A DNA stretch of 64,000 nucleotides from Hypomesus transpacificus (Eukaryota > Chordata > Actinopteri > Osmeriformes > Osmeridae): assembly GCF_021917145.1 (NCBI RefSeq), contig NC_061060.1:10069053-10133052 (forward strand). Direction: 5' to 3'. The first letter of the stretch is position 1. Each line of letters begins with the position of its first letter. The notes under the pieces were generated by a model that had not been told where the DNA came from, ran no database searches, and worked only from the letters and a program-made list of their open reading frames with translations. Below, one piece after another: positions 1 to 64,000 of the stretch. A program made the position numbers and the translations under genes.

Positions 1-1827
1 TGGTCTCAAAAATACATGGTTTTGCTGTGCTCAGCAAAACCATGTAAAATACGGAGTACCACAGGGTTCAGTTTTAGGCCCTCTGTTATTTTCACTCTAT
101 ATGTTGCCTTTTTCACTCTATATGTTGCCTTCCGGGTTGAAAACTTGGATGACTGCAAATTTCCTTCTTCTTAATTCGGATAAAACCGAGGTTCAAATTT
201 TTGGTCCGAAAAAACACCGAAATAATTTATCCCATCTAACCTTAGACTTAGACGGCGTCAAAGTACCTCAAAGCCAGCTGGTAAAAAATCTGGGAGTCAC
301 AATGGACCCAGACCTTTCGTTTGAGTACCATATTAAGCAAATCACCAGAACAGCATTTTTCCATCTACGTAATATTGCCAAAATACGAAAATTCCTCTCA
401 AAGGATGATGCTGAAAAACTAATACATGCTTTTGTTACGTCCCGATTGGACTACTGCAATGTGTTGTTCTCTGGCCTCCCAATTACCTACCTAAAAAACT
501 TACAGCGGGTGCAAAATGCTGCTGCTAGACTATTGACTAAAACTAGAAAGTTTGATCATATAACATCGACTCTTATCTCTTTACACTGACTCCCTATCCA
601 AGCCAGAGCTGATTTCAAAGTTCTACTACTAACTTACAAATCTCTGCATGGATTGGCACCACTGTACCTCTCCGGTCTCCTTGCACCCTATTGCCCCGCA
701 AGGACTCTAAGATCTCAAAATGCCGGCTATCTGGTAATACCCAAAGTTAAGAAAAAAACTACTGGAGGTAGGGCGTGCTCATATAGAGCACCTCTTCTTT
801 GGAACAAATTACCCATCTCAATTAAGGAAGCTGATACTGTCTCGACATTTAAAACTAGATTAAAAACGTTCTTGTTTAGTCAATTCTATGATTGTTAAAG
901 GGAAGTATGTGTGTACTTTCTATGTAAACCTGGGGTGTGTGCTTGCCTATGTGTGTATCACATGTAACTTTTAAATTTTAATTATAGCTTATGTTCACAT
1001 TGCCCAGCTAGATGTTACAAATAAAGTAAACCTGTTACTGTATATTGTAAGTATTATTATTATAGTTCCGTTGCTGTATATTGTTACTGTTATAGTTTTT
1101 ATTAATAGTTGGAGACAACGGGGGACTGGTTGTTTTCATCCTTATTCGTATAAGTATAACCTACTTTAGAGTTCTTTCCCCTGGAACAGATTTCATGTTC
1201 CAACTGAGGGGGGCTGTCGTTGTTTTGGTGTGTGGGGCTGCATCAAATACCCTTTTTGCTCTGTTAAATTGCTGCACTAGTCCACACTTGACCGGTGGGG
1301 ATCTCATTCTATTATGACTGTAACTGTTAGCTGCTCCTGGCATTCTCTAATCCCTGCTCTCCTCTCTGTCCCCCCCCCACACATTCCCTGTGGTGTGGGG
1401 GGTTTGAGCTGTCAGGACCTGCTTGGTCGTCGGTCTGCCTACGCTGAACCAGGTCGTCACCCGGAATCCAGTCTCCATGACGGCCAACAGCGAGTTTCCC
1501 GGTCCCATCCAACGTCTATAAAGCCGAACAATGGATTTTGGTGTTTCAAAACCCATTGACACTGTATGACTATGTTTAGCTTGTGTTCTGCTCCTCTCTC
1601 TTACCAACCGTCTCTGGAGGAGGGGATCCCTCTCTGAATTGCTCCTCCCAAGGTTTCTTCCATTTTTTCTCCCGGTGGGAGTTTTTCTGGGAGTTTTTCC
1701 TTGTCTTCCTTGAGGGTTTAGGTTGGTTGAGGGGCAGTTCTATGGGCGCATGTGAAGCCCTCTGTGACATGCTTGCGTGTAAAAAGGGCTATACAAATAA
1801 ATTTGATTTGATTTGATTTGATTTGAC
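1..1827 (+). mobile_element. L2-type LINE, 3' part, inactive
   Basis: This is the 3' part of an L2-like non-LTR retrotransposon cut by the window edge. Translation from about base 51 gives the reverse transcriptase signature YGVPQGSVLGPLLF. The reading then jumps to WMTANFLLLNSDKTEV, so the segment that should carry the catalytic YADD motif is missing. A 20-base direct repeat (90-109 and 111-130) marks the junction. The C-terminal part (RLDYCNVLFSGLP, then LAPLYLSGLLAPYCPARTLRS) continues to a stop at 896-898. It is interrupted once at 587-589, where TGA replaces the usual Trp codon in SLHWLP. The 3' UTR runs to an ATTTG pentamer array at about 1803-1827, the usual L2 tail. The copy cannot make an active enzyme. 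Family assignment is from remembered L2/Maui proteins. Confidence 0.88.
1803..1827 (+). repeat. (ATTTG)n 3' tail of the L2 LINE
   Basis: Five tandem copies of a TTTGA/ATTTG pentamer directly follow the sequence GGGCTATACAAATAAA. Short tandem tails of this kind define the 3' end of L2-clade LINEs, so this fixes the right boundary of the element and its plus orientation. Confidence 0.85.
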
Positions 1828-4800
1828 TGAGGAGCTCTCTGATCTGTAGTAATGGTTGAAAATCCATGTTTTAATTGAAGGGCCTGGATCCTGTCAGCCT
1901 CACTAACCCAGTCAGTTGCATTAAAAAGTAATTTTCAAGTCAGTAAGAGGAATTGTAATAATATCCACATGTTTGTGAGTATGGATGATCATGAAATATG
2001 AATCTGCCTTCAAAGACATGTTCTGGAACTCCTGATTACAGTTTGATGATAAGCTTCCATCAGGCTCTAGAAAAAAGTTGATGTGTTTTGTTTGTTCAAA
2101 CTTCTTGGCACCTGGTAGCCAGACTAAGTCGAGTTCATCCCATTTGCTTTGACCAACAGATCACCCTTAGTTTCCATGCCATCAGTCCAAGTGGCAACGA
2201 GAGACAGTTGCCAGGGTAGGCCAAGAAGTGACAGGGTACATTTCAGGACAGTCCAAACTTAACATAATCCCTCTCAAACCCCTCATCATTCCTGAGCTGG
2301 CTAAACACATCTGACAGACACTCTGCCTTCTCTCTCTACATCTAAGATTAGGTTATGATTACTTTGTTTGCATTCCTCGCCGCTGGTCTTACTAGCTTTT
2401 TCGTAGCAATTTTTTCCCTCTGCATTTTGAGTGTGCTGCCAAACTGCCATGACCTCATGCGGAGGGAGAGGCAGGGCTGGACACGTACCCTCCAGGACCT
2501 GCAGGAGTACCAGGGACCAGCGGGAGGAAGAGATAGCAAGGGGGGGGGAGATGAGGAGAGACCAGAGATGGGAGGAGAGAGAGGTGGGAGGACGATATAC
2601 CAGAGATATAAGAGAAAGGGAGTAGGAAAGTGAGAGGACATAAAATAGAGAGAAAGGGAGGAAGAGGAGGGCTGAGACTGAGATAGGAGAGAAAATGGGA
2701 GGAGAGAGAAAGGGGAATAGGAGAGACCAGAGATAGTAGGGGGGGGCAGATCAAGCAAGAGGAAAGGAACACGGGGAAGGCATGGTTGAGACAGAGACCT
2801 TCTCAGGCAAATGTGTACACGCGAGATGGAATGGAGGGAATGAATGATGGGGATGTCTTTTGATGAGAGAATGAGTGGGATACGGAAGTCAAAAAGATAT
2901 CTGGATGATAAAAGGGGGACATGAAATCCTGGCGTGCTGGAGAGGTGGAACAGAAAGGGGACATTGTGTTCAGAGCGCCACACTTAAGGAGCTCCACTCT
3001 GGAGGCTCCAGATTCCCAGACGTACCATAAAGGATCTGAGTGACCGAGGGGCTCGGCTGCAACAGGGGTCAGCAGCTCTCGCTATTGTCGTAAAAGGGTC
3101 TTTCTACATTTGTAAGGCCCAGATCAGTGGCATGAATCTGAAGCCAATTACAGGATTAAAGAGTACAGCAAAAGCCCTGTGATCTTGTTAATAATCCCTG
3201 TTTGCTTGGAGAACTGTTGCAAGGGCCGTTTGTATGTCAGCTGATTGATTACACAAGGCCCTGGCTGAGGCCCTCCATGGGCCAGTGTATGGGCATGTGT
3301 GTGTCGTGTGTGTGTGTCGTGTGTGTAAGAGGTGTTGAGGGTACTCCACAGGAGGGATGCTGACCACTGTAGAGGTTGTTTCCTCACTATTGTTTGAAAT
3401 ATAATGTTCTCATTACAACCGGCTACACGCTTAATGAGATTTACTGGTCTTTAATTTCACAGTACTACAGTATCTGTTTAATCTCGTCCAACTCCCCTCA
3501 ATTTGTCTATAAGTAACCGCTTACAGGGGATGAACAGGGTGTTTTTACTGTATGGACCAGCAGACTTTGACTTGTGCTTTCCTCTGCAGCCATTTCCATG
3601 GAAGTTTGAGGTATGCCTACTTGCACATACCCAACGTGAACTCACTCATCTGGAATCTTTACTGTTTCCTCCCGGCAGAGTTAGCTTTGTCCTCAACCCC
3701 CTGCCAGTCATGAGATATATTAACAAACCCTAAACAAACACAGAACGGTAAAGAGAAGAAAACGCCATGTCAGAGTTGATGACTTACAACACACAATTTG
3801 TGCTTTCAAACTCTGTTTCGGCCAATTAATTTTCCCTTTTCTGCTGGCATGGGTTGACAGACTAATAAGGTTGTCAGTGAAAAGTGTTCACAGGGAAATG
3901 ATGGAGACAGCCATGTCCCCTGAGAGGAGGGGGGCTCTGTTTGCTTAACTGAATCATCTAGGAAAGAGTGAGCGTGGGGAGAGAGGGGAGAAGAGAGGGC
4001 CATGAGGCCACTGACCCACAGGACCTGTGTTTGAAGAGTTGTTTTCCACAGTTTACAGGGAGCAACCACTTTCTCCCCAAGAAAGCTTTCACTTTCTCTG
4101 TCAGGTCAGGCGCGAATTCTGGAACAACTGATCCACTGTGGTCTGAAAAGGAGAACAGATTCCTGCAGAATTCCAGACCAGGAACCTGTTTTTACAGCAT
4201 CTCATCAGGGCCCCATAATCACAGACTGTGGGAAGGAGGTACACCACTATAAAGTGAGAACCCCTACAATACAGAATAAATGCATTGAAAACAATGCTAC
4301 ATTGTCTCGAATAAATCCTTTAAATATCTAATTTTAAAAAATTAATGAGGAAGATCTGATCCCTCCATGACCGGACATCACTAGATCAGATGTTTGATTC
4401 AACAGACAATGCCAGAAAGTGAGCGAAATGTGAGATGAAAAACTGGATGAAAAATATGTAACAGAAGAAGACAGAAGAAGAGGAATCTACGGAAGAGAGG
4501 AAGGAATCCTGGTGCTATCATGCTAAACACACAGAGGAAATCTGTCTTTCTTGCTCTCTATTTCTCCCTCTCTGGTGCGCTCCCTCCCACTGCGACACTG
4601 TTAATGTTTGCCCACAGCCGAACTGATATCATCGGTGAACTCGGCTTGGCAGCAGTCTTACACATTTACACCTCCCTAGCCAGCCCCACCTGTCTCCATT
4701 TCAGTCTCCACAACAGGAAAGGACCTTCTTCGAACCTCAGAAATCGAACTACTACAAGCCAATGGGTTATCATTATGGAGGCAGGGGAATAGATACAAGC

Positions 4801-5880
4801 AAAGCAGTCTAGTTCATCACCAATGCAGCAGTGGTCCAGTATTCAAAACAGCAGAATACCAGCAGGAAAAAAAATCTATGAACAAAGGAGACTGTCAGCT
4901 GAGGCATCCTCAGGGGTGCCATGAAGACTTCAAAAAAGAGTTGAAGGGAGTGTGATTGGTGTAAACTTCTGGTAGTTGTGACATTCACAGTGAGGACACC
5001 AATGCTCATTAAGGTACAACAGCACATTGTGTTGAGGTCTTGTCTTGTATCCTCACTGGCAGATTCCACGGCATTCCTCAAAGTGCCGTACTTGTGAGCG
5101 AGACCTCTGCTTAACTATTAGTGAACCTGGAGCACTTAAAGCTCCAAGAATTTCAAAGGTTTACAAAGACCTGAGAGTAAGTAAGATTGAGAGAGGTCAA
5201 GGTGAGGGAGAAAAACTGACAACAGAGATGGCAGGATTGGGGATAAACTCCCTCATCAACATGCCAAAACATCTGTGGAATCTTTATGCCCACAGCTTAA
5301 AATCACTCTTCTAATGATGCCTACTTAATCTAATTTATGAAAAGCAATTTATGTTCAGGTGCCAATTATTAGAATCCATTGTAGTTGCAAATTAATCTAG
5401 GTTAAAGACTGATAAAACCACACTGATTATGGTTCAGGTTTTTAATTACACAATTTGATACACTGTGTTAGGAACATATTTATACAAATAATACCCGATG
5501 CAACACAATACACAATACACTTTTATACTCATCTGTATTTTTTAAGGAAGTGTTCTTGAAGTGATGTTCTGATAAACAAATTGCAACTCCTGGCTCAATC
5601 AAAAGGCTTTGTGACAGCCTACTGAAACTTGAGGCATTGAAAAGAAAGTAACAAATTCAAACCAGCAATCGATGGACCTAATTTTACGTGATGCCACATC
5701 ATAACCTGAGGATCTTGTTGAAAGTTTTCGTCCTCCTCCTATCTTCTATTTAGTACGTTTGCCCAGTTCAGACACGCTACATTTTTTTGTCAAACGGAGG
5801 CGCTAGGACCTTGAGGGAGGGCGCATCAACATTTCTTTTCAGTTACATTTGCACTTATTTTGTCGGTTTTGAGAACTGAG
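1828..5880. other. Intergenic DNA, no gene recognised
   Basis: I found no conserved protein here. The stretch holds a purine-rich tract (about 2520-2960), a short GTGTGTC repeat (about 3298-3330) and unique AT-rich sequence. A small open frame at 2355-2633 (+) begins with a hydrophobic segment and is discussed as a finding. The remaining frames are short and look random. Confidence 0.6.
2520..2960 (+). repeat. Polypurine (GA/GGA-rich) tract
   Basis: About 440 bases are dominated by A and G on the plus strand, mostly irregular GAGA, GGAGG and AGAGAA units with one run of nine G. This composition opens long frames on the minus strand rich in Ser, Leu and Pro (the largest is 2348-2983), which are composition artefacts. 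Such tracts can form triplex DNA, but nothing here shows that they do. Confidence 0.8.
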
Positions 5881-6165
5881 CAGCCTGGCGACCTTCACAG
5901 AAGGAAAGTCACATTCATTACGAATAGACAGTAGTGTAAGAGCCTGCGGGACTAGCATCGTCCCTTAACTTTATTGGACAAGTATATTAACAAGCACGTT
6001 ATAGAAGTGAAAGACCCCCTCCGCTGGACGCATCAAAGAGATACCTGTCTGTCACGCACGAGATGAGGAAAAACTGGGACCTCAAAAAACACAGTCTCTT
6101 TGAAGGCTGTGAGGATGTGTACGGGATTTGAAGACTGGTTCCGTTAAGCTGTTTTTATCTTGGAG
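5880..6165 (+). other. prss23: Possible 5' non-coding exon of prss23
   Basis: A segment with more balanced base composition and CpGs than its surroundings ends in GGAG followed by a good donor, GTAAAC, at 6166. It lies about 1.8 kb upstream of the splice acceptor preceding the prss23 coding exon (AG at 7998-7999). PRSS23 genes have their whole coding region in one exon preceded by untranslated exon(s), so this is a natural candidate. The left boundary is a guess; transcript data would decide. Confidence 0.35.
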
Positions 6166-7321
6166 GTAAACTTTTATCCTGAAATGATTTTCAATATGGT
6201 TCTTATTTTGAACAGTGATTACATGCTGAAGGCTATACCTATACCCCTGTGAATGGCAAACATAAAAAAACGGATTAACATAGGATTTTTTTAACACCAG
6301 ATGTATGCCACTAACCTCAAATTTGATTTAGGATGTACCCCATGAGTTTAGTCTTGAAATAACGTTCTCCAACAGACCTTTCCCCAACACCAAGTATTTG
6401 GTTTCCCACATTAGGAATGTTTTTGCATCACAAAAGTGACAGGGCAAGGTAAATATTGACCATTGGCTCTTCTAACAAGGACTGAGGCACAAACTACTGC
6501 TGCATCCACTGATTACAAAGAGAACAACAACCAAACACCAAGTGGAGGACAAAGCCTAATGCTGGAATGCGGTTAGGGCTAGGGATTCTGGTTGTTTCCC
6601 AGAAAATAAAATAAAAAACGTAATCTACATTCACATCATGCAGTGCCATTTTTATGCATTGACAGAGGTGTGATGTAAAAAAAAAAAGCCTATTTCGAAA
6701 TGTCATGTCAAATACAAGTCAATAATTGTTTAGAATAGTATTTAACTGTGAACATGGGTGCAGAGGATCACATTTAATATTAGTTATCTTCTGTTACATT
6801 GATGTCTGATAGGTTAGATCAGTCACTCAGATCACGGTGGCGTGGATGGGGGTGTTTGGGGAGTTGTTCTGACTGCTAACCTTCAGTTAACCATGAACAT
6901 AGAGTCACTAAATAATCCATAAGGACCCAAACACTTTTGAGTAAATGTATCATCTTTGTCATGTCATGTTAATATAGGGTAGTGGTGTCTTTCTGAGGTA
7001 ACTACTCCACCTCACTCCTGCTCGTTATAAGGAGAAGCCTCTCTATGCTGCTCCATGCCTCAACTTGTCTCCTTTGGCTTTCAAACACCTGCTCTCTGCT
7101 TTGCCACTAGAGCCTGAGGGTCCATAGTCTTCTAAGGCCTATTTGGTTTCCCCCGGTTGCTGTAAACCTGTGGAACACACACACACACATTCTGGAAAGT
7201 TGGTAATGTTTGATGGAAGACTCAGCCTTGCCTCAAAGTGCAATCATAAATAAGATTGGAGACATCAATTGCTCTGCAGAGAGCAGTGGCAGTATACTGC
7301 TCACTTTCCTTCTTGTCACCC

Positions 7322-7352
<31 letters not shown>

Positions 7353-7999
7353 ACACACAGACATACCACAACTACAACCCCAACAACAAGTTTCAAATGT
7401 GAATATATATATTTAATGTATTTTCTTCTAATATTGGCATGCAAAGCATATCCAATTACCTATCTTATGATCTTTGTCCACTGCTACACATTGTTTTGCT
7501 GATTCTACACAGTAGTCTTAGTAAACTTTGGCTCCCAGTACACAGGGTTGACATTCTAGTACTTGTTAGCCTTTTGTGGCTCAGTTCAAAATCAAATTTT
7601 CAGTATAACCCACAGCATAGACAGGAACAAGGGGTGCATTGTTACCCTCTTAAAAGAGATGAAATTCAGACCTGCATTGCAACATGAGCCTGTGTGAGCT
7701 GATCTCATGTCTACAGTCTCTGCACACTGTGGGGAGTCAGAATCCACCTCTCATTGTGAGACAGGACAGATTTTACCATTTGTATTTTGCAAAGGTTTGT
7801 AAAACAACTTGAATAGATTGTTTGAATCATGGATACAGCCCACAGTTGTGTTTGATTAGTAATGATCTGTCTTGAAGCCTCATTGATCAACCTAAGTCCA
7901 AACAGCCTTGATTAATCTCAAACTTTCCTTGGAAGTCTTGTTTAGAATTTTGCATTGCTGTGAATAGTATGTTTGATTGTTTTCATTTTCTTGTTTTAG
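6166..7999 (+). other. prss23: Probable 5' UTR intron of prss23
   Basis: This is non-coding, AT-rich DNA between the candidate non-coding exon and the acceptor TTTTCTTGTTTTAG ending at 7999. It contains a run of 20 C followed by ten AC dinucleotides (7319-7358). No other gene was recognised. Confidence 0.4.
7319..7358 (+). repeat. C20 homopolymer plus (AC)10 microsatellite
   Basis: Twenty consecutive C are followed by ten AC dinucleotides. It is probably polymorphic and its length in the assembly may be unreliable. Confidence 0.95.
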
Positions 8000-8016
8000 T
8001 GTTGTCCGACACAACT

Positions 8017-9186
8017 ATGACACCACATGAAAACTGTAGCCCTCGTCTCTCACTCTCAGTCCTGGTCCTGTGGCTCCTCCTGCCCCTCTTGCTGTCATCC
8101 CGCCCCCCCCCTCATCAGCACCATGTCCACCTCCCCTCTCTGGTGCCCCATGCCCCTATGCCTCTGACCCGATCACGCTTCAGTGCTCATACTCAATTGG
8201 ACTTCACCACCCACTGCAATGCCAGCTGCTTCCACAAGGGCGAACAGGACAGTGACAGAGAGCACCTCACGGAGAAACTGGCATTTGAGACGTTGTATGC
8301 CGACGGTTCCCGCACCCTCACTGCTGTGGATGTGGAGGAGGAGGAGGAGTCTGAGGGTCCTGTCAGCCCTGTCCAGCCTCCTCCCAGGAGAGGACGGAGA
8401 ATTCTTGTTAAACACACACGTCAAAGGAGGCAGATCTATGGGGCAGATGGCCGTTTTAACATCCGTGGTGACCACTTCCTGTTGGACTACCCATTCTCAA
8501 CAGCGGTCAGGATCTCCACCGGCTGCACTGGAGTCCTTGTGTCCCAGCGTCACGTCCTCACAGCTGCTCACTGTGTGCACGATGGGATGGATTATGTCAA
8601 AGGGGCCCGTAAACTGAGAGTAGGCTTTCTGACCCCTCCCTCCATCAACGGCACCAAGCCTGGAGGCCAGACCCCCATCAAAAAGCCCCTGGTGCGCTGG
8701 GTCCATGTCAAGCGCACCCGTGTTCCTAAGGGCTGGATCCAGGGTCCCCAGGAGGTCAGCATGGATTTCGACTATGCCCTGCTGGAACTACGCTGGCCCC
8801 ACCGCCGGCCTTTCATGCGACTCTCCGTGGCTCCCTCCTTGGAGGACCTCGCCGGGAAGCGTATCCACTTCTCTGGCTTCGACAGTGACAGGCCTGGGGA
8901 GCTGGTCTATCGCTTCTGCCCTGTGGAGGATGAGTCCAACGACCTGATCTACCAGCACTGTGACGCCCGGCCAGGGGCCAGTGGCTCTGGGGTGTACGGC
9001 CGTGTGTGGGACAACGCCCTGGAGCGCTGGGAGAGAAAGGTGATCGGCATCTTTTCTGGACACCAGTGGCTGGAGATAGATGGAGAGAATCGAGACTACA
9101 ATGTGGCTGTGCGCTTCACCCCTCTTAAATTTGCCCAGATTTGCTACTGGGTGCATGGGAACCGCATGAACTGTAGTCAAAACTGA
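8017..9186 (+). CDS. prss23: Serine protease 23 (secreted trypsin-like protease)
   Basis: The single coding exon gives a 389-residue protein, close to human PRSS23 (383). I chose the ATG at 8017 because a splice acceptor ends at 7999, which puts the upstream in-frame ATG at 7960 in the intron. A hydrophobic signal segment lies at about residues 11-27. An acidic EEEEE stretch and a basic RQRRQIYG site (probable activation or processing cleavage) precede the protease domain. The catalytic triad is present: His185 in TAAHC, Asp252 in DYALLEL and Ser322 in GASGSGVY. The last motif replaces the usual GDSGG, as is normal for PRSS23. The long basic insert of PRSS35 and its Ser-to-Thr change are absent, so PRSS23 is favoured over PRSS35. 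It is expected to be extracellular; substrates of this family are poorly known. It converges on cfl1. Confidence 0.92.
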   Translation: MTPHENCSPRLSLSVLVLWLLLPLLLSSRPPPHQHHVHLPSLVPHAPMPLTRSRFSAHTQLDFTTHCNASCFHKGEQDSDREHLTEKLAFETLYADGSRTLTAVDVEEEEESEGPVSPVQPPPRRGRRILVKHTRQRRQIYGADGRFNIRGDHFLLDYPFSTAVRISTGCTGVLVSQRHVLTAAHCVHDGMDYVKGARKLRVGFLTPPSINGTKPGGQTPIKKPLVRWVHVKRTRVPKGWIQGPQEVSMDFDYALLELRWPHRRPFMRLSVAPSLEDLAGKRIHFSGFDSDRPGELVYRFCPVEDESNDLIYQHCDARPGASGSGVYGRVWDNALERWERKVIGIFSGHQWLEIDGENRDYNVAVRFTPLKFAQICYWVHGNRMNCSQN

Positions 9187-10275
9187 GAGAGATGGCTGGA
9201 CTAAAACAGGATGAAGGCTTTGAAGACGCTGATGAAAGTAATTAAAATAAGCACAAAGGAAACATGAGGAAGAGAACAGGCTTCCTTTTTACTTTAACAA
9301 AGGACACAATTGAAAATGGATTTAATCCTAATTAAGATTTAAAATCTAAAATACTATGTAAGAAAACTGTTGCTTCTTGTCCTGAAAATTCAAGAATGTT
9401 CCTTCTGGATCTGATTTCGTTCCTTAAAGTATTTCTGTCTCAGATGAACTAGTCACAGTGACAGTGTCCTTTCACACGTCTGCCAACAGACGAGTCATCG
9501 CAGCAGCCTTTTATGCACTTTTCCTCACGGTCAGACTTAGAACACTGAGTCAGAGTTTCCACCATATTAAATCTCTTTCACAAGTTGAAACACACTGATA
9601 CATCTTTTACATTTGCTCTGTGTGACTCCTGTAGCATTAGAGACTAACTGTGGACGTATCAGTTTAGGACTCTTCTATGATGTAATAACACAGCAGCATT
9701 ATCTTCAAGCTCTTGGAATAACATACTTGGTTGTAGAGTTTAATATACAATCAGATATGGGGAGGGAGGGCAGGTTTCTGTATGTGATGTTGAATGTGTT
9801 GAAGGTCACCAGTAAAATAATAACTCATCTGTCACCCAATGGTCCCCCTCAAAGATATACCTACAAAATACCACTAACAGTGTGCACAGCATACTAACAC
9901 AAGTCTTGATACAGCATCATGTCAGTAGGTTGCAAAAAGATAAGATGTATTTTAATGACATGAATTGATGAATAAATGGATGGATGTGTGAACAAGTTGA
10001 TGGATGGAGAAAGAAACGGCAAAATGGTTATCTGGAGTTTTGAGTGACACTCAGTATGTGTACTGAGTACTTTTTATTACACTTTTTTGCAGATTGGAGG
10101 GATATCAGATTGTTGATAATTTTATTTTTGGTAAATACTTCTATTTTAATAAACTAAGTTCTATAACATTGATGGTGTTGAAACAATTGTCTATTGTGAA
10201 TGGTATCCAGTCTGATGTGAACATGGGGCGCCCCCCTGTGGTCAAAATGTCTTGAATAAAACAGGCATTTAAACG
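9187..10275 (+). other. prss23: prss23 3' UTR
   Basis: AT-rich non-coding sequence follows the stop codon, with AATAAA signals at 10148-10153 and 10255-10260. The second lies about 370 bases before the cfl1 poly(A) signal on the opposite strand, so the two genes are tail to tail. The exact 3' end is inferred. Confidence 0.55.
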
Positions 10276-10625
10276 TGAGCCCTCAAATGGAATGTGACAG
10301 TTTAATAAAAATTAAAGTATCACTGCTCACAAATTGACAATTGTTCAAAGTTTTGAAACATGCTTTAAAGGTCATAGGTGTATGTCAGTTTAGTCCCTAA
10401 TTAGCAACAAGTACACCCCTAAACTGCTTTTCTAGATGATTTTATATGCCTATTTAGTAGAAAAACTGTGAAAATTACCTGTTGAGGCTGCAGGTCTATC
10501 AATTCACACATTTAAGTTGCCAAAACAAGACAGCCATTTAATCAACCCGCGTGACAACTTGTTACATTTCAATATATTTCAACAAAACAGAAAATAGAAC
10601 AAACAAGTCAGTAGTTTAGTGCCTT

Positions 10626-11475
10626 TTTATTAGAGATAAGGAGACGATACAAAACATCCACCATTCAATATCAGTCCAAGCTCTGTTCAAATACATCGCT
10701 CCCCATCTGACTTCCAGACCCCCGCTTTAGACTTCTAACCCACTGGATCCTGTTTAACAAATAAGGAATGTGTTCAATTACTACATCAATGCCATGGTTT
10801 TCTTGTAACTCAAAATAAAAAAACTGGAATCACTTCACTTTTGGAATTTTCATGTTCGACAAAATAAATTTTAAAAAGCAACAGTGTTCCCCCAGAGAAG
10901 GTTGTGACATACCTTGTGCAATCAGTTAATTGTTTTTTGTACTTCACCTAGTCTCAACGACACACACTTAGAAAACTGTACTAGAAGTTTGGCAAGCAAA
11001 AACAATAAGGGATTTGAATAATTAAAAGACAGTATCTTTCAGGATTCAATAGTTGGAGTTGGAATTGTAACAGCTGTCTGTTCCTTTGTCTGCATTCTTC
11101 ATTAATATGGATCTTCATTCAAATCTTCATTCAAACCCAGAAAGAACAAGACCCTGTCTTCAAACATTTACATTTTGTGTGTTTGATTATCATCATCCTT
11201 CATCAATTCTTTTTCTTTTTTACAATTGTTTTTTTTTCTTTTTCTCCTTTGTGTGTTTTTTTTTGTTCATGTTCATTATGTTTTGAAGTGGAAGGACAGT
11301 CTACGGTTTTGGAATTTGAAAACTGTCACTTTCCAACCCCCCACCCACAATATCCCACCCCAACAGTCCCACAATTATCCTGGTCCTGCATTGCCCTCCT
11401 CCACACCATACTGGAATGAACAACCAATCCCCTCAGATGTGTCTGGTAGGCCTCTAATGAAGCCTGGAGCTAGAT
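10626..11475 (-). other. cfl1: cfl1 3' UTR
   Basis: The sequence downstream of the cofilin stop on the minus strand extends to TTTATT at 10626-10631, which reads AATAAA on that strand. It contains T-rich and A-rich stretches and no other gene. A UTR of about 850 bases is inferred from the signal only. Confidence 0.6.
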
Positions 11476-14400
11476 TTATAGTGGGCTTCCTTCAAGGGTG
11501 ACTACAGATGAGCCTCCGAGCTTGTCTGCAAGAGTGCGTCGGTCCTTGATGTCCTCCAAGCCATTCACTTGCCACTCATGCTTGATACCTGATGGGAGAC
11601 AAAAATACAATGCTTTGTTTTTCAAGTCACAGCTTAGTCACCTTTGTTTATTGGTGTTTTATACAAGAGTTCAAGCGATCCAACGAACTGGAGGGGCCAC
11701 TCACCTGTAAACTTCTTCTTAATGGCATCCTTTGAACTGGCGTAGATCATCTTACTCTTTAGAGGGGCATTCTCTGGGGCCCTGTGGGGAGAGGAGGCAA
11801 ACAAGAGTTCAGCCCAAATACTAATGACAAGAGCTGCAAGTGATAACCAAATGTTACAAGTGAACTTCATGCATACCTTGCACAATACAGAATTATGATT
11901 CAGGGCATTTGACTAGTCTACTCAATGTGTACTTCACAACCAATTCAGTCCTTTAATGTAATCAAACTGCCATGATGTTCTTTGTCGTGTACCCCAAGAC
12001 CCGACCCCCCACACTCACCAGAATATGAAGACCAGATCCTCTTTCTTGGTCTCCTTGGTCTCATAAGTTGCGTCATAGAGAGCGTAGCGGCAGTCGTCGG
12101 CGGGCAGCATCTTTACAAAGTGCAGGTAGGGGTCGTCAACTGTGTCGCCCACCTGGCCCTGCAGGATCTCCCGGCCGGCCTCTAGGATGATGTTCTTCTT
12201 GTCGGGGCTCAGACAGAACAGCACAGCCTTCTTCCTCTTCTTCTTCTCTTCCTCGTTGGCCTGGGCCTTGCGCACCTTCATGTCGTTGAAGACCTCGACC
12301 ACCTCATCTGTGACTGTCACCCCAGAAGCCTGGAGTCAAAAGGAACAGATAAGTTAAAATACTAAATAAAGCAGCCAATTGGGGGGGGGGGGGGGGAGTC
12401 TATGCTGCAGGCGTAGCCAAGAACCAGACAAGTGTGGCAGGACAGAACACTGACAAGAAATTGGAAGACCCGACAGACCCGTCTGACTTATCACTTCAGG
12501 AATGCACTCGACAAGGTCAGCTGATAAAGGGAATCGACAGGAAGGTAGCAGAGGTTTGCTGCACAATATCTAGCAGTCATAAATGTGAAAGGGGGGGGGG
12601 GGGGGGGGGGGCAGGGAATGGACCACCATCTCTGACAGTAATCAGTTAAAGCAGGAGGTGAATGACTCAGCAGGAGTGTCAATCGACAAGCTGATTGGAA
12701 TTCACACCATCAACTTTAAACTACATAACTCAATAAGGGTAAGGAGAAACAAAGCAGCAAGTAGGAATTAAGTAATTACAACCATTTGTATGCCAAAGGT
12801 CAACTAGGAAGGCTTCCACAGCCTGACATGCTTAAGTAACAGGTGTCACCCAAGCCTCTCAGTATGGCAGGTATGGAGACCTGTTACATGGACAAAAAAA
12901 ATAAAATACTGTAAATGAGTATGGACAGGTACTTTGTCCCCAAGGGTAGATTGCAGCAGATGAGTATAGCACGTGAACTGCTCTGCCACGTAGCTGTGGG
13001 ACAAGACCATAGGGAGGAGACAGGAAGGAAGCCTCAGAAAGCAGGGTTCTGTCACAGACAAAGGATCCTCTGTCGAAATGAAAACAGGCCACAACCCTGA
13101 GTCACAACATCCCCATAAACGCAAGTCAAGTCTTCTGATTTCAGTTAAAGCACTTGGCAATTCAAATCACATCATCCTTGAGACAGGCGGAGGATGTTCC
13201 CATGTCTGTGTGGCTTGCAGAAACACGCCCCTTTCTAATAGGTTGCCAATGTCTTAATGAGCTGAAGGGGACATCAGGTAGAGACTTATTTTCAGTAAAG
13301 CCAACCCTCTAGCAAAAGCTGAGGGATGCCAGTACAAACTAGAAAAGTAAATAAGAAAACTGCTTATTTACTCGCCTCAGTTGCTTCACACAAGTGTTGC
13401 TTAGAATTGACCCACTTTGAAGCAACTTGTGTGAGAAGGGTGTGGGCATATTTGTTGTGGGCGTGTGGATTGAGGATGAGGTTGAGTGAGTGCCTGTTAT
13501 GGCATTTCATTCTGGATAACCATGCTGTGCCTAAAGAATCAGGATTTTCAACATCCTCTACCAACATAGCTGAGACTCATAACGTCAGTTGGTATAGGGG
13601 AATGTCCATTTTCTGAGCAATTTTTTAGTTAAATGGTCACAATTATTTAGGGCCAACCTACAGAGCTTTGGCTTATAGGCCTGGACTAAACAAAGCCAGC
13701 TAATAAACCAATCGAATGTTGCTTGGAATCTTCAGACATTCCACAAATCTGGTCACATCACAGAGAACCCCAACAGGAGAAACGTAATGGGTAAATATCT
13801 AGCTGTCAATGAAGACTAAAGCTTTGGTCGCTCTGTGCAGACTGCATCTGAGCAACAGAGATTCCTTTCTTCCTGCAATTGAATCCCAGGCAAAATGTCA
13901 TGGTTCAAATAGTAGTTCAGGATAATCAATGGCCATCTATGGACCCCCAACATTTACACAAGATGATACATCAGACTGTGTGTGTATTGTAGTAAACGAA
14001 ACCAACTTGAAACATTATCGCCCAAAGTTAAGGTGGTGACGTTTGTCGGCAAGCTGTGTTAACGATCCCTCACCCTGAACATTTAACTGATAAGGGGAGT
14101 CAATACATCCAACTGTAATCAAACGCCATCTCGTTAGTTTCGTTACGGGACACAGCTGGCTAGTTCTAGTTGATGCGTAGAAGGGATGGCTTGCAAGACG
14201 AGCCAGGAAGACGGCGGGCGGCACGACAGCATGACAAAGGCCGGGCCCGTAGGCTAGTGCTAACTAGCTAACTTAATCTTGGGCGACATCATGACATCTA
14301 GATAGCAAACGGGATGACCAACAATAAACACGCTCCAAAATATCTTTACATTCGACTAATTCATGTCCACTACTAAAGATGTTGCGTATGTCCGTGAGAA

Positions 14401-15314
14401 ATCGACGGAACAGCTCTGAGTACCAGAAAACGCTCTTTGCACCAAAATCCAGGGTGGGGCCATGGATGCAGCACCCGCACATGTGCACAACCAATGTTAG
14501 CTCTATATAAGGCAAAATGGTGTCCAGGAAAAATACCAGTCAAATTTTCCTGACCCAACGTTTCACAAGTGAAGTACAATCCAATCAAATGGATATAGTA
14601 AGTCTACTGGTAGGGCACCTGCGTTTTGCTGGCTATTTATTTATTGGGCTTGTAGTGCGTACGCACTGTACGGCGGAGAGACAACAAAGGAGGTGGAAAT
14701 TAGCTGGCTGGCTGTAATGCAATGTACCTCTCCTTTCATGTCAGCTATGCATACAAGTAGAAGCAGGGTAAAACAAATCCACAGATATCTGGAAGCACAT
14801 TCGAAGGTGGGAGTGGGGGGGGGAATCAATGCAGTGAACTTCGCCTGCTAATGACGAAATCGATAACACACAGCTAGTAAAAGCTAGCACCCAGCCGGTG
14901 TTGAGCGAGTTAAAGAGTGCACTATTGGCACAAGGCCTTGGTGACGCCGGAAAATGGGTGAGGAAGGAAATGGCGCCAGTTGTTTTTGAGGTCGTTCTTG
15001 ACGTTTTTCTTCCATTAATAGACAAGAACCAAACTTGAGTTTTTGAAACGAAGGAAAGAGTAACGAACATCTAAACCAAATCGGCTTTCGATTAAGAACC
15101 GTTGAATGAATGATCCACACACATATCAATAATTTGAGGCAGTGGAGTGCAGGTTCAATACTGCAAGCCAACGCTTGGCGAAGTGCCGTCTACGAAATTA
15201 GTCAAAATTATGAAACGAGTCAAATCACATTGTTAACACGATAAGAACACATTTCAAGGATACGGTCTTAGCAACGTAATGTCACAGGCTAATTGTTAAA
15301 TGTAAACGTACCAT
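11476..15314 (-). CDS. cfl1: Cofilin-1-like actin-depolymerising factor
   Basis: Four coding exons on the minus strand: 15314-15312 (the ATG alone), 12329-12019, 11781-11705 and 11588-11476. All junctions are GT-AG. They sum to 504 nt and 167 aa, against 166 in human cofilin-1. A first exon coding only Met and a 77-nt third exon match the mammalian cofilin gene. The protein begins [20 protein letters not shown], keeping the Ser3 that LIM kinases phosphorylate to switch cofilin off. It has a KKRKK nuclear-localisation-like stretch and the actin-binding long helix ([19 protein letters not shown]). Cofilin severs and depolymerises actin filaments in the cytoplasm. A muscle cofilin-2 is the alternative, but the neighbours (atl3, fosl1, efemp2) fit the CFL1 locus. 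Intron 1 is about 3 kb. Confidence 0.95.
12381..12396 (+). repeat. G16 homopolymer
   Basis: Sixteen consecutive G in cfl1 intron 1, immediately beside exon 2. On the sense strand this is a C-run about 50 bases upstream of the exon 2 acceptor. Confidence 0.95.
12591..12611 (+). repeat. G21 homopolymer
   Basis: Twenty-one consecutive G within cfl1 intron 1. It has G-quadruplex potential and assembly length uncertainty. Confidence 0.95.
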
Positions 15315-15440
15315 GGCTGTCTCTCTGAATAGGTCGGCGTCTGGTTAGAAATTGAATGGGATGTGATGCACAGTCTGTCTCGCACACACTTGATACTCTA
15401 CGTGAACGCGCACTAAGGCGCGCGCCATGGGCGGGGGCAC
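15315..15440 (-). promoter_or_regulatory. cfl1: cfl1 core promoter and 5' UTR (CpG-rich)
   Basis: Upstream of the cfl1 ATG the sequence is CpG-rich and contains GGCGGGGG (about 15429-15436), an Sp1/KLF-type GC box, beside a CGCGCGCC stretch. No TATA box is evident. This is typical of a broadly expressed gene. The start site is not fixed by sequence. Confidence 0.5.
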
Positions 15441-15873
15441 GAGCATCCCCAGGAAACTGTAGTCATGAGATTCGACGTAAAGCATTGTGGGAACAGATGT
15501 TCTTATTTTTTAATTTATATCAGCACAAATATTTGTAGTATCATAGGAAATAGACTGTTGTCTCTCGTCGTTACACAATTTTACTGAAATGCTGATGGTA
15601 TTTGTCTTGGAGGAGGGACGTGCCGTATACCTTAATTGATCATAGGTATTTCAGTAAACCAAGTAAAAAATAAAACAGAACTGAAAATAAACGTAAACGC
15701 ATAATTTTGTAACATTGTTGCATAGATGCAGCAGAACCTTTTTACAGTTACAGCTATTGTCTTTACCGGTATTTCACTGACTAGGAGCAAAGACGTTATT
15801 TGAGAGAATCTCTATGCTCTTCTTCTCACTCAGTTATACCCCACCCTCTCAACAAGGTTTGTTGAACTCACTT

Positions 15874-15883
15874 CCAAATATGG
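15874..15883 (+). promoter_or_regulatory. CArG box (SRF site), distal to cfl1
   Basis: CCAAATATGG is a perfect match to the SRF consensus CC(A/T)6GG. It lies about 560 bases upstream of the cfl1 ATG exon and 75 bases from a second perfect CArG box. Cofilin genes are known SRF targets in mammals. Occupancy is inferred, not seen. Confidence 0.55.
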
Positions 15884-15948
15884 AAGCGAATGGTGGCGGC
15901 TACGGTGCACGCGCCTTGGTTCACCAAAGCGGCCCGCGACGCCGATCA

Positions 15949-15958
15949 CCATATAAGG
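15949..15958 (+). promoter_or_regulatory. CArG box (SRF site), second of a pair
   Basis: CCATATAAGG perfectly matches CC(A/T)6GG and differs at one base from the c-fos serum response element core. It forms a closely spaced pair with the box at 15874-15883, in a CpG-containing patch upstream of cfl1. Confidence 0.55.
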
Positions 15959-16741
15959 AAACAAGGACATGATTTTCGCTACAGCAGATTTCACTACGCT
16001 GTGGCTGAGAGCAGCATTATGCAGCAGAGAAAGGGGGAAAAGAGGAGGGTTAAGAAAGAAGGAAGGGCCTTAAGCAACCAGAGAATGAATGACATCTACT
16101 CTTTCCTTCATTTACAACTTGGTTTACAGAGCGCTCATCATGTAGGTCTAGCTCATAACACTGTTTAAGTGGATGGATGTTATCAGTAAATCATATTTTA
16201 TTTAAATGACGACAGCACTAATGTGCGACTAAAATACTGCCATTAAGTTACATGCTTGCATTTAGTGTCATCTATACTACACATTATAAATAAAACAAAG
16301 CAACACTACATCGTAAACAAATACTTCCAAAAATGCAAGAATGCTTTAGGCTATTTACGTCAAGCTCAATTTATTTGTTTAAAAAATAGCATTTCTTTAG
16401 ACCACGAGACACAATAGTGCATATGATGATAAACATACCAGTAACCACATTAACGTCATGCAACTAATATTTCATTTCTGGCCTAATAGTTTAAAATGTA
16501 ACAGCACAGAAAAAGGCGCGCCATAGTAATTGCTGCAGACTTTTTTATGCACATAATATTTAAAGGTTCCTTAATAATATGACGCAAAATATATGGAATG
16601 TCAAAGAGGGATGTCAAGAGAATTACATTTGAATTAAATGTGCTCAAAGAACTGTCTGTAACTTTTACTAAAGATGAACTCTTTGGCTGATAGGACACCA
16701 AGCATCTTACTGTACAAGGAATGCCCAATTAGTAGTTTGTC

Positions 16742-17633
16742 TTTATTGCATAATGTCACATAACCTTTTACCTTATGATGTTTCTCTTCTCAACTTGACT
16801 CAGATGGATGTCCTAATGAGTTGAGTAATATGTTAAAAATTCAGAGACAGTAAACCATCTTTGTTGGGTTTCAAGCAGCAAAAGAATGTAACCTTTTAAA
16901 AGGTGTCATTATGGAATGTGTCTCTTAAGGGAGATTGTAAAACTAAAATTATTAGGAAGAGAGATACAATTGTGTTGCCTGGACTGTAAGATCTTTTAAC
17001 AGTTCACTTTAAAGTGCAAGTTGGATAAAAATGAATGCAATCCAGTTAAGGTAAACAAAAGGGGCTATAGCAAAGTTTCAAATACGATGGAATGTGCATA
17101 AGGCCACAGAATGGGATATCTATAGCCAAAGTCAAGAAACAATGTTGCATTGAATGGTATATCGCATTAAGCCAGCAAGATACACTGCTGAAGCCTACCA
17201 TGATATACTCTGGCAAGCCTCTGAACTGGTCATCAACACAATATATAGTATATGACTCAAATTAGCATAACGTATAAAAACAATACTTTGCTTGTGTCTG
17301 GTGTTTCAAAGTAAACATCCTTGGGTTGTCTTGGAAGACTTGTGAAAGGAGTGTTCACGAATGGCAGTGTTAGTGTCAATAGCAAAGGAACAAATATCCT
17401 CCTGGGACAATGTACCTTGCCCCAGATACCTGAATAATCTTTGAAAAATTATGTTTTTAATCTGAAGCTACAAAGTGACGCCCCTCACTCCCGATATGAT
17501 GTAAAATTGTGCATATCATGGAAAGATGCTGGTAAATCTGCATCAAAACAGACTATTGTAAAGTGGTGCTGTTACACTTAGTTCTGTATTCTTTTGCCAT
17601 GGGGTGGGATGGTAAGGCTTTAGTGCAGAATGT
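16742..17633 (-). other. atl3: Probable atl3 3' UTR
   Basis: Non-coding sequence lies downstream of the atl3 stop on the minus strand, up to TTTATT at 16742-16747 (AATAAA on the gene's strand). The extent is inferred from this signal alone. Confidence 0.45.
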
Positions 17634-20600
17634 TTAGCTGGATTTCTTCGTTTGTGCTAGAGCTCTCGTTCCTCTTGTCTTGTTCAGCACCACAGTAGCC
17701 TGAGTGAGAGAGGAAAGGTACCAGTTTATTCTATTGACATTTCCCATACATAAACTAGCACAAATAAGAAAAAAGCTATCAAGTACCATAGTTGGCAAGT
17801 CTTTTATGTTTAAATATTAAAAAGGCACCATCTTGGCCATATTTATTTCAGCTCCATGAGTTTGTTCATCTCACCTTGTCCAATAAGACCTCTGCAGCCT
17901 GGTCAATGGTTCCTCCTACACCGTGGTATTGGCCAGAGTAGCGGATGAAGGCCCAGGCCAGCATGGCAATCATGGCCACACCCAACACACAGTCACATGC
18001 AAAAGCTACAGTACCCAGGCCAATGAAGAGCAACAGCCCTGACAGCACGTACAGGATGCATACTAGGACAAACAGCACAGCAGGGGTCCGGAATGCACTG
18101 AAGATATTCTTTGACTTTTAAAGAGAAATAAAAGAAAATCATATTAATAAACGGTTCTATCAACAAAAAATATAAAAAACTTTTTGTTCCATTATCTCAT
18201 GGTCAAAGTGTTGCCATTTGAAATAAGTAGGTTTTGTGGGACAGACTTTTACCTGGTTGTGCTTGCTGAAAGCCTTCCAGAGATCCAATATCTCAGCCTG
18301 CAGCTGACCCTGGTATTGGTCACAGTATGCCTTCCCTCCCATCTTCTTGGTGGAGGAGAAGATATGAAGGGACTCCTGGAGGTTGAATCTGTGCTTGTCC
18401 TCCAGTGTGTCCGGAGACACGTAGGGAAGATCGCCTCCACAAACCTGTGGGGTAAGAAATAGAACGGAGAAATGAATACTGTGAGGGCTAGACAGTACAG
18501 GGAGACCCCATGTTCATTTTGATCAAATTGACATGTGATGCAATGTCATGTTTGCTGAATACCAATCTCACCTTCTCCATGTTCTTGTAGTATTGGTCTT
18601 TGGCTGTTGCCACAGCGGCCAGGTTATTGGCCTCTGCTGTTGCCTTATAGGAGAAATTAAACAATTAAACATGACAGCAGCAATCCTGCTTCTTCCTTAG
18701 TGCATACATCTCAAAACCTTACACTCCCAAACCCTCTGTTGATATCTAACAAAATTGAATACAAATGCACAAAACTAGGAGAGGTTTGTCATGCTCAAAT
18801 GTTATAAAATATAGGCAGTGCACCTCTAGCATTGACTTTGGCTGAGGCAGGTCTTCACCCTGGTAAATCTTGATGTATGCCTGCCAAAAAAAATAACATG
18901 TCAAAGCCAACCCACACCCAATCAGAGGGACTCCCCATCCAGCAGTCGTCACATCACCTTGAAAAATTCAAGAAGGCCCCTGCAGGTGACTTTGTTTCCA
19001 TTGATCTCCTTCACAGCCAGTTTGTCTGGTTGCAGTAGGGTGGGGATCAGGTTACGCAGCTCATCTTTGAACTCTGGAGCCACATCTGAAACCAACCACC
19101 GTCCCATAAAACTGAAGTCAATCCAGTTAATTATCAATGCTGGTTAAGCAAAGAAAACAAGACAGGTGAAGGGATGAACGAGTGATTGGTCATACCACTA
19201 AGCTGTCCTTTGAAAGAAGGGCTGGTGGCCACCTTTAGCCCAGGGTGCGGAAGGAGGAAACAGGAAATGGAGGTGAAGCAGGAGTGGATGTGCTCTCTCA
19301 CCGTCTGCAGCTCCTTATGCTGGCTCTCTTTCACCTTTCAAACAATATCATGATATTGACGTGAACATACACGGGTTGTAGGAGACGCCACAGTCAATTT
19401 TGTGTTTGTGTAACATACATGGCAAATAAACCGAATTCTGATTCTGATGTAAACTGTGTATTTTTCCCCTATTGCATGTCAGTAATTAATAGAGTAGAAA
19501 TTAATAGAGTAGAAAGATGCAAATAAGCACTTACCTGCAACCGTTTGTCTAGAAACTGACTTCCCCCCACCAGCCCATAGGAGTATTCATAAGGAAAGCT
19601 CCAATCCCTGATTAGGAACATGAGAGACTGAGAGGAAAAAGGAAGGATGGGTGAATAGAGTTTCATAGTCAAGTTACAAGCAAACCTAATACCAGGACAG
19701 GAAAGCTTCAGGTAAAACCCTGAAGCTGGCAGATATAGGCTAATACGGTAAAGGAAATGTGTGATATCTGTGTGATAAATTATGTCACATAATTACACTC
19801 TTACATTATTATGTTTGAAGTTATTATACCTGAAAAGGCTTCAAGAAAATTTCATCCATAGCAAGACGACCATATTCTGTAAACAGCTGTAGGGAGACCG
19901 TATAGAGGACATCTGTCATTAGGATACATGTTATCAAAAACGTCAAAATGAATGAGGTTGCATGGATTTTAAACTGACATTGTTGATAGGCAATCCTTTA
20001 AGACAGGGTTATTTTTATTTGGAAATGTCATTATACAATTGAATACCTAAACCTGAAATACCTGTTCTTAAGCCCCTGGTAATTAAATGTATCTCTGGTT
20101 TCATGGAGGCAGGGGTTTTAAGGCTATAATCTTCTGTAAAAAATAAAATAAAAACACTGTTGCTGAGGAGAACCAACCTGAAGCTGCTGCAGGTCATCTT
20201 CCTGGATATTCTGTGAGAGATTGTAGATCTGCAAGGGGGATATTCAAACAATCTTCTATAAGAACAATAGCAAGTTGATTTACTACCTACTACTGTAGTA
20301 GGATTTATTTACTAAGGGGGAAACAGGACATCCACATATGCCACCAAAGCACATCACCTGTATAGAGCTGGTCATGGTACTGAGGGCAAAGATGGTGGCA
20401 CAGTCCTTCACAGTGGACTGGCTGTCAAAAGCTCCCTGGGTGTCCATCAGTACTACTGCCACCTACAGGGGAAAACAAAAACAACATGAATATGACCTGG
20501 CACCAGGCAGACACGATTCAATTAAATAATGGAAATCTAAATGTGGAGGGGGTGCAGGAATTATGTAGGGGGTTAGAACTCCCCCATTGTCACTACCTGT

Positions 20601-21206
20601 GTCCCATCATTCTTCTCTACCAGGAAGACCTCACTCCACAACAGGATGCCTGTTGTCTCTGGCTCGGAGCCCCCCCTCCAAGAAAAGCCTATTAAGGGCT
20701 CATTGTCCTTACCCAGCCAGTCCACACCTTGATCCTGAGTTAATTCAAACAAAGGGATATTAGAGGTATCTTACTGAATAGCAGCTAGACAACGCCTCTG
20801 CTATCTTGGCAGACAGTGTGGAATTGCTATTTGGTACACCACAATGTTAAAAGTATATATATTTTCTGTACAACAACCGCCTTTACATAAGGTCATAGAA
20901 ACATCCAGAGCAACATGAAAAATGGGTAAATGTAGATTTAAAACAAACAAACAAGGAAACAAACAGGGAATGTGTGTGGGGTTGGTTTACATAGGAACTG
21001 ACCTTCCTGTGCAAGTAACGGAGCATGAAGTCCAGAATAAAGCTCTTTCCTTTCCGGAATGCTCCAGCTACTGAGAGCACCACCACATCCTTGTCTCGGA
21101 CCTCAGGTGCCAGCAGTATACGCTCAAGAGCCTTTGTGTCCAAAGTAAATGAGTGGTCCTCCTTGCTCACAGACACAATTTGAACTGGGCCTGGCTCACT
21201 TCCCAT
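17634..21206 (-). CDS. atl3: Atlastin-3-like ER membrane-fusion GTPase
   Basis: Twelve coding exons on the minus strand, all GT-AG: 21206-21003, 20734-20597, 20462-20358, 20228-20178, 19886-19830, 19627-19535, 19334-19196, 19085-18958, 18880-18824, 18643-18572, 18444-18253 and 18114-17875, plus a thirteenth short one at 17699-17634. They encode 513 aa (human ATL3 541). Dynamin-like GTPase motifs are intact: P-loop GAFRKGKSF, switch [12 protein letters not shown], switch II DTQG and the [12 protein letters not shown] guanine motif. A three-helix-bundle linker and two adjacent membrane segments in exon 12 follow. The short tail corresponds to the membrane-perturbing C-terminal helix region. Atlastins tether and fuse ER tubules. 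ATL3 is chosen over ATL1 and ATL2 from the 11q13-type neighbours and from N-terminal similarity ([15 protein letters not shown]). Confidence 0.94.
19388..19448 (+). repeat. Retroposon 3'-tail-like fragment
   Basis: Within an atl3 intron, CATGGCAAATAAACC followed by two GAATTCTGATTCTGATG-type repeats resembles the 3' ends of fish LINE or SINE copies, which finish in short tandem TTCTGA units after an AATAAA-like motif. The upstream extent and the family cannot be set from sequence alone. Confidence 0.35.
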
Positions 21207-22460
21207 AATTCAAGTAACAGTCCCTGTGAGTGACAATATATGACCAGTTAGACATGCACTAAGTTTAGGGACATACGTTTGTCAACTTATTTGAATGCAG
21301 TTCAAAGCTCCTCATAAGAGAAGCAAAAGTCGAAGTTGCTTTTTTTCAGCAAGTCGTGGAAGTCCTACTGAAGTCTATGAAAGCACCATTTTTTACCAAC
21401 AAAAGCATCTTTGAAATGTCCTTGAAGTGATACAGCATACAGTAATTATTCAGGAGTCAGAAGTCAGGAGAGTGTTGAGTTCTGTGAAGAGCCGACCAGC
21501 CTGACTAGTTGCTGCGTCGTGATGCTGCGTCAACCGAGCTGCAGGCTACTGCATGCTCCACATCATCCACCCTTCGACTATCTCAATAGGTTTCATTGTT
21601 GCTGGCATGATGCACAGAGCTGCCCTTACCCTGGGCCATGATGAGCAAAACGGAAAGAAAATCTGTCTAACAAACCTGCAAAATCCAGAATTTAGATCTA
21701 TAACTCATTTTTTCTTGTCTAATGAATAGCACTACAGCCCGCAGCTAACGATGAGCTTTAAAGGTGTGGTACTCTGAATCATTCTCAACAAGTGACATGC
21801 CACAAATATCTCTGCTGTGTATCAAAACAGGCGGGGACGTGTGGCGTAACGTATGGAATAATTAGGCAACACTTCTTATTTTCACCATTCAGTAAGCACA
21901 TGAAGGGTGCATATACTAAATCGGACGTAGCGACATTACACAAAACACAACGCAAGATAATAGCTATGCTATTGCTAAGACTTACATAGCTTATACAAAC
22001 ACTGGTTGTAGCTATTACAGTAGCTAACAAACGTCATTCATACCTACTAGCTAGCTGGCTTAGTACTAGTAGCTAGCTGGTTGTCCTGGTGGTACCTAGT
22101 TGGCTAACCAACAACATGTTGACGACTACTACTAGACTAGTTGTGACATAGCCAGGCATAGTTAGCTAGTTGCACATCATCATGTCAAGCTCTTAACTAC
22201 AGTAACGCTACTGTTCTAGAGCAGTAAGGAATATTCTCACAGTTTCAAATTACTACATGTTTGTTAATTATTTAACTAGCTAGCCTAGCTACAGTAGTCA
22301 ATATACATTTATGTTGGGTTTAGCCTACCTTTGCTATAGCGAAATAATTCACAGCAGCAGGCGTGCTTGCCAGAAGTACAGTGAAAAGCTTGCTTAAACA
22401 CAACAAGCTAGAAAACTTTTCCAACTGCGTTGCTAGACAGTTCCGTCTTTGTGTTTTGTA
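21207..22460 (-). other. atl3: atl3 upstream region and probable promoter
   Basis: Upstream of the atl3 ATG on the minus strand there is no further coding sequence. The stretch 21990-22300 is unusually rich in CTAG-containing words (GCTAGCTGG, TAGCTAGC). A transition to CpG-containing sequence near 22430-22530 may mark the first untranslated exon and promoter. The boundaries are speculative. Confidence 0.35.
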
Positions 22461-22535
22461 GTGTACGGAAAATGCAAACCTGATTTCGTGAAGGAAAAGA
22501 AACTACATCGTCCAAGGTGCACCGCGCGGTTGTGG

Positions 22536-22620
22536 AATCTTCTTCTTCTTGTTTAACGGTGGTTGGCATCCAGCTCAATAGTGCTTTACTACCACCTATT
22601 GGTCCAGAGTGTAGATCAAA
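22536..22620 (+). repeat. Possible interspersed-repeat fragment
   Basis: The run beginning TCTTCTTCTTCTTGTTTAACGG and continuing through GTGGTTGGCATCCA and ACTACCACCTATTGG is a word combination I associate with a dispersed fish repeat. It stands out from the flanking sequence between atl3 and the forkhead gene. I cannot name the family. Confidence 0.3.
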
Positions 22621-23129
22621 CATTTATAATCCCAGTATGTGGATTCCAGTTATAATGGGGGAAATTAGATTTGATTGGAAACAGAACTTGGAGTTTACAT
22701 TAATTAGTTTTATCGTGATGGATTTAAGTGATTTACGCATACTAATACTTTTCGAACGACTATTGTGTTGTCAGCCTACACGGTTAGGTCTAAAGGAGTC
22801 ATTGGCCCAAGTTGAGTACACTAGAGGGTGTGTCTGTCTGTGATGTTCTGCCATCCGATGGCGAGAAACACGTTTATGAATCAATGTGTTTGTAGTGTGT
22901 GTAATTTACTGGGAAAACATGCTTCTATGCACATTCATACACAATTCTGAGAATTGATTTATTGTCAAGAAAGTTGAGAAGTGAAAATAAAGACTTGTCA
23001 ATATCTAAACATCAAACTAATTTGATATTAATGGAAAATTAAGAGGTCTTTAACAAAGGGTGCACCTGTTAACAGATTATTATAAAAATTTGAAACGTTA
23101 AGAAAAATAGATGGATTAGTCATAAACAA

Positions 23130-23530
23130 ATTCAGCAACAATGTTTTATTGTCCCCTGAATGGAAGGTGATTTACCTGGCAGTAGATTTCCAAATTCTTC
23201 TGTTGTTCTCCATGAAAACATGGAGGCCCTGATTTCTATAAAACCAGGTTTGGTACTCTTCTCCAATTTCAATGTGCAGAACATTTCTATGTATTCTATG
23301 AATGCATTGTGTGCTGTGATTGCAAGTTTTTCTTCAGTGCATCAGGCAGGGGGCAATCACAGTATCTAAATAACAGTGCGCGATTCAAATTTCAGGGCAG
23401 TGTCAGCACAAAAGCAGCATGTGGTCAACCTCTACCACTTAATTTATATAATTATTTTCAGTTGCACATTGTCTTTAGTCCATTTGCTTTCCCCTTACTA
23501 TATGATTATACTCTGTCTGTGACATCATAA
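23130..23530 (-). other. 3' UTR of the FOXN-like gene
   Basis: The sequence after the forkhead-gene stop on the minus strand runs to TTTATT at 23145-23150, reading AATAAA on that strand. The UTR of about 380 bases is inferred from this signal. Confidence 0.5.
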
Positions 23531-25520
23531 TCAATGTCCACCCCCTGCCAGGTCCAGAAGTGACCCTGCAGCCTCTTGGGCCTCTGCATCTAGCTGCAAG
23601 ATCTCAACAGTCTCCAGGTCCAGTCCGGTGTCACCAGGAAGGACCAGGTACTGGTACTGGTGGTACTGGTAGTAATGCAGCTCTATATATCCGCTGTCTG
23701 ACAGGGGATCTTTCTCCATTTCCTCTTCAGCCTCCTCCTGGTACTCAACTGACTCCATGGTGACAAGCTCCACGTCAGGAGTAAAAGGACAGGGTGGGTC
23801 AGCAGACAGGGTTGATTGGTCTTCCAGGGGTTGGGACGAGGAGGAAGACAAGAGGAGGGTCTGAGAAAGGGAATCTGTTGGATAAAAACCCAAATCAGGT
23901 ATTGCAGACAGTTCTATGGCAGAACATGGGTATTACAACATACACAGTGAATATACGAAAAGTGTAGTTCTTCATCACAATATGTGCAATAGCTACACAG
24001 ATAAAAAAATATATATGTAGAATTATGTCTATACTATAGGCTTAAAACCAATTTAGCAACATACTGTGCTCTCACTGGGCTACATACACTCAGAGGCAAG
24101 AAGATTGACATAAAGAGTCTAGCCAGCCTGTTGCTGTGGTTATAGGTTACCAAGGTAATAGAAGGTTGTTGCCAAGACAACTGCACACAAACAGACCAAC
24201 CATGCTGAGAAAGGGAGAGCAAAAAGCTGCAGGTAAATTAAGTAAAAAAATAAAAAATCCAAGAAAGAAAGGTTTATAAAATTCCAGAAATACAAGGAAA
24301 TAGATAGTATTTAACTACAATGTGGGTTTAGATGAGAACAAACCTGAGATCTCTACAGTATCACACACCATTGATGTATCATAGTCAGCTCCCTCCAGCC
24401 TGCTCCACAGACAGCGTGGGGAAAATGAAAGTAGTTAAACTTATTACCTTAGAACATTTTACATTTCTTGCATTGAAAGCTAATAAACAGCATGTACAGT
24501 CTAAAGTATTTTTGTGTGTGTTAATATTATATATTCAAGTCTTTTGTCTGGGAAGCAGCTGGGTCTGCTGTAGTAATTAGCCATTAATTCACATTCAGTA
24601 ACAAATTGTGGGTCAAACCAAGAAAGCCTTGTGATATGTGTGTCATACTGCAATATAAAAATGTTGTGTTCAAACTCACAGTGCAGGGTTCTTCAGTAAA
24701 TTGCTGTTGGTGCTATGATAATAGTGAGTCTTCCTGAGCACCTCCAGAAGTGCAGGCCGATATTCTGGACACACACACCACAACGACCCTTTCCCCACAG
24801 ACTGAAACAAAAGCAATGTTAGCCATGTTAGAATAGATTAGTCCTAAAGCGTGATATAGTGTGTGTTTAGAAGTATGACCTCACCTGATTCTTGTCCCTG
24901 TGCATGCGACGGAAGCTCTTGCTGAGAGATAAATTGTGGCGAATGGAGTTCCTCCAACCTCCGGGTGCTGTCCGGTAGTAGGGAAAGTTGTTCACTATCC
25001 ATTCGTAGATAGCCTTCACCGGGAGCCTCTTGTCTGGTGCATCCTCTACTGCCATGAAGATCAGACTGCTGAAGGAGTACGGGGGCTTGGTAGGGGAAGA
25101 CGGAATGTGCTGGGCAGGTATGGGAGTCTGGGTTTCTAACTGGGGCAGTGGTGTTATTTTGGGCAGGGGCTGCAGGGGAAGCAAGTTGCCCCTTTGATGC
25201 AGCCAGCTAAGGCAGGTCAAGTCATCTTGTTCAAATGTGGTTATTGAATTGAGGCAGTGAGAGTTGTGTCCTTCAAGGCACTGAAGTGGAGACAAGGGGT
25301 GTAGGAGAGGAGAAAGAGGGTGAGAGTCGGAGCTGTGAATGGATTCTGGGGCTGAAGGAGAAAGTGAAGTAGGGGATGAGGGGAACGATAAAGGAGAGAG
25401 AGGGAGCGAAATATGGACATCTGAAGAGGCTCGAAGAGGAGAGGAAGTATAAGGCAGGGACTGACAGAGAGTGGGGAGAGAGGGTAAAGAGGTTTGCACT
25501 GTATGGGATTCAATCTCCAT
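23531..25520 (-). CDS. Forkhead transcription factor, FOXN2/FOXN3 group, third paralogue
   Basis: Four coding exons on the minus strand: 25520-24885, 24801-24680, 24399-24344 and 23874-23531. All are GT-AG and in phase, giving 385 aa. Residues 99-108 ([10 protein letters not shown]) match the conserved N-terminal motif of FOXN2/FOXN3. The forkhead domain spans about residues 145-245, with [13 protein letters not shown], the recognition helix [16 protein letters not shown] and wing [12 protein letters not shown]. The last exon carries the group's C-terminal signatures, KDPLSDSGY and [11 protein letters not shown]. Between them it is rich in Ser, Pro and Leu. The helix-3 residues that read DNA are kept, but CVCPEY replaces C(I/V)DPEY and NKCF has become SKSF, so it has diverged. 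It is expected to be a nuclear DNA-binding regulator. It may be annotated in fish as foxn2- or foxn3-like; I leave the symbol empty. Confidence 0.85.
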
Positions 25521-26439
25521 CTCTATCCCAGAAGTAGGTTCCCAGTACAGTAAAGCAATTGTTGTTCTGATAAAAAAAAGACAGTTAAAATAGTTTTAGT
25601 ATTTAAAACATTGACAAGAAAGCAAAACACTGAATGAATACTCCTTATTAGATGTAAGTCCAGTCCCACATAAAACTTAACTTGTTGCAATGCTTAATCC
25701 AACTATATGAAGCAGAGTGCCAAGTACTTGTACAAAGCAGTAGGTCACTTTTTAGACTTTTGCTCTGGCTACGGGTTGAACCACCAACTTTTCACAAGGC
25801 AATTTGGTAGTGCTGTACTTGTACACCAAAACATGAAGTTAAGAAAAAACAGTTAAACATGAACCTAACGTTAATTCATTAAACCTCTTCTAAATTGAAA
25901 TAATTCAGTAACATTAAATTGTATAAGGTTACATGTTAAGTCTGACTCATTTCAGTCATTGACTGTTACCTTTGTTACTTCTGTTTTAATTAGACCACCA
26001 TTCTTGCAAAAAGATAGCCGGCAGCTGGCCATCACTCAGGGGCATGCACACTGAGAAGTTGCTTGCTTACAGGTTACAAATGTACCTGTACCTTCAAATG
26101 GTCGCTTTTGGTGGTTTTCAACTGCACCCCAAAAGGAGCATGATCATACACAATGCCTTAGGATCTAATCACCAACCTGCATGGTGCTCAACAAAATGCT
26201 GTTCATACTTCGTAAAATGGCGGTTGAATATAAAGTTACATTAGCACAATAAGTCAGGCTGTTTTTTCAAAGTCCCTTGAGAGGAAAGACAAGGAAAATA
26301 CTTCAGACAGTTAAATTAAGCATGAATTACTTACCGATCAAATTACTAATATATTTGCCAGCGACCTTAGAACTATAAAACTAAGCACATAAAATGAAAT
26401 ATATTTTCAGAAGTAAAAAGATAGTCTATTATTCATGCA

Positions 26440-26600
26440 AAGGAGTGGGAATCGAATTCCTGGCTGTTCCGAGTTCTAACCCCGACCAGCGTTCCCGTGG
26501 TAACCAAAAGGACGCTTTGCAGTTTGCGCGCCCCGAGCGCGTTCCCGCCTTAAAGACACACGGCAGTCATTAATAAGGCCAGAGGTAAAAGGCTACCTTT
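26440..26600 (-). promoter_or_regulatory. CpG-rich patch, probable promoter of the FOXN-like gene
   Basis: A GC-rich island (GTTTGCGCGCCCCGAGCGCG at about 26522-26541, then TTCCCGCC) stands out in AT-rich flanks. It lies about 1 kb upstream of the forkhead ATG and just beyond the inferred 3' end of yif1a. TTTGCGCG and TTCCCGCC resemble E2F sites, and TTTGAA words nearby resemble CHR elements. Promoter function is inference. Confidence 0.4.
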
Positions 26601-27426
26601 TGAACTATGAAGTGAACTACTTTGAACTACTACTACTGCCTCTACGCCTGGCATGTTTGCATCATAACTTCCCAGATGGGCATCCAAAAAACATCACTGA
26701 ACATGATTCATGTACAAAAAACAATACAAAGTACAAACAGGTTCAAATTCAAAGCTAAATACATTTATTTTCTTCTTCAAAAATCAAAAACACTTCTCAT
26801 GCTCTATTCAGTTTAGAATATAGATAAATAAAACAGAGATTAATAAGGAATTGGATAAAGGGAATTGGTCAATCTTGTAGCACAACATTTGAACATATTG
26901 ACCATTTGTCTTTGACATGTTTAAAAAACACACAAATCTGCCACTTGTTCATTTGTTGTAAATCACACTATACGTAATATGTAATATAAGACAAGTTTAA
27001 TGGCAATCACAGACATACCACTTCAGTATACAAAACTGGACCCCAGCATGTCTCAAAACCAAACATTTTTTTTTATGAATAGAGCCCTTATTTTAATGAT
27101 TATTTTTGGGTGTGTCCCAAAAATAGTATGACAGTTTAACTATCATGAGGGAGAATAGATAACCCCTACATGATGTGACAGTGGCTGTCATGCAAACAAA
27201 AGTCAATAGTGTGTTAGCCAATCAAAGAGAAATGTTCACTTCACCAAACATCCACCCTAAACCAGAACACAAGCTACAGCTCAAACCTACTAAAGAGGTT
27301 TAGAGCTGATTGACATGAGCTGAAAGGTGAACAGTGACACTGACAAGAACCACATTTGTAGTTGGGCATCAACATGTACTTTTAAGTTCAGAATCAATGG
27401 ACCTTATCGGAAAACACCCTTCCAGG

Positions 27427-30002
27427 TCACCTGACCAAATGAGAGGTAAGCCAGTATATAATGATTGGCTGAAAGGCAGCAGTGGCCACGGTAATATAGA
27501 GACGGAGTCTAGGCTTGGCACTTGCCCCAGCCCCCATGGAGTCAGAGGAGAGTGATGACAGGATTTTCATTTTCAGAGAACGGACCTGGGGTAGAGAAAA
27601 TATACCAAATTTAGATACATTTTAAGGATGAAAAATGTATTTATAGCGATACACAACTGTTGCATTGGTTAGTACCTAAAACTTACTATGAAAAACATGA
27701 GGGCACATGAGGACCATGCCAGAGCGACAAAGTACCCATCACTGCCAAACAGTAGACCACACATCACTGTGAAAATCATTCTGTAACATAGATGATTGAA
27801 CAGGATGAGAAAGGTCTTAAATTCTCACAATGCCATACATTTTATTTACACTAATAGGCTACATGAAAGACGGTCTTACAGCATTCATCTGGACTGACGT
27901 GATTATTTTATTTCACCACGCGATGGAGTGTGGTTATAAAACTTTATACTACGAGACAATTTCAGAAAAGTGAAGGCATGACGGATGGCAACAACATTAA
28001 CAGAGCCCTCACCCAACATATTTGTATCCACTGTAGGCGATGAGATCGAAGGTTGAGAGGTCAGTGTGTACAGTGAGAAGGTACAAACTCAGAAGCATGA
28101 CCAGGACCTCAATAATGACCCACACTAGAGCTGTGCTGGCACACATACCCAGCACCTCCGGGCTGAACCTGCCATTGAACACAAACGATCAGATATAAAG
28201 AAACACAACAAAGCAGGAATAAAATTAGATTTTTTCGAATGCACGTAAACCTTGATCAAATGTAGTGTTTGTTGAAAGCAGTTAAACAAACCTCTTTTGA
28301 ATACCAAGGGCCATGCCAGCAAGTAGAATGTAGGTGATGAAAGCCATAGCTGAAAGCAAAATACAGGAATAAAGGAAATAAAAGGAAACAAATACAGGAA
28401 TGGTGTTGTCAACAAATTAATCAAGATTTAAAATGCTCATACAATGTTTCTGTCCAATTACAAATACATACAAAACTCTTACTTGGTATGTAAAGGTCGG
28501 GGGCATTCACATCATGCCTTGGTGTGAGAGGAGTGTCTCTGTGGTAACGAACTTCCCAGTCCTATTAACATGACCACAATATCGCATTAGACAAAAAGTT
28601 ACTAAAGTTACTGAACATAACAAGCAGTAACAGAATGTTTAGAAATCAAAACTTTTCAAATCTTTGTTGTGATACTTGACTAGATACAAATGCATATGTA
28701 TTTTTAAGTTTGCAACGTCTTTTGTAGCAATGTTCACAACATGTGCTAGAAAGGAGATTAGGACAAAGATCATGTTGTTTGGAAGCTTGAACATGATATG
28801 TTATGGGGGAACATAAGACATGAGCAAGGGAATAACAATACCTTTCTGTATAACCTTTACAGTGAAGTGATACAGTGTTGAAATCAGTGTATGAGAGTTC
28901 AGCTTCGATGGCATTATTACCTGATGTGTGTAAGGGAACATGAGGAGCATCAGTTTCTTCATGACGTATTTAGTATCCACAGCAAAGAAGTACTTCAGCT
29001 TGTTCACAGACATGAATCTGCTGATCTAAAAGGTAAACATTTTGAAATTAGGACTCTTCTCCCCGGACTACAGTTTTATCCAGAGTCGTTGGCTATGTCT
29101 CTTGAATGTGCTGGTCTTAAATCCCTAGGACTTGGGAAGCAATCGGACAGAAACCCAACTCTACCGACTCAACCCACATGACCACCTCCCATCAGGAATC
29201 AAAACGGGCCCACTGTGGCACCAATTTCTCACCTCCTTGTTGACCATGTCTTTACCCTGGTTGGCCAGGGAGGAACCGTACATCATGGCAGCACTGGCCA
29301 TTGGGTCAGCAAACAGGTCATTCACCCCAGCACCTCCAGCACCTCCAACTCCTGCAGCGGCTCCCATGTTGTACCCAGGAGTGTAATACGCCTGGCTGTT
29401 CATGTTTGGTGCCGGACCGCTGGTGTCTTCAAAGAGGAGGGGGTCCCCGGCAGGTGGAGCTGCTCGGGCTCTCGGCTTTGCTACAGTGCGGAAAGTAGTG
29501 GGTTAAAAAGTGGAGCTTCATTTTGGATACTTGTGAGAAAGAGTAGTCATCACTGTGTGACATACAACTTACTTGATTAATCAGGCAAGTAAAAATAGAA
29601 ATAAATACATTCTGTTAAGAAACCCCTGCCAAGAAGCAGGAGTTCAAATACCGTTATAAATACACATTTCAACATGTTACAGGGCAAGTGATTATGGCCT
29701 ATAGGAAAGTGCATCATTTTGTTAAGTGAGTTTTAAATCAATTATTTGGTAACCTTTTGGATGCGATATCATGCTCATCATAGATTAGATAGATAGCTAG
29801 AAACTTTATTGCCACACAACAATGTTGGTGGTATTCTTTTGTCATACGTGGCTCATGATGCAGGTTAGGTGTTGCCAGATGACTACTTTACATATACTGT
29901 GTATAGCTTGTGGATAGTACTATGACTTATCTGGCAAGATGTAAATGCAAACAGACAACGATGCCACTTACTTGCTCTGTACCCATGATGTGGCAGGTCC
30001 AT
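27427..30002 (-). CDS. yif1a: YIF1A-like ER-Golgi trafficking membrane protein
   Basis: Eight coding exons on the minus strand: 30002-29972, 29480-29233, 29025-28921, 28561-28483, 28349-28292, 28168-28013, 27780-27687 and 27585-27427. All have GT-AG junctions and together give 309 aa (human YIF1A 293). The N-terminal cytosolic part carries a Gly/Ala-rich stretch ([13 protein letters not shown]) and the conserved [25 protein letters not shown]. Then come [16 protein letters not shown], a YIF1 hallmark, and about five membrane segments, ending [12 protein letters not shown] as in the human protein. YIF1A partners YIP1-family proteins and acts in ER-to-Golgi transport and Golgi organisation. YIF1B is the alternative; the neighbours point to YIF1A. 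Confidence 0.94.
29790..29860 (-). repeat. Retroposon 3'-tail-like fragment, minus orientation
   Basis: In yif1a intron 1, GATTAGATAGATAGCTAGAAACTTTATTGCC reads on the minus strand as an AATAAAG signal followed by a degenerate TCTA tandem tail. This is the arrangement seen at the 3' ends of some fish LINEs such as Rex1. Only the extreme end is recognisable. Confidence 0.35.
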
Positions 30003-30459
30003 TGTAAACAAGATCTGGAGACAAAATGTATGTTTTCGTGGCAAGAAACAACCGTGTAATACAACAGCACATCCAAACGTTAGTACTAACTTACTCGATG
30101 AGCTGTCAAACGGTAAACGGGGAAGTGGTAGCTAACTCGATGCAACAAACTAGTGCTATCTACATATTTTAATACACTGCATAGCTGGCAGTGTCCTAAC
30201 AGTGATAGCAACTGGCTAGCCAACTATTCGAACGGCCGTACGCTTCCTACTAGCTGGCTAGCTAACGTTGGCCCATTTCTATTCTATACAACAACAAACT
30301 GACATTTCCATAATGAAAAGTGATCCTTCTAAAATACAATGGCTATTTTCACAATTACGAAATAACCACTCTAGATTGTCTGCAGGGTTTAAAAAAGAAA
30401 ATAAACTTGAACATACCTATGTGAAAGACAGTGCCTCCAAAAAAAACCTCCTCCTTGGT

Positions 30460-30595
30460 GGCTATTGGTTGACTCATCCGTGCCTGCGTGGCATCGTTGT
30501 GGAAGATCCAACTCTGATTGGTCCAGCTAGAGACATGGAGTGTACATTGATTGGTTTACCACAACATCAGTCACAAAGTTCTCATGACGTCTTCC
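30460..30595 (-). promoter_or_regulatory. yif1a: yif1a promoter with three CCAAT boxes and a CRE-like site
   Basis: On the gene's strand there are three CCAAT pentamers (plus-strand ATTGG at 30464-30468, 30517-30521 and 30550-30554), spaced 53 and 33 bases apart. TGACGTC lies at 30585-30591. Clustered NF-Y sites about 32 bases apart are a known arrangement in promoters, and bZIP sites beside them fit control of secretory-pathway genes. The start site is not established. Confidence 0.45.
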
Positions 30596-30603
30596 ACCCT
30601 TAA

Positions 30604-32300
30604 CTGCAAGTTTTTGATTGTGTTAGTAGATAATGCAAGGCAGTACGTATTGTAATGCCCCTTTGTTGATATTTAGACTGTATAACTAAATGCACTTATT
30701 TGTATGGCATTGTGTAGAGGTCACAATGCCATACTTCATACTAGTTCATTATTAATAAAATATTGGTATATATATATATTCTACCCAATTGTCCTTATGA
30801 TAATTTTTGCATATTTATTTGTTTAATTCTTGATATACTAATATTTAAATGTAACACAAAGTGGAGAATGTATGAACCCAAATAGCTGTTTACCATCAAA
30901 GTGTGGCATGAAAGTCCGTTTTTGTTAGACTTACTCAACTAAAACTTTGTGTACTTTATGTGTCTGAAATTGATTTCATATTTTCCCCATGGTTAATTTT
31001 CTTTGGTAGATAACACTTTGTGTGTGTCTGTGTGTGCGTGCAAGTGTGTGTGTGTGTGTGTGCGTGTGTGTGTGTGTGCGTGTGTGTATGTGTGTGTGTT
31101 TTCATCACTGCTGTTTTTAGGCCAAGGCACTATAGGTGTGAAGAGAATCAACGTGAAAGACGCAGCAAGCCACATGTTGAGGCATGTCACTGAGAGCACG
31201 AAAGGGTGTGTCATCAGCATTACAGAGGCATTGAGTCATTATGTTCACCTCTTCCCTATTTTCTTTGTGTCTTAACCGATATGGTTTAGTATAGAGAGGG
31301 GGGGAAATGCCGGTACACGTGTCTGTGTTCAAGAAGTGGAACAAAAAATAGAAATTAAATTGAAAGAAAGTAAACGATAATTAAAAAAACGATTTAACCA
31401 TATAATTTAACTCAAAGGGAGGGGAAAAACTTTTGAAATGGCACCCCCTCTACGAGGCTGGCTACGGTCCTGCTAATGACTTCATGAGCAACATGACAAA
31501 AATGTAAACCTGAGGGAAAGTGTTTCTTTGCTTTGGAATAATATGCCTCATCCTGCTGCTGTTGCTGATAGCATTCATTGGGCTGACATAGGGAACAGAA
31601 CATAATGTCAAATATGATGCATTGACATCAGCTTTTGAAGAAGCTGCTGCTGTTGATGGATACATTTTAATTGCCAAATGATTACATCTAAAGTGGGTAA
31701 ACCTAGAATGTGTAGTTTTCACTTGTCAAGAAAAGTAATCCTGGAACACTTTTTAAAAATACTTTAAAAAAAATACTTAAAAAAAATACTGTTTTTACCA
31801 TAGGCTTAAATTATGAAATCTAATACATCCGTATGGCTGAGGCAATTTTTCCCCCGCTGAGTCAATTTAGAGTGTCGAGAACAGTAAGTCATCACATTGC
31901 TAAGACAGAAGCTGCAGCTGCTCAGTGACAAACATATCAGACACTGATACCTCCCTATTGTGAATTTGGGCAGGCACGGACAAAAGCATTTTACTTCAGG
32001 CTGCTTCGTTGGCCTGTTGTGTATCAATGAAACTTAAATTAAAATAGATAGTGAAACAAGTCAGTACCTGTGCCATAACGCTGACTCATATCACCTCCGT
32101 CCGCGGGCCTTAGAAAGTAAAAGTGCATGGAACAGCCACCAGTTGCAGTGCCTGAGACACATTCGAGCCAATCTGCCTCTATAGGTTTCTGTTGAACGCT
32201 TCCTTGGGTTTACACACATTTTCAGATGAAACGTTATACATCTTCAGGTAACGAACCATAGACTGCTGCAGTAGCCTGATACCTGGAATCCCGAAGGCGC
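30604..32300. other. yif1a-fosl1 intergenic region
   Basis: This is DNA between the divergent genes yif1a and fosl1. It holds an imperfect (GT)n microsatellite at 31017-31100 and unique AT-rich sequence. No protein-coding or RNA gene was recognised. Confidence 0.6.
31017..31100 (+). repeat. (GT)n microsatellite with GC interruptions
   Basis: About 84 bases of GT dinucleotides are interrupted by GCGT and CAAG. The alternating purine-pyrimidine tract lies roughly 1.3 kb upstream of the fosl1 promoter. Confidence 0.92.
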
Positions 32301-32303
32301 TGA

Positions 32304-32336
32304 AAGGAAACTCCCCAAATATGGTCATATACGTCA
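32304..32336 (+). promoter_or_regulatory. fosl1: fosl1 promoter module: Ets-like + CArG box + CRE-like site
   Basis: Within 33 bases there is AAGGAAA (32304-32310, Ets-like), CCAAATATGG (32315-32324, perfect CArG/SRF site) and ACGTCA (32331-32336, CRE-like half). The module is about 400 bases upstream of the fosl1 ATG. The grouping mirrors the serum-response and cAMP-response elements of the c-fos promoter. SRF-TCF and CREB control is known for Fos-family genes; for this site it is inferred. Confidence 0.6.
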
Positions 32337-32722
32337 CCGGCGCGTGTCCAAAGAGCCGACAACACTATTTCCCGTAACTCAAGGGGCGTGGAAAACTATA
32401 GTATCGGTGTATGAATGTTTATAATTTCATGAACATTCAATACATTTCACTTCATTTGGACTCGTGGACACCTTTTAGCGTTATATCAAATTCGCCTGTT
32501 GAAATCGTGTATATCTTTAGAAGCGGATTCTCAAAACTCTCATCTCCCCACATAGGCTACATCTGGTTGGATTGAGCAGACTTCCCGCAATAAGATTGCC
32601 AGCATTTGAAAAAGTTTACGAAAGGTTTTACTGACACTTTCTTCTGGAACCTCCTGGAGGACATTTCATTTTCTATTTTCCAGGATTACTCTTACAATAC
32701 TGAAATAACTAAGTGAGACAAA

Positions 32723-33124
32723 ATGTACAGAAACTTTGAGAACTTAGGCAGAGGCAACCCTCCGTACTCAAACAGCAACTCTGGATCGAGCCCATCATCA
32801 CTAGTTACCAGCACCACTACCACTCAGGAACAGGTATGATTTAGAATCGATTCCTGGTTTAAATTGAAAAAAGAATGTTTAAAATCATGTTGTGAACTGT
32901 TGCTGATTTCAATTAGCCTATAACGTTTCATAGACATACCCATATGCCTCATTATGATCTGATACAGTAGGATAGTGCCTACTATGATCACCATAAGATG
33001 GTCAAAATAAAATGAATTGCCAGCATCTTATAAAATAAGAAAAATCAGATTCAGTTTGATAGTTACCCAGCCTCACCTTTCTTTGAATGGTTGTTTTAAT
33101 AATGTTACCAATATAGTCTAGCTC

Positions 33125-33196
<72 letters not shown>

Positions 33197-35263
33197 AATA
33201 TTGTGTTTCTGTCTACTTAAAAACATTTTTTTCTACATATTTTTGCCCTTATAGAAGTACTCCATGGCAGGTAGCAGTCAGTTTGTCCCGAGTCTGAATG
33301 CCATCACTTCAAACCAAGATCTCCAGTGGATGGTCCAGCCCTCACTTGGACCTCCACCTGGTCCCTCAAGTTCTCCACAACTCCCCTACTCATCACATCC
33401 AGGGCTCAGAGCACTGAACCCCTCACTACATTTTCGACCAGGTGTCATAAGAGCTGCTACCAGTTCCGGAGGGTCAACAAGACGCAGGAACGATGAACAT
33501 GTAAGAAGAACATCCAATGAATGAACATAGGGATGTCTACCCAGTCCACTTGAAATGTTGCAAAATATTTAAGGAACATGGAAATAGTTTATGACCAAAT
33601 AGAGGGACTGAACAGTATGTCCAATCCCATGGGGATTTAGTATAGCTCACTGAGTACTGCTACTGCGAATGAGGTGTAGAGATGGGCAACTGAGTCAGTG
33701 TGTTTAAAAGTATGTGTAATATCCTGTTGTGTGTGTGAGAGCTGAAAGTCTGACATGGCTGTACAACTATCTTGTTCTGGAGTAGTGGGGCAGTAATGGG
33801 ACAAGCCATGTGGTTGGAGGGCTGACAGTCTGGACTCTTGAGCCAAATTGTGTCAGATGTGAGCAAATACAGTTACTCAGTTAGTTGATGCTATTGAAAT
33901 GCTTTCATAACTTTTGAGGCTGTTAAGTACATTTTTTGAAAAAGGACTAAATAACTACCGAGGACCCAATTAGCTAAGTGCCCTGAAATTTTATGTGACA
34001 GGAAGTCAGCTATCATGTGACTCACTGGGGCAAGTCATGTGACTCATACCTGAGTCATGACAAGGGTCTGAGTGAGTCATCATCATACAAGGGCGGGGGA
34101 TAGGGAATGAATGGAAGCACGACATTGAGCAAAATGTTCAATGCAATCTGAGGAAGGGCGTATCAAAATGATAAAGGCTCAGACATTACAAAACTGTAAT
34201 GGTCTCTGTGGTTATGTGATGACTAGATACATACACAAGGGGGGGATATTTCACAAATTTATTGTACTTGAAAGTACAGTAATTTCCTACCCAACAGCTG
34301 CTTTCTTCCACTGAAGAAGCTGTTCAATAGCACCAAGGCCTGTTCAAGGGAGCGATATCCTCAGACTGATAGAGGGCACTATAATTGTCATGATAATTGT
34401 AATGTTACACACACTGTTCTTTAGCCAGTGACTTTCTAGAGTTGTAAATTGTTGTTCTTAATTTGTTATTTTCCTCTCACAGCTATCCCCTGAAGAGTTA
34501 GAGCGACGCAAAATACGGAGGGAGCGCAACAAACAGGCAGCTGCCAAGTGTCGAAATCGTCGTCGTGAGCTGACAGACACACTGCAAACTGTGAGTTAAA
34601 CTTGATATAGAGACACAAACATTCAACTTTAATGTTTAAATGTTTAAGTCGAGTTCTTTCTGTCTCTCACTTGTTTTCTCATTCTTCAATTAGGAGACCG
34701 ACCAACTGGAGGGTGAAAAGTCACGCCTGCAGAAGGAGGTAGCTGAACTGCAAAAGGAGAAAGAAAAACTTGAGTTGGTCCTGGAAGCCCACCGTCCCAT
34801 TTGCAAGGTCCAGGACTCGGACTCAGATTCAGATCCGAGTACAGAGCGCCCATCTTTGAAGGCCATCAAGATGGAACCTAGGGATTTTGAGCTACCTGGG
34901 CCCTCTGCTAAAAGTAAACCAAAGGAAAAGCCAAAACCCAAAATCTTGATTCCTTCCAAGCCCTTGACCAGCTCTGCCTCCACTGTCCACACTGAATCTG
35001 AAACCCTCCACACCCCGATTCTGATCTCTACTCCATCTCTTACTCCTTTCACGGCTAGCCTGGTCTTTACCTACCCCTCTGGTTCTTTGGACACCAGCGC
35101 CTCAGTCTCATCCCAGTCTCTTCCTGACCTCGGATCCTTTTCTCAACCTTCATCCCATAGGTCTCGAACCCCCCAACCCTGTAGTGTTGCCCATAGGCGA
35201 AGCAGCAGCAGTGGGGACCAGTCAGACCACTCCCTGAACTCCCCAACCATACTCACACTGTGA
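32723..35263 (+). CDS. fosl1: Fos-related antigen 1 (AP-1 bZIP subunit)
   Basis: Four coding exons: 32723-32833, 33255-33500, 34483-34590 and 34694-35263. All are phase 0 with GT-AG junctions and give 344 aa. The third exon is 108 nt, as in c-fos. The protein starts [12 protein letters not shown]. The basic region is at about residues 127-150 ([21 protein letters not shown]). A leucine zipper has heptad leucines at 153, 160, 167, 174 and 181, then His188, as in Fos proteins. AHRPICK follows. The C-terminus has KMEPRDFE and ends in the Fos-family tail [10 protein letters not shown]. It heterodimerises with Jun proteins to bind TGAGTCA. It is longer than human FRA1 (271). FOSL2 is the alternative; the adjacent ccdc85b, fibp and efemp2 fix it as the FOSL1 locus. 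Confidence 0.93.
33131..33192 (+). repeat. (AT)31 microsatellite in fosl1 intron 1
   Basis: An uninterrupted run of AT dinucleotides between fosl1 exons 1 and 2, about 60 bases before the exon 2 acceptor. It is probably length-variable. Confidence 0.97.
33691..34079 (+). promoter_or_regulatory. fosl1: Intronic AP-1 site cluster in fosl1 intron 2
   Basis: Five perfect TRE/AP-1 heptamers, TGAGTCA or its complement TGACTCA, start at 33691, 34018, 34040, 34051 and 34073. The last four fall within 62 bases. Two are preceded by TCATG, making TCATGTGACTCA, a composite that also reads as an M-box/E-box (TCATGTGA). The mammalian FOSL1 gene is known to be autoregulated through intronic AP-1 sites, so this is a strong enhancer candidate. 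Confidence 0.7.
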
Positions 35264-36070
35264 TTCCTTGTGCTGAAGACCACAGTGACAACAATGATGA
35301 TGACAACTCTACCAACTGTGATAATGGTGAAGATACAAGCTAAATGCATCTGATTGATTTCATTTGCTCACAGTTCTTCCACACACAGAAAATCCACTCA
35401 AACACATTATAACATTTTTGCATATGCAATTGTAGTGTTACACTATTTTATGGCATTACAATACTCATAATCTTTGACTTTTATACTTATTTATCAAACC
35501 TGAAGAAATATAGTTTGCAATTGTATTGTACTTTCGATTTCTGGACAGTCATAACATGGAGTATTCAATGGAATTATTAGAGTGCAATTATGAGACTTCA
35601 AGTGCTCTGAAAATTCTCTGTTTGTTAATGTTAAGCTGTACTAATATCTATGTCTTGTTGTAGCAACCTTTTATTTGGATATTATTGTTCAAAAAGTGTT
35701 TTGTGGCTACACAGTAATACATTTCAACTCCTTTGGTTACTACAGAAGTGGAATAAGGGCTAACTCATTATTTAATTACTTGTTAACTGTTATCATATAG
35801 TTATTGCAATAATGCAATGCTTTTTTCCCACATTATGTTATTTAAGCAACACTAGGTTATTGAAGAATCGAAAGACATCTAAGGCTGGACCATAGGAGTG
35901 AAGATAAATTCTATAAAAATGTATTTATTGTTGAGAGTATAGTATATTTTGATTATTTGTGTGAGTGGGTTTAGTGGGCAGTGCCTTGGTTTTGATGTGA
36001 TTATTCAAAACTGTGCTATAACTCAGAAACAATAAACGTTAATAAAGTAAAAATTTGACAGTGTTGAATG
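35264..36070 (+). other. fosl1: fosl1 3' UTR with AU-rich elements
   Basis: The AT-rich 3' UTR ends with two overlapping-range poly(A) signals, AATAAA at 36031-36036 and 36041-36046. TTATTTAT at 35487-35494 and another ATTTATT near 35918 resemble AU-rich destabilising elements, which are usual in immediate-early and Fos-family messages. Confidence 0.65.
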
Positions 36071-38170
36071 TCAGGACTATTGTCTGCTGAGGCTACTTCC
36101 CTAACAAAGACATAACCCTTTGAAATATTATTATAAGATTGTAAAGGACCCCAGGCTATAAGTTCTATAAAGTAGTGTCTCCAATGTGGGTAATGTTTCC
36201 TGCTGACTCTATAGTCCTAGGGAGTAAAAGCTGCCTGGGACGGAAGGGAGGGCAAGCTCTCTTCCTTTATGAAGGTTAAAGTCTGTCACTGATTATTTTG
36301 TCTAATAACTACAAACCAATAAATACAACTCATGATATGGTTAATGTGAACTAGTAAAGGGGATATTCAAGAAACATTTGACTGATGAATGAGGGTGGTA
36401 GTGTCTATGCTCTGTTACGTCATTGTTCTAAGTAGCAACAGTTGACAAAGACAAACATGGAGTACTACATAGGAAAGTTCAGAACAAATGGCTGCTAAAG
36501 AACAATCTAATAACCTGGCCATGGGCCTAACAGCAGAACAAAGTGTTCTCTGTTGCTGCACTTATTGAAAATAGAGCACTCCCTTCATACACAGACCCAG
36601 AGTGCGTATAATGGGAAGAGAAAAGGAGAGAGATACTTCTGTGCTCCCTTAAGGACCCCAGTATATCATGAAGTGGATGAAAGCATTACTGTCCACTCCA
36701 GGGATCCAGAAATAGAACCCTCCACAACATCAGGCTGCATGACGTGGACTGAAACATCAATCAACAGCAGTCTTGGGACAAATAGGTCAAAACAAACACG
36801 CTGAGAGATTCATCAATTCTGCATGTATAGTGTTGTGTACATGTACCTGTTTCAGCAAATGGAGCCACACAAAGAAAGATCAAAACGCCATTGAGTGTCA
36901 CAGCCAGTGTATTTAAAGCTCTTCAATGCACTACGAGCATAGCCCACCAATAACAACCAACTACAAAAGCAAATCTTATCCAATCCATGAGCATGTTCTA
37001 CACGTTTCAAACGGAAATATGTATTTGTAAATAAAGTTACTATTGATAGATGAAAGCAATGAAATCCAAGGATAGGTTTGTTTCACAGAATTAACACAAA
37101 ACAATCTATATTGGGTTCCTGACTATTTGCAACTTGAAAAGTAAACTACTACCTGCAATAATTATAAACAACAATATTGTATATTGAGAACAAAATCAAA
37201 TGTGACTTCATCAGATACTTTTTAGTGTACTGTATAAATCCGTCCTCATGTAAAACCCAGTCTAGCACTTCCAGTTTATTACAAAAGTGGCTGGTAGAGA
37301 GATCAGCCATGTGCACTTCAACTCTAAGTGAGGTCCAGGGAATGGTGACATTGGTGCAGGTGCAAAACACAAACCAGTGTGGGACTCTGCCCACCACAAT
37401 GTTTAGTGTGTATAATACAGTTCAGTTTAGAGCTTGCGCAATGCCTTTGTAAACCTGAAGGGCATCAAAGTAAGATTTGATCATACACAAAATACACATT
37501 GTTAGTTTGTGACATCATGCACACATGGCACTCAAATCCTGACCTGAGGGACAGAATGCATAAATTACATAGATAGTGGGTCGAAAAATAATAATTATAT
37601 TAATTTACCAAAGCTTTTTTAAATCACAACTTAGCCTTTTCAGTGCTTTTGTATGTACAGTAGACTATATGGCTCAAATCTGGATTGAAATATGAATCAT
37701 AAAGGATCCATGGTAGCTTAGTCCAGTGCAATACAAAAACTCTACTCCAAGTGTAGTCCAGTGTATGGAATAAAATCTGAACCCCACTTTTTCACCTCCT
37801 TCCAAGCCTTTACACATATCAAAAAGAGAAAACTAAAGTTCCTAAATACTTGTTACAAAACAACATAAACTTAATAAAATGATACATGATCCTCCTGTGT
37901 TGCCTGGCCAGTCTTGTAGTCTCTGTAAGCCAATTCCTGTGTGCAGGAATTTAGTGACATTATTTAATTTAAATTTGTGGTCCTTTTCTCAAGTAGTCTT
38001 TTAGTTGAGTGGCAGACAAACCTGAGTGCCATTCTGTAAAATGTCTTATCTAATCGTTTTCAAAATTATTGTTGGAACAAAATATCTATTTTCCTCTTTG
38101 TCACAGACAATTTCTTCGTCCGTTATTACTGTCGTCTTCATAGTGCCAAATATTATATTCTATCATATCC
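36071..38170. other. Region between fosl1 and ccdc85b, includes ccdc85b 3' UTR
   Basis: No protein-coding gene was recognised. The right part is presumably the ccdc85b 3' UTR on the minus strand; a TTTATT at 37275-37280 (AATAAA on that strand) is a candidate end, giving about 0.9 kb. The left part is ordinary AT-rich intergenic DNA between converging genes. Confidence 0.5.
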
Positions 38171-38773
38171 TCAGTCATCAGGTGAACACACCAGGTGAAG
38201 TTGATCAGGACTACCAACGCTGCCAGTGCTCGAACTTCCATCACCAAGGTCCCGAGCCACCATACATGGCAGGTTGAGCTCTGTGGAACCACCAGGACTG
38301 GAGTCGCTTCTGCTAACACATTCTTCCTCCAGAACCAAACACAGTTCCTTCAGGTCCAAATTTTCCTTCACCAAACCGTCTTGCATTCGTTCCAAGTCGG
38401 CAAGTTTTTTCAAGTATCCTCCCAAGTCTTCACGCATCACTTTTGCGGCGTGGTGACCAAACAATTGCCATTCTCTAGCAAGCTTTTTCACTTTGAGTCG
38501 GTCATCGTCAAGAAAACAGCACAGATCACGTAATTCTGTATTTTCTTCTTGTAAACGCTGGTTTATGGTTTTCAGCTCTCTGATCTCAAGTAGATGTCCC
38601 TGTAATTGCTTGTTAACTTCTTTTATCAGCCTTCCGCGCTGAATAAGAGCAGATATTTTTTCGGACTCTTCTTTACGCAGTCGACTCACCAATTCTTCCT
38701 TGGTGCTGCCGAGTAAGTCCTCGTCAGACATCTTTGACAACTCTCTATTGTAAATTTCACTGTCGCTGCCCAT
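38171..38773 (-). CDS. ccdc85b: Coiled-coil domain protein 85B (DIPA-like)
   Basis: The single-exon gene encodes 200 aa (human CCDC85B 202). The N-terminal half has SDEDLLGSTKEELVSRLRKEE. Then comes a long coiled coil (about residues 40-90 and 115-150) with the family blocks LQGHLLEIRELK, ELRDLCCFLDDDR and REDLGGYLKKL, and NLDLKELCLVLEEE. The C-terminus, DLGDGSSSTGSVGSPDQL, is nearly identical to the human end. The mammalian protein is a delta-interacting/adherens-junction-associated coiled-coil protein that represses some transcription factors and Wnt signalling. Intronless structure and position between fosl1 and fibp match human. Confidence 0.94.
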   Translation of the reverse strand: MGSDSEIYNRELSKMSDEDLLGSTKEELVSRLRKEESEKISALIQRGRLIKEVNKQLQGHLLEIRELKTINQRLQEENTELRDLCCFLDDDRLKVKKLAREWQLFGHHAAKVMREDLGGYLKKLADLERMQDGLVKENLDLKELCLVLEEECVSRSDSSPGGSTELNLPCMVARDLGDGSSSTGSVGSPDQLHLVCSPDD

Positions 38774-41010
38774 TTTATAATTGAAAGTAAATCAGTGACC
38801 CGAGGAAATGTGTCTATCTTCCCCAATTATTAGGGAAGAAACTTCAGCAACTTCTAGCCTATAGCCTAGCTGTGACATGAAAACTGTTCCTACATCTGCG
38901 AACAGTCTGCTTTCTTGGTTGGGTTTCTTTCATTTGCTTCTCTTCCAGTATCGATGCTGTTGTAGGCTAATGGTCAGAGGCAAATCTTTAAGAAAATATG
39001 AAATAACAAGCACCTAGTGTAGCTCATGTGTATTTCAATGTGCTATAAAATTCCCTGAACAAGATGGCTGAGAAAAACTAAAAATTGTCAGTAGGCTACC
39101 CAATAAATGTCAATCCATTAATCACACATCACGGTTTTAGAGGCCTATATTGGGCTATGCGATACACAGAGATATGTTATTGCTTAAGGCCTAATCCTTT
39201 ATCGGAAAACCTTGCATATGTGATAATTTTGTTTTCATGTCCTCTTAACAAAAATAACGCGCTAAACATCTGCTTCGTGTAGTCGGTCAATCCAGTTAGG
39301 TTACATGTATTTCCAGCATTTGGAGACGCTGTATGTGGCAGAACATCCAGTTTGTATTTGAGGCGAGGCTCAATCAGAAATACAGGGCAGAGAATATTCC
39401 TATGAGAATCTTGCGTAAAAGGACAGAAATTGTGCAGACCGATCTCTGCTCATCCTCTGATCCACTGGTGAACGACAACAATGTCCGCCTTCTTCCACTA
39501 CCACTTATCCTGAGGATGTCGCCTCTTCGGTTTCTCCACGGTTGACTATGTGTCGGCTAGATGCCCATTTCAGGATGCAGAACGAGGTTGTTATGATTCT
39601 TCGTTTAGATGCAAAGAAAAACAAAATATATATTTTGGCCTATCCTATTAACAAGACAAATAGGCCGAGAATTTTAACATTGCACATATAAAATCAATGT
39701 AGGCTAAAGCACTTTTGGCTGGAGATACGCGGTTGGACAGTGAAGGTCAAAATATTCACTGTCACTGGACATCACAGTTTCTGCCTAAACGCAACACAAC
39801 TCCTGCGAACATACAAAAATGCCTGATGGAGGTTGTAGGAGGGGTAGGCTATGTCCTCTCCCCGCTCACCCTCCCCTTTCTTCCTTTCCGTAAAACACTC
39901 CCGTGGAATGACATCACATTCCTCCATGAGTGTCAATTTTCATTAAATTTGCCACGCTGTATTTTGATATCCGGAATAATATTTAACAAAATATAGTACA
40001 GAAATATTAGGCATATATACTGTATAATAGCCTACATCTACATTTCTATAATATAATTGAATTATTTTTATTTCCACCTTTTATCACCCAACCGTCTCTA
40101 CCCATTTGCCATTTACTATGCATCATAGTTCCAGTAGTCATACAGAGAGACAGAGAAAGAGTTGGAGACATAATTTCTACTGCTCAATGTTGCTTGGTGA
40201 TCATCTAGGACCTCTAAACAATGTTTAAGGTCACAATTACAGTATGATTTTGAACACAAACGGAAAGTGTGACTATGTGCTTTTTCCATGCTAAGCTTAG
40301 GTATTCAGCCACATCCTTCCGCTCTCTACCCTTGCTCTATTGTTTCAGCAAGGCCATAACAATGCAGGGTGTTAGCCAGAACAAGAGGGGCTTGGGGATG
40401 AAACCAGGGCACTGGGAGGTTAGGCCATTACAGGGATGAATCCCAGTGAGTTGGAGGAGGGTGGTTGGTTTCCAGTGAGAGGGGTTTAGAACAAAAAGAC
40501 AGTTTACTCTGCAGTTTTAACCTTTTGTGATGATGGAGGACACACAGAGAGATACAGCTGAAACTGGATGGGAGGGGCAGGCAAAGGGATTTGTGGAGAT
40601 TTATAGAGATTAATCTCCACAGTAAAAAAAGGAAAAGCAGACACACACCAACAAACATTCATACACAAAATACACACATACAGGTATTTACCCACTTTAT
40701 CACACAGATAGGCTGCTATGAATTCCCCACAATAAAAACCTACTCTTAATTGTGCTATTAAGCAAGGCACTTGATGCCGAAACTGTTTAGGGGTGAACAT
40801 CTCTATTTGTCTTGGAGTCCTGGAGACATACTAAAAACATATCAGAAGAACAATTATGCTATTGGATGAACATGAACAATAATAAACGTTGTTTAATATT
40901 TATTATGTATTTTTTGGTTGTATTTCATATTCTTCTTGTTTTGTGTGTGTGCCCGTGTTGGTTTCCATGCGGAAAGGGTTACATTCACTGCCATTTCCTG
41001 TTCCATTTTC
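38774..41010. other. ccdc85b-fibp intergenic region
   Basis: These genes diverge, so promoters of both lie here. A perfect CArG motif CCTATATTGG is at 39144-39153, about 370 bases upstream of ccdc85b; one such match in a stretch this size could be chance. No other gene was seen. Confidence 0.55.
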
Positions 41011-41014
41011 GAAC

Positions 41015-41023
41015 CCGGAAGTG
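41015..41023 (+). promoter_or_regulatory. fibp: ETS/GABP site in the fibp promoter
   Basis: CCGGAAGTG is a consensus ETS (GABPA) site, common just upstream of start sites of TATA-less housekeeping genes. It precedes a probable untranslated first exon that ends in CAAAG with donor GTAAGT at 41345. Confidence 0.5.
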
Positions 41024-41505
41024 CAGCCCTTGTTGACGTTCCATGCAGTAGTATCCTGAAGCAGCACTAGAAGCTAGTGACGGATAAGCAAGCCAAGTTG
41101 TTTGAGGTGTAAATGAGATGACAGTAGGAATTCAACTAAATGTCTGGTCTCACTGTTTCACGCCAGCTTTTAGTAGTTGTAGTTAACAGTAGCCTACAGC
41201 TGACGACGAAAGCTTTTTAAGCAGGACGCGAACCATGGATGATCTCAATGTGTAAATGTCAGCATTAACGTATTCGACATTTAATTGTAAGCAGTGACCA
41301 CAGCTCAGCTATATTTCTATTTGGAATCACACATTTTAACAAAGGTAAGTGGTTTGCTGTCTCCTTCATGTGTTCACCAGAGGGCATTGTTGTGACAAGT
41401 AAAATTATAAGGAGCAGGCTACAATACCTTACTGTTCCATTAACAAGACGCAAAACGTAAACTTTGTGGCTAGAATACTTCATTTTCCTTTTGAATTCCC
41501 CTCAG

Positions 41506-44346
41506 ATGTCAGTGGAGCTAGATGTGTTTGTGGGTAACACCACCATAATGGATGAGGAAGTCTATCAGCTTTGGCTTGATGGATACACAGGTCTGGATGG
41601 CATCCACCAATTTAGTGATAATAAAAATCATTGTGGTACATGAAAGACAGACACATTGTTAGCTTGAAACACCATACCTGTCTAACAAGCAATTTTGAAT
41701 TTGACCCGTTTCCACTTTTGTCCCTAATCAGTGAACGATGCAGTAAAGGTGCGAATGGAGGGAGGGGTATTGGAAGAGTGTGAGGCAAGTGCTGAAGTTC
41801 TGCTCAGCGACACCATGGACCAGTACAGAACCTTCCAGATGTGTGAACGTCTTCTCTACAGTCCCTCTAAACTGGGCAATCAGCTGCTGTTCCAGATCCC
41901 ACCCCATCGCCAGGCCATGCTCATAGAGAGGTGTGCTCCAGCTGCAGTCTGATATCCTTCCACCCTTTATCTCTGTGTCTGCTGTAGACTACTCTTCCTG
42001 TTACGGGGTCCATGTGCAGTCTCTTGACTTTTGAAGTTACTGCAGTATATATGCACTGTTATGTCTCACAATACTGTCAAGATTCAAGGATTAACTTTAC
42101 AGTTTTCCAGCAACCATTTCTGCTTTCAAGCAAAAGTTATGAATCATCTTGGATATTTGATATTGGTGCCGTTCCTAACCCATCATAATCACATAATGCT
42201 TGAAGTCACGATCTATGTTTCTTCACCTCTTTGTCACTATGCAGATACTACACGTTTGATGGTGTGTTTGTGAGGGAGGTCCTGGGTAAGAAACTCTCCA
42301 AAGGAACCAAGAAAGACCTGGATGATGTGAGTGCTAAGACGGGAATCACACTGAAAAGCTGCAGACGACAGGTGAGTTCAAATATATACTTGAGCAGCAT
42401 AAATCTATCAATGTTATATAAATAGAGAATGACAATGCACAAAACATGTCAAACATTTTGTATTTCTTCTATCCTAGTTTGACAACTTCAAACGTGTTTT
42501 CAAAGTTGTGGAAGAGCTCAAGGGACCCCTGGTGGAGAACATTCGCCAGCATTTCCTTCTCTCAGATAAACTGGGCAGGTAAAAGATCTGTGCAACGCAC
42601 CCAGGAAAGACACACTTACACATCACGTGTTACATAAAAATACAAATAAATGTTTTGGGACATGTTAATCCTATCTTGTATACGTATTTAATTTAATGTG
42701 TACCATTTGTCAATGTTATTCCTGTCTTCTCTCTTCTTAGGGATTATGCCGCCATTGTCTTCTTCGCCAACAATCGCTTTGAGACGGGGAAGAGGAAACT
42801 GCAGTATTTGACATTCCAGGACTTTGCCTTCTGTGCCGGGCAGCTCATCAACAACTGGACGGTGGGAGCTGTAGGTGAGCAACACGCTCCTGGTCGCACC
42901 TCTTATGTGCTGCAGGCCTGGATGAAGTCTTAGCCATGGACTGATTAGCCGGGATCAATTGATGATTCAGAACGATGATTTAGGAGACTCCCGATTAAAA
43001 CATCACAGCACCATAATGCCACTTACCAGTTCACATGATGTTTATTTTCTCAGATAACATGGTGGAAGACATGGATGTAGATCTGGATAAGGAATTCTTA
43101 CAAGAGCTGAAGGAACTGAAGATTCTAATCACTGACAAGGATCTACTGGACCAACACAAGAGGTGTGAGAGTCAGAGATCTGTTAAGGAACAATCCATCA
43201 CATGCGTTCTCATATGATGATTGTGTGTGATGCTCCAAATATGCATTGATATGGTTTGGTTACCAACATCCTCTTTCTCTTGATTCCCTTCCTGGCTGTT
43301 CTCAGCCTGGTGTGCACGGCTCTCCGGGGGAAGACTAAAGCTTTTAACGAGATGGAAGCCAACTTCAAGGTGAAAGAAAACTACCAGATGATTTTATAAG
43401 CCTGGACAGTCCTCACTAGACCACCTCGTTTTATGCCCCCATAGGGATGATGTACAGCTGACCAGCTGTAAATCTGACTACTTCAAGGAAGTGTTAGGAT
43501 TATGTTGTTTTTTTATAGATGGTTTGTGTTTCCCCACTATAGTGAAAATGTCTCTTCCTCATAGAATCTCTCCAGAGGCCTTGTCAACATCGCGGCCAAG
43601 TTAACCAACACAAAAGATGTCCGAGATTTCTTCATTGATCTTGTCGAAAAGGTGCCTGATGAATGAATCTATAACGTATATAAATATCCGTCTATATATC
43701 ATTGTTATTACATTTAGGAAAGGCTCATCATCTCTTTCTTTCTCACTCTCAGTTCATTGAGCCTTGTCGGTCAGACAAATGGACATCAGCAGATACCAGG
43801 CTTTACCTCACTCACTACACCAACTCTGCCCACATACTGGACACATTCAAGTAAGTATTTGTCAGCCTCTGCAGAGAACATAGGCTGCAGCTTTCCAGCG
43901 AGAGAGCGCAGATACATCTTTCACTCCAAGCATTTCACATCAAACACCCCTATTTGGCCAGTGGGTGTCACTATACCTCACTCTTATTTCTGAAACTATA
44001 GTTACCTTGTTTCTCTCACAGCCACTCAGGAATGTAGTTAAGGGTTTACACAAGCCAGCACTGCGACACACTCAACAAGGACATATTCATCCAACCACCA
44101 TATTAAAACATAGACCCCTTATTACCCTGAGTGGATAAAGATTGCTTGTTATTATGAAGCTGTTTGCACATGGCCCACAATTCATTACAACAGTAATTAC
44201 ACAGCCCACAATACTCCCTCACTCTTTCTCCGTTGCTCCTCTGTTCTGTTTGTCTCTCGTTCTTTTGTTCTCCCAGACACCAGAGTGTGTGGGACAGATA
44301 CATGGGAGTCATCAAGAGTTGCATCCTCAAGATGTACCACGACTGA
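41506..44346 (+). CDS. fibp: Acidic FGF intracellular-binding protein
   Basis: Ten coding exons: 41506-41590, 41732-41930, 42245-42371, 42478-42578, 42741-42874, 43054-43162, 43306-43369, 43565-43651, 43753-43850 and 44277-44346. All are GT-AG, giving 357 aa, equal to the shorter human FIBP form. The start ATG directly follows an acceptor (AG at 41504-41505), so the first exon is untranslated. Near-identical blocks include [40 protein letters not shown] and [17 protein letters not shown], with end KMYHD. FIBP binds internalised FGF1 and is implicated in its mitogenic signalling; loss causes an overgrowth disorder in humans. AATAAA lies at 44492-44497. The gene is in tandem with efemp2, as in human. 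Confidence 0.97.
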
Positions 44347-44499
44347 CCCGTGTCCGCTCCTCCACCTGGCACGTTCTCTTCTTCCTACGGTCTTTGTTTA
44401 AATCGTTGTTCCAAGTGTTTTATTACTATTCCTACTATTATCTCTTACCCTCACAATACTTGCTGTGTCTTGTATAACACCATGAATTGTAAATAAAGC

Positions 44500-45750
44500 C
44501 AAATCATTTCCTATTGGTGGCCTCATTATCTAATTATAATGACTAACCAAGGGATAATATACAAGGACATGGTGTAGCTAAGGTTTGGTAAAAGTTTTAT
44601 AAAAGCCATAGTGACAAATGTTTGGGCATGGTTTGATTGTGCTTCAGACTTTGAGTCATTGTCATACATGTGTTCTACAACACTGAACCATATGGGTAAA
44701 CAGCATATTGTATTTATGAGCAAATTAAAGTGAATTATGAATTGAGACTTGAAGCAGAGTGTTATTTGTGGTGTGTCTGTGTGTGGCCATGGGGGTTAGT
44801 GGGGGCAGTAAAGGGAGGGGGCACACAATTTGTCAAGCTCTTGGGGGTTGAGGAGTGATTGAGTGTGATTTCATACCATAAAAGCCCCCCTGCAATGACA
44901 GCTGTCATTAGTGTCATCCCACAAATACAGACACATATTACAATGATAAACATCAGTGTTCATTTGCTCATATTGGAGTTGTATTTGCCTGAGAAGCTAT
45001 ACTTACAATAAGGAAAACCTTGATGCAAAGTAGACGTAAAAAGGGGTCTATGGTGTCTATAGTGCAGCCTTAATGTAAATGTAAAATGGAGTTAGTCAGC
45101 AGGTATTGGCCTGGTAATGGCAAAATCAATTCCATGAAGTATGATAAAGGTTGCACCAGGCTCCTTACTTCTACGTCTAAACAGGTCTGTTCGTGTGTCA
45201 CCCATAGACTGGCTCCAGTTTAAATATTTAAGTTAAATAAGCTAACTACTTCTCCAAGAGGACGCGTGTCTGTTCTCCCCTCTTGCTCCAATTTTTGTCC
45301 ACATTCCACCAACTTCTCCTCCAAGCTATAAATATCCGGCCATGTCAGATTGGACGACAGCGAGGGAGAGTTAGTGGCTGTGGAAAAGAGAGAGGGAAAG
45401 ATGAGGGAGGTAAGGATAGATAGATGGGGGGTAAATGGGTAAAGGGGGAGAGAGTTCGAAGCTGTGGGGGGTGATTTTAAATGAAACCAGGTGTGTTGTG
45501 TGACCAGTGAGAGGGGGTAAAAAGAGGGTAGGAGGGGGTGTCTGGGGAATGTGTGTGAATCTATGCAAGTTGTTGTTCCGCCTGCGATTTGGACGGATCT
45601 GGAATTTGGGCCGCAGACCAGGAATTTGCATCCTGGGGGGCTAGTGTGGGGGGTTGGTGGGCGGGTAGAGGATGGCAGTGCAGGGGGCCAGAGGGGGGGT
45701 GGGGGTAGGAGTGGGCTGTCCCTCTCTCCTCTTTCTCCCTCTTTCGCTCT
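44500..45750. other. fibp-efemp2 intergenic region
   Basis: This is unique AT-rich DNA followed (about 45370-45760) by a G/GA-rich tract that probably belongs to the efemp2 upstream region. A 193-codon minus-strand frame at 45220-45801 runs through this tract and has no recognisable homology, so it is not called. Confidence 0.55.
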
Positions 45751-45799
45751 CTGTATCCCTCCCCTGTAGGCATTCAGCTGCTCCAGCTGTTGATCTCCC

Positions 45800-45926
45800 A
45801 CTCACTCACTCTCTCAGGGCCATAGAGGCAGGAGCAGACAGGACAGTTCTCCACACAGTCGACTCTCAAGGGACCACCACAGGACAGGAGAGGACTTGCG
45901 GGAGGGACAGACAACTGGACACTGAG
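45800..45926 (+). other. efemp2: Probable 5' untranslated exon of efemp2
   Basis: A GC-richer segment ends in GGACACTGAG with donor GTAAAA at 45927. It is well placed to splice to the acceptor at 49678 preceding the signal-peptide exon. The left boundary is a guess. Confidence 0.4.
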
Positions 45927-48900
45927 GTAAAAAGAGCATGGAAACTGGTCTACACTGGTTTCAGAGTAACTTTGTCTATGTGTGTGTGTGTGAGAGAAAG
46001 GGAAGGACAGAATGAAAGTAAAGAGAGAGACGGAAACTAAAGGTTTGTGTGTAAAAGAGTTTGTGGAGTTTGTGAGTGAGTGACTGTATTACCGTATGTC
46101 ACAAAGAAGATGTGAATAGAGAAGCACCTCTAACCCACATTTTGCAACTAGTGGGGCCGTACACATCACAGTTACACCATTGCTGTGCTCCCGAACTTCA
46201 CGACTACTGTTGGACACACTTGTAACAAAGTGAAAGCAGAAGTTTCCAGTGTGTGTTTGAGAACCCAAGTGTATGATGTGCTGTTTGTGTGTGTAAGAGT
46301 GTGTGATTTGTAACCGTGTTGTAAGAGAGAACGTGTGATGCGTGCTGTACGCCTGTGCCATTGCCATGTGTACTCAGTAGTGAGTGAGTTGGAGGAAGAG
46401 AGAATGACTAATAGAGAGGAGGTGTATTTGTCAAACCAGCTGCGTTCAAAAATGTGTGTGGAGCTCTGACAATTCTTTCTGTTTAATGTCACGGTCTCAC
46501 GAGTGTACTCATTCTTCCCGCTACTTACATTTATGAATTAACTTGCCAGACTCAGAGTCAGTTTGGGTTAAAGTGAAATGCTGGATAGGGTTGCCTTTCC
46601 TGTAAGAGGTAACAGACAGCTGTGAATTACCATATGGCCACACAAAGAGAAACACCACTCATTAAACAAGGGAGACAGGTGTCACTTGAGGCCACTAACA
46701 CTTGTGTATACACACACACACCCACACACATGCACGTACGTACGCACGTACGCACGTACGCACACTGACTGTGCATTGCATCACAGAAGAGAAGGACACT
46801 ACTCGGCTGTTCTCCGACAGACCCCTCCTGTGCCTAGCAAGGCTCCATTTTATCACTGTGTTTATGTATGCCTAATTGCTAACATTTGACAGCTTCTCGT
46901 GTCAGACTGTCAGGCTTGGCAGACTGCGGGAGTCCAGGTGGAGCCTCCTGGGTAGGGAGCAGTGAGGCCAGGCGAGGAGAGTCACACCTCAGGGGGCTGA
47001 CCTCTCCCTCTGACCCTCAGTCCTTCATTTCAAGACCATAGACCCCCTCCCCACCCCACACCTCCCCCCTCCCTCATCCCACCCTCTACCACTTTGTCTG
47101 GCTGCTACTGACCAGATCCTGACCTCAACCATGGGAGAGCAGGCCAGCTCCAGAGGGAACTGTTCTGTTTTATTATGGTCTATGGTGGACACTTTACCAC
47201 CAGTTACTGTCCTGCACTGTATATGGAACCTTTCACCCCAGCAGTTAAATAATTCTAGTTGAGAGAGGTTGTGGCCTCTCTGTGGCAGGTTCAGTGGACC
47301 AGAAGGAGCAGAGCCCAGCTTGAGAGCCCTGGGCCACCATGTTAGGGAGCAGTTCCACGCACCGCAGAGCAGAACGGAACAAAGATGGCTATGTATACAT
47401 CACAAGACAGCGCCATCTCATATTTAGTGTGTGTGGGTGTGTGTGAGTGTGTGTGTGGGACCATGTGTTCCTGTATAACTGTGTGTGTGGTCTAGCTTCG
47501 TGTTTTGCCTCATCCCCTTGAGGGGACTTTTATGACTGTTGATATTCTGCCTGGTTGGTAATTCTGCTGACTGTGGATTTCAGGAAGATGTGAGTCTCCC
47601 ATAACACATCCTAATGCCAGTACAAGTAAAGCATCATATTATCAACACAACATGTACTTCAAACGTTTCCGTGAACTTAGATGTGAAAATGCTGCGGTGA
47701 TACATCAATAGCAATATCATTCATATAACAAGATAGAGTGTATCGAAATCCATGATTTCTTTACAGTAAACAATAAGTAAATCAAAATGCACAGTTCTCA
47801 TTGGATCACCACTAAGCTCCTAACAACAGAAAAGGTCACCAGGTCATGAGTCTTGACCTACAACAGAGGTTATAGAACCAGTAGCATCTTGACTCCTCCA
47901 GCCAGAGGCCTGTGGCCGGAGGCTTGGCACCAGCTGTCCAGCTACAGTGAAGCATCGGAAGAGGGCGGACAGGGGGTGGTGGGGGGGGTTCCCAGAACCC
48001 GATACTCTGGGAATCACTGCCCACTGCAGGACACCACTGTTTGGGAGCTGGAGCCACATCCTCGCCACGGGCATTCCAGAGGTCCGCTGCCACTTAGTGA
48101 TCAGTGGCACCAGGCTCTTTGCTGCCCGCATCCAGAGGCGAAGGAGTGACTGGATTGGTGGTTTGAGGAGTGACTGTTTGTTTTCTGGTGGTTTTAGGTC
48201 ATATTTTTCCTCAGTCATCGAGGAACCATGGTGCCATTGCACATTGTTGTATTTATCACACGAGAAAGGGAAGGTTACGAACCAATACATCTTTAATGGT
48301 ATCATGTTTACATCTCTTTTAGGGTTCTATCCTGTAAAGTTTGGGTATTGCTTAGGGTTTCCTCAACTGATGCGACTTAATCGGGTAGATTCATTTATAA
48401 ATGTTCCCTTTAAAGATTACAATTGTACTGGTGCATGATGTCATAGGGTAGGCATCTGTGAGGCATTCCACTTGACTCTGGGGTCTTGGGTCTGTCTCAG
48501 TGAAACAACAATGAGCAGTGCGTGACCTGTGGGGTTTTTCCTGGCCTGGGAGTGTGTCTCAGACTGTGTGCCGCCATCAACATATCAACCATTTGGAGTT
48601 GTGGTGCTGTGTGTTGTGTGTGTGTGTATGTGGGTGACACTGTGTGCATCAGGAAGGCTGCTATTATAACGTTCCTCTCCGTATATTTTGTCTGGAGCGT
48701 AGGCTAACTTGAGTATAATTTTTTTTTTTGCACAAACAACGCCCACTTCGAAATGTTTTACTGTTGTTGAATTTGGCCTGTTTTCTAAATTTTTTTCTGG
48801 CTAGCTGAAATAGAGGATTTATCTGTCTAAGAACGGTCTCCCTAAACAGTATTCACTCTCCAGGAATCTGAAATGGAGGATAGATGGGGTGTGCCCACAC

Positions 48901-49678
48901 AGGGGGCAAAGCCTGTCTCAGTTCTCAAGATACTCAACACTGAATACCTCACCACTGGGGACTATGAATGTCAAACTCCCAGACACATAGCAGGGATATT
49001 TGCAATACAAGAGTGTGCCAACCAGACTAACAGTAGACACCCATGCCAACTTTGAGGGAATCTGAGGAAATTAGTGTCCCAGAATTGGCAGATAATACTG
49101 GATTGAGTATAGTTTCACGGGCATGACTTTACTGTACTGTATAGTAGCTTCTGTTATCGTCAGAGGAGGTTTTTTTTTATAAGAACATTCTTAGTCTGCG
49201 TGTATGTGTGTGTGTATTCCTGGTCTCAGCAATAGTCACCAGGTCTGTGGAAACAGAAGCCTGTCTGTGAAGACCTAAAATGAAAGTATTTTCATGTTGT
49301 TGATTTAGCCGATGGATGGAGTGTTGTGCGTAATTGTTTACATTTCACCTGCAGGGGGAGAGCAGCTCCCTTTCGGGAATAGTCATACTGGCCGTCATTT
49401 GGGCAAAAGTTGTTTGATGAATTTGTGAAACTGTGAATTACCTCTTAAAACCAAAATGCTCTGTACTGAATGTTACATTGACAGAGTGGATTTACTCACT
49501 TCAGCTGAAACGTCAAATGAAACGTGAGATGTGAAACGTGAAATGTAAAATGTAAACTGTCCCAGTGTATGATGAGGATGAATTGATTGATGAATTGATT
49601 GCCTGCCTAAACATTCTCAACTCCTGAATCTCTTTTTTGTTTGATCCATTTTTCTCTCTCTCTCTCTTTCCTCTGCAG
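45927..49678 (+). other. efemp2: Probable large first intron of efemp2
   Basis: About 3.75 kb are without a recognisable gene. It contains a CGTA/CA microsatellite (46711-46764), GT-rich stretches and a C/T-rich patch near 47040-47090. The frames at 47844-48305 (-) and 47947-48438 (+) overlap each other and resemble nothing known to me. Confidence 0.45.
46711..46764 (+). repeat. (CA)n-(CGTA)n microsatellite
   Basis: CA dinucleotides pass into alternating GTAC/GCAC tetranucleotides. The tract is strictly alternating purine-pyrimidine for most of its length, a composition with Z-DNA potential. Confidence 0.9.
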
Positions 49679-49831
49679 ATATAACTGAACTGTCCTGAGC
49701 ACCAACCCGACACCTTCACCAGAGGCGTTGTGACCTGTCTCAACAAACCAACCGTGTCCAAGTGTGTGTGTTTGTGTGTGTTTGTTTACGTGTGCCATTG
49801 TGTCTCATCTCCAACCAGTTAATACGTGAGC

Positions 49832-51714
49832 ATGCGGGGTATCTGTGTTCCAGTCTTGTGTGTGTGTGTGTCTGTGCTCCTTCACAGCGCTATTTCACAG
49901 NNNNNNNNNNNNNNNNNNNNNNNNNNNNNNNNNNNNNNNNNNNNNNNNNNNNNNNNNNNNNNNNNNNNNNNNNNNNNNNNNNNNNNNNNNNNNNNNNNNN
50001 CAGACGTAAACGAATGTGACATGGGCGCCCCCTGCCAGCAGAGGTGTTACAACACTTATGGCACCTTCCTCTGTCGTTGTGACCAGGGTTATGAGCTGGG
50101 GCCTGATGGCTTTGTCTGCAACGGTGAGTACAGTCTGTACTTTGATCCGTCGAAGTACAGTTAGACGGTTCAAGGGTTCAAGGGCACATGAAAAAGGACA
50201 GCCATGTTCTATAAACAGCCACCTCGTCGTTGTCTTTTGTTCTGCAGACATAGATGAGTGCAGCTACTCCAGCTACCTCTGCCAGTTCCAGTGTGTAAAC
50301 GAGCCAGGGAAGTTCTCCTGTGTGTGCCCAGAAGGATACCAGCTGCTGGGCACTCGGCTGTGCCAGGGTGAGTAACCTGTCCTTCATATCCTCCTCGTCT
50401 TCTCCATCCCTTCCTCATCCTAGTTTTCAACACCATCAAACAAACCTCATATCCGTCTGTCTGTCTGTCTGGCCCTTATTGTCTTTCCCACCTAGACATA
50501 AATGAGTGTGAGATGGGTGTAAACCAATGTACGGACACACAGACCTGTGTAAACATCCACGGAGCTTATCAGTGTGTGGACACAAACCGCTGCCAGGACC
50601 CGTACGTGCAAGTGTCTGACAAGTGAGTCTCTCTCTCCTCACACACACACACATCTTTCCCCGATTATTAAACTATGCCCTGGACCCAAATCTCTAAATA
50701 TGATCAGCAAAGCCCCCAAATAATTTCTTAGATTGCTCCAATTTCGTTTTCCATGTTTATGTCCAATTCAGTGACCTTTCCCGCTAAAGTGTGCCAGGAC
50801 AATTAGAAACCTATTAGAATGCTGAAACAAGTGTTAAATTGCCAACATGTGTGGGACAGGCAATAATACACCGTGTATTTTGGCATGAAACATATTCAGA
50901 TACTGTTTAAAGTCATCTGTCTTAGTTTTGAAATGGAGAGCTAAGCACAATGTAATGCATTCCCTCTTGTGGTACTGTTGTGAATTACACTTTTCACTGT
51001 ATCTAGTTCATCGGACATTTAATCTGTTTTGACGTAACATTGAACATATGAATTTACTATTTGAAAGTACAAAATGTTTTCAATAAGATAGAAAGGAATT
51101 CAATCAGCTATTTACTTCCACATATTTATACATATGTGGCATGTCATGTAGATGTACAGTAAGCCGGAGGCTTGATCACATCCTGTCTCCATGGTTTCTG
51201 CAGCCGCTGTGTGTGTCCTGTGACCAAGCCTGCCTGCCGAGACATGCCCTTCTCCATCGTCCACCGCTTCATGAGCATCACCTCGGAGCGCTCCGTCCCC
51301 TCTGACATCTTCCAGATCCAGGCCACCAGTGTGTACCCCGGGGCCTACAACACCTTCCGCATCCGCTCGGGGGACGACAATGGGGACTTCTACATAAGGG
51401 TGAGTCCCGTGCTAGTTACGGTGCCGTAAGGCACTGCAGCGCCCCCTGCTGTTACAGTTCTGGGGTAACAATGTACTTAAGTGTCCTCCAAACGAGCCTA
51501 CTCATTGTAAAGTGATCCCCATTCAAATGATCTCCCTGTGTCTCTCCCTAAGCAAATCAACAACATCAGCGCCATGCTGGTTCTGGCTCATGCTGTGACT
51601 GGACCCAGAGAGTACACACTGGACCTGGAGATGGTGTCGGTTAATCCCCTGCTCAGCTACCAGACCAGCTCCGCCCTGCGGCTCTCCATCTATGTAGGCC
51701 CTCACGCCTTCTAG
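49832..51714 (+). CDS. efemp2: Fibulin-4 (EFEMP2), interrupted by an assembly gap
   Basis: Visible exons: a signal-peptide exon from the ATG at 49832 to the gap ([19 protein letters not shown]), then 50004-50123, 50248-50367, 50496-50622, 51204-51399 and 51553-51714. Each 120-nt exon is one calcium-binding EGF module ([31 protein letters not shown]). The last two form the fibulin C-terminal domain ([44 protein letters not shown]), ending SIYVGPHAF. Compared with human EFEMP2, the modules from the atypical first EGF through DIDECRYRYC, roughly 145-190 residues, are missing and must lie in the 100-N gap. Fibulin-4 is secreted into the extracellular matrix and is needed for elastic-fibre assembly and lysyl oxidase recruitment. 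The choice over fibulin-3 and fibulin-5 rests on sequence and on the neighbour fibp. Confidence 0.94.
49901..50000. other. Assembly gap (100 N) inside efemp2
   Basis: Exactly 100 Ns is the usual placeholder for a gap of unknown size. It interrupts efemp2 between the signal-peptide exon and the EGF exon starting at 50004. Several exons are absent, so the true distance must be longer than 100 bases. Confidence 0.99.
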
Positions 51715-51728
51715 AGGGGAGGAGTCAG

Positions 51729-51769
<41 letters not shown>

Positions 51770-52600
51770 AGAGAGAAAAAGAGACAAGAGCTGAAAAAGT
51801 ACATGGAATCGTATAGAATTGAAGGTGTGACAGCCCACTCAGTTTACTAAAGGAAGACCTGTCACTGATCAAATATGTCCCACAATGGTATATCTTTGCT
51901 GTTCTGTGACCTGCAAAGTACATCCCACCCCCTTTGTCAAACCACACCCGTAGAGGAGAGTAATAGCAGATAAAAACCAACAGGATTTTGTATGACTAAA
52001 GGATGTGTTTGGGATGGAGTCCAATGCTGCGTAGTTAGATCACCAGCATCCATCATGTTTCAGTTCCCAGCCTCTCACCCTCCCACTCCTCTATGCCTGT
52101 TTTTCTCTGGATCTCATTCCACAGAACACCTGTCACTGCACATCACCCTATGGTGAATGTGAATGACAGCAATATGCAACGCATAATTCACTATTTTTTT
52201 AGTGTGCAGGGAGAGAAAGTTCCATCCGAAATGTGTTTAGTCGATGTCTCCATTCGAGTGAAAGACTCCATTCTATCATCACCAGCGTCTCTCATCATCC
52301 CTTATCCATGATCATCATGATCTGCCATTCCCATTTCCAGTCTGTCACTCCCTCTTCCATCTTCATGCTCTGTCCTTCCCTCTGTAGCAGGTTTCACTGT
52401 CCTCATCCATGACTCAATAACCACTGAGCTCAGCCCTCCTCCTCCAGCCCGCCCCAGGCCCCTCTCCTGAATTTCACCCAAAACTCTAACTTTGAATCAT
52501 TACCATGTGTAGTTTTGTCCCATTACTGATTATTATGTTGTATTTTTGAGGGGGGATACAGGAAGTGATACGAAATAAAACAAAACATTTTGACATTTCT
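51715..52600 (+). other. efemp2: efemp2 3' UTR
   Basis: It follows the efemp2 stop and includes a (GA)n microsatellite at 51734-51766. An AATAAA lies at 52574-52579, a plausible poly(A) signal. Confidence 0.55.
51734..51766 (+). repeat. (GA)n microsatellite in efemp2 3' UTR
   Basis: About sixteen GA dinucleotides lie twenty bases after the efemp2 stop codon and would be part of the mature message. Confidence 0.95.
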
Positions 52601-53277
52601 GCTATCATCTTTAAACTGCAATTATTTAACATCCTCTCGCTATCTCTCTCGGTCTCTGTCGTTATATCTCTCTTACTCTGTTGACGTCCCAACATCTCAT
52701 CCGGCCCTAACCTCTGTTTCACCCTCATCTCACTCACAGTGGTGTGACCACAGCCAGCTGACCTCCGGGAGATAGATGGCTTCTCTCCTGCACCTAACCC
52801 CCAGGTTCACTTGATGCTCTTCCCCACAGCTGAACACATGAACAGGCTTCCTCTAGCGCTGGAAGAATATAGGACACAGGACCAACTGGGTAAACAGAGA
52901 CAACGGCTCGGCTCATAAAGGATTAGACAGAGTATTGTTCATCGCAATACAGAACAAAACCATTTCTGTGGATGTGAATTGGCTAAGAGAAGGACTCTGC
53001 AACGGCTCTAGGGTCGACCCGGCGCAGGATGAGCCTGTGTGTCCTCTCTCAGTCCACATTCTTGTCTGTAAACGATTCTCTGTCCCCCGTGAAAAAAGGT
53101 TGTGGGGGAAAAAGAGTGGGGAAACCCCTAATTTTATCGTCCACTACCTTCCTTCGTTCTGGCTCCGCCCAACCACACAAACACAGGCTGACACATACTC
53201 CTTCCCTCTGTCCTCACGTCGGGGTGATGACTCATACGTCACTCTTACGCAATCAGCCAAAAGCTCATCGTGTATAA

Positions 53278-53291
53278 CCACCAGGGGGCAG
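53278..53291 (+). promoter_or_regulatory. Consensus CTCF site, forward
   Basis: CCACCAGGGGGCAG matches the vertebrate CTCF core CCASYAGRKGGCR at all 13 positions plus the following G. It lies between the efemp2 3' end and npas4. Occupancy is not shown by sequence, but perfect matches are rare by chance. Confidence 0.6.
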
Positions 53292-53821
53292 TATGATACA
53301 CAGATGTCATTGCACGGTGAGACAGGAATAGTAACAACAACCTAAGGTGATGGAATCTGCTGGTTTTGTAACCTCATTGTTTCCTGAACTCGCTTCTCCA
53401 CTCACATTAACATCTGAACTGGGAGGGAGAACTCTTTGTAAGTTTGTATGTAACTCCAACATACACTGGACACACACTGCATGTACAATAGTCACCGCAC
53501 ACGTTTATATGTTGAAATACTAACACACTGCCACAGCATATGGCATAGGTATGGCTCATTTTAGCTATGGGCTTTCTGGTACAGATCATCATACCTGACA
53601 GAAAGATGGTGTTGAAGGGTAAGGGAACAAGGATATGGGTGGATGTGGAGGCAGGCTGAATGTGGGAGGTGTGTGTGTGTGTGCGTGGGTGGTTGGAGGG
53701 AACAGAGTGGTACAAGTCCCCTGGCACTTCCTGTTGGCACTTTGACAAAGAAATAACCCAAATTAAATAGGATCAGACTGTACCAGCACACTGGGGAATG
53801 GAGGAGCAATATGCTGTATTA

Positions 53822-53880
53822 TGTGTGTGGTGTGTGTGTGGGGGGGGGGGGGGGGGTTGTGTGTGGTGTGTGCTTTCATT

Positions 53881-53908
<28 letters not shown>
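53822..53908 (+). repeat. (GT)n-G17-(GT)n compound repeat
   Basis: GT dinucleotides are followed by 17 G (53840-53856) and more GT. It is likely to be polymorphic and error-prone in assembly. Confidence 0.92.
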
Positions 53909-53913
<5 letters not shown>

Positions 53914-54364
53914 TGAGTGGGTGTAGTGTTGGGGGAGTCGGTGGGGAGCGGAACAGTGGGCACGTCTCTGGCACCTTCAGCAAGGTATGACCTCATCCAT
54001 GGGCAAGCCCTCCCTGTGGGCTGGGGCTGGGAGTAGGAGTTGGGCAGGAAACCTGAGAAACAAGCACCTAACTCCGACACCATCCTGTCATCCAGCAGAG
54101 AGTTTACATGGGCCTCCCTATATGGCACATCTCCCTTCCTACCAAAATGGTGTGGGTGCTGCTTCAAGTCAACCGAAATGTAAATTGATTCAATAATCGG
54201 CTGTGAAGTCATGGGGACATTTTCTGCCTTTTCTGGGTTAATAACAAGAATGTTTACATGAAAGTATAAATGCACATTTGGTATGCCTTGTCGTTGGCTT
54301 TTAGAGGGCAAATCCATCCTATGGTGAACTGGAGTGAAATAACCTGTGTTACAAAAGCTCCTCA

Positions 54365-54391
54365 CCCCCCCCCCCCCCCCCCCCCCCCCCC
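54365..54391 (+). repeat. C27 homopolymer
   Basis: Twenty-seven consecutive C, the longest homopolymer in the window. The opposite strand is a G-run with quadruplex potential. Confidence 0.96.
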
Positions 54392-56426
54392 ACCCCTACA
54401 CACACACTGGCCTATGTGTATTTTTATCAAAAGGCTCCAGTATATGTAGAGTGTAATTTCCCTCCACCCCCTTCTTATTATTGAAACTAGAGTCCATTAA
54501 CAAAAACAGGAAAGCGCTGTGGAATTCTGAATGACATCAATAACCACTGTTGCGTAGATCATTACAAAACAAATAAACTAACAAACACGAGTGAGAGGAG
54601 AGGGTAAGTGAGTAGGGGTTGAACAGGAAATATGTTTATTTGAGTCCCCATTGCCCTAAATAGAGTTCGTGAGTCTATATATGGAACCCCACATGGATAG
54701 AATCATGACAATCAGAAATAGTATTCTAAAAATAGTAACAGGTATGAGAAAACATCACATCAAGCATGACCTTAAACTTGTGTAGACACATTCTGCACCT
54801 ACTGACTGGCAACTCGTTCTTTCAATGTAATTACGTTGACCTCTTAATATCACACAGGAATTGAGATTACAACGCTCTCTAAATGAGGCATGACACGGAC
54901 AACAGGAGTCGCTTGTAATTTGAAACCAATTAGCCCACCGTGTTAATACTATTAGTGATCTAATTGCTGGCTATGTTAACAGGAGGTCAGTTCAAAGTCT
55001 ACGTTGCAATTCCATGTGAATGAACACGATGTGGCTCGGGCAGCAAAGCTGCTGTCGTGCACAGTATCATAATTCCACTCAGCCACTGTCCTGGGAGTTT
55101 GAAAGGATGAAAAAGCTTCCAAAGGTTTGGGAGGTTTTCTCACTTTATATTCTCATAGTACTGTCCCGAATCTTTAATCACGGGACCCAGCTGGATTGGA
55201 ACGATTTTAGAACGATGTGACGATGAAAAACCGCACGTATACTGCAGGGGTTTGTAATTGGAACGAAACGTTCATTGGCCAGAAGGAATGCACACTAATT
55301 TATCTATTTTTCTCCTCTCACAAACCAATCGAAGGTTAAAAAATATCCAACCTTCATGGGCCTTAACCCCCCTTGCCATGTCTACCCTACCTTCAATGTC
55401 TTTACTCTGTGCGTAAATGTGGTTACTAAGAAACGACAACGTGTTGCCAGGGGCGCGTGGGTGTATGAAGGCTGAAGGCCCGCCCTGCAAGTATATTAGG
55501 CCCAGCACGAAAAATAACAGAAATAAACTTAATGGAGGTATGTTGAATTTACATATGGTATTTGATATATCCCAGTAAAGTTATATAAGCAGGCTGCATT
55601 TGTTTACAGCCTCCAAGCCAATTCCAGGCGCTTAACGTTAAACGTAAGTAGCACACCGAAATCATGTTGATGTTGAAATATTCTTAGTAAAATAGATATA
55701 TAAAAACTACGACTATACATAGAGAATCGGGTGACTACAGATTTTGTCAATGTGCGTGTGTGGAGGAAGGGGGCAGTGTTAGCTAATTTTAAAGGCACGT
55801 ACAAGCACACTTTCACTCGCGCTTCCTCACTCTGTCTAATCCTGCTCACTCTCTCCGCAAACCGTTATGCAACATCTTACTAACTCATAGTAGGGTAGTT
55901 GGCTAATGTATATCTCACCTTCAGGCAGTCAATAGTACATACAATGTTAGATATTTAAAATACCAAGCATGTATTTTCCGTTGCTTTCCAGTTCATCCTT
56001 GACCCTTTGTCCAAAACGAAAGAGGAGAGGGAAGTAGAGGCAGAGACAGACTGAGGCTCTATGAAAAAAAAAATGCTGCTAGGAGGTCTCTTATGATGTC
56101 ACATCTACATCACATCACCATAGCAACCTTGCATCAGCACCAACATACTGAAAAAGGGAAAGAGACAGAATGTCTTTAGTGGAATTAATTTAAAAAAGTG
56201 TCACTAATCTAAACTGGTGGATAGCATGGATTATGTGCAGAATATATGTTTCCTTTTCATGATTTAATGCCACTCATTAAATGCCACATGGCTTTTAAAT
56301 GGAAAGAAATCAATGTCATCGCATCCCTCAGAAACACCTAAGCAACAATTCCTCTGCCCCTCTGTCTGCCTTAAAATCTACCATTTGTTGGCCCTATTGT
56401 CCTTATTCTTTCTTGGGAGTTCAGTT

Positions 56427-56891
56427 AAAGATTGTCATGCCCTCTGCCCCCTAGTGGCGGGTCGTTTGTGTTCCCCGGTTGTGGGTGTGGCATTGGTCTC
56501 CGGTCCCAATTACCCACTCACTCTGCCTCAGTCTTCACACCTGTCTCCCGTCAACTCATCAGCCCTGCAGTTTATCAACCCTGGTTTTCACATCATTCAT
56601 CGCCGGATAATAGTTTCGTCTACCCTCGGTAGTATGCTCCCGGTTCCTGTTAAGACTATTTGTTGTGTTATTCCTGAACTAACTTTTTGCCTGTGCCTCC
56701 AGGATCACCAACCTTGCCTCCCAGCCAGACCCCGTACAGCCTACCCTGCCGTCCTGTCTGTTTTTGTCATCACCATCAGTCCCCTCTGCACCTACCCCAA
56801 CATTAAATCCCTCTGGGCCATCCCTCTGTTTTTTGGCGTGTCTGTGTTGTGCACTTGGGTCCACCACCACCACCACCCCGTAACAAAAGAT
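56427..56891 (+). mobile_element. Solo LTR-like element with target-site duplication
   Basis: A 453-base unit (56433-56885) begins TGTCATG and ends GTAACA, giving the TG...CA termini of an LTR. It is bracketed by identical 6-base copies of AAAGAT (56427-56432 and 56886-56891), as expected for a target-site duplication. An ATTAAA poly(A)-type signal is at 56802-56807, followed by a GT-rich stretch (GTGTCTGTGTTGTGCACTTGGG) as in many fish LTRs. No internal region or second LTR is adjacent, so it looks like a solo LTR left by recombination; it appears whole as such. It is a fossil with no coding capacity of its own. The superfamily (Gypsy-like is my guess) cannot be proved here. The intact duplication suggests it is not extremely old. 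Confidence 0.65.
56445..56457 (-). promoter_or_regulatory. Consensus CTCF site, reverse, inside the solo LTR
   Basis: TGCCCCCTAGTGG is the exact reverse complement form of CCASYAGRKGGCR, so all 13 core positions match. It sits 12 bases inside the left end of the solo LTR. It faces the forward site at 53278, 3.2 kb away. Confidence 0.55.
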
Positions 56892-57039
56892 ATTGAGGGG
56901 CTGATGAGTTTGACACCACAGGTAAACAGCTGCCCTCCTCCCACCCATTTGCCATATGTGCTAAGAATAGACTTAATATTGAAAAAAAGAGCGAACAGCA
57001 CAAGGCTACCTGTTCAGCATCACCAGCGACAGGAAGGAG

Positions 57040-57100
57040 GGAGTGAGAGTGAGAGGAGGAGGGAGGGAGAACGAGAGGAGGAGAGAGGGGGGGGGGGTAG
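57040..57100 (+). repeat. Purine-rich tract with G-run
   Basis: GAGAGGAGGAGGGAGGGAG-type sequence runs into about eleven G near 57086-57096. It is simple sequence only. Confidence 0.8.
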
Positions 57101-58795
57101 TGGTGTAGAAACAGTGAGTGAATGTATGTGTGGGCGTTTTATGGTTTACTTTCACTTATGTTTTCCAATGGATCTGACTGCACTTAAACCAGACACACAC
57201 AGACAGACAGCAACAGTGGGAAACAGCTGTCAGAGACACACCGATACCTAATATCATACATGTGAGATGTTGCAGTCATACCCGTTGCCTTGTGTATCAG
57301 TTTCTTTGTCATACGTATGGCTTTACTGTCACTGACTGCTATGCTGTCAGACTCGACTGATGGACACAAACTCACACTAGTGTTTCACAACTGTCATCTC
57401 CCTCTACCTCTCTCTGGGTTTCTCAATTTCTTTCCTCAACGTTCGTTTTCTCCAGGTCCTCTCTCTCTCTCTTACTCTCTCGCTTCAATGCAGGAGTGGG
57501 AGGTGTTGCTAGGCGACAGATTAGCTCCTTTCTTTCAAGAAGCGGAGACCTTGATTCTCTGGGTGTAAAAATAAACACCAGAGAAAAGAAAGAGTCTTAA
57601 GAAAAGGGACAAGTATCCTTCACCTCTGTAGCGAGAGGGGCTGACATTTTGTTGCCCCAAAATAATTTTCTGCAACTCTTCCCCCCCCTCTCTATTTAGT
57701 GTCTCTCCGTTGGTTACAGTGTTGGCCCAGTGTTGGGGAATAACTACTAACTATTAATAATTATTTATACATATATGAAGTAATCTCTTAAATGTTAAAA
57801 TAAATGAACTATTCTTCTCTTTTTGGCAGGTACCAAACTGAGAACAAAATTGATTGGGACCATTTCTTTTTGTGTTGATGCTCAAATGGAAATGAAGTAA
57901 CTGGAGCTACAGGCTGTCTGACACTTTCTCTGAGGACTGATGACTAAGATCTCATCTTCTCATATTGACATCTTGTATTCTATGCTTGTCTCAGCCAGGG
58001 TCTCACTATATGAAGGCTGTCAAAGGAGTCAGCAAGTATTAATGGATAATACACAAGACCACCAAATCAGGATGCTCAAAATGATCCCTAACCAAGATGT
58101 TCATGTAATCACCATGATTTTATGAATGAGAGGAGATAGTTCATGTTCTTGTGTGATTTCTGAGGCATTCATGTCTGGCATTGAGCCACAAGACACCCTA
58201 ATTGGATGGATTTGAGCCTCTTTGCTTTCAAAGAAAAGACACTCTTCTCTGCAACCCCCTGCCCTCCACACATCCGCCTCTCTACCACCATGTCCTCGTC
58301 TCCCTCCCACCTGTGATGCCTACACACCTCTTTACCATAATGGACGGTATTATCCTGACAGCCACAACAATAGAAGAAATGGCAATCTGTTCAGGCCACT
58401 GGTGAGCCAACACAGTGTGTGGGACACCTTAAGTGCCTCTGATACCGCAGCGTGGAAAAAAATGACTTTGAGTGTTTTTCTATTCCGAGAGCCTTTTTAT
58501 AAAAATTCTATTTTTGAGGGAGAAAACCTGAAAACATCCTTCCCACTCAACTGTTTCTCTTGCATCTGATTTACCAAATCATTTGATAAAATCATTGATC
58601 AAGGCTGTAGTCTTAAAACTAATGAAAAACAAAACATTGGATACAGTTATTGATTATTTTGAAATTGAAAGAACATTCTTTGTGTTATTTGGTGCAGTAG
58701 GTCAGGTTCATTCTCTTCCATCTGACTGATCTGGTTCCCTCGGCAGGCTTCTTCAGTGTTTCCTGGTTTTACATAAAACCTTTGACTTAAGACGA

Positions 58796-58925
58796 ATTAA
58801 TGAAAACCTTTATTGCCCTGAGGGGAAGGAATTTGTTCTGCACCAAGAGCTTGAAAACAGAGATACATTCAACACTGCAGACAGGACAGTACAGTGGACA
58901 TAACATAATTATTAAAAAGCATAGC
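58796..58925 (-). repeat. Retroposon 3'-tail-like fragment, minus orientation
   Basis: On the minus strand this reads GAACAAATTCCTTCCCCTC, then GGGCAATAAAGG, like the last bases of several fish LINE 3' UTRs (AATTTCCCC...GGGATAATAAAG). Only the end is recognisable and the family is uncertain. Confidence 0.35.
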
Positions 58926-59177
58926 GAGACAATAAATGCTAAAACAAAATTCAACTGAAGGCATCACAGAAATTACGTAAGAAATAACTTAAGAATGTCA
59001 GCATGCAAAACTTTATTACATTTTAGAAGGTCACTCAATACTTTGTCTACATGGATGGCCATCCATGATGTCACCTCTAGTTTGCCTAAATCGTCTGTTT
59101 AGAAGTTAATGGAACATATCAAAAGTGTGGTATGTAGGTGACAAATCTATTTTAAGCCATAAATATACAAAACATTT

Positions 59178-59187
59178 CTAAAAATAG
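59178..59187 (+). promoter_or_regulatory. MEF2-type site upstream of npas4
   Basis: CTAAAAATAG is a perfect MEF2 consensus (YTAWWWWTAR). The surrounding 14 bases TTCTAAAAATAGTA also occur at 54724-54737. MEF2 is a known regulator of activity-dependent neuronal genes. Matches of this AT-rich consensus are common by chance. Confidence 0.35.
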
Positions 59188-59693
59188 TACTCGCTGAAGC
59201 TGCACTTGTGGGCCAGCCTGTGAGTGCACCTGTCAGTCACTGCTGAGAGCCATTGTCAAATAAAATGTCTAGTACGGCACTCACTCACGCAGGTTAGCAA
59301 CACGGATCAATATTGCGTGGCACTTGCTGCATTGTGCGCTCCTTCATACCTATGTATGTTTATCGGTCTTTGTTTTTCTCGAACTTATAAGTGTGCTTTC
59401 ATAATCCTATCAAGCCTGATTCAGGCAGAGGATTGTCCAATGGCGTCACTGCAGGATCCCATTTTTAAACATGAAATAGAGCCCTATAGCCGCGTATCTC
59501 CGAACACAAAAACGCTATAATCTATAACGTGAACTAGCATGTTATCTGGGAGCAAGAAGGCCTTCAATCTTACACAAACCAGAACCTACCCAATGAGATA
59601 CAATGCACCATTAGTCAAACATCCTTTTACAGCACTACAGGTGTAAACTATTCTGACTAGACAGCAGCGCTCGACTACATTCCGCTCAAATTG

Positions 59694-59703
59694 CCTTATA
59701 TGG
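59694..59703 (+). promoter_or_regulatory. npas4: CArG box upstream of npas4
   Basis: CCTTATATGG perfectly matches the SRF consensus. It lies about 860 bases upstream of the npas4 TATA box, and an Ets-type core (CATTCCGC, complement GCGGAATG) is about a dozen bases before it. SRF with an Ets partner is a known control of neuronal immediate-early genes. Confidence 0.5.
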
Positions 59704-60324
59704 AAGGGCAACGCAGTTTATGTAACCTATACACCGCAATTAAAGGTCGCTCTATAAGTATTGGCTCATACCCACGTGATCCCTGCTCTTCGTTACATGC
59801 TCTTTTGGCACAACCGTGACATTAATCGCAGGTTATTATTTTCATTCATAAAAAGCGACTCGTTCTGAATTTGGCAGTGTAACACTGCCCCACTCTCTCG
59901 CTTCCCTCTCTCCAGCTCTCTGTCATCTATTTTCTTCCATATCAAATGTGGGCTCCGATGTGGACTCCAAGCACTATGCATTGCTGTACATGCGATGAAG
60001 CCGTGGGGAAGGAATGCAAGAGGATGTCAGTATTGATTTTCCTCAGTGGTCATTGTCAGTTAAGATCCTGATACGAAAAGCCTTTAGACTGCAAGACAAC
60101 TGGGTTATTTGGTCGGTAGAGATATTGGATAAGAGAAGAAAGTAGGCTACTGGCAGGGTGTCAGACAAAAAAGCAGATCCTTCTTTCGCATGCACCTTGG
60201 TTACAAATCCCCCCTCCCCTTCCATACACCGGGGTCCAGTGACTCTGTCTACGTTTTACGTTTGTCTCCGCCCATTACTCGGTTTTGTCCAAATCGGGCT
60301 TTTTGCGTCGCCGGAGCTCCCGAT

Positions 60325-60600
60325 ATCAAGCCAACGTCATCACAGTGTAGAGGGTAGAGCTGACGTCGAACTAGAGTCACCGAAAGGAGAGGGCAGGAGA
60401 AGGAGGGGGGAACGGGAGATGGGGAGCATTTCACCATTGCTAACAATGATATGAACCATAACTCCCCCTCAGCCCCCCTCTCTTCTTGCCCCCCCTCTCT
60501 CTTTTACGTCGGTGTTGGTGCGTTGGGAGCCCCCCTACTCCAGCGGAGTTCCAGACTATATAAGTTACAGGCGAGCAGAGTTCCCCAACCAGATTTACGG
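60325..60600 (+). promoter_or_regulatory. npas4: npas4 core promoter: CRE-like sites and TATA box
   Basis: AACGTCATCA (about 60331-60340) and GCTGACGTCG (about 60358-60367) are CRE-like. A clear TATA box, TATATAAG, stands at 60557-60564, placing the start at about 60590. An inducible TATA-plus-CRE architecture matches Npas4 as a calcium/CREB-responsive immediate-early gene. Confidence 0.65.
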
Positions 60601-60772
60601 GCTCCGGACTTCTGGGCGAGAGACGGCTTCCAAAGCCGCCGAATCACTCATAGGCTACTCGGAACTGGAGGAGAGACATTTTAGCAGCCGACCAGCATCC
60701 AAGCAGGACGCTGTGGCGGAGGCGAAGAGGAAAAAGAAAAGGACAAGAGAAGGTTTAAAGCCTTACTCTGGA

Positions 60773-60797
60773 ATGAGTTGAAATGAAAGTCCAATAG
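60773..60797 (+). other. npas4: Two tiny upstream ORFs in the npas4 leader
   Basis: Between the inferred start site and the npas4 ATG there are two very short frames: ATG AGT TGA (60773-60781) and ATG AAA GTC CAA TAG (60783-60797). They are one base apart and about 145 bases before the main start. They could tune translation; conservation is unknown. Confidence 0.55.
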
Positions 60798-60942
60798 CAC
60801 ACCACTACAAGTTATTCTTCCTCTGACACCTGCTCTTGGAGATACACCCTGACCTCACTTGAAGCACAACGCAAAGGCTAACCACTTGTTAGTACAGTTT
60901 TCAGTTACCACGGGTTTTGATAATTCACGGTATCTGGCTGCA

Positions 60943-63900
60943 ATGTATCGATCAACTAAGGGAGCGTCCAAGGCTCGAAGGGACCAAATCAACGCAGAGA
61001 TTCGGAACCTGAAGGACTTGCTGCCTATCTCAGATGCGGACAAAGCAAGACTGTCATACCTTCACATCATGTCGCTTGCCTGCATGTACACCAGAAAATC
61101 TGTCTTTTTCTCACAAGGTAAGGGTTTATTTCCCGTCAACACACTTGAAAACAGGCTATCCGCTACGTTATTGGTCGATGCGTAGAATCAACAGGTGCCA
61201 ACATTTGGGCAAGAGTTGATTAACTTTATTGCTAGATATGTGAATATTCCTTTTTGCAATATGTGTTGAAGGCTATACTGGTGGAATTTTTACCTGAGTC
61301 TTAAAAGCTTCTGGAGCCCTGTGTTGCAATCCAGTGCTGAAATGTTGTAGTCGCTGTCCATGGTTCTGAAGTATGCGCCAGGCAGCATCGATTTACGACG
61401 CAGTACTGTTGCAATTGTCACATGTTGGCACGTGAAAGCTACATGAAATTAAATGTTTACATTTCCTCACTGTAGAATCGGGAACTGCTGGCAGTCTCGA
61501 AGAAAGCGCGAGGTTTCTGTCTTTCCATGAGCTGTCGGAGTTGGTGCAGGAGCTGCCGGGCTTCCTGCTCCTGTTAAGCGGGGAAGGGAAGCTCCTGTAC
61601 CTGTCGGACGGCGTCTCCGAGCACCTCGGTCACTCGATGGTGAGTTTACATCCACAGCCATCGTCTACGCTATTGTGCAAATAGTTGATATAATGGCAAT
61701 TTCAGTGATTTGAAATCGTGAGTTGCCTAATGCTTTCTCAATCGTTTTTTTAGGTGGATCTGGTTGCCCAAGGTGACAGTGTGTATGATATCATTGATCA
61801 GACGGACCACTTCACCATGAGGACCAACCTTGCAACTCCCACTTCACCTGAGACAGGTAAGACCCTTCATTACTTTAGAGATTACAAGTCAAAGATCCAT
61901 ACCATTGCAATCCATATCTTCGTTAAGATGATGTAACAATGATCTGCGTTTTTAACGACTTTCTTCCATTCTGCCATTTTCCCAACAGATCGTCTGTTCC
62001 GTTGTCGTTTCAACACCTCCAAGTCTGTGCGCAGGCAGAGCGCTGGGAACAAGCTGGTTCTGATCCGGGCCCGCTGCCTGTCTTCTCCTCCCTCCGCTGC
62101 CGCCTCCGGCTCCTACTGGACCTCCAACCCTGTCTGGGTGTGCTTCTGTTCCCCTCTGGAGCCCCTTCCAGCCCGGCCCAGCGCTGGGGGAGAGAGGGAC
62201 CCCTCTTCCAGCCCTCCCCCTGTTGAGAGCAACTTCCTTCTAGCCTGCTTCCAGTCCGCACACGGTCGCGACATGAGGCTGCAGAGCGCACACGACAGGT
62301 GAGCTTCTACATGAACGAGATCATCCACCTGTTGCCAAGTCAAAAACACCAGCAGTGCCCTGTCACTATGTTTGGTGGGATGATTTATTGGTTGTATGGT
62401 TTAGTCTCTGTTGGTTGTGACAAGTCATCAACTTAACCCTGCGTTGTGTCCATCTGACCTACAGTGTGAGTACGTACCTGGGCTTTGATGTGCCTGCCCT
62501 GCGCTCACGCTCCTGGTACAGCCTGGTCCACCCTCAGGACCTGTCCCACGCCTCGGCCCAGCACTGCAGTCTGTGTGAGTATACCACCCCCTCACTTTGT
62601 CCACAACAAACACACACAGACACACACTTCTTATGCACGCTGATACATATTTATCCCACCCACGCACAGCCCACATCGACCCTATGAGCAATGTTGTGAG
62701 TGAGATGATGTGTGGACAGAGACATGATACTGACCCTGTTATCGGTTGTCCCCCAGTGAGAGAGGGAGGCGAGGGCAGGGCTGAGATGGTGGTGCGCGTG
62801 GAGGCGGAGGACCACTCCTGGGTCTGGCTCTACATGGTGCTCCAGCTGGAGGAAGGAGACTGCCCCATCAGCAGCAACAACTTTGTCATCAGGTACGGCC
62901 ACTCCACATGCTCGACGGAGCACACCGGGAAGATCGTCAGAGAGCCGTTGCATCGTTGCTGTTGTAGAGGAGAACATAGACGTCTTGGAGGGTCTCACTA
63001 ACCTTCTTTGTCTTTCTTTCTCTCCAGCGAAGCGGAGGCGTGGTCTGTGCGGCAGCAGCTGAGCTCTGAGCAGACCCAGCTGACCCTGGTTCTGAGCACC
63101 AGCACCGGACAGGACAGCCTGGGCCTGCAGTCCCCCGACACCCTCTCCAGCCCAGACCAGGTGTTCACCCCCAGCAGCAGCGGCCTGTCCGCCCAGTCCT
63201 TTGACTTCAGCACAGCTGGCTGCAGTGTGGGCTCATCCGACGAGCCAGGGGGCACCAGCGTGGAGCCCATGCAGCTGGAGCGCGATCCCCGCTCCAGCAT
63301 TTCCTCCCTGGAGGAGGACACCTTCTTCCAGCAGCAGCAGCAGAAGAGTTCTGACCCCGCTGAAAGCCCCTCGGTCGCCTCGTCTCCTACCCCGGTTACT
63401 GTTGCCACTGTGGCAGATTTGGACTTCCTTACCCAGAACATTCTTCTGCCCCCTTCGTTCCAACTCGAACCCCCACTGCCTGTACTGCCCCTTCCCCTCC
63501 CACCACTGCCCTCCTCCCAAGTCCAGCAGTCCAAAGAGTTTGTGTGCACGCCCCCCTACACGCCCCAGCTGGGGTCGGGCTCCAGCTTCCTGTTTGGCGA
63601 GCCTCTCTTCAGCTTTGACCCCACTGGCACCACCACTCCCCCGCCTTCCACGACCACAGCCACCTCCACCACGTCCATTGCCCCCTCCGTCTCCCCTTCA
63701 GCCCCTCCCACCACCGCCTCCAGCCCTGTTCCCCCTAGCAGCTTATCCACCCTGCTGCCCCTGGCCCTGCCTATCCCCTCCACCGATCTGCTCTTCCCTG
63801 TAGAGCCCTGCAGTGGCTCCCTTTATGAGAAGTTGCCCCCTACCCCTGATAGCCCTGGAGATGGGGACTGCACAGTGATGACCCTGCCTGAGGTCCGGGG

Positions 63901-64000
63901 GCCCCTGTATGTAGACGTACCCCTAGGGCCCCTCCAATACCCCCCCGATGGCCTCCTCACCCCCGAGGCTTCCCCCGGTAAACAGCCCTGCCTCTCCTTC
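60943..64000 (+). CDS. npas4: Neuronal PAS domain protein 4, 3' end beyond the window
   Basis: Seven coding exons are visible: 60943-61117, 61476-61639, 61754-61856, 61989-62298, 62465-62574, 62757-62892 and 63028 to the window edge. All are GT-AG and in phase, giving 657 residues so far (human 802). Exon 1 carries the bHLH ([20 protein letters not shown], then [16 protein letters not shown]). PAS-A spans exons 2-4 ([43 protein letters not shown]) and PAS-B spans exons 4-7 ([30 protein letters not shown]). The Pro/Ser-rich activation region contains [24 protein letters not shown] and LLTPEAS, as in human. NPAS4 pairs with ARNT/ARNT2 and drives activity-dependent programmes, especially inhibitory synapse formation, in neurons. 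Exon 7 is cut by the window end, not broken. Confidence 0.96.

Follow-up and report, generated by a model that had tools for sequence, protein, structure and literature searches.

A third FOXN2/FOXN3-type forkhead gene beside atl3 in Hypomesus transpacificus: a probable ohnologue of early-vertebrate age that the mammal line lost

The DNA analyzed here (the window) is a stretch of 64,000 nucleotides from Hypomesus transpacificus, and judged by its sequence, the forkhead gene located in it between atl3 and yif1a is a member of the FOXN2/FOXN3 group and a third gene of this type, separate from foxn2 and foxn3 of the same genome. This gene, referred to below as the window FOXN gene, is absent from the human set and is probably an early-vertebrate ohnologue kept in this fish and, by position, in salmon, and lost on the mammal line. 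We consider it likely that the early vertebrate genome doublings produced it as the FOXN member of the ATL3/FOSL1/CCDC85B/EFEMP2 block, which we take to be of the human 11q13 type.

Gene structure and membership of the FOXN2/FOXN3 group

The window FOXN gene occupies positions 23531-25520 on the minus strand and comprises four coding exons that encode an intact protein of 385 amino acids, with the ATG at 25520 and a TGA ending at 23531. A four-exon gene of this type had been predicted here from the letters of the window, and the gene model bore out its coordinates, exons, and motifs. The introns are in phases 0, 2, and 1, all three begin with GT and end with AG, and neither an internal stop nor a frameshift occurs across the 1158 coding bases; the exon 3 donor, GTTTGT, is weak. 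An acceptor-like site approximately 46 bases upstream of the ATG hints at a possible 5' non-coding exon. The features of the gene are as follows (coordinates of the motifs and of forkhead part 1 were counted by hand):

24885..25520, minus strand: coding exon 1, with the Ser/Pro-rich N-terminus, the WLH motif, and forkhead residues 1-68 (gene model, Pfam Forkhead)
25197..25226, minus strand: N-terminal WLH motif of the FOXN2/3 group (aligned with same-genome foxn2 and foxn3)
24885..25088, minus strand: forkhead part 1, helices 1-3, including the recognition helix (Pfam and PDB matches)
24680..24801, minus strand: coding exon 2, forkhead wing and linker (gene model, PDB match; matching exon in same-genome foxn2)
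24344..24399, minus strand: coding exon 3, short, like the ESDIDA exon of same-genome foxn2, with the weak donor (gene model)
23531..23874, minus strand: coding exon 4, with the acidic C-terminus and the stop (gene model, residue counts)
23687..23713, minus strand: KDPLSDSGY motif (compared with assumed human FOXN2 and FOXN3 sequences)
23543..23575, minus strand: EAAGSLLxLAG-type C-terminal motif (EAAGSLLHLAG in same-genome foxn2)
23145..23150, minus strand: AATAAA, candidate poly(A) signal 380 bases past the stop (sequence read)

A second AATAAA is found 567 bases past the stop. Serine and proline account for 39 of the 105 residues of the N-terminus. Exon 4 also matched Pfam Toxin_10 below the cut-off (0.084), presumably by chance.

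The first open reading frame of the gene matched Pfam Forkhead at 8.2e-27, and the joined forkhead and wing matched human FOXN3 (6nce) at 1.4e-42 in a PDB search that returned no FOXN2 chain among the matches, the next forkhead being FOXK2 at about 2e-24. The alignment revealed an N-terminal [DE]LTxLxWLH motif common to the window FOXN gene and to foxn2 and foxn3 of the same genome. The phase 0 intron falls within the forkhead, directly before the GKGSLW wing; in same-genome foxn2 the wing likewise resides on a separate exon, and in same-genome foxn3, whose wing exon was looked for and not found, the reading frame departs at the same forkhead residue. The C-terminal EAAGSLLxLAG motif is present in the window FOXN gene and in same-genome foxn2.

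Searching the 437 Mb assembly with Pfam Forkhead yielded 77 matches, and 30 loci were fetched. Frames were read for the seven loci with a match stopping before profile position 80, the match at the other 23 fetched loci reaching position 87 or 88 of the profile within a single exon, and the remaining 47 matches were judged from the profile range alone, so another divergent copy may exist. Three of the seven loci read are of the FOXN2/3 type, namely the window FOXN gene (C1), foxn3 (C3:8.46 Mb), and foxn2 (C11:1.64 Mb). The forkhead of the window FOXN gene is 66% identical to that of same-genome foxn3 (45/68 columns), 62% to that of same-genome foxn2, 63% to human FOXN3, and 61% to human FOXN2. 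Human and fish proteins share 90% identity for FOXN3 and 85% for FOXN2, and FOXN2 and FOXN3 share 75-77% (the human FOXN2 sequence used being an assumed one). These values agree with the original prediction that the gene is no recent copy of foxn2 or foxn3, since its 62% and 66% contrast with the 85% and 90% seen between human and fish. The chromosomal arms that had been assumed for human FOXN2 (2p) and FOXN3 (14q) also match published positions, 2p16.3 and 14q31.3-q32.11, respectively (PMC6555274).

The likeness to FOXN3 (CHES1) consists of the forkhead class, the WLH motif, and the S[IV]GKGSLW wing, and extends to DSGY and EAAGSLL when assumed human letters are compared; FOXN3 differs in lying on a different chromosome, in its start MGPVMPPSKK, which has no counterpart in the window FOXN gene, and in a C-terminal stretch that is basic, whereas that of the window FOXN gene is acidic. 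FOXN2 (HTLF) has the same architecture, and its wing, short DID, and C-terminal exons were seen in same-genome foxn2; however, the exon junction is Q|S in the window FOXN gene and K|V in FOXN2. Same-genome foxn2 (C11:1640001-1649000) carries LWEERG in place of DSGY, which the window FOXN gene retains. FOXR1 (FOXN5), a forkhead protein formerly filed under FOXN, was rejected as the identity of the gene by an alignment score of 133 versus 352 for FOXN3 (FOXR1 letters assumed). Conserved neighbors described for FOXR1 are upk2, ccdc84, and rps25, and six FOXN/FOXR members have been reported (PMC6109588).

Gene neighborhood and the salmon counterpart

The window contains, in this order, a PRSS23-like trypsin-like gene, a cofilin gene, atl3, the window FOXN gene, yif1a, fosl1, ccdc85b, an EFEMP-like EGF gene, and npas4, several of these exact names being presumed or taken from the salmon gene set. 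The immediate neighbors were identified as follows:

18163..21209, minus strand: atl3 exons, some of them matched (PDB Atlastin-3 best for 20886-21209 and two further exons)
29164..29502, minus strand: yif1a exon (Pfam YIF1 0.0033, weak and below the cut-off; name supported by the salmon gene set)
34462..35263, plus strand: fosl1 bZIP exons (bZIP-type match; name from the original prediction and the salmon gene set)
38174..38791, minus strand: ccdc85b (Pfam CCDC85 1.2e-80; the letter b presumed, in line with the salmon list)

Further domains found in the window are EGF_CA, cofilin, and the NPAS4 bHLH. The human copies of these gene families are located at 11q13. The window FOXN gene resides in an ohnologous block that has a set of block genes to itself: atl3, fosl1, ccdc85, cofilin, and EFEMP-like genes. 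At the left end of the window, positions 2-895 contain frames resembling reverse transcriptase (GVPQGSVLGPLL), which by eye look like a LINE-type fragment, and 100 N at about 49900-50000, inside the EFEMP-like gene, mark an assembly gap.

Four atlastin loci were considered, on C1 (the window), C3, C11, and C21; a cluster on C23, presumed to consist of GBPs, and weak single matches (C11, two on C22, and C25) were set aside. Among PDB chains, the window atlastin corresponds to atl3 (Atlastin-3, 109.6 bits versus 90.7) and the C3 atlastin to atl1 (Atlastin-1, 105.4 bits versus 80.1 for Atlastin-3), while the C11 atlastin matched Atlastin-3 best (84.9 versus 76.2 bits for Atlastin-1), with no ATL2 chain among the matches. 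We take the C11 and C21 atlastins to be atl2-like from comparison with assumed human sequence. Each FOXN2/3-type gene is thereby paired with an atlastin on its chromosome: foxn3 with atl1 (C3), foxn2 with the atl2-like gene (C11), and the window FOXN gene with atl3 (C1); C21, which bears the second atl2-like copy, gave no FOXN match. Only 2.3 kb separate the window FOXN gene from atl3; the distances are 2.7 Mb for foxn3 and atl1 and 13.9 Mb for foxn2 and the atl2-like gene, so these two pairs represent linkage by chromosome only. A hand estimate from chromosome lengths, made post hoc and assuming independence, puts the chance of such an atlastin pairing at about 7 in 100,000.

Other markers gave a mixed picture. 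On C3, a FOS-family gene is 86 kb away from foxn3, compared with 9 kb between fosl1 and the window FOXN gene. CCDC85 genes are present on C1 and C3, the genome search found none on C11, and none of the six reticulon matches in the genome, considered as a block marker, falls on C1. The linkage on C3 is mixed: foxn3 is near fosl2-like and ccdc85a-like genes, although human FOXN3 is on 14q, and by presumed names (those of these two genes and of the other FOSL2 and CCDC85A/B/C loci) C3 combines genes that human has on 14q and 2p. Paralogues of the window's genes had been noted on both human arms that carry a FOXN gene; in this fish, the presence of an atlastin on every FOXN chromosome agrees with paralogous blocks, whereas the lack of CCDC85 on C11 and the mixture on C3 do not. 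The presumed fosl2-like gene is at C3:8.550 Mb and foxn3 at C3:8.464 Mb. In human, FOSL2 and FOXN3 occupy separate chromosomes; the closeness on C3 possibly reflects an ancient linkage between FOS and FOXN genes or a fusion. The CCDC85 genes at C3:9.405 Mb and C6:8.747 Mb are alike, are presumed to be ccdc85a-like, and may be a pair that the teleost doubling created.

The same gene set appears in a selection-sweep table for Atlantic salmon, on chromosome 5 at 32.325-32.475 Mb, where it also includes ubl3, snx12, slc7a3, a FIBP-like gene, and EFEMP2, and where the alias column gives foxn3 (PMC7147387, Table 3). The entries comprise LOC106604707 (serine protease 23-like), 708 (cofilin-2-like), 709 (atlastin-3-like), LOC106604710 ("forkhead box protein N2-like", with a transcript variant), 711 (YIF1A-like), 712 (fos-related antigen 1-like), 713 (CCDC85B-like), 715 (FIBP-like), and 716 (EFEMP2) (PMC7147387, Table 3). 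The numbers 106604707-106604713, 715, and 716 follow the order of the window, an order that we infer from the numbers, as the table states none. By its LOC number, LOC106604710 falls between the atlastin-3-like and YIF1A-like genes, and by position, on which its orthology rests, the window FOXN gene is common to this fish and salmon. Since salmon lists a "forkhead box protein N2-like" gene in the same set, the gene is already annotated. In the portions of the literature accessible to us, PMC7147387 alone was found to name a gene at this place, and no description of it as a third FOXN2/3 ohnologue was found. Genes called "forkhead box protein N3-like" are mentioned for salmon and ayu (PMC7648306, PMC11764881); the salmon gene was rejected as the counterpart because it is on chromosome 9, a different locus, and the ayu gene (LOC136948060), cited with no place given, may or may not be the same as the window FOXN gene. 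Pattern matches in viral contigs and prokaryote genomes (117 and 54, respectively) yielded no confirmed relative, and the phage collection contained none.

Phylogeny and competing explanations of origin

Trees were computed from two small data sets, one of 92 columns, in which same-genome foxn3 lacks the wing, and one of 86 columns analyzed with three models, with six sequences, that of human FOXN2 being an assumed one. The best tree pairs the window FOXN gene with same-genome foxn3 (bootstrap 70 and 73), and a position as sister to FOXN3 as a whole is only 0.1-0.9 log units below it. Placing it outside both FOXN2 and FOXN3, or as sister to all FOXN2, costs 3.3-3.8 log units and is not rejected (AU 0.07-0.11), while nesting with same-genome foxn2 is rejected in both data sets (AU p 0.005-0.016). 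The branch of the window FOXN gene is long (0.5-0.6) and could mislead the trees in either direction. The trees thus show neither the expected separate third clade nor a nesting within foxn3, the pairing with same-genome foxn3 being slightly best and the sister-to-FOXN3 position nearly equal, although placement within same-genome foxn2 was excluded as expected.

The best tree is in line with an alternative origin, in which foxn3 was duplicated in the teleost-specific doubling or later and the copy, evolving fast, was relocated to the atl3 block before the split of salmon and this fish. The shared residues LIFMA, EDAP, and S[VI]GKG and the salmon alias foxn3 (PMC7147387) point the same way, although LIFMA is probably ancestral because it also occurs in FOXN1. 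We nevertheless regard such a duplicate as unlikely. Its identity to same-genome foxn3 (66%) is far below the 90% between human and fish FOXN3, and the neighboring atlastin is ATL3, compared with ATL1 on the foxn3 chromosome, as would not be expected of a sister block of foxn3; a relocated duplicate would escape this last comparison, but its relocation must then have ended in a block paralogous to its own. For this reason, we weighted location above the trees, and location favors an early-vertebrate origin. The salmon name "forkhead box protein N2-like" (PMC7147387) would imply a duplicate of foxn2, which appears very improbable: DPLSDSGY resembles the assumed human FOXN2 sequence and the position as sister to all FOXN2 survives the AU test, yet same-genome foxn2, with which nesting is rejected, is without the DSGY motif.

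A further possibility is that the gene is decaying under relaxed constraint and will soon be a pseudogene. The long branch, the weak exon 3 donor, and the Ser/Pro-rich N-terminus are compatible with decay, but the uninterrupted coding sequence, the kept motifs and contacts, and the transcript variants listed in salmon (PMC7147387) argue against it, and we consider it quite improbable. The missing early-vertebrate member that had been predicted thus draws support from the ATL3-type block, the pairing of every FOXN2/3-type gene with an atlastin on its chromosome, and the matching set of genes in salmon, and fails to receive it from a third clade; the best PDB match of the C11 atlastin, Atlastin-3, and the salmon alias foxn3 weigh against this origin.

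DNA-binding part, C-terminus, and potential role

In FOXN1, the base contacts are made by N317, S318, R320, and H321, and binding to FHL sites apparently requires glycine 314 (PMC7062188); conservation of the histidine in helix 3 is also reported (PMC12135187). Compared with these positions, all five residues (G, N, S, R, and H) are kept in the window FOXN gene, in GGWRNSIRH. The LIQALK stretch, which aids FOXN3 at FHL sites, is replaced by LLEVLR, without proline. Altered DNA binding, which had been proposed on account of wing and helix residues (CVCPEY, SLSKSF), is not supported, as the contacts named in PMC7062188 are intact and the odd residue, C in the window FOXN gene, is H in same-genome foxn2 (CVHPEY) and hence represents family variation. 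With the contact residues and the FHL glycine kept, the choice of FKH and FHL sites should be like that of FOXN3, and the forkhead would be expected to read the same sites.

The C-terminus departs further from its relatives. Exon 4 contains one basic and 25 acidic residues among 114, and the basic stretch between DSGY and EAAGSLL, typical of FOXN2/FOXN3 but not defining, is missing: none of its 37 residues is K or R, compared with 12/40 in human FOXN3, 7/31 in human FOXN2 (both assumed sequences), and 13/33 in the matching part of same-genome foxn2. The C-terminus of FOXN3 binds SKIP and represses (PMC6555274). The acidic exon of the window FOXN gene hints at a changed effector role: having lost the basic stretch, the protein probably no longer recruits the repressor partners of FOXN3 in the same way, and it may compete with or oppose foxn3 and foxn2 at shared targets, a proposal that we advance with moderate to low confidence. 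The complete scenario, in which an early-vertebrate third ohnologue, overlooked because a fish annotation names it foxn2-like, kept the site choice of FOXN3, exchanged the repressor C-terminus for an acidic one, and acts as a foxn3 antagonist in fish, is doubtful at present.

If the proposed origin is true, at least three ohnologues existed in the FOXN2/3 family of vertebrates, one of which is missed by counts based on mammals, and the misleading fish annotation name (foxn2-like) would be corrected. The gene would then be a hidden paralogue to weigh in foxn2 and foxn3 knockouts in fish, and it would provide a natural case in which the effector end of a forkhead protein changed while the part that reads DNA stayed.
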